From: a virus
Strand: one strand, 5' to 3'
Length of the DNA stretch: 34,794 nt
IMG/VR virus record: IMGVR_UViG_3300035670_000756
Span: 1 to 34,794 of that record
In this document: piece by piece, positions 1-34,794 of the stretch
Numbering within the stretch: position 1 is the first letter of the stretch
Layout: the number at the start of each line of letters is the position of its first letter
Made by a program: the position numbers and the translations under genes
The notes under the pieces: generated by a model
What the model was told of the DNA's origin: nothing
What the model saw: the letters and a program-made list of their open reading frames with translations, nothing else
Database searches by the model: none

Positions 1-738
1 AGTGGGGCAGTTGGTAGAGACATACACCTTAACACCGTAGATGTCACCAATCTGACCGTTACGGATGGAGTTAGCAGTGCCAACCTCACCAGTGAACGAC
101 TGCTCAGTGAAACGGTTAATACCCATCAGCACATTACGAGCAATAGGAGGAACGATGAAGAAGCGGTTGTCCATGGGGACATCAGCATCATCAAGCGTCT
201 GAATGACTTTACGAATACCAGCATCAGTCAGAGCAGTTTCGTTACCACTGTTGGTGTTAGCAGTGATGTCAAAAGCCGTAGCACCATCGCCACCGATAAC
301 AGCAGCGTTATAGTTGGCAGTACCACCTTGCACCAGACCAGCCAGGTTCAGCAGGTCAGTGTCAATGCGGGTAGCCAGTGCATAACCAGCGTCATCCGTG
401 TAGAAGCGACGAAGCGAGGACAGTGCCTGAACTTCAGCAAAGTCTTCAATCAGTCGGCTGTACTCAAAGTGCTTGTCAATCGTGACAGTCTTCTCAGTGC
501 CGCTCTCAGCGATGAGAGTAACCTGCGAAGAAGCAGTCTTGGCAGAAGCAGAACCACGAGCAGGAGCAGGGAAATGCACAACATCGCCCTTCTTACCTTT
601 CATGTTCATCTTCTTGATGAGGTTAGCCGCAACAAGGTTCTTCTTGTAAGCAGCGATGATTTCGTCACTCCATACCTCAGGTACGAAACCAGCGGTATTG
701 GCGGTAGATTGTGTTACATGGTTAGTTCCGAGAGCCAT
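1..738 (-). CDS. Major capsid protein, N-terminal 246 codons (cut by window edge)
   Basis: The minus-strand frame opens at ATG 738 after an AAGGAC ribosome site and stays open to base 1, so the C-terminus is missing. The translation begins MALGTNHVTQST and continues with WSDEIIAAYKKNLVAANLIKKMNMKG (split reading), then a stretch about pushing tags such as GDVVHFPAPARGSA, TVTIDKHFEYSRLIED and DADVPMDNRFFIVPP. These are typical of the HK97-fold major capsid proteins of podoviruses and cyanophages. The gene follows the scaffold gene, the usual order for this pair, with a LAGLIDADG gene lying between them. The product forms the icosahedral shell. Family assignment rests on recognised sequence patterns and on position, not on a search. 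Confidence 0.85.
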   Translation of the reverse strand, partial: MALGTNHVTQSTANTAGFVPEVWSDEIIAAYKKNLVAANLIKKMNMKGKKGDVVHFPAPARGSASAKTASSQVTLIAESGTEKTVTIDKHFEYSRLIEDFAEVQALSSLRRFYTDDAGYALATRIDTDLLNLAGLVQGGTANYNAAVIGGDGATAFDITANTNSGNETALTDAGIRKVIQTLDDADVPMDNRFFIVPPIARNVLMGINRFTEQSFTGEVGTANSIRNGQIGDIYGVKVYVSTNCPT

Positions 739-769
739 TTTTAAATGTCCTTTTTAAAAAGTTAAGTTT

Positions 770-1183
770 TTAAGATCGACCACGGTAGTTTAATTTACGA
801 ATATTTGAAACAACGCCGTCTGTTTCTTCCCACCTCATGTTGTTTTTAGCATACTTAGATCTAATCCCAACAAATTCTTTTAACAGTAGAAGTTGAGGTT
901 TCTTTTCTAGTATATATTCTTCAACAAGATTAAGTAATGGAATAATGTTTGTGTTTCCTTGAACTCTAATTGTTTTATAAGGTTTGGAGTTGTCTTTTCT
1001 ATCTGTTTCAGTTAAAGAAAAAACAATTTCGTATTCTTTAAAACAATTTACAATAAATGTTATAATAACATCTGATGTAGAAGCTAAAGAAAACACAGGT
1101 GTTACAGCCTTGTTTCTTGCTTTACATAAAGTAAAACAACCTTCTCCGTCTATCAAACCACCTAAATACGACAGTTTATGCAT
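770..1183 (-). CDS. LAGLIDADG-type homing endonuclease-like protein
   Basis: This 137-residue protein carries one LAGLIDADG-like motif near its N-terminus (YLGGLIDGEGCFTL, about residues 6-19). A single motif implies a homodimer if it is an active nuclease. The acidic residues D and E of the motif are present. Its ATG at 1183 overlaps the scaffold stop as TGATG, so translation is probably coupled; a GTG at 1186 is an alternative start. The gene is more AT-rich than the scaffold and capsid genes on either side, which suits a mobile gene inserted between them. It is free-standing: no intron is visible, since both neighbours look intact. The target site is unknown. Confidence 0.75.
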   Translation of the reverse strand: MHKLSYLGGLIDGEGCFTLCKARNKAVTPVFSLASTSDVIITFIVNCFKEYEIVFSLTETDRKDNSKPYKTIRVQGNTNIIPLLNLVEEYILEKKPQLLLLKEFVGIRSKYAKNNMRWEETDGVVSNIRKLNYRGRS

Positions 1184-1977
1184 CACCTAACACGGCCTTC
1201 TCTGTAGGCGGCAAGAATTTCGTCCTGCATAGCGTCATAACGATCTGGGTCGGTCTGCATCAATCGAATAATATCTGGTCGCCGATAGATCTTCTTTGAT
1301 GGTGCCTCGTCGTTGCCCTGAGCAGGTACTGTAGATGCGGCCTTGAGTTGCCGTTGACGATCTTGCTTTTCAGCATTCATGGTAGTATTTGCTACCTGCT
1401 GACGCTCTTTCCATGTTGACAGAAGTTCATTGGCAGAATCAAAGTCATAGGCATGTGCTTCCGCAAACAACCTAGTACGAATCTTTGATGCTGCCACCCA
1501 GTTCTGGAATGCAGGATCTTCAACAACCTGCATATAGTCTGGATGACTCTGTTTCAACAAGTTAATCGTCTCTGCTTGTCTCATCTGAAGAGCAGCCATT
1601 TCAGCCTGCTTAACCTTCGGATGATTCTCAATCGCATATTCTACAGCCTTCTTAGGATCGGCGAAGTAATCAATCTCTTGATCTTCTTGAACCTGTTGCT
1701 GCTTTGCTGAAGTTTGGGCCTTAATGAACTCATCCACAACCTTCCGTAGTTCACCAACTTCGCTACCCTGCCGACCAATTAACTTCTCTGCTTCGGCATG
1801 CATACGAATAATCTCTTTGACATCTTTGCCCCGATACTTTTCGGGAATATCATCTTCTTGAGATTCTTGTTGCTGTACTACTTCTTCTTGCGGTTTATCG
1901 ATAGAACTCTCTTGTTGAATATCAGAGAATTCTTCCGTTTCGTCCTTCATACCTTCTTCAATAAACTCTGCAGCCAT
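1183..1977 (-). CDS. Capsid scaffolding protein
   Basis: A 264-residue protein, strongly acidic and glutamine-rich in its first 60 residues, followed by long predicted helices (KEIIRMHAEAEKLIGRQGSE, about 54-73) and a basic C-terminus (KKIYRRPDIIRLMQTDPDRY). Acidic N-terminus, helical body and position directly upstream of the capsid gene are the features of T7 gp9-like scaffold proteins, which guide procapsid assembly and then leave. Sequence similarity within the family is low, so the call leans on composition and gene order: portal, two small genes, scaffold, capsid. Confidence 0.8.
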   Translation of the reverse strand: MAAEFIEEGMKDETEEFSDIQQESSIDKPQEEVVQQQESQEDDIPEKYRGKDVKEIIRMHAEAEKLIGRQGSEVGELRKVVDEFIKAQTSAKQQQVQEDQEIDYFADPKKAVEYAIENHPKVKQAEMAALQMRQAETINLLKQSHPDYMQVVEDPAFQNWVAASKIRTRLFAEAHAYDFDSANELLSTWKERQQVANTTMNAEKQDRQRQLKAASTVPAQGNDEAPSKKIYRRPDIIRLMQTDPDRYDAMQDEILAAYREGRVR

Positions 1978-2041
1978 ATTAGTCTCCTTGAGCCTTAATG
2001 CTTTTTAAAGAGAACACTTTTACAAATTGTGCGGGGTGTTC

Positions 2042-2290
2042 TTATCCGCTATACTCTTCACTTCTGCCTGTCTTACGCTCCCAGGCAATGTGGGATTGGC
2101 GGTTACGCTCCCACTTCCTAGTTGCATCAGGAAAGTCGCCACTAATGCCATCGAGAGCAATTCGTGGACAACTTATAAGCCTCATTGCTTCATTATGACA
2201 ATGAGGACAATCTACTGAAGTCACTTCTGACTCCACCAGATGTTCTGTAACATGCCCTTTGGCACATTGAAAATCAAAGTATCTAAGCAT
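2042..2290 (-). CDS. FmdB-like zinc-ribbon small protein
   Basis: An 82-residue protein with a CAKGH pair at about residues 9-13 and a CPHCH pair at about 28-32, which together look like an FmdB/CxxC zinc ribbon. The rest (FPDATRKWERNRQSHIAWERK) is basic and aromatic. Similar small zinc-ribbon proteins occur next to head genes in many podoviruses, but their role is unknown. Its start overlaps the end of the next gene upstream by 8 bases, so the two are probably translated together. Confidence 0.65.
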   Translation of the reverse strand: MLRYFDFQCAKGHVTEHLVESEVTSVDCPHCHNEAMRLISCPRIALDGISGDFPDATRKWERNRQSHIAWERKTGRSEEYSG

Positions 2291-2519
2291 TATCTAATTC
2301 CTCGTAAGATTGTTTAGTTAATTCTTCAAGGTTGATTAGATAGTTAATCATGTCCATCTGACCACGCTTGTACCAAAGGTCAGCAAGGTCATCACATCTT
2401 GTTATGTCACCAACCCCTTTACCAAGGTCAGTTAGGTCTTCAATCAGTTCCTGCCACGCAGGGTCAAGAAACAGTTGAAATCGTCGTTCGTAAAAATCTC
2501 TGAGTTCTGTATCGTTCAA
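2283..2519 (-). CDS. Conserved hypothetical protein between portal and scaffold
   Basis: A 78-residue acidic, helical protein with no motif I can name. It reads ELRDFYERRFQLFLDPAWQE near the N-terminus and DLADLWYKRGQMDMINYLIN further on. It lies in the head-gene block and overlaps the zinc-ribbon gene downstream. Position suggests a small virion or assembly protein. That is inference from context only. Confidence 0.6.
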   Translation of the reverse strand: MNDTELRDFYERRFQLFLDPAWQELIEDLTDLGKGVGDITRCDDLADLWYKRGQMDMINYLINLEELTKQSYEELDNA

Positions 2520-2600
2520 GCGTTATCTCCAATGTGAGCGCTGACTAACTTATTTAATAATGTGTAATGATAGCATAAAAAACTATTTACTAGAAAGTGC

Positions 2601-2629
2601 TTGACAAACATTATTTTTAGGTGTATCAT
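2601..2629 (+). promoter_or_regulatory. Sigma70-type promoter of the HNH-like gene
   Basis: TTGACA at 2601-2606 and TATCAT at 2624-2629 are separated by exactly 17 bases. The promoter points at the plus-strand nuclease gene starting at 2651, while the surrounding genes run the other way. A perfect -35 with a 5/6 -10 at ideal spacing is strong evidence of a host-type promoter. Confidence 0.75.
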
Positions 2630-2650
2630 TTAGTTTTTAATGGAGGCTAT

Positions 2651-3229
2651 ATGACAAACACTGAAAGAGCGCCACACTGGAAAAAACTAACTGCTGAAGA
2701 AAAGAAACAAGTTATTGAATGGGGTAAAGAAGGCGTTGGTATTATGGATATTGCAAGGCGTTTAGACTTCAAAGTTACCAAACAGCGAATAAAACAAATT
2801 CTAGACGCTGCCAAAGTACCTGTTACGGAGATTAAACGAGCAAACAACAGGAAAAAACACCACGATAAAATGTTTCAAAAATGGGGTCCAAAATGGCAGG
2901 ACAAAGAATGGCGTAGATCAGCAGTGTATGACGCTATGCGAGAAAAGTTCCGTAACAAGAAAGCACATTCATACGGGGTTGAGTTTTCAATCGACTTTGG
3001 GGATATAGTCTTTCCTACACATTGTCCTATTTTTGGTACTGAATTAGATTACTTCGCTAGTGGTAAAGAACATAATACTCCATCGTTTGATAGGATTGAC
3101 CCTAAGAAAGGTTATGTGAAAGGCAATGTTGCTATTATTTCTTTAAGAGCCAATCGAATCAAAAACGATGGTACTGCTGAAGAACATCAAAAAATTGCTG
3201 ATTTTATTAATTCTGCCTTGAAGCAATGA
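2651..3229 (+). CDS. HNH-like (homing-type) endonuclease with N-terminal HTH
   Basis: A 192-residue protein. The start at 2651 is chosen because GGAGG lies at 2642-2646; the in-frame upstream codon at 2621 overlaps the -10 box of the promoter. Residues about 15-55 form a helix-turn-helix-like segment (IMDIARRLDFKVTKQRIKQI). The C-terminal third has CPIFGTELDY, then PSFDRIDPKKGYVKGNVAII and ANRIKND, the pattern of an HNH-fold nuclease family that pairs a short HTH with the catalytic domain. The gene stands alone on the plus strand inside the minus-strand late block, and its last 23 bases overlap the end of the portal gene antisense. It is probably a free-standing mobile endonuclease. Confidence 0.75.
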   Translation: MTNTERAPHWKKLTAEEKKQVIEWGKEGVGIMDIARRLDFKVTKQRIKQILDAAKVPVTEIKRANNRKKHHDKMFQKWGPKWQDKEWRRSAVYDAMREKFRNKKAHSYGVEFSIDFGDIVFPTHCPIFGTELDYFASGKEHNTPSFDRIDPKKGYVKGNVAIISLRANRIKNDGTAEEHQKIADFINSALKQ

Positions 3230-5147
3230 CCTGCAACCGAGCAATATCAGCCTTGGTATCAATATCTTTCTCTTTCAAGGCCAGATCAGCAACTTTAACC
3301 CTACGCTCAAACTCTGCTGTGGGGTCATTGGCATCAGAAAGATACTTAGAAGCAGCAGCAGTGATCCTGGCCTGAATCTCAGCAGGTTTCAACTGAGCAT
3401 CCACAATCTCTGACTGAGCCTTGGCCTGTTTCAACTGTACATCTGCTTGCTTATCAGCCAACTCCAACTGAGCCGCTTGCATCTGCATCTGTTGAGCCAT
3501 CTGCTCTTGCTCTGAAGGCTGTGACAACTGCTGGAGTTGTTGAATCAGTTCTTCACGATTCTCCAGTCCAGAGTTTTCAATGATTGCAGTCAGGATAATC
3601 GGAGTAATCTTGCTGTCAGGGCCAAGTGTCTTCAGCAGGTTAATAAACTGAACCTGTTCAAACTCACGAGCAATGATGCCAAGATGACTTGTAGGAATGA
3701 AAGTAAAATCCCTGGTTGGAAATGCTTCAGGGTCAAACTGCATGTAACGATGAGCAGCTTTGGTGATGAAAGGAATCAAAAACTGCTCTTGAAAGTTCAC
3801 CAGAGTACGCTTAGACTTCTTGATAATCGCCATCAAAGCAGGGTTAGTGCCGTAACCTTCTGTACTATTACCTGTACTACTAATAGCACTGCTGTCAATC
3901 GTGCCAGTGGCTTGCAAAAGCATACGCTCAAACTCTTTAGCGGTGGCAAGATTACTAGGATCTAATGAACCAAATTTAAATGGTTGCAGAATCTCTGCTG
4001 GATTACCGTTGGTGAGGATTGTTTTACCAGGTCGAACCTCAAACTTAGCACCACGAGGCAACCTAGTGGCATCCATAGCCATCATAGGCACCGTTGTAAG
4101 GGCTAGAGAGTCCATGTGAGCCCTCAGTTGAGCATCGATAGCCCTCTGCATGTTGTAGCCCTTCTCAGCGATGCCACGGCCCCAGAAACGATTGGGCATG
4201 GAGTCGTTCTGGAAAGCAACAATGGGTCGATCCTTCATCATGTAAGGCGATTCTTCTGCTTTGAGGATGTATTCATCGTTGGCGATGACCACAATTGCTT
4301 CAACAAGGTCAGAAAACTCTGCCATTGACGATGAGAAACCCTCATTACCTTCGTTGAAAAGGTCAACAAACTCGTTAGAGTCAGCAGCATCAAGCAAAGA
4401 CTTAGGAACAAAGCCATAATAACGGATCAGTTTGACTTTATCATCCTGATATTCGACATCTTCCTGTACTGGCTCAAGGTCACGATCAGTAACAGCACCA
4501 GAAAGATCAACTTTCTTGTAAATTCCTGCTTCCATTGCACGAACAACATTGTGCATACCGACAAACTCTTCAATTGCACAGCCCAAAGCATCACCGATGG
4601 TGGAGGCATTAGGGTCAATCAGGAAGTTTTTAGGGTTGACTGGACGCAGTTCAACAGCAAATCGTGGTTTCTCGATCACACCAATGGCAGACAAAGGCAT
4701 GTTAGGCATTGGTTGAGTGGCTGGAATCATCTCAGTCTTCTGATTAACAACCACTTCACCGATACCAGTACCATAGATTGCTGCCAGAAGCACAATGTCA
4801 GAGACTGACTTACGAACTTCATCTTTCTTAAAGTTCTTGGTCAACTGACGCTTCATAATCTCAACATCAGCCTTGTCTTGATCATCGTCTACGATGTCAA
4901 AGAACTTCTCTCCACGACCAAAGATAGCTTCATCAATCTCAGCAGAGAAGGTCTCAATGGCTTGCTGGAGCATTGGCGTAACAATCTTGGAACGCTCAGT
5001 GTCCCTGGTGGAGTCAGCACCATCCCAGATGCCACGCCAAAGCCTTTCGTACCTTTCCCAGGATTCCAAATAATTGCCTTCTTTATGTAGCCTCCATTGC
5101 TCACAGCGTCCTAGTACCCACATTGCTAATTGATTTGAGTTGTTCAT
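3207..5147 (-). CDS. Portal (head-tail connector) protein
   Basis: A 646-residue protein directly downstream of the large terminase. It contains an N-terminal region with WERYERLWRGIWDGAD and ERSKIVTPMLQQAIETFSAE, a central region with RPIVAFQNDSMPNRFWGRGI, and a long glutamine/alanine-rich helical C-terminus (about residues 540-640: QQLQQLSQPSEQEQMAQQ and similar). These are typical of podoviral portals of the P22/cyanophage kind, which form the dodecameric ring that DNA enters and leaves by. One base separates it from the terminase stop. The Q-rich end probably forms the helical barrel. Confidence 0.85.
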   Translation of the reverse strand: MNNSNQLAMWVLGRCEQWRLHKEGNYLESWERYERLWRGIWDGADSTRDTERSKIVTPMLQQAIETFSAEIDEAIFGRGEKFFDIVDDDQDKADVEIMKRQLTKNFKKDEVRKSVSDIVLLAAIYGTGIGEVVVNQKTEMIPATQPMPNMPLSAIGVIEKPRFAVELRPVNPKNFLIDPNASTIGDALGCAIEEFVGMHNVVRAMEAGIYKKVDLSGAVTDRDLEPVQEDVEYQDDKVKLIRYYGFVPKSLLDAADSNEFVDLFNEGNEGFSSSMAEFSDLVEAIVVIANDEYILKAEESPYMMKDRPIVAFQNDSMPNRFWGRGIAEKGYNMQRAIDAQLRAHMDSLALTTVPMMAMDATRLPRGAKFEVRPGKTILTNGNPAEILQPFKFGSLDPSNLATAKEFERMLLQATGTIDSSAISSTGNSTEGYGTNPALMAIIKKSKRTLVNFQEQFLIPFITKAAHRYMQFDPEAFPTRDFTFIPTSHLGIIAREFEQVQFINLLKTLGPDSKITPIILTAIIENSGLENREELIQQLQQLSQPSEQEQMAQQMQMQAAQLELADKQADVQLKQAKAQSEIVDAQLKPAEIQARITAAASKYLSDANDPTAEFERRVKVADLALKEKDIDTKADIARLQVIASRQN

Positions 5148-5148
5148 A

Positions 5149-6405
5149 TCAATACCCTATTAAAGAATCCATCGGTTGCCATTCACTTTCTTCAAAATCA
5201 TCAGTTGCAACATTCCTTGCCAACTGAGACACATACGCTAACGCATCGACGAGATCGTCGTGGACCTGCGTTGAAGGGAACATCAATAACTGGTCTACAA
5301 ACTCTGTCCAGTCTTCTTCCTCGTTAAGAATAATCCTAGAATGCTCAAAGTTACCCTGCAATGCCCACATCACCCTGTCAGTCTTCTTTTGATTACCGTG
5401 AGTTAATTCTTCGATGTGAAAGTAAGTACCATGCCTTCTCATCAACTGTTCTAGATAACCTAAGATAGCCTGTCTAGCCATCCCCTTTTCAATTCCAACA
5501 GCAGTGGGTTCATATTCCTTTACATTCTTCATAATCCGCATAGCCGTCTCTTCAATGTCCCAACGACCATACTCAATCTTTTCTACAAACCAGACACCAT
5601 CATCAGTAACCTTGACTACTGCAATGGCAGATTGGTCTAATCTCTTATCTGCTGCTGACGAAGCAGATCTAATGTCTTTGAAGCCAGCAAGGTCAATTGC
5701 AATGTACCAAGAACCATTAGAAGGCTCAGTTCCATATTTTAACCATTGTTCTTTGAATAAGTCTGTTCCAGCGTTGTCAAAGGATGCAAGATACTCTTGT
5801 TTGAATGCGAAACTTGATAGTGTCTTCTTAGCTGCTTCAATCTCTTTAGGATCAATTGTCTCATTATCAATCGTCTTAAACAACCAACTCTTCCACTCAT
5901 CATCAGTTTCACTCGCACCTAGTTTGTACATATCATAGAAATGATTACGACCAGAGGGAGTAGAGATAAACATTGCTCTACCTTTTCTGTCTGACAGTGC
6001 TGCTCGTAATACTTTTTCCCAAATTTCAACTTTGATGTACGCAAACTCGTCCATCACAAGATAGGTTAAGCTTACGCCTCGGAGACTATCGGGGTTGTCG
6101 GCACCCCTCAGTAATATCTTTCTTTCGTTGACTAAAGTAATCTCTAAGTTGTTTACATGCGAGGATTTAATCACTGGTCTGCCTAGATCATGTAAGAGAT
6201 CCCACATAATCGATCTTGCCTGACCTAGTGTTGGTGCTACATACATCACAGCAGAACCAGCAGGACAGTTCAAAGCCTCAATCAACAAGGTAATCGCAGA
6301 CAACCTGGACTTACCTGTACGACGACCAGCAACAATCACTTTAAATCGAGTGTCATCCTTAAACACTTCTTGTTGCCACTTCAGTAGTTGAAAGTTTAGT
6401 TCCAT
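5149..6405 (-). CDS. Terminase large subunit (packaging ATPase-nuclease)
   Basis: A 418-residue protein with Walker A at residues 26-33 (AGRRTGKS), Walker B at 115-120 (YLVMDE) and a coupling motif at 147-152 (ISTPSG). The RNase-H-like nuclease domain starts with AIDLAG, putting the first catalytic Asp at 238, and ends with DDLVDALAY near residue 385. It pumps DNA into the prohead at the portal and cuts the concatemer. Its ATG overlaps the stop of the small-subunit candidate as TAATG. All key residues expected of the family are visible. Confidence 0.93.
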   Translation of the reverse strand: MELNFQLLKWQQEVFKDDTRFKVIVAGRRTGKSRLSAITLLIEALNCPAGSAVMYVAPTLGQARSIMWDLLHDLGRPVIKSSHVNNLEITLVNERKILLRGADNPDSLRGVSLTYLVMDEFAYIKVEIWEKVLRAALSDRKGRAMFISTPSGRNHFYDMYKLGASETDDEWKSWLFKTIDNETIDPKEIEAAKKTLSSFAFKQEYLASFDNAGTDLFKEQWLKYGTEPSNGSWYIAIDLAGFKDIRSASSAADKRLDQSAIAVVKVTDDGVWFVEKIEYGRWDIEETAMRIMKNVKEYEPTAVGIEKGMARQAILGYLEQLMRRHGTYFHIEELTHGNQKKTDRVMWALQGNFEHSRIILNEEEDWTEFVDQLLMFPSTQVHDDLVDALAYVSQLARNVATDDFEESEWQPMDSLIGY

Positions 6406-6875
6406 TACTTCTCTACTACATCGGTGGTAATATCGATAGTTTGACTATCAGCATTACTGGCTATGTTGCTAGAGAGGCCAGAGATGTTGATGACCACACC
6501 ACCACCAGCATTATTAGAATCTTTACTCTCAAAGTAACTGATCGGTAATGCTCTATCAAGACACATCTTCAATGCAGGGATCTGATTAGGATGACCATCA
6601 GTCAAAGCCATGTTAATCAGTGTCTTCAGCATTCTGTCGCCTTCAGACACCAACATCCTTGCACAGAGTTCTCTAGCCTTGGTGTAGTCACCGACAGGAC
6701 GACCACGCTTACCTGGTTTTAACTTTGCTTGGATGTCTGCCTTCTTAGGACGACCACCCTTATTCTTTGGCTTATCGCTTGAGACAGACACCCCAGACTC
6801 AGAGACCTGGGTAGTAGTCTCGACTAAAGAGTCGACAGTACCTTCTTTATTCTTAGTGTTCAAATTATCTTTCAT
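6405..6875 (-). CDS. Probable terminase small subunit, AT-hook-containing
   Basis: A 156-residue protein directly upstream of, and overlapping by one base, the large terminase. Two AT-hook-like segments (KGGRPKKAD near residue 39 and GKRGRPVGDY near 54) suggest DNA binding. A helical segment follows (ARELCARMLVSEGDRMLKTL), and the C-terminus is Ser/Asn/Gly-rich. Gene order and DNA-binding features fit the subunit that recognises phage DNA for packaging. No clear Shine-Dalgarno precedes ATG 6875, so translation may start weakly. It is the first gene of the leftward block. Confidence 0.65.
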   Translation of the reverse strand: MKDNLNTKNKEGTVDSLVETTTQVSESGVSVSSDKPKNKGGRPKKADIQAKLKPGKRGRPVGDYTKARELCARMLVSEGDRMLKTLINMALTDGHPNQIPALKMCLDRALPISYFESKDSNNAGGGVVINISGLSSNIASNADSQTIDITTDVVEK

Positions 6876-6946
6876 TAGAGAAAGGTTTATTAAATACTTC
6901 TTTAGTACTACTCTATAGCGTTGATAATATTAACTGCATCTATATC

Positions 6947-7050
6947 GATCGACGCAGACCTCTGTATCACTGCTGGTTCTGTCGTTAAGGACTTAAAGTT
7001 TAAAATTTAAAATCTTAAAACCCCGCTGATACAAGTCCTCTGCGTCAATC
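6947..7050. repeat. Long imperfect inverted repeat flanking an A/T core
   Basis: The left arm is GATCGACGCAGA (6947-6958) followed after four bases by TGTATCA (6963-6969). The right arm is TGATACA (7027-7033) followed after five bases by TCTGCGTCAATC (7039-7050). The outer arms match at 11 of 12 positions and the inner arms at 7 of 7. The 57 bases between the inner arms include a run of A/T blocks around 6990-7020. This could be an origin dyad or a binding site for a dimeric protein. Confidence 0.7.
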
Positions 7051-7062
7051 TATATTGAGGGT

Positions 7063-7071
7063 ATGATAGCA
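7063..7071 (-). promoter_or_regulatory. Candidate extended -10 promoter for the leftward late genes
   Basis: On the minus strand the sequence reads TGCTATCAT, an extended -10 element (TGn plus TATCAT). No good -35 box is visible upstream, which extended -10 promoters can tolerate. It lies about 190 bases before the small-terminase start, with the long dyad between them. Evidence is the motif alone. Confidence 0.3.
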
Positions 7072-7116
7072 CATTTTTACTTGATTTAGTAGTGCTTGAC
7101 TTAAATTAGTTTCTAA

Positions 7117-7166
7117 TGATGACCTTCGCAGTGTTCATTATCTGTCTCTGATGACCTTCGCAGTGT
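7117..7166. repeat. Two 18-bp direct repeats, 32-bp period
   Basis: TGATGACCTTCGCAGTGT occurs exactly at 7117-7134 and 7149-7166. The core GACCTTCGCAGT returns once more at 8225-8236, in the leader of the ArdA-like gene. The 32-base period is close to three helical turns, so bound proteins would sit on one face of the DNA. Confidence 0.85.
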
Positions 7167-7334
7167 ACAGTTTCTGATATTACACCAGCGTTAGATAATA
7201 TTATTTAATATCAACTACATAGCAATGCTCTATCTTACTCTTTTTTTTATAGATTAAAACTATCATTTTTACTTTTTGTAGATCTATGTTGGTTCAACAT
7301 AATCACCACAACATTACTACACCCCTCCCCCCGT

Positions 7335-7424
7335 CTATGTTAGTCAGTGTTCACATACTAGATGTAGTATTGTTAGTGAGTACTTACTACTAGATGTAGT
7401 AGGACTATGTTAGTCAGTACTAAC
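7335..7424. repeat. Iteron-like repeat cluster
   Basis: CTATGTTAGTCAGT occurs at 7335-7348 and 7405-7418. TACTAGATGTAGTA, itself a dyad (TACTA/TAGTA), occurs at 7356-7369 and 7388-7401, again 32 bases apart. A perfect inverted repeat GTTAGT-CAGT-ACTAAC spans 7409-7424. Degenerate relatives (TGTTAGTGAGTACT, TGTAAGTGAGTGCT) lie at about 7371 and 7447. The arrangement resembles origin iterons or a multi-site operator. Confidence 0.75.
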
Positions 7425-7619
7425 TGGGTATGGTGCAGTGTAGCATTGTAAGTGAGTGCTGACATAGGACCACTATAGACCAGTAAAGATCTAGCACAAA
7501 CCATGCCAGAAGCCAGAAGCATAAACTATGCCGAAAAGTGGTCACTAACATTGGCCCAGAAAATAATTACTATAACCCTTGTATATGTCAGGGAATACTA
7601 AGCTTATGATTTTACATTG

Positions 7620-7648
7620 TTGGTGCATTGCATCATGCCTGGGATAAT
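7620..7648 (+). promoter_or_regulatory. Candidate sigma70 early promoter
   Basis: TTGGTG at 7620-7625 and GATAAT at 7643-7648 are separated by 17 bases. The -10 is 5/6 and the -35 keeps the TTG. Initiation near 7655 would give an approximately 80-base leader containing the AC run, ending at the first early gene. The -35 is weak, so this is a candidate only. Confidence 0.4.
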
Positions 7649-7733
7649 AACCCTTCAAAGCATGTGGCACGATTTTCTCACATATAGTATTAGAAGGACC
7701 GCTGCAACACACACACACACAAAAGGAAACAAG

Positions 7734-7961
7734 ATGCAAACAATCAACTACGCAACAGGACGCAATTACGGAATGCCGCAGATTCTGTCGATCACAATTG
7801 AGAGTGAGACCACAGATGAATATGGCTTCACAGATGTCGTTGCAAGCTTCTCTGATGCCTCTCGCAACATATCAGGCAGGGTTACCCTAGTAACAGACAC
7901 TAAAGGCCTAGGACAGGCCGTATTGATGGCGTATGATGCTGGTCAGTATCAAACCATCTAA
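7734..7961 (+). CDS. First early gene, hypothetical protein
   Basis: A 75-residue protein (MQTINYATGRNYGMPQILSI...). The ATG at 7734 follows AAAGGAAAC. It is beta-rich by eye, with alternating hydrophobic and polar residues (ITIESETTDEYGFTDVVASF), and shows no membrane segment or catalytic motif. As the first gene after the control region it would be expressed earliest, a position where phages often keep host-takeover or anti-defence proteins. Its function is unknown. Confidence 0.65.
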   Translation: MQTINYATGRNYGMPQILSITIESETTDEYGFTDVVASFSDASRNISGRVTLVTDTKGLGQAVLMAYDAGQYQTI

Positions 7962-7969
7962 CCAACCAA

Positions 7970-7983
7970 GGGGCTTCGGCCCC
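7970..7983 (+). terminator. GC-rich hairpin with TTCG tetraloop
   Basis: GGGGC (7970-7974), loop TTCG, GCCCC (7979-7983) form a very stable UUCG-capped hairpin 9 bases after the first early gene. No T-run follows, so a full intrinsic terminator is unlikely. It may instead attenuate, or protect the upstream mRNA end. Confidence 0.6.
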
Positions 7984-8012
7984 GATTCAATCAACCAACG
8001 GAGATTAAAACC

Positions 8013-8171
8013 ATGACACACACCAACACAGAGACCAACGCCAGACTGATCGCATCAGCACCAGCACTGTTAGAAGCCCTTGAATGGGTGCTAGCGACAC
8101 GCAATCAGACAGAGGCACACAAGCAAGCCTTGGAGATGGCACAGAGGGCTATAGAGGCCGCCAAAGGCTAA
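8013..8171 (+). CDS. Small phage protein with N-A-R-L-I-A-x-A-P motif
   Basis: A 52-residue protein, MTHTNTETNARLIASAPALL followed by EALEWVLATRNQTEAHKQAL and ending AIEAAKG. The NARLIA-APxLLEAL pattern is a recurrent short phage domain of unknown role. It is wholly helical. ACGGAGATT at 7999-8007 provides a ribosome site before ATG 8013. Confidence 0.7.
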   Translation: MTHTNTETNARLIASAPALLEALEWVLATRNQTEAHKQALEMAQRAIEAAKG

Positions 8172-8183
8172 TAGTGTACTCTT

Positions 8184-8228
8184 CCAGTGCCTTGTTGACG
8201 CAGGGCATTGGAGGGTCTACACTAGACC
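8184..8228. repeat. Two adjacent hairpins in the leader of the ArdA-like gene
   Basis: CCAGTGCC (8184-8191) can pair with GGCATTGG (8204-8211) with one wobble. GGTCTA (8214-8219) pairs perfectly with TAGACC (8223-8228) across a CAC loop. The third copy of the GACCTTCGCAGT repeat begins inside the second hairpin at 8225. No T-run follows. The structures could control translation of the next gene or be protein-binding sites. Confidence 0.55.
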
Positions 8229-8267
8229 TTCGCAGTATCCTAAAACTTGGACAAAGGAGCATTACAA

Positions 8268-8762
8268 ATGACTACGACCACAATCATGAACGACCAGGAC
8301 ATCATCGATAGCCGAGACATCATTAACCGCCTCGAAGAACTAGAGGGTGAATTGCTTGCTTGCTTCAATGAGCAACAAGAGACCGAGTGCTTTACTATCT
8401 CTGATGAATCCGAAGAGATATATCAAGCCAGTAGCGTAGCAGATAGACTTTTTCAGAATTGGTTAGAGGATTGCCGCATCGAAGAGGCCGAAGAGTATAA
8501 GACCCTCGCAGAGTTAGCCGATCAGGGACAATCCGAGAGCAGTGATTGGATTCATGGCGAGACCCTCATCCGTCGCTCTTACTTTGTGGACTACACCGAA
8601 GAACTCATAAACGATTGCTATGAGATGCCAAAGCAGATGCACTCTGGTGATTGGCCTTTTCGTCATATAACCATTGACTACGAAGCCGCCGCCAAAGAAC
8701 TTGAGCAAGACTATGCCTCGATAGACTTTGATGGCGTAGAGTATCTCATTCGTTCATGCTAA
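8268..8762 (+). CDS. Acidic ArdA-like protein, candidate antirestriction DNA mimic
   Basis: A 164-residue protein starting at ATG 8268 after AAGGAG (8254-8259). Asp plus Glu total 41 and Lys plus Arg 11, giving a very acidic protein. The second half, from YKTLAELADQ through WIHGETLIRRSYF and YTEELINDCYEMPK to ITIDYEAAAKELEQDY, lines up by eye with the C-terminal domains of ArdA antirestriction proteins (pattern: L-EL, then YxxEx, then P, then IDYExxxxxL). ArdA mimics bent B-DNA and blocks type I restriction enzymes. An obvious ArdA N-terminal domain is not seen. The early position fits anti-defence. The family link is by eye and needs a profile search. Confidence 0.5.
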   Translation: MTTTTIMNDQDIIDSRDIINRLEELEGELLACFNEQQETECFTISDESEEIYQASSVADRLFQNWLEDCRIEEAEEYKTLAELADQGQSESSDWIHGETLIRRSYFVDYTEELINDCYEMPKQMHSGDWPFRHITIDYEAAAKELEQDYASIDFDGVEYLIRSC

Positions 8763-8776
8763 TCATTGGAGAAGAT

Positions 8777-8977
8777 ATGACAATCTCAATCAGAGAATAC
8801 AAGGGTGTCGATTTCGGTCATGCACACTATGTTCTTCGGAAGCATTATGACCTAGGCAGACCGCTAACGACAGACGAAGTAAAGGCAGAGATTGATAATC
8901 TCATTCGGAAGCATAATGCTATGTCACTGGATTATGTCGGTGAGCATCTTCATGCTTCTATTTTCAGGAAAGGATAA
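8777..8977 (+). CDS. Small hypothetical early protein
   Basis: A 66-residue protein starting at ATG 8777, preceded by TTGGAGAAG. It reads MTISIREYKGVDFGHAHYVL, then PLTTDEVKAEIDNLIRKHNA, and ends HASIFRKG. An upstream in-frame ATG at 8756 overlaps the ArdA-like gene and is less likely. No known motif; a winged or helical DNA-associated fold is possible but not shown. Confidence 0.6.
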   Translation: MTISIREYKGVDFGHAHYVLRKHYDLGRPLTTDEVKAEIDNLIRKHNAMSLDYVGEHLHASIFRKG

Positions 8978-8983
8978 ACCATC

Positions 8984-9154
8984 ATGCACAACGAAAACCC
9001 CTTCATGGCTAACCTACGCAAACGAGAAGAATCAGAGAAGAATAGCTTTTATGACGATCCACTCGAAAGAGTGCTAGCATCACACCCAACAGGGACGGCT
9101 ATAGTGGTATGCTTTCTGGCCTATGTGCTGCTGTTCTTGGCTTTAAGCTTCTAG
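8984..9154 (+). CDS. Small single-pass membrane protein
   Basis: A 56-residue protein. The first 35 residues are charged (ANLRKREESEKNSFYDDPLE), followed by one hydrophobic segment to the C-terminus (TAIVVCFLAYVLLFLALSF), so it is probably tail-anchored in the inner membrane. AAAGGAT precedes ATG 8984. Function unknown; small early membrane proteins in phages often act in superinfection exclusion or host takeover, which here is only a guess. Confidence 0.6.
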   Translation: MHNENPFMANLRKREESEKNSFYDDPLERVLASHPTGTAIVVCFLAYVLLFLALSF

Positions 9155-9277
9155 AATGCTCTATAGCGGCCTTGTCTGCCCAGGACATAGGGTAGGCTAG
9201 GCCAGGCTATAGCAACGGCACAGAGAGGCTAATAGTGGCCTTGCTGAGGCTGTTTAATCTTAACGAAAGGGTTTACA

Positions 9278-9625
9278 ATGAAAACAAGTGAATTGCAGGG
9301 TGCTGCACTCGATTGGGCGGTGGCGAAAGCCGATGGGTTAGAATTTATGGTTATAAACGGAGGTGTTTTTATCCCTGATGAGGATGGTGTAGACGAACCC
9401 TACCAATATCGGCCTTCAACTGTTTGGGACGATGGCGGTCCGATTATTGATAGGGAAGGGATAGCCTTGCAAATGCACTTTGGGGATTGGATTGCCCTTC
9501 CCTATGATTCGGCATTTTCCGAAGAGGCTTACCAACAAGGCCCAACACCTTTGATTGCCGCCATGCGTTGTTATGTCGCTAGTCAATTGGGCGATGAAGT
9601 GAGCATTCCAGAGGAATTAATATGA
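9278..9625 (+). CDS. DUF2591 / NinX-like phage protein
   Basis: A 115-residue protein with the family pattern from end to end: MKTSELQGAALDWAVAKADG at the start, then YQYRPSTVWDDGGPIIDREG in the middle and TPLIAAMRCYVASQLGDEV at the end. DUF2591 includes P22 NinX and many phage early proteins; no biochemical role is established. CGAAAGGG precedes the ATG. It heads a cluster whose next two genes are joined by ATGA overlaps. Confidence 0.85.
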   Translation: MKTSELQGAALDWAVAKADGLEFMVINGGVFIPDEDGVDEPYQYRPSTVWDDGGPIIDREGIALQMHFGDWIALPYDSAFSEEAYQQGPTPLIAAMRCYVASQLGDEVSIPEELI

Positions 9626-9837
9626 ACAATGAAATTAGAGAAGAGCGTGTTAAAACCCTCGCCATTGGGCTGACCATATTTGCCGAAGAGCATGGCTATA
9701 GTGAGGCAGAAACTTGCTTCGCTTGTTTGGTGGCGGCTGCTGGAATTGCTCCGATGACAATGAAGCGTGAAGTGATGGCTTTCTTTGCCGATTGTCTCGA
9801 TGGCTCCGAAGGGGTCAAAGTAAAGGAAAGAGAATGA
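9622..9837 (+). CDS. Small hypothetical protein, helical
   Basis: A 71-residue protein overlapping the DUF2591 gene by ATGA. It contains VKTLAIGLTIFAEEHGYSEA and TCFACLVAAAGIAPMT, which suggest a compact helical bundle with two cysteines. No known motif. It is translated as part of the DUF2591 cluster. Confidence 0.6.
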   Translation: MNNEIREERVKTLAIGLTIFAEEHGYSEAETCFACLVAAAGIAPMTMKREVMAFFADCLDGSEGVKVKERE

Positions 9838-10016
9838 ACGAAGAAGAATATATTTGTTATGGTTCATTAGAGTATACTGGCGAAGAAGGCCATGTTATTT
9901 ATGAACCTGAGTTCTTTGATGAACTACCGAGAATAATTAAATTAGATATTCTCAGTGATTGGATATATGAATTACAACAGACCTATGAACAGGTCAGACA
10001 ACAGGAGGACGATTAA
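9834..10016 (+). CDS. Small acidic hypothetical protein
   Basis: A 60-residue protein starting at ATG 9834 with an ATGA overlap and an AAAGGAAAGA ribosome site. It is acidic (MNEEEYICYGSLEYTGEEGH, then EPEFFDELPR) and has an amphipathic C-terminal helix (IYELQQTYEQVRQQEDD). No known motif. Confidence 0.6.
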   Translation: MNEEEYICYGSLEYTGEEGHVIYEPEFFDELPRIIKLDILSDWIYELQQTYEQVRQQEDD

Positions 10017-10018
10017 AA

Positions 10019-10219
10019 ATGTTATCTTTCAATGGTAGGCGACTGACGGCAGTGACAGTGCAGGACATCGATTTCAAAGATTATCCCGACTTCTGCGACG
10101 CCTTCATAGAATCGGCAGTGTGGGAAGATACAGGGGAGGCTTTGACGGATGACGAACTCGACCAGGTGAACGAGGATGGCACTCTGCGATGGGATGCTAC
10201 AATGGCGGTGATATATTGA
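10019..10219 (+). CDS. Conserved small phage protein
   Basis: A 66-residue acidic protein with KDYPDFCDAFIESAVWEDTG and ALTDDELDQVNED. This D-[YF]-P-D-F-x-D-A-x-I-E-S-A pattern recurs in small phage early proteins of unknown role. It starts two bases after the previous stop, behind AGGAGG. Confidence 0.65.
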   Translation: MLSFNGRRLTAVTVQDIDFKDYPDFCDAFIESAVWEDTGEALTDDELDQVNEDGTLRWDATMAVIY

Positions 10220-10224
10220 ACACC

Positions 10225-10389
10225 ATGGGTAATGGGAAGGCGATAGCAAAACCTAAGACAATAGACCACTATATTCATCTACTACAGGAGGGAAAGTTTA
10301 AGAAAGCATCAAAGCTTCAACCTTGCGTTGATCAACATAAACAGATATGGAATAGATACCTTAAACAATGGAGGGAATATGCGCTGTAG
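10225..10389 (+). CDS. Small basic hypothetical protein
   Basis: A 54-residue basic protein, MGNGKAIAKPKTIDHYIHLL and then a lysine/tryptophan-rich end (KQIWNRYLKQWREYAL). ATG 10225 lies five bases after the previous stop; an in-frame ATG at 10189 would overlap the previous gene. Among mostly acidic neighbours it is the one basic protein, so it may bind nucleic acid. No motif identifies it. Confidence 0.5.
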   Translation: MGNGKAIAKPKTIDHYIHLLQEGKFKKASKLQPCVDQHKQIWNRYLKQWREYAL

Positions 10390-10627
10390 ATCTTGTGATG
10401 AAGCTTTAACCGATTATGAATCGACCAGGAAAAGCCTTGCCACTGGTGACTATATCAACCTATGCCGTGGATGCTTCGACACCATCAAAGGGGAATGCTT
10501 GGCCTTTGGTAATCCTTCGTTGATGACAGAGGATGATGACCAGTATAGTCTCTCAGCACTGATGGAAGATCAATTTGATTCACTAGACGATGATGGTTTT
10601 TACGATGAATACAATGATCGAGAATAG
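10379..10627 (+). CDS. Small zinc-ribbon-like phage protein
   Basis: An 82-residue protein starting at ATG 10379 behind GGAGGG. Two Cys pairs, CRSC at residues 3-6 and CRGC at about 29-32, form a likely zinc ribbon, followed by a very acidic tail (DDDQYSLSALMEDQFDSLDD). The start overlaps the previous gene by 11 bases. Similar CRSC-type proteins are common in phage early regions. The role is unknown. Confidence 0.65.
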   Translation: MRCRSCDEALTDYESTRKSLATGDYINLCRGCFDTIKGECLAFGNPSLMTEDDDQYSLSALMEDQFDSLDDDGFYDEYNDRE

Positions 10628-10659
10628 TGTTGGCATGATTCTTGCTAATATTGTTATTA

Positions 10660-10723
10660 TTACTCTATAGAGTAAAAGAGATAATTTATAATTATGATTT
10701 ATACTCTATAGAACTCTATAGAG
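10660..10723. repeat. ACTCTATAGA repeat cluster before the replication genes
   Basis: A perfect 16-base palindrome, TTACTCTATAGAGTAA, spans 10660-10675. ACTCTATAGA then occurs twice in tandem at 10703-10712 and 10713-10722, with a following G. The 119-base gap is otherwise AT-rich. The 10-base tandem spacing is one helical turn. This looks like an operator or promoter element controlling the helicase-primase block. A related CTCTATAGC lies at 6911 in the main control region. Confidence 0.7.
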
Positions 10724-10746
10724 CAACATAGAAAGGTAGGGCTTCA

Positions 10747-10941
10747 ATGAATTCTGAACAAGTGTTTATTTTCACTGTCCACGATCTTGTGTCTTTGATT
10801 GAGTCGAATGAGGTCGATCTGCTGCTGGTGGTGTCGCAACTTCGTCGACAACTGCACAGGCCAGACCCACAGGTGGAGCAGGTCTACTCGGTGCTGACTG
10901 CGACGACAACAGAGGAGCGTTACTTTAATGGCAAAGCTTAA
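10747..10941 (+). CDS. Small hypothetical protein before helicase-primase
   Basis: A 64-residue protein (MNSEQVFIFTVHDLVSLIES..., then VDLLLVVSQLRRQLHRPDPQ). It is helical with no motif I recognise. AAAGGTAGGG precedes the ATG, and the last 14 bases overlap the helicase-primase start, so the two are coupled. Confidence 0.55.
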   Translation: MNSEQVFIFTVHDLVSLIESNEVDLLLVVSQLRRQLHRPDPQVEQVYSVLTATTTEERYFNGKA

Positions 10942-12532
10942 CGAAGAAAGTAAATTTCTTTATCACACTGAGTGCTCTAAGTGCGGTAGCAGTGACGGCA
11001 AGAGTGTATGGTCTGATGGACATACTTGGTGCTTTGTCTGCGAAACCCACGAGAATGGTCCAGGAGAGGCTCCAATGGCCTTGGACATACCTGTACTAGT
11101 ACCGAAGGCTTCTAAGCCGTTACAGAGGCCAATAGAGGCCTCCATGGGGGTGTTCCAGGCCATAGCGGATAGGAATATCACCATCGAGACCTGTAGACAC
11201 TATGGTGTCACCTCTACAAATGAGAATCATTCTTATCCTTATGGCAAAGGTTCAAAGATCAGAGTCGTTGAAACTAAGGATTTTAGATGGAGCGGTAAAC
11301 CTGACCATGATCTCTTTGGCATGGACAAGTTCAGTGCTGGTGGTAAGGCAGTGACGCTGGTGGAGGGTGAATTAGATGCTCTAGCGGCATATCAGATGCT
11401 AGGATCAAAGTATGCGGTGGTAAGTGTCAGAAACGGTGCATCAGGTGCGGTGAAAGACTGTCAGAAGGCTTACGAATGGCTCGACAAGTTCGATAGCATT
11501 GTGATCGCATTTGATGCTGATGAACCTGGACAGAAGGCTTCTAAACAGGTGGCAGAGTTGTTCGGTAGTAAGGCCAAGGTGGTGAAGTTCTCGCCAGAGT
11601 TCAAGGACGCTTGCGACTATCTGAAGGCCAATAAGACGGCTCAGTTTGTGCAGGACTGGTGGCGTGCAGAGACTTTCAAGCCTGATGGTGTCATCGATGC
11701 AGAGCAGTTGCGAGATAAGATCAAGACACCCTTGGAGGTTGCGCCGATCCTGTATCCTTGGAATGGATTAAACAAGATGCTCTATGGCATTCGACCTGCT
11801 GAGTTGGTGACTTTTACTGCTGGTTCTGGCCTTGGTAAGTCTACTATGCTTCGTGAATTGGTGGTGCATATCTTGAAGAACAGTCAAGAGAACATTGGAC
11901 TTGCTTTTCTTGAGGAAACCCCTGAGAGGACTATGCGGGGCTTGATTGGCTTGGAGTTGAATAAGAAGATTCACCTGCCTGATGCCGTGTACACTCCAGA
12001 GGAAATCGACAAGGCTTATGACAATCTACAGATAGGGCAGCGAGTATTCTTGTGGGATCACTTCGGTTCTAATGAGATTGATGCTGTATTGAACAGGCTC
12101 AAATACTTCGTAAAAGCACTTAACTGTAACTATCTGGTGCTAGATCACTTGTCTATTCTTGTCTCTGACCAAGCAGCCGCAGACGAAAGACGAGCGTTAG
12201 ATTTGATCATGACCAAATTGAGAATGTTCGTGCAGGAAACCAACACATCGCTTTTGCTTGTCTCTCACCTGAAAAGGCCAGATGGTAAATCACTAGAGGA
12301 TGGCGCAGTGACTTCTTTAAGTTTACTTCGTGGCTCAGGCTCGATCGCTCAGTTGTCAGATGCGGTCATCTCAGCAGAAAGGAACAGTCAAGCAGAGAAC
12401 ATTATAGAAAGGAATACAACCAGGGTTAGAGTGCTTAAATCTAGGTATACAGGCTATACAGGACACGCTTGTGACTTGTATTATGACGATATGACTGGTC
12501 GATTGAGGGAGATTGCACAAGATTCTTTATAA
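10928..12532 (+). CDS. T7 gp4-like DNA primase-helicase
   Basis: A 534-residue bifunctional replication protein. The zinc-binding domain has C16, C19, C35 and C38. The TOPRIM primase domain has VEGELD at 145-150 and FDADEPG with D195 and D197. The DnaB-like helicase domain has Walker A GSGLGKST at 298-305, and further on FLEETPE and LVLDHLS (Walker B region) and SHLKRP. It unwinds the fork and lays down primers for the family A polymerase encoded downstream. Length and order match T7 gp4A. All expected motifs are present. Confidence 0.95.
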   Translation: MAKLNEESKFLYHTECSKCGSSDGKSVWSDGHTWCFVCETHENGPGEAPMALDIPVLVPKASKPLQRPIEASMGVFQAIADRNITIETCRHYGVTSTNENHSYPYGKGSKIRVVETKDFRWSGKPDHDLFGMDKFSAGGKAVTLVEGELDALAAYQMLGSKYAVVSVRNGASGAVKDCQKAYEWLDKFDSIVIAFDADEPGQKASKQVAELFGSKAKVVKFSPEFKDACDYLKANKTAQFVQDWWRAETFKPDGVIDAEQLRDKIKTPLEVAPILYPWNGLNKMLYGIRPAELVTFTAGSGLGKSTMLRELVVHILKNSQENIGLAFLEETPERTMRGLIGLELNKKIHLPDAVYTPEEIDKAYDNLQIGQRVFLWDHFGSNEIDAVLNRLKYFVKALNCNYLVLDHLSILVSDQAAADERRALDLIMTKLRMFVQETNTSLLLVSHLKRPDGKSLEDGAVTSLSLLRGSGSIAQLSDAVISAERNSQAENIIERNTTRVRVLKSRYTGYTGHACDLYYDDMTGRLREIAQDSL

Positions 12533-12548
12533 AAGATTCAAAAATAAC

Positions 12549-12577
12549 TTGACATTTTCTTTGACCTGTGTTAGCAT
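12549..12577 (+). promoter_or_regulatory. Sigma70-type promoter of the endonuclease VII gene
   Basis: TTGACA at 12549-12554 and TAGCAT at 12572-12577 with a 17-base spacer, pointing at ATG 12603. The layout matches the promoter at 2601-2629 of the HNH-like gene: same -35, same spacing, similar leader length. It lies right after the helicase-primase stop. Confidence 0.65.
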
Positions 12578-12602
12578 TTTTATGGTCAAGAAAGGATACT
12601 GT

Positions 12603-13091
12603 ATGAAACAATGTAAAGTTTGTCAAAAAGACTTACCTATAGAGAAGTTTGGAATGAGTTATCATGTTTTAAAAGACGGAGTAAAGAAGGGTTATTATGA
12701 TTCTACTTGTATGGTCTGTCGTAGGACAAAACATTTAGAAAACCCAGAAAAACGCCATATACATCGGAAAGGGTCTTCTAATTGGTATAAAAACAACCCA
12801 AACAAGGTTAAAGAACAACGGCTTCGTAAGTATGGTTTATCTTTGGATGAATACAATAAACTTAGAAAAGAGCAAAACTATAGTTGTGCTGTTTGTGGTA
12901 AACATGAAACGGAAGTTGTACAAGGTAGAGCATTAACGACTGACCATGCACTTCATGTTGATCACTGCCATGAAACAAAAAAAGTAAGAGGACTGTTATG
13001 TACTAATTGCAACACACTACTTGGGAAGTGTCATGACAATTCTCAAATTTTAAAAAAGGCTGTAGACTATCTTAATAGGACTAAAACATGA
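12603..13091 (+). CDS. Endonuclease VII-like (His-Me finger) nuclease
   Basis: A 162-residue protein. ATG 12603 is preferred because the AAGGATACT ribosome site precedes it and the upstream frame crosses the promoter. An N-terminal CxxC pair (CKVC) and CMVC form a first zinc site. The C-terminal domain has YNKLRKEQNYSCAVCG, then LHVDHCHETKKVRGLLCTNC and NTLLG, the endonuclease VII signature with HVDHCH holding the catalytic His. T4 endonuclease VII resolves Holliday junctions and branches; many relatives are free-standing homing nucleases. The private promoter and AT-rich sequence make a mobile origin plausible. Confidence 0.85.
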   Translation: MKQCKVCQKDLPIEKFGMSYHVLKDGVKKGYYDSTCMVCRRTKHLENPEKRHIHRKGSSNWYKNNPNKVKEQRLRKYGLSLDEYNKLRKEQNYSCAVCGKHETEVVQGRALTTDHALHVDHCHETKKVRGLLCTNCNTLLGKCHDNSQILKKAVDYLNRTKT

Positions 13092-13144
13092 TGACCTTTT
13101 TACTTGGCCTAGTATCATTCGTTGGCTTTATGATGAGGAAGTGA
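13088..13144 (+). CDS. Tiny hydrophobic peptide (18 residues)
   Basis: MMTFLLGLVSFVGFMMRK starts with an ATGA overlap at the endonuclease VII stop and ends two bases before the next ATG. It is one short hydrophobic helix with a basic end. The tight coupling suggests it is translated, but no function can be given, and chance is not excluded. Confidence 0.35.
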   Translation: MMTFLLGLVSFVGFMMRK

Positions 13145-13146
13145 CT

Positions 13147-13278
13147 ATGAAAGAAATACTTGACTTTTTAGCAGACCTACAGCATCCTGAGATGTATGGA
13201 TGGGCTGTCACTGATGAAGTACGGAAGAAGGCAAAGCAGTTACTTGAACAGTACAAGGAGCAAGAAAATGAAGGATAG
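13147..13278 (+). CDS. Small hypothetical protein
   Basis: A 43-residue protein, MKEILDFLADLQHPEMYGWA followed by VTDEVRKKAKQLLEQYKEQE. It is helical and charged. It overlaps the next gene by 11 bases. The dense overlaps from 13088 to 14053 support that all these short frames are used. Confidence 0.5.
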   Translation: MKEILDFLADLQHPEMYGWAVTDEVRKKAKQLLEQYKEQENEG

Positions 13279-13513
13279 ATTTGACTTAGAGCAAGAGATC
13301 ACAAACTTCTCTCTCATCATCGAAGAACTAGCGATGTTGAATGAGCAGGTGATAGAGCGAGCAACACCGATGACCCAGGATGAGATCAGTAATTACCTGA
13401 TGGCGTTGGAGTATATGTGTCGTCTTAGGTTTGAGCGATTGTGGGATACTTTCCTGCAAACTTACAAGCTAGATGACTACAAAGTATTGAAAGGACAAGA
13501 TGATGAGCAATGA
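13268..13513 (+). CDS. Small hypothetical protein, helical
   Basis: An 81-residue protein starting at ATG 13268, with AAGGAGCAAG upstream as ribosome site. It reads MKDRFDLEQEITNFSLIIEE, then EISNYLMALEYMCRLRFERL, suggesting a two-helix coiled coil. No known motif. The 3' end overlaps the next gene by 14 bases. Confidence 0.6.
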   Translation: MKDRFDLEQEITNFSLIIEELAMLNEQVIERATPMTQDEISNYLMALEYMCRLRFERLWDTFLQTYKLDDYKVLKGQDDEQ

Positions 13514-13673
13514 CATTGATATGCTGAAGACTATCCTCAGAGCAGTGCAAGAAGAGCGCTATGCCACTGCTGAGATCCTGCTGCAGGTCGCTATCAAAGA
13601 GAAGACTGTACTGGATTCATCCTATCCTGATGGTGATGGATACTGGCACGACACTAAGGAGAATGTAGCGTGA
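13500..13673 (+). CDS. Small hypothetical protein
   Basis: A 57-residue protein starting at ATG 13500 inside the end of the previous gene, with AAAGGACAAG upstream. It begins MMSNDIDMLKTILRAVQEER and ends DGDGYWHDTKENVA. The N-terminal two thirds are helical. Its stop overlaps the next start as GTGA. Confidence 0.55.
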   Translation: MMSNDIDMLKTILRAVQEERYATAEILLQVAIKEKTVLDSSYPDGDGYWHDTKENVA

Positions 13674-14053
13674 GTTCCAGTACAGATAAGCAAGAACCTG
13701 TACACGCCATCGACATGAGCCAAGAATGTGTCGATGAAACGGCAAAACATCAACATGACCTAGTGTATCGCTTGCGTAAACGAGCAGAGATTCGTAGGCA
13801 GATTCCTGATCGTAAGTCTGTGCAAGAAGGACAGCCTGATCGTATTGCTGATCTGTTGGAAGAGGCTGCTGATGCGTTAGAGAAGCGTGAATGGGTTGAG
13901 CAGCCAGACTTGGCGAGGGTTGGTGAGGTTGGGATATGGGGTGATAAGCGTGAATGGGTTGGTCTTGACCATGAGCAGATGCGTAACACGACCCTTCAAT
14001 TTAATCAGGGCGCATTGTGGGCTGAACGTTGGCTTAAGGAGAAGAACACATGA
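13670..14053 (+). CDS. Hypothetical protein with internal repeat
   Basis: A 127-residue protein with a GTG start at 13670 (GTGA overlap). An ATG 15 codons in is an alternative start. It contains DRIADLLEEAADALEKREWV, and KREWV occurs twice, 21 codons apart, because a 16-base exact direct repeat (13883-13898 and 13946-13961) lies in frame. The end reads LWAERWLKEKNT. No known function. It overlaps thyX by ATGA. Confidence 0.6.
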   Translation: MSSSTDKQEPVHAIDMSQECVDETAKHQHDLVYRLRKRAEIRRQIPDRKSVQEGQPDRIADLLEEAADALEKREWVEQPDLARVGEVGIWGDKREWVGLDHEQMRNTTLQFNQGALWAERWLKEKNT

Positions 14054-14694
14054 GTGATGTTGCACTAGTCTGGGCTACACCAGATGCTGAACGCTTGATT
14101 GCTATGATGGCTCGTGTCTCTAACCCTGAGAACCAGACCAGCACTGAGTATGAGAAGCTGATTCGTTATCTGATTAAGCATAAGCATTGGAGTCCATTTG
14201 AGATGGTTAATGTCTGTATGTCTATCGAAACCACCAGGGACATTGCAAGGCAGATCCTTCGTCATCGTAGCTTTACCTTCCAAGAGTTTAGTCAGCGGTA
14301 CGCTACACCAACAGAGTTTGAGTTCGTTGATGCAAGAATTCAGGACAAGACCAACAGGCAGAACAGTATTCCCTGCACTGACTATGGTATGATCTCTGTA
14401 TGGAATGAGAAACAAAGAGCAGTGATTGACTTCGCTGGTCAAGTGTATGATTGGGGCAGTAAGATGGGATTAGCCAAGGAAGTTATCCGTAAGGTGCTAC
14501 CAGAGGGTTTGACTGTATCTCATATGTATGTTAACGGCACACTGCGTAGTTGGTTACACTATGTTGATCTTCGATGTGGAGTTGAAACACAGTTAGAGCA
14601 TAGGGAGATTGCATTGCAAGTCCGTGAAGCTTTAGGTACACTTGTTCCTAATGTGATGAAGGCACTGGAGGAAAGTAAAAATGACTCAGTATGA
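14050..14694 (+). CDS. thyX: FAD-dependent thymidylate synthase
   Basis: A 214-residue protein, the usual ThyX length. The ThyX signature RHRx7S is exact: R71, H72, R73, S81, followed by R83 and Y84. HWSPFEM at about 46-52 is also typical. It makes dTMP from dUMP using methylenetetrahydrofolate, FAD and NADPH, and so supplies thymine for phage DNA. It works with the class II ribonucleotide reductase encoded at 21569. Its ATG overlaps the preceding stop. Confidence 0.95.
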   Translation: MSDVALVWATPDAERLIAMMARVSNPENQTSTEYEKLIRYLIKHKHWSPFEMVNVCMSIETTRDIARQILRHRSFTFQEFSQRYATPTEFEFVDARIQDKTNRQNSIPCTDYGMISVWNEKQRAVIDFAGQVYDWGSKMGLAKEVIRKVLPEGLTVSHMYVNGTLRSWLHYVDLRCGVETQLEHREIALQVREALGTLVPNVMKALEESKNDSV

Positions 14695-14788
14695 TCGCTG
14701 GAAGTTAGACACACCACCATACCTGGAAGATACTGAAGAAGAGGAAGAGCAAGAAGAAACAGAAGAGGAAGAGAGTGACGAAGATTGA
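14681..14788 (+). CDS. Very acidic small protein
   Basis: A 35-residue protein, MTQYDRWKLDTPPYLEDTEE, ending in a nearly pure Glu/Asp run. GGAGGAAAG precedes the ATG inside the thyX end. The tail could mimic nucleic acid or bind a basic partner, but nothing establishes this. Overlaps on both sides suggest it is part of the translated run. Confidence 0.5.
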   Translation: MTQYDRWKLDTPPYLEDTEEEEEQEETEEEESDED

Positions 14789-14936
14789 ATCGCCTTGTAC
14801 TCAGAGATGTAATTTCAACAAACACATAGGAAGGTGTGACACATGCCGAAGAACAGTGGACGAAATAGTAAAGTGGTCAAAGATGACAGCGCAGGAGCGG
14901 AAAGAGATCATGTCATCCCTGCACCAGAGAAGATGA
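14775..14936 (+). CDS. DUF1289 family small Cys-rich protein
   Basis: A 53-residue protein with a GTG start at 14775, preceded by GGAAGAG. It reads TKIESPCTQRCNFNKHIGRC, then DTCRRTVDEIVKWSKMTAQE and RKEIMSSLHQRR. This is the DUF1289 pattern: SPC-x3-C, C-x2-C, R-T-x-D-E-I-x-x-W, M-T-x-x-E-R and a final L-x-x-R. Four cysteines suggest a small metal site. The family is widespread in Proteobacteria and has no known function. It overlaps the acidic gene before it by 14 bases and the gene after it by ATGA. Confidence 0.85.
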   Translation: MTKIESPCTQRCNFNKHIGRCDTCRRTVDEIVKWSKMTAQERKEIMSSLHQRR

Positions 14937-15073
14937 AGCCACAAGGGATCACTGCCGTGTACAACAAGAGTGGTGTACTGACCTTGTATGTGCTGATGGA
15001 GGATGGTACAATTATGTTCAAACGAGAAGATGAGGATACATGGCACACGACTTCACTGGGGATGCCTCTATAG
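14933..15073 (+). CDS. Small hypothetical protein before DNA polymerase
   Basis: A 46-residue protein, MKPQGITAVYNKSGVLTLYV and then LMEDGTIMFKREDEDTWHTT. ATG 14933 overlaps the DUF1289 stop as ATGA, so it is preferred over the upstream in-frame ATG at 14843, which would run through the DUF1289 gene. It forms a small beta-meander by eye. It overlaps the polymerase start by 34 bases. Confidence 0.6.
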   Translation: MKPQGITAVYNKSGVLTLYVLMEDGTIMFKREDEDTWHTTSLGMPL

Positions 15074-16740
15074 TTTTCTTAGACATAGAGACAAACACTA
15101 AACATGATCAAATCTGGTGTTGTGTAACAAAGAAAGATGGAATTACTGAATGTCATACAGAACCTTCAAGCCTAAGAAAACTTCTAAAGAAGACCGACAC
15201 AATTGTAGGACACAATGCGCTGGCCTTCGACATCTACCTATTAAACAAGTTGTGGGGTTTTCGGATCAAGCGTCAGCAGGTTATGGATACTCTGATCTTG
15301 AGCAGACTATTGAGTCCATCGAGAGAAAACGGTCACAGCCTCGCAGCATGGGGAAACAGGCTAGGTTATCCGAAGATTGAGTTCAGTGATTACGATGCTG
15401 GATTGTCTGATGAGATGATCCAATACTGCATCAGAGATGTTGAAGTCCTAGAAAGGGTATATTATGCACTCGAAGATGAAAAACGAAATTATGGATTTTC
15501 TGAGCAATCCATTACTTTGGAGCATGAAGTCGCTGCAATCATTAGCAGACAAGAGCGTAGAGGCTTTCGACTCGATGTGCCTTTCACTATGGTACTGGCC
15601 TCACAATTCAGAGACAAGGCAGCAGCCATCGAGCAAGAGTTACAACAACTCTTCCCGCCCATCGTCACAGAAAGAATTAGTGAAAAAACGGGCAAGAGAC
15701 TCACGGACAAGATCGAAGTCTTCAACCCAGGCTCAAGGCAACAAATCTCAAAGCGACTCATCGACCTTGGGTGGAAGCCAACAAAGAAAACAGAAAAGGG
15801 ATCGGTCATCGTAGACGAGAAGACACTAGAGGAGATTAGCACCAATGCGAGATATGCCAGTAAACCTGTCCTTGTTTCTGTTGCTGCTAAACTCCAAGAA
15901 TACCTGTTGCTTTCAAAAAGGCACAGTCAAGTTCAGTCCTGGCTTGATGTTGTTCAAGAGGATGGGAGAGTTCGTGGTAAGGTCATCACCAACGGAGCGG
16001 TGACAGGAAGAGCAACACACCATAGTCCCAATATGGCTCAGATTCCTAACATCAATAGTCTTTATGGGAAGGAATGTAGGCAGTGTTGGACGGTAGAAGA
16101 AGGACATAAATTAGTTGGTATTGACTTGGCACAATTAGAACTTCGTTGTCTTGCTCACTATATGAAAGACGATGAATATACAAAGGAGTTATTAAGTGGC
16201 GACATCCACACAAAAAACCAACAAGCTGCTGGGCTTTCTACTAGGAGTGAAGCCAAGACATTCATCTTTGCCCTATGTTATGGAGCAGGGGCAGAGAAAA
16301 TCGGTCTTATTGCTGGTGTTGATAAAACAAAAGGCCAACAACTTATCGATAGGTTTCTGGCAAATACCCCATCTCTCAAAAAACTTAGAGAAAAAGTTGA
16401 ACGGTTGTCTGAGAAAGGGTTTCTACCAGGATTGGATGGTCGTATCTTGCACATACGATCCCCGCATGCTGCACTTAACACACTACTGCAAAGCGCAGGT
16501 GCTATCGTTAGCAAGCAGTGGATGGTTGAACTTAACAAAATGGCAGCAAAGGAGCAAATCGAGTTTCACCAAGTCGCATGGGTCCATGATGAATTACAGT
16601 GTGAAGTTAGAGAAGAGTCTGCTGAAAGACTGGGCCAACTCGCAGTAGAGGCTGCAAAGAAGGTTACAGAGGTGTTTGATATGCGCTGTCCAATGGATGC
16701 TGAGTACCATGTTGGAAATAATTGGGCAGATTCTCATTAA
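15040..16740 (+). CDS. Family A DNA polymerase with 3'-5' exonuclease
   Basis: A 566-residue replicative polymerase. The exonuclease domain opens with FLDIETN (D15, E17) and has NALAFD near residue 59. Polymerase motif A is GIDLAQLELR with D362; motif B is RSEAKTFIFALCYG at 402-415; motif C is HDE at 516-518. The position equivalent to E. coli Pol I 762 is F410. At 566 residues it is shorter than T7 gp5 (about 700), so the thioredoxin-binding insertion may be reduced or absent. It acts with the primase-helicase and the ssDNA-binding protein encoded nearby. Confidence 0.95.
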   Translation: MAHDFTGDASIVFLDIETNTKHDQIWCCVTKKDGITECHTEPSSLRKLLKKTDTIVGHNALAFDIYLLNKLWGFRIKRQQVMDTLILSRLLSPSRENGHSLAAWGNRLGYPKIEFSDYDAGLSDEMIQYCIRDVEVLERVYYALEDEKRNYGFSEQSITLEHEVAAIISRQERRGFRLDVPFTMVLASQFRDKAAAIEQELQQLFPPIVTERISEKTGKRLTDKIEVFNPGSRQQISKRLIDLGWKPTKKTEKGSVIVDEKTLEEISTNARYASKPVLVSVAAKLQEYLLLSKRHSQVQSWLDVVQEDGRVRGKVITNGAVTGRATHHSPNMAQIPNINSLYGKECRQCWTVEEGHKLVGIDLAQLELRCLAHYMKDDEYTKELLSGDIHTKNQQAAGLSTRSEAKTFIFALCYGAGAEKIGLIAGVDKTKGQQLIDRFLANTPSLKKLREKVERLSEKGFLPGLDGRILHIRSPHAALNTLLQSAGAIVSKQWMVELNKMAAKEQIEFHQVAWVHDELQCEVREESAERLGQLAVEAAKKVTEVFDMRCPMDAEYHVGNNWADSH

Positions 16741-16758
16741 TTTTTTGAAAGAAGAGTG

Positions 16759-16941
16759 ATGCAGATTGATCCAAAAGAAGTAGCAATGGGTGTATTTGTC
16801 TGGGAAGATAAAGAAGGAGAACTAAATGTAGGATTATCTAATAACATTATGAATGATAGGGATACTGCTATTATCCTCTTGACAGAAGCGATACAAGCAC
16901 TTATCATGCACACTGAAGTTATACACGGCATAGCCCACTAA
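16759..16941 (+). CDS. Small hypothetical protein
   Basis: A 60-residue protein starting at ATG 16759 behind GAAAGAAGAG. It begins MQIDPKEVAMGVFVWEDKEG and contains DRDTAIILLTEAIQALIMHT. It has a short beta region followed by a helix. No known motif. It sits between polymerase and ssDNA-binding protein, so a replication-linked role is possible but unproved. Confidence 0.55.
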   Translation: MQIDPKEVAMGVFVWEDKEGELNVGLSNNIMNDRDTAIILLTEAIQALIMHTEVIHGIAH

Positions 16942-16952
16942 AGGAGAACTAT

Positions 16953-17369
16953 ATGTCTGAACCGCAAAAACCAGTGAAGTTTCGTGCAGAAACAATGTGG
17001 TGTTTCCATAACAAACCTAACGAGATGTCAGGGAAATTCCAGGTTGATCTGTGTAACCTTTCTCAGAATGCTGTTGATGCCATCAAGAGTCTTGGTCTTG
17101 AAGTGCGTAAGCGTGATGACAAGCCTGAGAAGGGTTTCTTTATTACTGCAAAGTCCAACAACCCTATCAAAGTCTTTGATGCAAAGGGTGAGGATTTGAG
17201 TGATGTTGCTATCGGCAACGGTAGCAAAGTAGTGGTGGTGCTGTCTTCTTATGATTGGTCTTGGAAGAACAAGAAGGGCCGTTCTGCCAGTCTTAAAAAG
17301 ATGGTTGTAGAGGAACTTCAGTCTTATGATGGTGGTGAGGCTGAAGAAGAAGACGATGATGTTCTCTGA
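16953..17369 (+). CDS. ssDNA-binding protein, T7 gp2.5-like
   Basis: A 138-residue protein behind AAAGGAG. The core is beta-rich with aromatic residues (RAETMWCFHNKPNEMSGKFQ and VVVVLSSYDWSWKNKKGRSA) as in OB-fold proteins. It ends in an acidic tail (GGEAEEEDDDVL), the feature of gp2.5-type proteins that contacts the polymerase and helicase. Position between polymerase and 5'-3' exonuclease supports the call. It would coat single strands at the fork and promote annealing. Similarity is judged by eye. Confidence 0.7.
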   Translation: MSEPQKPVKFRAETMWCFHNKPNEMSGKFQVDLCNLSQNAVDAIKSLGLEVRKRDDKPEKGFFITAKSNNPIKVFDAKGEDLSDVAIGNGSKVVVVLSSYDWSWKNKKGRSASLKKMVVEELQSYDGGEAEEEDDDVL

Positions 17370-17379
17370 AAGGAAGAAA

Positions 17380-17541
17380 ATGTATATCGTAAAAGTACAA
17401 GGTAAGAAGTTGACTCTGAAGACATTCAAGGATGGTTTTAAGTCCTATGAACTGGCCCGTAACGCAGTCCGTAAGTATCTGCGTAACCTTGGCCTGGGCC
17501 GTAATCTTTCCACAAACTCTGTCGCTATTGTTCGGGTCTAA
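17380..17541 (+). CDS. Small basic hypothetical protein
   Basis: A 53-residue basic protein, MYIVKVQGKKLTLKTFKDGF followed by KSYELARNAVRKYLRNLGLG. ATG 17380 follows AAAGGAAG. A beta-hairpin plus a basic helix suggests nucleic-acid binding. It ends exactly at the exonuclease start. No family recognised. Confidence 0.6.
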   Translation: MYIVKVQGKKLTLKTFKDGFKSYELARNAVRKYLRNLGLGRNLSTNSVAIVRV

Positions 17542-18219
17542 ATGATTGCCTTGGTTGATGCCGATGTTGTTGCGTACAGGATTGCTTTTGGTTGTAACGA
17601 TGATCCTGAGAAAGTCGCCATCGCCAAGGCAGCAGAGTTCTTAGAGGATCTTGTCTTTACCTTTGCCAATGCTGATGACTGCGAAGGTTATCTGACTGGT
17701 AAAGACAATTATAGACATGAGATTGCTAAGACAGTCCCTTACAAGGCTAACAGAGTAGCAGAGAAACCTAAGCATCTTGGGATTATACGAGAGTATATGA
17801 TCAGTGCTTGGGCTTTCTCTGTGCAGGAAAAGCAAGAAGCTGATGATGCCATCTCCATTCGTGCCTATGCTTTAGGTGAGGAAGATTACATCATCTGCTC
17901 TATCGACAAGGATCTTGATAATGTCCGTGGTTGGCATTACAACTTCGGTAAGAATGAAAGATACTTTGTCAAAGAAGAAGATGCAATCAGGAACTTTTAT
18001 CGTCAAGTCTTGACTGGTGATAGGGTTGATAATGTCCCAGGATTGCCTGGTATTGGGCCTAAGAAGGCTGAGAAGATTTTACAGGACTGCTGTACAGAGG
18101 AAGAGTTGTACAAGGCTGTCCTAGAAGCATACAAGGGTGATGTAAGTCTTTTAACAGAGCAAGCGCAGTTACTTTGGCTACGCCGAAAGGAAGGTGAGTT
18201 GTGGCAACCACCAAATTAG
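17542..18219 (+). CDS. 5'-3' exonuclease (T7 gp6-like, FEN/PIN fold)
   Basis: A 225-residue nuclease. Metal-binding acids appear in order: D6 and D8 (LVDADVV), EADDAIS near residue 99, and SIDKDLD near 122. GDRVDNVPGLPGIGPKKAEK near 160-180 is the helix-hairpin-helix DNA-binding segment. In T7, gp6 removes RNA primers, degrades host DNA and helps recombination. The ATG abuts the previous stop with no gap. Confidence 0.92.
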   Translation: MIALVDADVVAYRIAFGCNDDPEKVAIAKAAEFLEDLVFTFANADDCEGYLTGKDNYRHEIAKTVPYKANRVAEKPKHLGIIREYMISAWAFSVQEKQEADDAISIRAYALGEEDYIICSIDKDLDNVRGWHYNFGKNERYFVKEEDAIRNFYRQVLTGDRVDNVPGLPGIGPKKAEKILQDCCTEEELYKAVLEAYKGDVSLLTEQAQLLWLRRKEGELWQPPN

Positions 18220-18500
18220 TTTACATTGAATGGGTTGATGCTGTTGCTGATGCTGGTTGGGACTCTGCAAAACCACCAGAGTTACATCCATGCAGGACTA
18301 TAGGGTTTGTTGTCAGTGAGACTAAGGAAGCCATCTGCATTGCTTCTACGCTGTCTCTGGAGCAGAGTAACGCTAGGATGCACATCCCTAAGAAGTGGAT
18401 TATACTAAGAAGGAACTTTAAAATTGAAGACAAGTTCAGCGAAAGCAAAAGGGAGAAACCTGCAGCAGTGGGTAGCGGATCTGATACGGACGAAGTTTAA
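18201..18500 (+). CDS. Conserved phage hypothetical protein
   Basis: A 99-residue protein with a GTG start at 18201 behind AAAGGAAGGTGAG, overlapping the exonuclease end. It has VYIEWVDAVADAGWDS, then CRTIGFVVSETKEAICIAST and MHIPKKWIILRRNF. This combination (EW-DA...C-T-G-V-E....IPK-WI) recurs in many phages of unrelated hosts and looks like a small SH3-like beta-barrel. The role is not known. Confidence 0.7.
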   Translation: MATTKLVYIEWVDAVADAGWDSAKPPELHPCRTIGFVVSETKEAICIASTLSLEQSNARMHIPKKWIILRRNFKIEDKFSESKREKPAAVGSGSDTDEV

Positions 18501-18771
18501 CCTGGAGCCAGATGATGTTAGATCAACAAGTATGGGCGCAAGTGGCGAAGACATCCTCCTCAGCCCCCTTGCAGCCAGAAGAACAGGCATTTCTGTTGAA
18601 TGCAAGTCAAGGAATAGAGTTGCCGTATACGGCTTCTATGAGCAAGCGCAAACAAACTGCCCTGCAGAAAGAGAGCCCGTTGTTGTTATTCGACAAAATA
18701 GGGCCAAGCCCTTGGTAGTAGTTGACGCAGAGTATTTCTTCACCATCTTAGAAAGGTCTAACAATGCATAA
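18424..18771 (+). CDS. Holliday-junction-resolvase-like PDDEXK nuclease
   Basis: A 115-residue protein. The start is a TTG at 18424 with AAGGAA upstream; the N-terminal KTSSAKAKGRNLQQWV is the conserved beginning of the family, which supports this start despite a 77-base overlap with the gene before it. The catalytic core reads GASGEDILLS, then VECKSRN, giving the E-D-x-ECK pattern of PDDEXK/Hjc-type nucleases, followed by YGFYEQAQ. It probably cuts branched DNA during replication or packaging. Confidence 0.7.
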   Translation: MKTSSAKAKGRNLQQWVADLIRTKFNLEPDDVRSTSMGASGEDILLSPLAARRTGISVECKSRNRVAVYGFYEQAQTNCPAEREPVVVIRQNRAKPLVVVDAEYFFTILERSNNA

Positions 18772-19051
18772 ATACACTTTTAAAATGATTGAGATTCAAG
18801 ACGACATCGTTGGTGGTTGCGCTAACAACCGCAAGATCACCTATCAAGCTGACTTCGATGATTGTGAAATCTGGGAAGCACCACTCAAAGCATTTGTTGA
18901 CTTCCTGAGTTCTGTCTATGGCTATGACATCTCAGAGCAGATCACTCTTAGTACGCATATTAAATCAGAGATGTTTAACAGCACTCCTCGAAACGGTAAA
19001 GCTTACCTTGATGATCCTGCACAATTTTTTGATAAAGATGACCTGAAATGA
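18764..19051 (+). CDS. Hypothetical protein
   Basis: A 95-residue protein starting at ATG 18764, overlapping the nuclease by 8 bases, with GAAAGG upstream. It contains NNRKITYQADFDDCEIWEAP and LKAFVDFLSSVYGYDIS. Mixed alpha/beta by eye, no recognised motif. Its stop overlaps the next gene, an HNH-like nuclease, as ATGA. Confidence 0.6.
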   Translation: MHKYTFKMIEIQDDIVGGCANNRKITYQADFDDCEIWEAPLKAFVDFLSSVYGYDISEQITLSTHIKSEMFNSTPRNGKAYLDDPAQFFDKDDLK

Positions 19052-19455
19052 CTAGAGAAGAAAAAAATGCCGCACAACGAGAGTACCGTAAGAAAACCCA
19101 AAACCAGGCTACATACAAGTATGAAAAAACTATTAACGGGTTCTTGGTAAGAAAATATAGGAATATGCTATCTCGTGTCTCTGGGATTCAAAAACAGAAG
19201 GCTCATCTTTATGAAAGTAAATCAATCGTGACTAAAGAAGAATTTTATAGTTGGGCAAAAAGTAGTTTTGCTTTTATTGAACTTTGGAATGCTTATGTTG
19301 ATTCTTGTTATGAACGCAAACTATGCCCTACGGTTGATCGTATAGATTCAAAACTTGGGTATGATCTTGAAAACATGCAATGGATCACACACTCTGAAAA
19401 TTCACGCAAAGGCTCATTAAGCCGATGGGGTAAAGATGAAACTTCTATTTCTTGA
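19048..19455 (+). CDS. HNH-like homing-type endonuclease
   Basis: A 135-residue basic protein. The C-terminal half has RKLCPTVDRIDSKLGYDLEN, then MQWITHSENSRKGS, the same D-R-I-D...G-Y...N pattern as the HNH-like protein at 2651. The sequence is AT-rich relative to its neighbours. It is tucked between two genes by an ATGA overlap in front and a 20-base overlap behind, so unlike the other two promoter-bearing nucleases it depends on operon transcription. Probably a free-standing mobile nuclease. Confidence 0.65.
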   Translation: MTREEKNAAQREYRKKTQNQATYKYEKTINGFLVRKYRNMLSRVSGIQKQKAHLYESKSIVTKEEFYSWAKSSFAFIELWNAYVDSCYERKLCPTVDRIDSKLGYDLENMQWITHSENSRKGSLSRWGKDETSIS

Positions 19456-20170
19456 TGTAGAGACAAGTCCCAACACAGCGCACATCTGGGGATTAAGGGA
19501 TCAGTACATTAACCCTAATCATATTTTAGAATCTTCGTATGTGCTATGTTGGGCAGCTAAGTGGTACGAAAGCGATGAAATCATGTTTGATTCTGTTTTA
19601 AAAAACAGAGAAAAAAACATGCTTAAGAAGATACATCAACTTATCTCTGAAGCAGATGCTGTCGTTCACTACAATGGCACTCGGTTTGATATGCCTGTAC
19701 TGAATAAAGAGTTTCTGCTGAACAACATGTTGCCACCAGAGCCGTATAAGCAACTTGACTTGTTAAAGGTTGTTAGAAAAGAATTTAGGTTTGCGAGTAA
19801 CAAACTTGACCACATTGCACAGCGTCTTAACCTGGGCAAAAAGACAGAGCATGAAGGCTATACTTTGTGGGTCAAGTGCATGAATAAAGATAAAGAAGCA
19901 TGGGCGAAAATGGAAGAATACAACAAGCAAGATGTTCTTCTGTTAGAGAGGTTGTATGATCGCCTATTACCTTGGTTGGGTAAGCAGCATCCTAATCGAA
20001 ACTTGTTTGATGGACAGGGATGTGCAACTTGCGGAAGTAATTATTTGCAAAAGCGAGGTTTTAGTTATACAATCACAGGTAAGTTTCAAAGGTATCAGTG
20101 CATGGATTGTGGCTCTTGGTCTAAGTCCAACAAGTCCCTTCAAACCAGAGCAGAGTTGTCACATGCGTAA
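19436..20170 (+). CDS. DEDDy-type 3'-5' exonuclease with C-terminal zinc ribbon
   Basis: A 244-residue protein. Exonuclease motifs are in order: LFLDVETSPN (D7, E9), VHYNGTRFDMPVLN near 75-88, and YNKQDVLLLERLY near 163, giving the Y-x3-D form. The fold is that of RNase-H-like predicted exonucleases. After residue about 190 a zinc ribbon follows (CATCGS and CMDCGS). The fusion suggests a nuclease that binds a particular nucleic acid through the ribbon. Substrate, DNA or RNA, cannot be told from sequence. It lies beside other recombination and repair nucleases. Confidence 0.8.
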   Translation: MKLLFLDVETSPNTAHIWGLRDQYINPNHILESSYVLCWAAKWYESDEIMFDSVLKNREKNMLKKIHQLISEADAVVHYNGTRFDMPVLNKEFLLNNMLPPEPYKQLDLLKVVRKEFRFASNKLDHIAQRLNLGKKTEHEGYTLWVKCMNKDKEAWAKMEEYNKQDVLLLERLYDRLLPWLGKQHPNRNLFDGQGCATCGSNYLQKRGFSYTITGKFQRYQCMDCGSWSKSNKSLQTRAELSHA

Positions 20171-20178
20171 GAAAACTT

Positions 20179-20517
20179 ATGGAACCAATCAATCTACATA
20201 ATGTACACCGATTCTTTGACTGGATTACTATGATCAACATTAAGGAAGAACAAGAAAAGATGCTAGAAGAGGCCATCAACATAAACCAGAAGTTAAAGAA
20301 AACCACACAGATTGGTGGCGACCACTACCAGAACAACATCCAAGCTTGGGATGTGATGATGGATTGGGGTTTAGATCCTTGGCTGTCCAATGTGGTTAAG
20401 TACATTCAGAGGCATCATAGGAAGAATGGTAAACAAGACTTAGAGAAGGCACTGCATTACATCAAGTACGCTATCGACAACTACGATCAGATTAAAGAAA
20501 AGTATTATGTTCGGTAG
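20179..20517 (+). CDS. DUF3310 family protein
   Basis: A 112-residue protein. The last 65 residues carry the DUF3310 pattern: HYQNNIQAWDVMMDWGLDPW, then LSNVVKYIQRHHRKNGKQDL and KALHYIKYAIDNY. DUF3310 proteins are common in phage early regions and sometimes labelled nucleotide-kinase-like, but no activity is firmly shown. An internal ATG at 20230 is an alternative start; no strong ribosome site separates the two. It overlaps the glycosyltransferase-like gene. Confidence 0.8.
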   Translation: MEPINLHNVHRFFDWITMINIKEEQEKMLEEAININQKLKKTTQIGGDHYQNNIQAWDVMMDWGLDPWLSNVVKYIQRHHRKNGKQDLEKALHYIKYAIDNYDQIKEKYYVR

Positions 20518-21427
20518 TCGCAGTTCTGTTCAGGATCTCAAGCGTGGTTACAAGTATCTCTATGAAGGAAACTATAAGCAAGGTTTCCCGCTGGTAGAGG
20601 CTCGTCATCCTGATAAGTATCCTATGGCAACTGGTGAGAAGAATGCGTATCACAGGAGTTCCTTCTGGCATCCTGGTGTGTCTGTGAAGAACAAGGATGT
20701 GTTCGTGGTGCATGAGGCTGGCAGAGGCGATGTCATCCATTTCTGTCGGTATATTAAGATGCTTTCTGAGTTGGGTGTTAAGAGTATCCAAGTCATCGCA
20801 GCACCAGAGATGATTCCGTTGCTCAGTAGGCTAGGTTATCCTACGATGAACACTCCAAGGAATCCACCAGAGGGTTGTATTAGGATATGGATGATGTCTT
20901 TACCTGCTTTGTTGCTAGAACACAACAAATTTCCACATAATTGGACAGAGAAACACTACTTATCGGAGGGTTATTTAAGAAACAGAAACTTGACGGAAGT
21001 CAATGACAAAGTAGGAATTTGTTGGTACACTAATTCAACAGCCTGGAACAGAGATTATCGACAGATACCTCACGACTTGGTTGAGAACTGTTTAAAGAAG
21101 TTTCCTAAGACAGAGTTTGTACCGTTGCAGATGGAAAGCACTTTCATGCCAAGGTATTTTACTACCTTGAACAACATGGCAGTGTCAGCAGATTTGATTC
21201 AGCAGTTGAAGGCAGTAGTAACTATAGATACTTCTATACTGCACTTAGCAGGTGCATTAGGAGTAAAAACATTTGGACTAGTAGGAAATGGGGTGAAAAT
21301 GGACTGGAGATGGTTACCTAAACAGAGGGAGACAGCATGGTATGATTCCGTGACTTGTTTTTATAATGAACCAGCGCATGAATGGAGGCCATCGCTGATG
21401 TCAGCGTTGGAAGAAGCATGCCGTTGA
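20507..21427 (+). CDS. TPR-GT/GT9-like glycosyltransferase
   Basis: A 306-residue protein. The start (KRGYKYLYEGNYKQGFPLVE) looks like a last TPR unit. VFVVHEAGRGDVIHFCRYIK at about 64-83 matches the E-x-G-x-GD-I-x-F-RY loop of bacterial TPR-linked glycosyltransferases. The C-terminal half has VGICWYTNSTAWNRDYRQIP and VVTIDTSILHLAGALGVKTF, the D-T-x-x-x-H-L-A-G-A-L-G nucleotide-sugar site of GT9/GT41-type enzymes, then DWRWLP and WYDS. The acceptor is unknown: surface glycan, a protein or DNA. Its place between DUF3310 and the ribonucleotide reductase is unusual. Confidence 0.7.
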   Translation: MFGSRSSVQDLKRGYKYLYEGNYKQGFPLVEARHPDKYPMATGEKNAYHRSSFWHPGVSVKNKDVFVVHEAGRGDVIHFCRYIKMLSELGVKSIQVIAAPEMIPLLSRLGYPTMNTPRNPPEGCIRIWMMSLPALLLEHNKFPHNWTEKHYLSEGYLRNRNLTEVNDKVGICWYTNSTAWNRDYRQIPHDLVENCLKKFPKTEFVPLQMESTFMPRYFTTLNNMAVSADLIQQLKAVVTIDTSILHLAGALGVKTFGLVGNGVKMDWRWLPKQRETAWYDSVTCFYNEPAHEWRPSLMSALEEACR

Positions 21428-21576
21428 CATTGAGGGATGTAATGAGTAAACTTACGACTCTAGATGAGATCACTTTGTTAGAAGTCTTAGAGATCACATC
21501 AGAAGAGTTAGTAGAACGATTCATAGACAAAGTAGAAAATAAGTACGACCAACTGGAGAAAGAACTAGATGACTAA
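21418..21576 (+). CDS. Conserved small phage protein
   Basis: A 52-residue protein starting at ATG 21418, overlapping the glycosyltransferase end by 10 bases. MPLTLRDVMSKLTTLDEITL, then LEVLEITSEELVERFIDKVE is a pattern seen in many phages (DEITLLE-L-I-SE-LV-RF-D-IE). All-helical. Function unknown; it is often found next to replication genes. Its stop overlaps the reductase start as ATGA. Confidence 0.65.
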   Translation: MPLTLRDVMSKLTTLDEITLLEVLEITSEELVERFIDKVENKYDQLEKELDD

Positions 21577-23470
21577 AATGGACAACTATCAGAACTTTAT
21601 CGCTAAGAGCCGCTACAGTCGGTTTCTGACTAACGACAATCGCCGTGAGAACTGGACAGAAACAGTGGATCGATATTTCACTTTCCTGTTCAACTCAGTT
21701 CAAGAGAAGTATGGTTGGGTTCCTGGCGATGACCTTAAAGTAGACTTGATCAATGCAGTAAAGAACCTTGAAGTAATGCCTTCTATGAGGGCTATAATGA
21801 CCGCTGGTAAGGCTCTGGAGCGTGATAACACTGCTGGCTACAACTGCTCTTACTTGCCTGTGGATGACCCTAAAGCCTTTGATGAGGCTATGTATATCCT
21901 GCTCTGCGGTACAGGGGTAGGCTTCTCTGTGGAGCAGCAATATGTTAATCAACTTCCTGAAGTACCTGATCAGCTTTTCGATAGTAAAACTACTATCGTT
22001 GTCTCCGACAGCAAAGAAGGATGGGCTAAGTCTCTACGGCAACTCATCGCTCTTCTTTATTCTGGAGAGATTCCAAAGTGGGATGTATCGAAGGTTCGAC
22101 CTGCAGGAGAGAGACTCAAGACTTTTGGCGGTAGAGCCAGTGGTCCTGGACCGTTGGAGGAGTTATTTAAATTCACAGTTTCCAAATTTAAAGGAGCCTG
22201 TGGTCGTCGTCTGTCATCGATCGAATGCCATGATATTCTCTGCAAGATCGGGGAAGTTGTTGTGGTCGGTGGTGTGCGCCGTTCAGCTATGATTTCTCTG
22301 TCAGACCTGCAAGACGATAAGATGCGTCACGCTAAAGCAGGTGCATGGTGGGAACAGAATGGTCAACGAGCATTGGCGAATAACTCAGCCACTTACACCC
22401 AAAAGCCTGACATTGGTCAATTCTTGGATGAGTGGACTAGCCTGTATCACAGTCACTCTGGTGAGCGTGGTATCTTCAGTCGTGCCGCTGCTATCTCCCA
22501 AGTAACCAAGACTGGTAGGCGTGATCCTAACCATCAGTTTGGTACTAACCCTTGTTCAGAGATTATTCTTCGTCCTTACCAATTCTGTAATCTTACAGAG
22601 GTTGTTGTTCGTGCTGAAGACACTGTAGAGACCTTGGAGAAGAAGGTTAAACTTGCCACCATCCTTGGTACTCTGCAATCTACGCTGACACACTTCCCTT
22701 ACCTGCGTAAGATTTGGCAGAAGAACACTGAAGAAGAGCGTTTGCTTGGTGTATCCTTCACTGGTATTTTTGATAACAAATGGATGTCGGAGATTTCTGA
22801 TGAAACTAAAGCAAATCTGGAGCGACTTAAAAATGTCTCCATTAGTACCAATGCTGACATCGCTAACAGTCTGGGAATCACTCCGTCATGTGCGATCACT
22901 TGCGTTAAGCCTTCTGGCACTGTCAGCCAGCTTGTTGATTCTGCCTCTGGCATTCATGCTCGACATTCTCGTTATTATATTCGTAGGGTTCGTGGAGATA
23001 AAAAAGATCCTCTTACGAAATTTATGATGGATAACGGTGTACCTGCTGAAGACTGTGTTATGCGTCCAGAGTCAACAGCAGTGTTCTCATTCCCTCAGAA
23101 AGCACCTGAAGGAGCAACGCTGCGTGATGATCTTACTGCCATTGCACACCTTGACATCTGGTTGATGTATCAGCGTCACTGGTGCGATCACAAGCCTTCT
23201 GTGACCATCTCTGTGAAGGAAGATGAATGGATGGATGTTGGAGCGTGGGTGTGGCGACACTTTGATGAGGTGTCTGGAGTATCATTCCTACCGCATGATG
23301 GAGGTACATATCGACAAGCCCCTTATGAAGAGTGTTCAAAAGAGGACTATGAAGCACTGTTGGCTAAGATGCCCACTCACATCGATTGGGATTCTTTGCA
23401 GGAAGAAGAAGATAATGTCAAAGGAGCGCAAGAACTTGCTTGTAGTGCTGGTTCTTGTGAGATCGTATGA
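21569..23470 (+). CDS. nrdJ: Class II (adenosylcobalamin) ribonucleotide reductase
   Basis: A 633-residue enzyme of the monomeric RTPR kind. TAGYNCSYLPV near residue 89 holds the first redox cysteine, GTNPCSEIIL near 331 holds the active-site Asn-Cys-Glu, and CVKPSGTVSQL and SGIHARHSRYYIRRVRGDK are typical class II segments. The C-terminus ends with C625 and C630, the swinging pair reduced by thioredoxin. No thioredoxin gene is visible here. It makes deoxynucleotides without needing oxygen but requires cobalamin from the host. It is shorter than the Lactobacillus enzyme (739 residues). Confidence 0.93.
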   Translation: MTKMDNYQNFIAKSRYSRFLTNDNRRENWTETVDRYFTFLFNSVQEKYGWVPGDDLKVDLINAVKNLEVMPSMRAIMTAGKALERDNTAGYNCSYLPVDDPKAFDEAMYILLCGTGVGFSVEQQYVNQLPEVPDQLFDSKTTIVVSDSKEGWAKSLRQLIALLYSGEIPKWDVSKVRPAGERLKTFGGRASGPGPLEELFKFTVSKFKGACGRRLSSIECHDILCKIGEVVVVGGVRRSAMISLSDLQDDKMRHAKAGAWWEQNGQRALANNSATYTQKPDIGQFLDEWTSLYHSHSGERGIFSRAAAISQVTKTGRRDPNHQFGTNPCSEIILRPYQFCNLTEVVVRAEDTVETLEKKVKLATILGTLQSTLTHFPYLRKIWQKNTEEERLLGVSFTGIFDNKWMSEISDETKANLERLKNVSISTNADIANSLGITPSCAITCVKPSGTVSQLVDSASGIHARHSRYYIRRVRGDKKDPLTKFMMDNGVPAEDCVMRPESTAVFSFPQKAPEGATLRDDLTAIAHLDIWLMYQRHWCDHKPSVTISVKEDEWMDVGAWVWRHFDEVSGVSFLPHDGGTYRQAPYEECSKEDYEALLAKMPTHIDWDSLQEEEDNVKGAQELACSAGSCEIV

Positions 23471-23595
23471 TTATCGAGGCCAACTTGATCGCTGGAATCA
23501 TGTTAGGGTTTGAGTTACTTAATAACCCTGACGACGAGGAAATCAATCACATTGTAGTTGATATATTCTTTGTAAGGATTGTTTTCACCTACTAA
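23467..23595 (+). CDS. Small hydrophobic phage protein
   Basis: A 42-residue protein with an ATGA overlap to the reductase stop: MIIEANLIAGIMLGFELLNN, then PDDEEINHIVVDIFFVRIVF. Short proteins of this type, with G-x-x-x-G-[FI]-E and a hydrophobic end, follow replication genes in several aquatic podoviruses. It is the last gene of the rightward block, 25 bases before the terminator stem. Confidence 0.6.
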   Translation: MIIEANLIAGIMLGFELLNNPDDEEINHIVVDIFFVRIVFTY

Positions 23596-23620
23596 GTTTC
23601 TCCGTGTAGTAATTTAAAAA

Positions 23621-23645
23621 GCCCTCAATCGAGGGCTTCTTTTTT
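23621..23645. terminator. Bidirectional intrinsic terminator between converging blocks
   Basis: GCCCTC (23621-23626), loop AATC, GAGGGC (23631-23636), followed on the plus strand by TTCTTTTTT. On the minus strand the stem is followed by a T-run from AAAAA at 23616-23620. It therefore can stop both the rightward early block and the leftward late block. The endolysin stop codon lies in the plus-strand T-run. Confidence 0.9.
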
Positions 23646-24000
23646 AGTAAGACCAGATTGTTGATCTATCTCTGGTATCTAAGTGTAAGAACCTACCACT
23701 ACCCTTCTGCTGCACACCGATGCCAGTGAAGCCATGCTGTAGTGCTAACTGCAACAGGAATACAGCTTCTGCGCCCTCCACAGCAACATCACAAGCCTTA
23801 CCTGTGGTGTGCATTCCAGTGGTTACTTTAGAACGCTCAGCAGGATGTTCAGGACAGCGATAACCAGAACTAATACGCATAGGTTTTCCATAAGATTCTC
23901 TAAGTTTATTTAACCTGTCTAAGAAGTTCTGATCCATCTTCACTGCACCACAGTGTTTGCATTTAAACTCTGCTTCAGTAAAATACTTACCGTAGTTCAT
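23644..24000 (-). CDS. Endolysin, peptidase M15A type
   Basis: A 118-residue protein. ATG 24000 is preferred because it overlaps the holin stop as ATGA; an upstream in-frame codon at 24015 is less likely. The M15 pattern is complete: SGYRCPEHP at 45-53, then zinc ligands H64 and D71 (GMHTTGKACD) and H106 (FLHLD). It should cut peptidoglycan cross-links at the end of infection. There is no signal peptide, so it depends on the holin encoded just upstream. Confidence 0.9.
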   Translation of the reverse strand: MNYGKYFTEAEFKCKHCGAVKMDQNFLDRLNKLRESYGKPMRISSGYRCPEHPAERSKVTTGMHTTGKACDVAVEGAEAVFLLQLALQHGFTGIGVQQKGSGRFLHLDTRDRSTIWSY

Positions 24001-24386
24001 TTGATTCCCTTCCACTTCTCTACTGTCCTGAGACCACCAAGACCTAGCATACCAAGCAGTACAGTCAGCAGTGTCTCCATGTCAAAGGCTACCGTGATCT
24101 GTTCGTGACCTGCACCAGCTAGAAAGAAGTTAGCCACAGGGAACAGGACGAAGTGCATGGCAAATGCTACACCACAGGTCCAACCTACGAAGGGTCGCCA
24201 GCCGCCTCTAAAGGGGTCTGTACGGGCTTCCTCTTTGTTCAACTCTACCTGTGCCATGTCCCTCTGGAAGGACTGGTCCTGAGAGGCTTTGATTAGTTCA
24301 GCTTGTGCCCTCTCCCTGGCATCCTTATCAGGGATAACCTTATCTAGTAGCTTAGCACCAATGGTTAAGAAGTCTAACGGTGTCAT
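23997..24386 (-). CDS. Holin, 3-TM (GTA holin-like) family
   Basis: A 129-residue protein. A charged N-terminal helix region (DKDARERAQAELIKASQDQS) precedes DPFRGGWRPFVGWTCGVAFA, the family hallmark R-x-x-R-P-x-x-x-W at the start of the first membrane segment. Hydrophobic segments lie at about 68-90 and 103-117. The last is LLTVLLGMLGLGGLRTVEKW. It would form the membrane lesion that releases the endolysin, with which it overlaps by four bases. Confidence 0.85.
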   Translation of the reverse strand: MTPLDFLTIGAKLLDKVIPDKDARERAQAELIKASQDQSFQRDMAQVELNKEEARTDPFRGGWRPFVGWTCGVAFAMHFVLFPVANFFLAGAGHEQITVAFDMETLLTVLLGMLGLGGLRTVEKWKGIK

Positions 24387-27044
24387 TTATTCCTCCACGA
24401 AGCCGCCCATACCACTAAAGTCCATGGCTGGTTCTTCTGGTTGTGGTGGCAACTCTGCCTCTTGAATAGTGCCTTCTTTAGCACCAACATAGAAGTATTG
24501 AGGCATCAGAGACTTCAGCCGATCCAAATACTTCTTAACTGAGACAGGGTTGTTAACATTAAAATCAATCTCTTTAGATGTTTTCTGTAGTGCTTTAACA
24601 CCTTGTGGGTCTAGCAACAGATCAGCAATTGCTTTATCAGTGGCATCGCCTAACTGAGCAGTGTTTACCCTTGTAGCCAATCTAACAATCTTTTGTGGTA
24701 AACTAGCAATCCTGTCTCGGAAGGTAGAAGTAACAAAAGGAATGTCAAGACCAGGAACAACTTTAGCAAGCGCATCCAGTTCTGATTTTTCAACCACAGC
24801 AGACAGTTTAGTAATATCTGCTTTGTTAATTGCATCAGACAGTTTAAAGATGTCCTTCACTGCTGACACATAACCAGGACCAAATACTTCGTTGTACACT
24901 TTTGCATTACGAGGCGAAGACATAAACTCTAAAGCACCACCAGGATTGCTTCGTGCAAGGTCAACAAGTTCAGCACGAATAGAATTCCTTACTGCCTTTG
25001 ACGATGCAGGATCTAAGTCAGAGATGTCTTTCTTAATCTTGTTGAAGAAGTTAGTATCGCTAAACAACCTAGAAGATAGTTCTCTGTAGTTAGGCACAGC
25101 AGCACCAGAAGAATCTTTTACAGATGCAACAAAGTTATTTGCAATACGACCTTCCGCAAGTTTGACTGCATCATTAATTCGTTTTCTTTCTAATGCTAAG
25201 ATGCCTTGGTCAACAACAGCAGTATCTAGTTCTGCTTTTACTGACGGTAGTTGATTAAGAACACCTTCTTTCTGTGAGATAAAGCGACGAAGAGCAGCAG
25301 GATTAATGACACCATCCTTAACACTCTTTTCATACGCTTCAGCAAGAATAGCATTACGAGCAATCGGAGTTGCTGCTTCACGACCAACAGCACTAATAAA
25401 CTGATTGAGAGAAGAACTATTTTTAACGATTACAGGGGCAACCTGTTCAGCATACTTCTTAGCATCGATGTCTTTAATGCCCTGTGCTGAGAAAGGTACA
25501 CCAACCTTTTCATAATATGCAAGGTCAGCATCAATCAATCGCTGATTGAAGTCACCAGGGATAGTCTTCCTAGACTCATTCAATACAGACTCTAGTTGCT
25601 CTAACTTCCTTGCTTCATCTCTGGTTAGGCTACCACGCTGAAGTTGATTAATCCTACGCTTCAGAGACTCTACTTCTTGGAAAGGAACATCCTCAAAGAC
25701 ATTATCCTTTGGTCCCCAAACACGCTTAATCTGAGAATCAACAGCAGTGCCTCTACCAAAGATGTCTCTGATGTTGTTGGCAACGATGTAGTTATAGATG
25801 CCTTCAACAGACTGTGCTGGCATTCTTACATCGGCTTTAGCGGCATCAGTAAGGATACCTTCATACACAGGTTTCATCTCTGTAGTTGCTGCTTTCAATC
25901 GAGCATCAACAAGATTAGACACTGCCTTACCAATAGAAACTTCATCAACTCCAGTGTCAAGTTTGTCTGTCAACTTTACAATCTGATTGTCGATATTCTC
26001 TCGTGCTTTGATTGCATTCTTAACCGATACAGTTTCAAAGCCCTGTATAGGTGCATAGCGTTTACCAAACAACAGATCAGCCCTGTTATCGATGTTCAGA
26101 GCAAGTTTCTCTAGTTCTTGATTAACCCTAGCCCTGAAGTTAGGATTAGTTTTAGCAAGACGAGCAACCTGTTGACGAACAGCAGGGTTGTCTGCCATCG
26201 CCACCATCAAAGGCAAATCTTCTTTGTTTATAACATTACTGATGCGGTTAAACTCTGTCACTACCTCATCAAGTTTTTCACCTGGTTGTTCTTTAGCGAT
26301 GATGTTAAGCAGACGCTTGGCAGCACCAGTAGCATAAGCTTGGTTAGCGGCATCAGGATCTTCTTTAAATTCTTTGTATTTATCAGATATTTGTTTTCTA
26401 ACATTGCCTGAAGCAGCCACGCCTTCTTGCACAGCAGCAGCAATAGGCGCACCTTTAACAACAGCAGCAATGCTTCCTACTGCACGACCTACGCCTGTGT
26501 CAGTACCAAACAAACCTTTCTCTGCTGCTTCACCAACAACTCCACCAACTTCAGCAGTAGCACCAGCAGTGCCTAAACCAGCAGCACGACCAGCAAGGCC
26601 AGTTGCTTTCAGAGGTGCAGCAACATAACCTAGAGGATCTGCTGTTGCTCTAAGAGCAGAACCAGCAATACCAGTCAAGACATCAGGGGCTTTCTGCCCT
26701 GTCTCAGCACCGATAGCACCAGCAGCGGTACGCTGAAGCCTTTGGATGTTTCCCATAAAACGCTCACCAATGCCACCAGGTGCGCCAGGACCAATATCAA
26801 GTGTTATCTTTGCTAGTGATTTAAAAGGATCGATTACAAAAGTATCAATCAACGCTTCAGCAAGAACAGGAGTATCTACCAAACCTAACTTTGCTTGGTT
26901 AGCGATATAGTCAAAACGGCTGACCTGCTCTTTAGTTACTTCATCTTCTACAGCAGCAGATTCAGGATCAAATTGGGCCGTGGTAGGATCAAACTTGTTT
27001 TCTGTTGCTGACTCAAGTGTAGCGGTATTAGGATCAAAAGCCAT
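24387..27044 (-). CDS. Large internal virion / DNA ejection protein candidate
   Basis: An 885-residue alanine-rich, helical protein. The N-terminus is acidic with FDPNTA, FDPTTA and FDPESA near-repeats. A small-residue-rich, weakly hydrophobic stretch follows at about 130-215 (AGLAGRAAGLGTAGATAEVG region). The rest is long charged helices. Size, composition and position in the virion block resemble the ejection-channel proteins of podoviruses (gp14-16 analogues). No lytic transglycosylase motif was seen. It directly abuts the holin gene. Confidence 0.6.
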   Translation of the reverse strand: MAFDPNTATLESATENKFDPTTAQFDPESAAVEDEVTKEQVSRFDYIANQAKLGLVDTPVLAEALIDTFVIDPFKSLAKITLDIGPGAPGGIGERFMGNIQRLQRTAAGAIGAETGQKAPDVLTGIAGSALRATADPLGYVAAPLKATGLAGRAAGLGTAGATAEVGGVVGEAAEKGLFGTDTGVGRAVGSIAAVVKGAPIAAAVQEGVAASGNVRKQISDKYKEFKEDPDAANQAYATGAAKRLLNIIAKEQPGEKLDEVVTEFNRISNVINKEDLPLMVAMADNPAVRQQVARLAKTNPNFRARVNQELEKLALNIDNRADLLFGKRYAPIQGFETVSVKNAIKARENIDNQIVKLTDKLDTGVDEVSIGKAVSNLVDARLKAATTEMKPVYEGILTDAAKADVRMPAQSVEGIYNYIVANNIRDIFGRGTAVDSQIKRVWGPKDNVFEDVPFQEVESLKRRINQLQRGSLTRDEARKLEQLESVLNESRKTIPGDFNQRLIDADLAYYEKVGVPFSAQGIKDIDAKKYAEQVAPVIVKNSSSLNQFISAVGREAATPIARNAILAEAYEKSVKDGVINPAALRRFISQKEGVLNQLPSVKAELDTAVVDQGILALERKRINDAVKLAEGRIANNFVASVKDSSGAAVPNYRELSSRLFSDTNFFNKIKKDISDLDPASSKAVRNSIRAELVDLARSNPGGALEFMSSPRNAKVYNEVFGPGYVSAVKDIFKLSDAINKADITKLSAVVEKSELDALAKVVPGLDIPFVTSTFRDRIASLPQKIVRLATRVNTAQLGDATDKAIADLLLDPQGVKALQKTSKEIDFNVNNPVSVKKYLDRLKSLMPQYFYVGAKEGTIQEAELPPQPEEPAMDFSGMGGFVEE

Positions 27045-27053
27045 TTTTATTCC

Positions 27054-28205
27054 TTATTGAACTGGTTCCCATTTGCCGTTAACATATCTGGCTCGATTAC
27101 CTTTAGCGTCTTTGTAAATTTTTCCTTCAACAAAATTAGATGTTTTCTTTTCCCGACCAGTTTTATACTCAGGAGGAATTAGTGTCTTAACTGTTTCAGG
27201 AGATAGTTTAGCCTCGCTTAAAACTTTGTTAGCGGTTTCTCTGCCTCTATTATACGACTTAGCATGCTCAGTTTCAAGAGCAGTAATAAACTTTTCCACA
27301 TCTTTAAGTTTTTCTGCTGAAGGAACACCAGTAAACAATTGATTGATACCACTGATAGCATCACCAACAATACCGATAGAACCAAGTGCTTGTTGAACTT
27401 CTCCTTGTCCAATCTGATTATCACCAACAAGCTTAACAAGATCACGACGCAACTGAGGCAATGCAGCACCAGTGCCTTGTTTTACTTCTCCTAAACTAAC
27501 ACGAAGTTGTCGTACTGTAGATAGTCTGTCTTGTGGTGCCTTTGTATAAGTGGCTACAATGTCTTGTGCGCCTTTAATGTCAGTGACTTTAACTTCACCA
27601 GACTTAGGTACACCTGCTTCTGCCCTACGAATTCCTCTACGCTCAAGCAAGTTATTAATAGCGGCAATTTCTTGTTGGGTGTAGTCACTAAGATTAGGAC
27701 GAACACCAAAACCTAGTTCACCAGCAACAGTGGCTACATCTGATGGTGTTTTTACCATTGCTTCTCTATCAGGTGCTTGGAAAATAACTCTACCAGTAGT
27801 AGGATCAATAACAGAAGCACCAGGAGCAACATTTACAGGTGCGATCCTTTCAGGAGCCAACTTCTTTGCAGTTTCTACCAGCCTCAGAGCAGCCATAGGA
27901 GCAACAGGCCCGAGTTCGACAGCCATCTGCTGAAGCACTTTAGGGTCAGTCATGTTCTGGCCCATATACTTCTGCCTGATAGACTCTACTGCCTGTGCTT
28001 CACGCAATGCAGGGTCTTGTGACTCTGGAAACAATCCAGACACTAGCGATTGAGTACCAGTACGAGTAAGGTTACGGGAGGCAGCATAGAGTGGTGCAAA
28101 GACACCGAAGGGCTGTGCTTCCTGCGCTATCTCTTGTCTACTCTGAAGACGACGAGCCTCTTCAATCTGTGCTGGAGTAGGTCCAAATAATGAAGTCATT
28201 GCCAT
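27054..28205 (-). CDS. Virion protein candidate
   Basis: A 383-residue helical protein. The N-terminus reads MAMTSLFGPTPAQIEEARRL and the C-terminal 40 residues end in a small basic module (EGKIYKDAKGNRARYVNGKW) that resembles a short beta-hairpin repeat found at the ends of phage virion proteins. No enzyme motif. It sits between two other likely ejection proteins. Function is inferred from context. Confidence 0.55.
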   Translation of the reverse strand: MAMTSLFGPTPAQIEEARRLQSRQEIAQEAQPFGVFAPLYAASRNLTRTGTQSLVSGLFPESQDPALREAQAVESIRQKYMGQNMTDPKVLQQMAVELGPVAPMAALRLVETAKKLAPERIAPVNVAPGASVIDPTTGRVIFQAPDREAMVKTPSDVATVAGELGFGVRPNLSDYTQQEIAAINNLLERRGIRRAEAGVPKSGEVKVTDIKGAQDIVATYTKAPQDRLSTVRQLRVSLGEVKQGTGAALPQLRRDLVKLVGDNQIGQGEVQQALGSIGIVGDAISGINQLFTGVPSAEKLKDVEKFITALETEHAKSYNRGRETANKVLSEAKLSPETVKTLIPPEYKTGREKKTSNFVEGKIYKDAKGNRARYVNGKWEPVQ

Positions 28206-28217
28206 TTTTATATTTCC

Positions 28218-29246
28218 TTAATCGTAAGAACCGTAACTAACACCGCCTGGGTTGTAATCTCTCATCGGCACAGTCCCCCTACCTCCTTGTCCATATATAT
28301 TATAAGGCTCAGGATTAAACAAACCACGAATACTTTCTTGAATATTTGGATTATTAAGAAGATCATTTAATGTATTTGATCTCAAAGATTGGCCCAAAAG
28401 ATCACCCTGCAATCTTAAATTAGCAGCATTTTGACCACCAGCAAGCAGTGTTTGACCAACATTAGCACCAGCAGTAGCGGCCCTACCACCCAACTGTGCG
28501 CCAATATCCAATGGCTGTTGTGCTGCTTGTTCAAGCAATTGAGAAAGACCAAATTGAGTCTGGAATGGTGACAGTGCCTGTGTTTGCAATCCGTACTGTT
28601 GACCAAGTAATCCTGCACCAGTTTCAAACAAACCAGCACCGAATGCGGTACGCTGCTGTGCTGCTTGTTCAGCCTGTCGTGCAAGTTCAAGGTCTTGTTG
28701 CCTACGAGCAGAAGAAAGGGCAAACAATTCTGGTTGACCAATGTCGCCAATATTTAAACCTGCTCGACCACGACCAAACACACCAGCACCAAGTCGTTGT
28801 TCTTCACGCTGACGAACAGGATCTAACAGAGCATATTGCTCATTCATAAACTGCTGGCGAGCCTGTTCTGGTGACTGCGCCATATACTGTTGACCAAGGC
28901 CAAACAAGCCTTCTGCAGCAGCACCGATAGGCATACCTAGAGCCTGTGCTTGCTCTGCTTGGCCTAGACTTGTGCCATACAAAGCAGACAATCTATCCTG
29001 TAGTGCTTGGATCTCTGGTGAGGCTGTATAACCAGCACCAGTTAATTGACCTTTTTTATTTAAGTCAAAGTAACTTTCACCAAACCTAGTAGTTATTCCT
29101 ACTGGCCTAAATCTTTGGGCTTCAGCGGCTATCCTGGCTGCTTCAAGTTGAGCGGCAGCGGAAGCATCTGCTGCTGATTGAGCAGACTTTCCTCCAAAGA
29201 TGCCACCAGCAAGACTTAAAGCACCACCTACAATATCTCCAATCAT
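28218..29246 (-). CDS. Virion / ejection protein candidate with glycine-rich N-terminus
   Basis: A 342-residue protein beginning MIGDIVGGALSLAGGIFGGK, a glycine-rich hydrophobic helix suited to membrane insertion, followed by an Ala-rich helix (SAADASAAAQLEAARIAAEA) and a Gln/Gly/Leu-rich body. T7 gp14 and similar ejection proteins have such N-termini and form the pore in the outer membrane. Assignment is by composition and position. Confidence 0.6.
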   Translation of the reverse strand: MIGDIVGGALSLAGGIFGGKSAQSAADASAAAQLEAARIAAEAQRFRPVGITTRFGESYFDLNKKGQLTGAGYTASPEIQALQDRLSALYGTSLGQAEQAQALGMPIGAAAEGLFGLGQQYMAQSPEQARQQFMNEQYALLDPVRQREEQRLGAGVFGRGRAGLNIGDIGQPELFALSSARRQQDLELARQAEQAAQQRTAFGAGLFETGAGLLGQQYGLQTQALSPFQTQFGLSQLLEQAAQQPLDIGAQLGGRAATAGANVGQTLLAGGQNAANLRLQGDLLGQSLRSNTLNDLLNNPNIQESIRGLFNPEPYNIYGQGGRGTVPMRDYNPGGVSYGSYD

Positions 29247-29276
29247 TTTTAACTCCTAAATATATATATAGTAATG

Positions 29277-29945
29277 TTAAGTCTTCATAATATATGCCAA
29301 CGCATAGTACGGTGGCAGGTTAGCATTAGTACCAGAGGAACCTGCGGATGCTACAGTAGTTGCAACAGTAATCCCAGTTGTGCTTGAATTTGTTGATGGG
29401 GTTCCCGCAGAAGGTCCGTTACTACGCATTATCCCCGTACCGCCAGTAACCTCCCCACGAGTAGGAACTGTATGGGAGTGTCCAGGGTCTGTCACAACCG
29501 AAGTAGCAGTGTGGTCATGGCTAACAACAATAGCATCTTTAGAACCACCAGTGGCTGCTACAGCATAAGAGTTACCAGCACCAATAACAAATCTATCACG
29601 AAGGTCAGGAGTACCATTGGAGCCATTACACAATGCCCATCCGCTAGGAATACTGGCAACTGAACCTGACCACAATACAATAACACCAGTTGGAATAAAA
29701 GAAGTTGCTGCAGCATTAACAAACGCTGTGGTAGCAATCTGAGTGTTGTTAGTGCCAGCAGTTGCAGTAGGTGCTAGTGGTGTACCAGTAAAGGTAGGAC
29801 TGTTGGTGTCTGCCTTACTAGCGATAGCGGTAGCAATAGCGGTGTACTCAACATCAATCTCTGTACCTTTGATAATCTTACCAGCGTTACCGCTAGGAAG
29901 AGCATCCTTAGCAGTAAAGTTAGTAGCCTTAATATACTGTGCCAA
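29277..29945 (-). CDS. Tail collar-domain protein
   Basis: A 222-residue protein. The start is a TTG at 29945 with AAGGAG upstream at good spacing. A helix-turn stalk (KADTNSPTFTGTPLAPTA and TQIATTAFVNAA) leads into a tail-collar domain at about 90-125: IPSGWALCNGSNGTPDLRDR, FVIGAG. The end is Ser/Thr/Gly-rich with HDHT and PGHSH, then LPPYYALAYIMK, the usual collar ending. It is probably a short tail fibre or baseplate-tip protein that contacts the cell. Confidence 0.9.
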   Translation of the reverse strand: MAQYIKATNFTAKDALPSGNAGKIIKGTEIDVEYTAIATAIASKADTNSPTFTGTPLAPTATAGTNNTQIATTAFVNAAATSFIPTGVIVLWSGSVASIPSGWALCNGSNGTPDLRDRFVIGAGNSYAVAATGGSKDAIVVSHDHTATSVVTDPGHSHTVPTRGEVTGGTGIMRSNGPSAGTPSTNSSTTGITVATTVASAGSSGTNANLPPYYALAYIMKT

Positions 29946-29971
29946 TTTTAGTCTCCTTGTTTAAAACAATA

Positions 29972-29990
29972 GAACAATGCTAAATTGTTC
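29972..29990 (-). terminator. A/T-rich hairpin between tail genes
   Basis: GAACAAT (29972-29978) and ATTGTTC (29984-29990) are perfect inverted repeats with a 5-base loop. The hairpin lies immediately after the stop of the 539-residue tail gene; on the minus strand TATTGTTTT follows. It may weakly terminate, or adjust expression between the tube gene and the collar gene. Confidence 0.45.
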
Positions 29991-29991
29991 A

Positions 29992-31611
29992 TTACACAAC
30001 TTTTCCTTGTTTAATGTAAATATCAATCCTCTGAAGTGACAAAGGATTACCATTGATCTCTGCTTCTAATCCTACCTGCATGATTGGTCCTTTACCACCG
30101 ACATGAGATTTAAATTTATCTAACACAATACCATCTGAAAACTCTGCAATGTTATATTCACCTACATTATACTCGTATGCTGTGCCAGATGCAAGTTGTT
30201 TTGTTACAGCAGAATAGTTTTCATTATAATTGAATCCCCACTTAATTGCAATCTCTTGTGCAGATCCACCAATAATAACCATGCCAATTTGCTTTAGAAT
30301 CTTTTCCTGTGCTGGAGAATCAAAGTCAAAGAAGTTAGTATAGTAACTGAAACGATAAGAAACATTATTATCTGAGTGACCATAATATTTACCTATGTAT
30401 CCAGGCTTACCGATATAGAGTTCTTTAGCAGCGGTAACAAGGAAAGACTTAGGTTCAAGACTAGTCCAGATTGTAGTTCTAGCAGAGCCATCCTGCAGTG
30501 GTGTACGCATGTCAAAGCAGTACACAAACTTAGTAGCAGGTAGACTCAACAGATAGAAGGCATCTCGATCAAAGTATACTGACTTAATGTTAGCAGCAGT
30601 TTCTGATGCCACATTAGACACAAGATCATCACGAACATTCTTGCTGATGTCCCTCAGCGGCAGTGACTTCTCTTGAATAACCCTAGCCAAGCTACGAACA
30701 CCAGAGTCAGACAAGAACAGAATATCTGTACCAATGTTCTGAATACTATCTCTAGCGATACAACCAACATTAGGAATGTAATCTGCTAACACCAACTCAG
30801 TGACATCAATAGGATTGGCATAGATAGCGATGTTGTTACGCCCAAAGATAATCAAGAAACCATTGTGAGCAGCAAGACCAACAATCTGATCGTTATTAGG
30901 AAAGACTGAGTTTAGAGAGAGAGAACCAGAATCGCCACCGCTAAAATCAGAACCATCAAGCAACCGACTAAAGTAAACAGTTTGTCTATCTCCTATAATG
31001 TCTGCCATCCAAATACGACCATAAGCAGCCAATGCACAGTTAGGTTTAAAGTCAGCAGTGCTGTATCCTGGTGGTAATGTACCTACATCACCAAGTTGCT
31101 GAAAGCCAAACACACCGCTATCGTGATCATGTCCACTACCACCTGATACTGGTAACTCATGGAACACCAGAGGAGGATGACCAACCTGTACTAAGTACAC
31201 ATGCGGTTCTGTGTCTGCACCTTCACCATACAGCAAAGATGCTCCCTGCCAATTATTACCACTGATTGTATAGGTAGCGTTACCTGAGTTGTCTGCATTC
31301 TTTACTGTCTGAGTTGTCATCGTGGTTGTGCCAGTAAACAACTTGTTGTTACCAGCAGATATTAAAACATTATTACCACCATCAACCATCTCAAACATAA
31401 ACTCTACAGCATTAGCAGAGCCAAGATCAGTATTAACTGTACTGTTGACAGGTGTCCATCCACGCCTAGCACCAATACGACCAAACCTATCAATCACACA
31501 GTTGTATGCTTCTAATGCGTAACCACTAGACAAAGAAATACTAGACTCTTGGATGTTTAATCCTAAGAAACCAGGGGCTGCAATGGATGCTGTTTGTACT
31601 TTTTGTGCCAT
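29992..31611 (-). CDS. Tail tubular protein B-like (T7 gp12-like) tail protein
   Basis: A 539-residue beta-rich protein with APGFLGLNIQESSISLSSGY, then ALEAYNCVIDRFGRIGARRG near the start. This G-x-N-x-[QE]-x-x-x-x-L-x-x-G-x-A-x-x-x-x-N-x-x-x-D opening is common in podoviral stabilisation/tube proteins. WMADIIGDRQTVYFSRLLDG and FLIIFGRNNIAIYAN are propeller-like repeats. It follows the gp11-like gene with a TAATG overlap, the same order as T7 gp11-gp12. Confidence 0.75.
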   Translation of the reverse strand: MAQKVQTASIAAPGFLGLNIQESSISLSSGYALEAYNCVIDRFGRIGARRGWTPVNSTVNTDLGSANAVEFMFEMVDGGNNVLISAGNNKLFTGTTTMTTQTVKNADNSGNATYTISGNNWQGASLLYGEGADTEPHVYLVQVGHPPLVFHELPVSGGSGHDHDSGVFGFQQLGDVGTLPPGYSTADFKPNCALAAYGRIWMADIIGDRQTVYFSRLLDGSDFSGGDSGSLSLNSVFPNNDQIVGLAAHNGFLIIFGRNNIAIYANPIDVTELVLADYIPNVGCIARDSIQNIGTDILFLSDSGVRSLARVIQEKSLPLRDISKNVRDDLVSNVASETAANIKSVYFDRDAFYLLSLPATKFVYCFDMRTPLQDGSARTTIWTSLEPKSFLVTAAKELYIGKPGYIGKYYGHSDNNVSYRFSYYTNFFDFDSPAQEKILKQIGMVIIGGSAQEIAIKWGFNYNENYSAVTKQLASGTAYEYNVGEYNIAEFSDGIVLDKFKSHVGGKGPIMQVGLEAEINGNPLSLQRIDIYIKQGKVV

Positions 31612-32267
31612 TATCTACTTGCCCAAATAAACTCTTCTTCAAAGAGATTACTTTCGTTAGAGATATGATCTGCCAAAGATTGTTGGAACAACTGATACGC
31701 TTCTGATGTTGACATACCACCATCTTCACCACGCTCTGCCAGTGCCTTAGCATAAGCAAGGAAGATTACTGGTTCAGCAGGAACAAGTAACTTATCAGAG
31801 TCAAACTGCAAAGGATCTTGTGGCTGAATGATATTGAATCTGACCGTGTACACTGCATCAGGGATAGGATACAAGTCTACTTGTGTATCACCTTCAGGAC
31901 TGACACCGTTAAAGTTAAAATACTCTGGTGGTCCCTTCTTTTGTTCTTGGTTCAGGAAAAGATCATTCATCTCTTTACTTGAACGATACTTCAGCACTCT
32001 GTTGTTGGTGTCATCGATCACATCAATCAATCGGAATCGTACACCAGAACCCACCAACACAGCATTGAACAAGTTAGGTACAGTGTTCATCGTCAGTGTG
32101 TTAGATAAGGCATTCCAGTTATAAGAATCCTCTACTTGACGCTGTGCATCAACAACATATTTACTAATAAGTTTAGAGTAAGCAGTATCATTGACTGAAG
32201 TGACTTCAGGTTCACGAAGCCTAATCAGTACATCGTTAACAGTTTCTAAGTATGTTTTCAGTGCCAT
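31611..32267 (-). CDS. Tail tubular protein A-like (T7 gp11-like) adaptor
   Basis: A 218-residue protein. ATG 32267 is chosen because it overlaps the previous stop as TAATG. MALKTYLETVNDVLIRLREP at the start, VDAQRQVEDSYNWNALSNTL, and PVIFLAYAKALAERGEDGGM near the end are typical of gp11-type adaptors that join the portal to the tail tube. The length (218) is close to T7 gp11 (196). Confidence 0.8.
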   Translation of the reverse strand: MALKTYLETVNDVLIRLREPEVTSVNDTAYSKLISKYVVDAQRQVEDSYNWNALSNTLTMNTVPNLFNAVLVGSGVRFRLIDVIDDTNNRVLKYRSSKEMNDLFLNQEQKKGPPEYFNFNGVSPEGDTQVDLYPIPDAVYTVRFNIIQPQDPLQFDSDKLLVPAEPVIFLAYAKALAERGEDGGMSTSEAYQLFQQSLADHISNESNLFEEEFIWASR

Positions 32268-32515
32268 TATTTGCAACTCCATTTACGAAGTGCTAATGCT
32301 TTACGGGTAGGTCTGCCTTTAGAATCTTTCATTGGCCCAGGCATCCCTGACATTCTTGCACAGAAGGATTTACGCCTAGCAGCGGCCTTTGGAGACTTTG
32401 CTGCTTGCTTTGCTGATACTGGTGGTTTAAGATCGGCTCCTTCAGTGCGCTTAAAGTATTCACGCCCTTTAGCGTTTAAACCACCTTCTTTGTTTTGGTA
32501 AACTTTCTTAACCAT
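32267..32515 (-). CDS. DUF6321-like small basic phage protein
   Basis: An 82-residue basic protein with GGLNAKGREYFKRTEGADLK, then KAAARRKSFCARMSGMPGPM and ALRKWSCK. This is a well-conserved pattern in aquatic podoviruses and siphoviruses (GGLNAKGR...R-SFCARM-GM...ALR-W-C), which I recall as DUF6321. Its function is not known. It may bind DNA or be a minor virion protein. TAATG overlaps link it to both neighbours. Confidence 0.8.
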   Translation of the reverse strand: MVKKVYQNKEGGLNAKGREYFKRTEGADLKPPVSAKQAAKSPKAAARRKSFCARMSGMPGPMKDSKGRPTRKALALRKWSCK

Positions 32516-32700
32516 TATACTTGATCCATTTTAATTGGTAAACAAACACCTTCATTCTTAATACCGTTCTCATCAAGTTCTTTAATCACTAATGCTACCT
32601 TACGCTGACAATCTTCAATGCTGTAGTAGTTAATGTCGCCTTTGAAGAAGGCACAATCTTCACCAACACAGAAGAACACCACAGCAATGAAGAATTTCAT
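32515..32700 (-). CDS. Small exported or membrane-associated protein
   Basis: A 61-residue protein with a hydrophobic start (MKFFIAVVFFCVGEDCAFFK) that resembles a short signal peptide, then four cysteines in total (CVGEDC, C near 32 and C near 53). It could be a periplasmic disulfide-bonded protein, perhaps lysis-related. Position among small late genes is the only other clue. Confidence 0.55.
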   Translation of the reverse strand: MKFFIAVVFFCVGEDCAFFKGDINYYSIEDCQRKVALVIKELDENGIKNEGVCLPIKMDQV

Positions 32701-32825
32701 TTCTTTTTCCTTTTCGCCGTTGACAAGGCTATAGCCACGGATTGCTTGGCAGGGTAGCCTTCTTTACGGAGTTTCCTAATATTCTTAGAAACAGTTTTAT
32801 CAGACTTACCCTTAGCCAGTGGCAT
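32697..32825 (-). CDS. Tiny basic conserved phage protein (K-T-V-S-K-N-I)
   Basis: A 42-residue protein, MPLAKGKSDKTVSKNIRKLR, then KEGYPAKQSVAIALSTAKRK. The K-T-V-S-x-N-I-x-K-L-x-x-E-G-[YK]-P-x-K-Q-A-V-A-I-A-L pattern is common in phage late regions and resembles DUF6496. Function unknown. Joined to neighbours by ATGA and TAATG overlaps. Confidence 0.75.
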   Translation of the reverse strand: MPLAKGKSDKTVSKNIRKLRKEGYPAKQSVAIALSTAKRKKK

Positions 32826-32974
32826 TACTTCTTCCTTTTCTTCGCAGTCTTGGCAGCGTCTTTAAAGTCCTGCGCTGATGGTGCGCCTTTGCTACCAACC
32901 TTACGCATCTTCTCACCAGAGCCAGCAGCGATACGCTTACGCTTTTTATTAATGTTTTCGTAAAGACCAGGCAT
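32825..32974 (-). CDS. Tiny basic conserved phage protein (M-P-G-L-Y-x-N-I)
   Basis: A 49-residue lysine-rich protein, MPGLYENINKKRKRIAAGSG, then EKMRKVGSKGAPSAQDFKDA and KTAKKRKK. It recurs in aquatic phages beside the other two tiny basic genes. It may bind packaged DNA or be a head or tail cement, which is inference. Confidence 0.75.
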   Translation of the reverse strand: MPGLYENINKKRKRIAAGSGEKMRKVGSKGAPSAQDFKDAAKTAKKRKK

Positions 32975-33084
32975 TATTTATAACTCTTTTTCATAGGCAT
33001 GCTAGAAGACTTCTTCATGCACTTACCTGCTTTCTTACACTTAGCAGGAGTAGGACAACCAGGACAGGGTTTAAATGTTTTCAT
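32974..33084 (-). CDS. Tiny Cys-rich protein
   Basis: A 36-residue protein, MKTFKPCPGCPTPAKCKKAG, then KCMKKSSSMPMKKSYK. Four cysteines (C-x2-C, then C-x5-C) in a basic context suggest one zinc site. It is the first of three tiny genes joined by TAATG overlaps. Confidence 0.7.
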   Translation of the reverse strand: MKTFKPCPGCPTPAKCKKAGKCMKKSSSMPMKKSYK

Positions 33085-33086
33085 AA

Positions 33087-33434
33087 TTACGCTCCATGAA
33101 ATTGAGTTGCTTGGTTAGGTACTAACTCTACAGTGAATATATAAGTAACACTGCTTGTCCCAGACTGAGAGATTCTAATTTGATCTCCTTCTTGTATTGC
33201 CACCTCTGCTTGGTTTAATAATATGTATTCACCAGCACCAAGGTTCTTACCACTGAACACTAAATACTCTGTGTTTGTTGAAGCATCATACCAGAACACT
33301 GAAGGAGTATTAGTACCAGCAGTAGAGATAACATACATTACACTCCATAATCCAGTGTTCTTTACTGGTACTGTATAAATAGTATCCTTGGCAGTAGTGG
33401 TCTTAGTAGACGCTAAACTAATCTTCCTTGACAT
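33087..33434 (-). CDS. Small beta-rich virion protein candidate
   Basis: A 115-residue protein rich in Thr, Ser and Val with no charged helices. It has KDTIYTVPVKNTGLWSVMYV and GEYILLNQAEVAIQEGDQIR. It resembles small beta-sandwich decoration or tail proteins of aquatic phages, but no specific family is clear. The start overlaps the holin-like gene by 17 bases. Confidence 0.55.
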   Translation of the reverse strand: MSRKISLASTKTTTAKDTIYTVPVKNTGLWSVMYVISTAGTNTPSVFWYDASTNTEYLVFSGKNLGAGEYILLNQAEVAIQEGDQIRISQSGTSSVTYIFTVELVPNQATQFHGA

Positions 33435-33615
33435 CTTCTACTTTCTTTTTACCTAGTAGTTTCTGTACAGTTTCAGTTTCATAGATCCGCACTGCAGTCC
33501 AGATAATAGTAAACAGAGCAGCAATAGCAGGTAACACCTCTGCTAAAGTACCCACCACTGTTACAATTGATAGAGCATCTCCGGCAGTCTTTGCTGTCTC
33601 GTGTTCGAAGGACAT
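33418..33615 (-). CDS. Holin-like small membrane protein
   Basis: A 65-residue protein, MSFEHETAKTAGDALSIVTV, then one or two hydrophobic segments (VVGTLAEVLPAIAALFTIIW) and a basic/acidic cytoplasmic tail (LLGKKKVEDVKED). Proteins of this form are often labelled holins in cyanophages and vibriophages. A second, 3-TM holin lies beside the endolysin, so this one may be an accessory or antiholin. Confidence 0.6.
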   Translation of the reverse strand: MSFEHETAKTAGDALSIVTVVGTLAEVLPAIAALFTIIWTAVRIYETETVQKLLGKKKVEDVKED

Positions 33616-34049
33616 TACTCAACCTCTACAGTAGGATCATTAGGGAATGCTACGTCAGGGAAACCTTCTTGATTGGGCAGGTCCCGCAATGCTTGCCTGT
33701 AGGTAGCCCAGGCAGTCCTGTCAACAGGCGCATCCAGCACTTGTGTCCAGTCGCTATCAGCCAGCAAACGATCCCGCTGTGAGCGCATCTGAGCAGCTTT
33801 AGAGGCAACATCAGCAGCAATCTCTTCTGCTGTTTTGTACTCAATGTCAACGGTATAGACAACCCCGTTCTCTTCATAAGGGTCAACCGATACCAACTTC
33901 TGAGTGGCACGATCATGCTCTTTGAACACTGTTACTTTCTTAGCATTGTTCTGCTCTAAGAAGTCATCACTGGGACCAGAAGCAGAGAAGCTAGTATTCT
34001 TAAAGATTACTTTGTAGTGATCTACTCTTCCATCTTTATAAACAAACAT
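33615..34049 (-). CDS. Tail-fibre-assembly-like protein
   Basis: A 144-residue protein. The last 60 residues carry the pattern of phage tail assembly proteins: RDRLLADSDWTQVLDAPVDR, then TAWATYRQALRDLPNQEGFP. This R-x-x-x-L-x-x-[ST]-D-W-T-x-x-x-D...W-x-x-Y-R-Q-x-L-R-D-[IL]-P segment usually follows a tail-fibre gene, as here. It may be a fibre chaperone or tip domain. Confidence 0.8.
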   Translation of the reverse strand: MFVYKDGRVDHYKVIFKNTSFSASGPSDDFLEQNNAKKVTVFKEHDRATQKLVSVDPYEENGVVYTVDIEYKTAEEIAADVASKAAQMRSQRDRLLADSDWTQVLDAPVDRTAWATYRQALRDLPNQEGFPDVAFPNDPTVEVE

Positions 34050-34050
34050 C

Positions 34051-34794
34051 TTATTCTCCTATGCTTGGAAATTCTTTATCTGGCGGTGTAAAGGTTGTTG
34101 TGTATCTTGCAACGCGACTAATGCGGAGGTCGTCAACAAAACCATTTACTGTACTGGCGCCCAAATTGTAAGATGCTGATCCGATGACCGTTCGTGAATT
34201 TAGATAAGTATTGTTGTCTGTGTATGTTGAGCCAACCTGTGTTCCATCAAGAAACATCTTTGTGAATCCAGAAGATTTGCAAATTGCGAGGTGATACCAA
34301 GTGGAACCTGACACCGCGCCTGACGACGATGAAATCCTGTTGCTTCCATTAACGAAAAATCTAAGAGTTCCAGTAGATTCGACAGTAATTGTTGGATAAA
34401 TGCCATTCGTACTTGCTGGTCTTTGATCTAAAAATACAAAAGAACCAGACACGGGCAAGGCGTTTAAGTAGAACCAAAACTCTATTGTCCAGTCGCCACT
34501 ACCTAAAGTAAGAGTTTCGCTTGCAAAACTTTGATATAAATAGTCGGTGGTTCCATCAAATTCTATTGAACCAGTGCCGTATTTTTTAACGGTTGTATCA
34601 ATCTGTGCGCTATTGACTGTTTCAAAAGTATTGAAACATGTATTGTCAAAAATGCCACCATTAGTGAAATTTAGTAGGAGTTCGGTGTTTGCAGTAGATG
34701 TTGGCGGTGCAGTCGGAACAGTGACGGATGAATAACCTGTGCCAATTAAGACCTCAAGCCCAGAAATGTAACCATCTAACGCAACGCCAGGGCC
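34051..34794 (-). CDS. Tail fibre with LamG-like domain, C-terminal part (cut by window edge)
   Basis: The minus-strand frame is open from the right edge to the stop at 34051, giving the last 247 residues; no start codon of the gene is in the window. A Thr/Pro-rich linker (VTVPTAPPTSTANTE) is followed by a concanavalin/LamG_3 domain: LLLNFTNGGIFDNT, VKKYGTGSIEFDGTTDYL, DWTIEFWFYLN, TWYHLAICKSSG, KMFLDGTQVGS and VDDLRISRVARYTTTFTPP. LamG domains bind glycans, so this is probably the receptor-binding end of a tail fibre. Confidence 0.85.
   Translation of the reverse strand, partial: GPGVALDGYISGLEVLIGTGYSSVTVPTAPPTSTANTELLLNFTNGGIFDNTCFNTFETVNSAQIDTTVKKYGTGSIEFDGTTDYLYQSFASETLTLGSGDWTIEFWFYLNALPVSGSFVFLDQRPASTNGIYPTITVESTGTLRFFVNGSNRISSSSGAVSGSTWYHLAICKSSGFTKMFLDGTQVGSTYTDNNTYLNSRTVIGSASYNLGASTVNGFVDDLRISRVARYTTTFTPPDKEFPSIGE

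Follow-up and report, generated by a model that had tools for sequence, protein, structure and literature searches.

An acidic phage protein family that joins an ArdA domain 3-like C-terminal part to a variable helical arm, with a predicted anti-restriction role

Results

A strongly acidic protein is encoded near the start of a presumed early gene block

The window analyzed here is the whole 34,794-nt stretch of IMG/VR record IMGVR_UViG_3300035670_000756 (positions 1 to 34,794), which derives from an aquatic phage. Its DNA polymerase is closest to those of marine podoviruses (pelagiphages, Roseobacter phages, and Siovirus), with identity of no more than 47%. The gene under study runs from an ATG at 8268 through its stop codon to 8762; this and the other features of the locus are collected in Table 1. 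Translation of the ORF gave 41 Asp and Glu versus 11 Lys and Arg residues in 164, the same counts as in an earlier, sequence-only reading of this DNA, and a net charge of -30. None of the other ORFs among the 14 most acidic has a larger net negative charge; in negativity per residue, the protein ranks second among the 52 listed window ORFs.

The gene is among the first ORFs of a + strand block that begins near 7.7 kb and continues downstream with genes for a primase-helicase (10928-12532), DNA polymerase A (15040-16740), ThyX, and a class II ribonucleotide reductase. The opposite strand carries the structural genes, those for terminase and portal among them. The early position claimed in the sequence-only reading is thus borne out as far as gene order goes, with the gene preceding those for the primase-helicase and DNA polymerase and standing where the presumed early block begins. 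From this placement, we infer that the protein would be expressed early.

Table 1. Coordinates of features at the locus and the evidence for each
Feature	Position in window	Strand	Evidence
Upstream RNA hairpin, 23 pairs, loop of 4; possible processing site	8172..8224	+	-32.4 kcal/mol, z -6.1
Sigma-70-like promoter match TTGACG-17-TACACT overlapping the hairpin (tentative)	8195..8223	+	9/12 positions; such matches in the region are not above chance
Ribosome-binding site AAGGAG	8254..8259	+	Sequence; also present in related contig L261
CDS of acidic ArdA-related protein (164 aa)	8268..8762	+	ORF, composition; at least 90 relatives; PHROG 25535, E 1.6e-19
Conserved N-terminal motif (aa 8-29), D-x-IDSRD-x-I-x-R-x-EEL, family-specific	8289..8354	+	Family alignments; residues 1-91 without ArdA match
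Acidic helical arm (aa 30-90); length and sequence vary	8355..8537	+	Comparison of 73 relatives; helices in AlphaFold2 model
ArdA domain 3-like C-terminal part (aa 93-164)	8544..8759	+	hhalign E 1.5e-9 versus ArdA; 2W82 first by Foldseek and VIA (isolated domain)
Downstream structured spacer, two hairpins (about 9161-9212 and 9214-9254)	9161..9254	+	z -4.0; conservation in L261

The protein belongs to a widespread phage family

Used as a single-sequence query, the window protein gave no match in Pfam, PDB sequences, plasmids, or bacterial genome contigs. PHROG 25535, which carries no functional label, matches it nearly end to end (residues 4-160 on profile positions 2-133 of 135), and the best match of this PHROG among the relatives reaches E 4.9e-71. 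Relatives were found by tblastn in phages of Citromicrobium, Erythrobacter, Caulobacter, Burkholderia, and Mycobacterium and, more weakly, in Arthrobacter and Gordonia phages; a profile-guided scan of viral contigs yielded 91 relatives, 80 of which were kept. One family member lies near the left end of the genome of Burkholderia phage Paku, a T7-like phage. Most relatives are annotated as "hypothetical," a few are named ArdA-like or antirestriction, and 4 of 13 relatives matched PHROG 2059 (anti-restriction). When the family profile was run against PDB sequences, only unrelated or weak matches were returned.

Family alignments revealed a common layout in which the conserved N-terminal motif is followed by a variable middle and a conserved C-terminal part with a terminal Y-x-x-R. 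In relatives from Caulobacter and Erythrobacter phages, an additional N-terminal part of about 100 aa precedes the family motif (L012, 1653-2423; L010, 1683-2408).

The C-terminal half matches ArdA at the level of the family

The sequence-only reading had described the second half of the protein as following the ArdA C-terminal pattern and had proposed a profile-profile comparison with ArdA. We carried out this comparison with hhalign, using the family profile of residues 91-164 and a broad reference set of 102 ArdA sequences from plasmids, genomes, phages, and viral contigs. The match had an E of 1.5e-9 and a score of 54.5, and the best of 150 column-shuffled versions scored 22.4; the claimed pattern therefore holds for the family. 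A comparison with a narrow alignment of six ArdA sequences gave E 0.009 and 4.6e-4, and in that case 1 of 100 shuffles scored nearly as high. The Pfam ArdA profile, PF07275, was matched by 31 of 60 relatives at E 0.01 or better (best, 3.9e-9), the match in most singly inspected relatives spanning profile positions ~58-64 to ~150 of 155. At least one relative, L049, exceeds the 27-bit cut-off (31.8 bits). The window protein itself has no PF07275 match; a Pfam ArdA search of its own genome is uninformative, as it gave no match there or in control genomes.

When sequences were scored with an ArdA HMM, the family median was 13.9 bits, and the maximum was 5.2 bits for reversed and 9.9 bits for 1460 shuffled sequences. 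The window protein scored 10.0 bits, barely over the best shuffled sequence, so it is the family, and not this one sequence, that carries the link to ArdA. Two methionines of the window protein, M120 and M124, are hydrophobic residues near the equivalents of Leu127 and Leu134 at the ORF18 dimer interface, in a loop that is gapped in the profile alignment. At position 103, the window protein has a basic residue (R103) where 99% of its relatives have an acidic one.

A family-specific strand and an acidic arm stand in place of ArdA domains 1 and 2

Residues 1-91 did not match the ArdA profile (E 0.24 over 6 columns), in agreement with the earlier observation that a clear N-terminal ArdA domain is lacking. 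By both profile and structural model, the three-domain layout of ArdA, with its N-terminal domain 1 and helical domain 2, is absent from the window protein. Instead, the N-terminal ~90 residues consist of a family-specific strand and an acidic helical arm, which take the place of domains 1 and 2. Judged by the strict profile cut-off and by how its domains are arranged, the window protein falls short of a full ArdA.

Across the relatives, the arm varies from 20 to 104 aa, and its mean pairwise identity is 28%, versus 47% and 51% in the flanking regions. Nevertheless, the arm is net negative in all 73 relatives compared. The comparison suggests that the arm conserves its charge more than its exact sequence. 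Whole proteins are likewise acidic in all 73 examined, with a median of -23, and share their negative charge with ArdA. Charge conservation in the arm, as read from these alignments, fits DNA mimicry, although it is no proof of it.

Structure prediction supports the relation of the C-terminal domain to ArdA

An AlphaFold2 model of the full-length protein, built from 50 aligned sequences, had a pLDDT of 92.1 and a pTM of 0.82. It contains a short strand (12-14) and three helices (15-39, 54-68, and 72-90) in the N-terminal portion, followed by a strand (99-102), helices at 103-117, 122-126, and 138-146, and a hairpin at 149-162. Compared with the PDB, ArdA (2W82) ranked second, with a non-significant E of 1.9, and VIA aligned residues 77-164 to ArdA 76-164 with Z 2.8. 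In a viral structure library, members of the family itself ranked highest, and several of the matches beneath them are named ArdA-like or antirestriction. Other full-length look-alikes (MutSbeta, IpaD, and Mical) were set aside as helical resemblance that dominates the search.

Since helical look-alikes dominated the full-length search, the C-terminal domain was predicted alone (pLDDT 86.5). With this isolated domain, 2W82 was first of 350,542 PDB chains by Foldseek, at a weak E of 0.91, and first by VIA, also weakly (Z 4.0, 3.4 A, 64 residues, ArdA 91-165). HetR (Z up to 3.9, within one Z unit of ArdA) and winged-helix matches, with scores near that of ArdA, were read as shared topology. The absence of an ArdA fold, which the sequence-only reading had named as part of the outcome that would count against it, was not what we found, the ArdA structure ranking first for the isolated domain, although at scores that are weak on their own. 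Taken together with the sequence profile, they support a relation to ArdA.

Acidic composition combined with a common small fold might also produce such a resemblance by accident. The window protein alone, at 10.0 bits versus 9.9 for the best of 1460 shuffled sequences, would fit this explanation, as would the low fold scores and the closeness of HetR and winged-helix domains to ArdA. We regard it as very improbable: the family comparison scores far over its column-shuffled controls, the match is collinear and reaches both C-termini, and ArdA comes first among all PDB chains searched with the isolated domain. We conclude, from profile comparison and a supporting model, that the C-terminal ~72 residues are very probably homologous to ArdA domain 3.

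Comparison with known antirestriction proteins

The family shares with ArdA (PF07275; Tn916 ORF18, PDB 2W82; plasmid ArdA such as that of R46) the C-terminal domain 3, by profile and by collinear structural alignment, as well as a strong net negative charge and carriage on mobile elements. It differs in that ArdA residues 1 to ~75, comprising domain 1 and most of domain 2, have no counterpart in the phage family, which has the conserved N-terminal motif and acidic helical arm instead. A parallel in domain content, judged from the published description, is sArdC (PMC12548430), a small acidic protein that keeps only the C-terminal portion of ArdA. sArdC comes from bacterial chromosomes and has 114 aa in L. 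cremoris, whereas members of the phage family have, in addition, an N-terminal motif and arm of their own. C-terminal-only ArdA was therefore already known (sArdC, 2025), and what is new is a phage ArdA domain 3 protein with an N-terminal arm of its own. The match to PHROG 25535 extends over the full length; that group carries no label of function, and its connection to ArdA, which is new here, would suggest a likely function for a widespread phage family listed as unknown. With T7 Ocr (gene 0.3), a small, very acidic, early phage blocker of type I restriction, the proposed analogy is functional only: no sequence relation was found, and the secondary structures of Ocr and ArdA are described as very different (PMC3906837).

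Proposed function

Our prediction is that the product of the ORF is an ArdA-type anti-restriction protein of the phage, probably synthesized early, and we consider this reading reasonably probable; for the wider statement, an anti-restriction or related anti-defence role, our confidence is fairly good. Judged from sequence and model, the protein likely works like ArdA. The type I HsdMS core is put forward as its exact target more tentatively, at somewhat under an even chance.

The scheme takes the homology and the arm, which are seen in the comparisons above, as its starting point. The protein would be made soon after phage DNA entry, and its domain 3-like part would dock, possibly as a dimer, where ArdA domain 3 has been modelled, on the core of a type I restriction enzyme that comprises the methyltransferase and specificity subunits. 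The acidic arm might then prolong the negative surface along the DNA path. With the enzyme occupied by the DNA mimic, the incoming genome would remain uncut.

We favor the anti-restriction reading because of the family profile match, the PF07275 matches in 31/60 relatives and PHROG 2059 matches in 4/13, and the first rank of 2W82; because of the negative charge in 73/73 relatives, the position at the start of the presumed early block, and the left-end position in Paku; and because ArdA domain 3 has been placed on the methyltransferase core in modelling (PMC3906837) and sArdC is active, this 114-aa protein, which matches only the ArdA C terminus, protecting lambda from EcoKI and EcoR124II (PMC12548430). 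The reading is weakened by the 10.0-bit score of the window protein alone, by weak fold scores, and by the basic R103. It is also weakened by the absence of domains 1-2, to which work on ORF18 mainly assigned antirestriction; antimodification was lost in some ORF18 mutants (PMC3906837). The phage family bears on the point at which these mutants and sArdC, with antirestriction by a C-terminal piece, stand against each other.

The arm replaces the ArdA domains assigned to antirestriction, and its length differs widely between phages. This could mean that a DNA mimic derived from ArdA kept the domain 3 scaffold but had its arm and surface adapted to a different DNA-binding target, be it a defence or a host protein (for instance, a BREX methyltransferase, a nuclease, a nucleoid protein, or a transcription factor). 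T7 Ocr, also a DNA mimic, blocks BREX (PMC7261183), and ArdA proteins are able to change gene expression in E. coli (PMC13300388). Classical ArdA, however, is without effect on BREX or EcoPI (PMC10149784), and sArdC still acts on type I systems with the C-terminal part only (PMC12548430). We consider a target other than type I enzymes unlikely, and the suggestion in the sequence-only reading that a different N terminus redirects the protein to other defences is a guess. Should the anti-restriction reading be true, ArdA-type DNA mimicry would extend to proteins keeping only the dimer/methyltransferase-facing domain. A natural family that combines domain 3 with a variable acidic arm makes it possible to ask directly whether target and strength depend on the arm.

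Predicted RNA hairpins border an exchangeable segment that holds the gene

The upstream hairpin is the lowest-energy local fold found in a genome-wide scan of the window's + strand, and the second best is at 9157-9218; the ArdA-like gene and two small ORFs lie between the two. The 100 bases at 8172-8271 are 96% identical to positions 2101-2198 of a related viral contig, L261, whose primase-helicase is 62% identical to that of the window. The spacer at 9138-9283 is 80% identical to L261 3016-3158, and one of its stems shows two compensatory double changes. In L261, the counterpart of 8172-8271 is flanked on either side by genes that differ from those of the window. At the same site (2195-2527), first in the segment between the structured spacers, L261 encodes an unrelated acidic protein (110 aa, net -21, phrog_9974, which carries no functional label), whose gene is a further anti-defence candidate. 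No ORF of L261 was matched by the family HMM or by the ArdA HMM. Since L261 keeps both spacers with other genes between them, sequence comparison places the ArdA-like gene in an exchangeable segment with structured borders. This is supported by one independent relative, because L261 and L262 are identical over the aligned stretch.

RNase III processing sites occur in T7 early RNA. By analogy, the bordering hairpins may plausibly be RNase III processing sites; the promoter match overlapping the first of them is an alternative reason for its conservation. A terminator was set aside for the upstream hairpin, which has no T-run after it and is absent from the terminator scan list. Rfam gave no match in 7000-11000, pattern scans of viral contigs for the upstream hairpin recovered only the already known relative, and the papers searched contained no report of RNase III sites preceding early genes.

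Exchange at this site also bears on a further explanation, namely that an ArdA-derived fold serves an unrelated role, such as inhibition of a host enzyme or aid to phage replication or transcription, rather than anti-defence. Close members lack a known activity and are mostly annotated as hypothetical, and the gene adjoins small ORFs without known function. Such a role is nonetheless rather improbable in our judgment, given the charge kept in all 73 relatives and homology to a family of known antirestriction function; patchy occurrence across phages of many hosts, along with gene exchange at the same site in L261, better fits an accessory anti-defence gene. More broadly, one may speculate that the dimer/methyltransferase-facing domain of ArdA is a phage platform with an exchangeable acidic arm, whose length and charge would set the defence blocked (type I in some phages, BREX or others elsewhere), the gene sitting in an early anti-defence slot with RNA-hairpin borders into which unrelated acidic genes are swapped. 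We give this broader picture a low chance.

After the second structured spacer, at 9278-9625, the window encodes a NinX-like protein (PF10765, E 3.2e-19). Farther downstream, palindromic CTCTATAGAG elements recur at 10662-10732 and together make up a long AT-rich inverted repeat, which precedes an ORF at 10747 and the primase-helicase gene.

Follow-up and report, generated by a model that had tools for sequence, protein, structure and literature searches.

What does a sugar-transferring enzyme do among the replication genes of a phage, and how firmly is it anchored there? The familiar examples of phage enzymes that transfer sugars come from temperate phages, where they change surface antigens of the host, and from T-even phages, where they serve to coat the DNA. 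The virus record analysed here (34,794 bases in all, hereafter the window) encodes a predicted glycosyltransferase (GT) between a DUF3310 gene and the gene of a class II ribonucleotide reductase (nrdJ). We describe the gene, its product and its relatives, and then weigh what the enzyme may act on.

The locus and its predicted enzyme

The genes of this region follow each other on the same strand, as listed below together with the relevant features of the GT.

19436-20170, + strand: 3'-5' exonuclease-type gene, upstream of the DUF3310 gene (PHROG 403, E 7e-88)
20179-20517, + strand: DUF3310 gene (Pfam and PHROG matches; nucleotide-kinase-associated PHROGs), left border of the slot
20507-21427, + strand: predicted GT9-fold glycosyltransferase of 306 aa with an ATG start (Pfam GT9, AlphaFold2 model, 94% identical copy in contig L001)
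20519-20605, + strand: helix pair at residues 5-33, a TPR-like remnant preceding the catalytic domain (model helices 5-19 and 23-33)
20720-20731, + strand: G72-R-G-D75 motif, D75 being aligned to D13 of E. coli WaaC
21227-21244, + strand: predicted donor-binding motif D241-T-S-I-L-H246, matching D261-T-G-L-S-H266 of WaaC
21418-21576, + strand: small acidic ORF of 52 aa, right border of the slot, conserved in GT-positive and GT-negative loci
21569-23470, + strand: class II (B12-dependent) ribonucleotide reductase gene nrdJ, used as synteny anchor (PHROG 367, E 3.9e-189; Pfam RNR-II insertion domain)

The 3' end of the DUF3310 gene overlaps the start of the GT by 11 bases. At the other end, the TGA stop codon of the GT (last base 21427) lies inside ATGCCGTTGA, the start region of the small ORF, whose most plausible start, 21418, was picked by comparison with relatives; the stop of this ORF (21576) in turn overlaps the start of nrdJ (21569). 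These successive overlaps suggest that the four genes form a translationally coupled block; with the exonuclease gene, they make up one tight operon. By composition the GT is no recent foreign arrival, its GC content (43.4%) equalling that of the window (43.1%). The initial annotation had placed the GT just before the reductase. It is indeed upstream of nrdJ, but not adjacent to it, since the small ORF (21418-21576) intervenes. This ORF is conserved more strictly than the GT, being found in phages with and without it, and matches no Pfam and no PADLOC family. PADLOC defence models do not match the GT or the DUF3310 protein either. Of the window proteins scanned, none was recognised as the product of a lysogeny gene. 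Elsewhere in the window, two distinct endonuclease VII-like genes (12513-13091 and 19048-19455) occur in one small phage genome, and an open-ended protein at the edge (34051-34794) matches baseplate and virion structural PHROGs of larger phages (E ~1e-30).

Judged from its sequence and its model, the product of 20507-21427 is a genuine glycosyltransferase with predicted enzyme activity, a stand-alone phage form of a bacterial family in which a GT9 domain is linked to TPRs. Its match to the Pfam family Glyco_transf_9 (24.9 bits, E 1.5e-5) is above the curated cut-off (gathering score 22), which three further phage members also exceed. In tblastn comparisons, the ORF matches 90 plasmid records, several of them named “tetratricopeptide repeat-containing glycosyltransferase family protein”. 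Bacterial TPR-linked glycosyltransferases (for example L226, L189, L198, and L167) are homologous over the whole phage GT with 24-31% identity, many over more than 90% of its length and up to its full length. G170, Q208, D241, H246, G252, W267, W278, and Y279 are invariant in both groups. A profile of the GT also matches E. coli WaaC, WaaF, and WaaU (probability 96.9, E 1.5e-10, 203 columns). By contrast, the NCBIfam equivalog of heptosyltransferase I, TIGR02193, is not reached (19.6 against a cut-off of 185.3 bits). Thus, the GT has a predicted fold and a motif in common with heptosyltransferase I, but it stands outside the equivalog. PHROGs contain no match to the GT, and a PDB search with its single sequence returned noise only.

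The AlphaFold2 model, for which phage and bacterial homologues were aligned to the GT, has a pLDDT of 89.7 and a pTM of 0.89; an earlier model had reached 78 in pLDDT before the bacterial homologues were added. The best solved folds are all GT9 enzymes, namely WaaC (2h1h, Z 15.2, rmsd 3.4, 221 aligned residues), 3tov (Z 15.2), WaaF (1psw, Z 14.5), and TibC (Z 14.1 over 234 residues), the last being the top Foldseek match of the deeper model. A plant NDH-complex subunit comes next (Z 12-13), and other folds stay below 10 (7-10 for unrelated rows). GT9 chains lead and no GT41 chain occurs among the structural matches listed. Together with the Pfam match and the exact ORF coordinates, these structural matches bear out the GT9-like assignment proposed in the initial annotation, including its expectation that the best structural match would be a glycosyltransferase.

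The residues of the nucleotide-sugar pocket, on which that proposal also depended, are kept. D75, D241, and H246 align with D13, D261, and H266 of WaaC, where D13 is taken to be the catalytic base and the functional roles of the other aligned residues are likewise assumed from established knowledge. G72, G74, and D75 are each at least 90% conserved in the alignment of phage and bacterial sequences, and D241 and H246 are invariant across 28 of them. R185 of the window GT aligns with K192 of WaaC, and most phage relatives have K at that position. Hence, the GT appears catalytically intact, with pocket and catalytic positions kept. WaaC and WaaF, the GT9 LPS heptosyltransferases of E. coli, have the same fold (Z 14.5-15.2) and the same catalytic and donor motifs as the GT model, but only 12-16% identity. 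TibC also has the GT9-type fold, with 10-12% identity. It is a dodecameric, iron-containing protein heptosyltransferase.

What separates the phage enzyme from its bacterial relatives is the region ahead of the catalytic domain. Bacterial homologues (n = 80) have a median of 275 aa preceding the matched domain, and strong TPR matches were found in 4/4 of those scanned. In the phage GT, a single helix pair is seen, no Pfam TPR model matches at E<=1, and the motif RG..YL.EG.Y..GF.L.E.R falls, in the alignment, on the last repeat region that the bacterial proteins have. The description of a stand-alone form with at most one TPR unit is therefore accurate. In a tree with 75 bacterial sequences, which bear TPR arrays, 15 phage representatives without arrays form a single, fully supported clade of their own.

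A fixed slot with exchangeable content

A scan of viral contigs with the single GT sequence gave one relative only, and an nrdJ-anchored scan was then used. It recovered 80 loci, and the GT is encoded in about half of them. A search with a GT alignment gave 72 further locus records, some on contigs common to the nrdJ-derived set. In these, the small ORF and then nrdJ lie downstream of the GT in 72/72 cases and DUF3310 lies upstream in 66/72, the remainder being truncated or having a different upstream gene. Such conservation at the same place in more than 70 other viral locus records argues that the ORF did not arise by chance. The phage GTs thus constitute one phage-only clade in one slot.

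Among sequenced phages, the window nrdJ has 68% identity to its counterparts in Lentibacter phage ICBM2 (vB_LenP_ICBM2; Zobellviridae, Cobavirinae) and Sinorhizobium phage phiM6. The relation to Cobavirinae makes an alphaproteobacterial host likely for the GT-positive phages of this group. ICBM2 has the same overall replication block as the window, but it lacks the GT and a MazG-related gene precedes its nrdJ; the text of the cobavirus paper does not contain “glycosyl”. About 50,000 sequenced phage records hold no close GT copy in this context. One isolate-phage relative was found, in Synechococcus phage BUCT-ZZ01; it forms a fusion with a methyltransferase-like part, next to tail-fibre genes. 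In addition, A0A6J5PAN8 of an uncultured Caudovirales phage, automatically named “Glycosyl transferase, family 9” (302 aa, 38% identity, TM 0.82), belongs, by sequence and model comparison, to this phage family and is already in the databases.

The slot could be read in 74 nrdJ loci, with the GT present in 41 and absent from 33. When it is absent, 3-19 bases separate the end of the DUF3310 match from the small-ORF match in 28/33 loci, and a gap of 218-282 bases is found in the other 5/33. The junctions are clean. L081 and L129 match at 92% until DUF3310 ends and at 97% from the next base, with ~975 extra bases in L129, and the pair L082/L137 has the same junction. On the nrdJ tree (85 rows), GT presence changes 12 times, or at least 8 times if only starred branches are trusted; recombination of nrdJ could inflate this count, and the tree does not separate gain from loss.

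Alleles are exchanged as well. L024 and many GT-positive phages have nrdJ genes that are 97-99% identical, while their GTs are only 54-56% identical; a GT identity of 54% is found with an nrdJ identity as high as 99.5%. Along L024 and L026, identity is 94% before the GT, about 45-82% within it and 97-99% after it. The swap is confined to the GT gene, and the pattern suggests that homologous recombination within the conserved flanks has put one allele in place of another. The GT is therefore a cassette that can be present, absent or exchanged in a fixed slot whose neighbours stay put, a property that the initial annotation had missed.

Several further differences were observed around the slot. 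The place of the exonuclease (19436-20170 in the window) is taken by a metallophosphoesterase-like ORF in L001 (285-1061) and in many relatives. In the nearest sister clade (L088, 4731-5992), an ORF with a PAPS-reductase domain (PF01507) and a DUF6378 gene stand in place of DUF3310. Modules are swapped throughout the stretch that precedes nrdJ. The DUF6378 protein of L088 and the DUF3310 protein of the window begin with a common leader, M-E/Q-P-I/V-N-L, suggesting domain swapping behind it. Between the window and L001, the 5' half of the GT (20507-20941) has a dS of 0.48 and the second half one of 0.10, which hints at a recombination breakpoint within the gene. One GT clade (L061, 4840-5826, and relatives) carries a lysine-rich C-terminal tail, KKRSKPKKSVV, that other clades do not have and that could aid contact with membranes or nucleic acids. 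The idea of an unusually fast acceptor (N-terminal) half gained no support: in all but one identity band, the N- and C-terminal halves differ about as much as they do in bacterial homologues.

What the enzyme may act on

Because presence is patchy and modules are also swapped in neighbouring slots, the GT might be a selfish or neutral passenger, kept by hot-spot recombination with no fixed benefit. This reading is the least probable of those we weighed. Indeed, the GT has a dN/dS of 0.11 when the window is compared with L001, close to the value for nrdJ (0.14), and such purifying selection indicates that the gene is maintained. Active-site residues are kept across alleles that are 30% identical, and the cassette bears no nuclease or transposase signature. 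By composition the GT is no recent foreign arrival, its GC content (43.4%) equalling that of the window (43.1%).

The position of the gene, between DUF3310 and nrdJ in a nucleotide operon, would be accounted for if the enzyme glycosylated phage DNA bases and shielded the genome from nucleases, and phage DNA glucosylation has established precedents. We nevertheless regard a DNA target as improbable. The initial annotation had already counted the lack of a visible base hydroxylase against it, and the survey of relatives strengthens this point. Genes of ThyA-type thymidylate synthase/hydroxymethylase were found in 0/18 related contigs, which may be fragments, and control genomes were positive; ThyX was found in only 2/18, one of which is GT-negative. 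A Tet/JBP search also gave 0/18, but its control was silent too. Finally, comparing 14 GT-positive with 7 GT-negative long contigs (a small sample of possible fragments), no gene family tracks the GT except the GT itself. No tail-fibre family does so either, which counts against the envelope-glycan reading discussed below, as a receptor-linked role might predict one.

The same comparison weakens the idea that the GT glycosylates a cytosolic protein, either of the host (a defence, flagellar or pilus component) or of the phage virion, as bacterial TPR-GT relatives may do. Even so, we give a protein target appreciable weight, as a close second. FlmG of Caulobacter crescentus, the sole characterised enzyme combining TPRs and a GT-B domain that we found in the literature, O-glycosylates flagellins (PMC7591256). 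It has the modular architecture of the bacterial relatives of the phage GT. However, its TPR part, and not its GT part, binds flagellin and is needed for sufficient modification, and the free GT domain neither bound flagellin nor modified it sufficiently (PMC7591256). In the phage GT, this docking array is gone. A flagellin-like ORF was found within ~6 kb in only 1/80 loci of bacterial homologues by a crude motif scan. In favour of a protein, the top Foldseek match is TibC, and the BUCT-ZZ01 relative adjoins tail-fibre genes.

Our leading guess, held tentatively, is that the GT acts on a host envelope glycan, at the level of its precursor or core. The loss of the TPR array argues for another way to find the acceptor, and allele swapping argues for an acceptor that varies. 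Host envelope glycans fit both points, and a protein fits them nearly as well. Fold matches that include the LPS heptosyltransferases WaaC (Z 15.2) and WaaF (Z 14.5) support the glycan. Against it, TibC matches about as strongly as WaaC, the acceptor half is not clearly more variable than in bacterial homologues, and allele swapping is also compatible with action on a protein or with a role in anti-defence.

With a host envelope glycan as acceptor, the following course may be proposed. The GT would be made together with the replication genes and would probably be soluble in the host cytosol; it has no strong transmembrane stretch (Kyte-Doolittle maximum of 1.3 over 19 residues). It would take a nucleotide-activated sugar probably provided by the host, as no sugar-nucleotide epimerase was found in the 18 related contigs, where the Pfam epimerase family alone was searched (control positive in 14/14 known genomes). 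The sugar would be placed on a cytosolic acceptor, by preference the precursor or core of an envelope glycan, and the infected cell or its debris would then no longer bind competing or progeny phages. The missing TPR array would represent the loss of the protein-docking part used by bacterial relatives, and exchange of GT alleles would follow differences between host glycans. A bolder extension, which we think doubtful, sees a “glycan-tailoring slot” in this phage lineage, that is, one operon position beside the ribonucleotide reductase that is kept for GT9 enzymes able to replace one another, every one of them fitted to a different sugar acceptor in the host, with alleles swappable like serotype-conversion genes.

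Meaning for this phage group

The GT9 enzyme family was known already, and the sister protein A0A6J5PAN8 is deposited. For the fixed slot, the presence or absence and the allele swapping of this phage GT, we found no published description in searches on GT9/TPR enzymes in phages, Zobellviridae glycosyltransferases, and cyanophage TPR-GTs, with subscription journals partly covered. Isolates would be needed to go further, given that sequenced phage records hold no close copy in this context. The GT9 enzyme described here sits in the replication operon of an aquatic, lytic-looking and environmentally common phage group. Clean present/absent pairs and allele swaps in near-identical relatives provide a natural contrast, through which the function could be tested by comparing phages that carry, lack or have swapped the GT.
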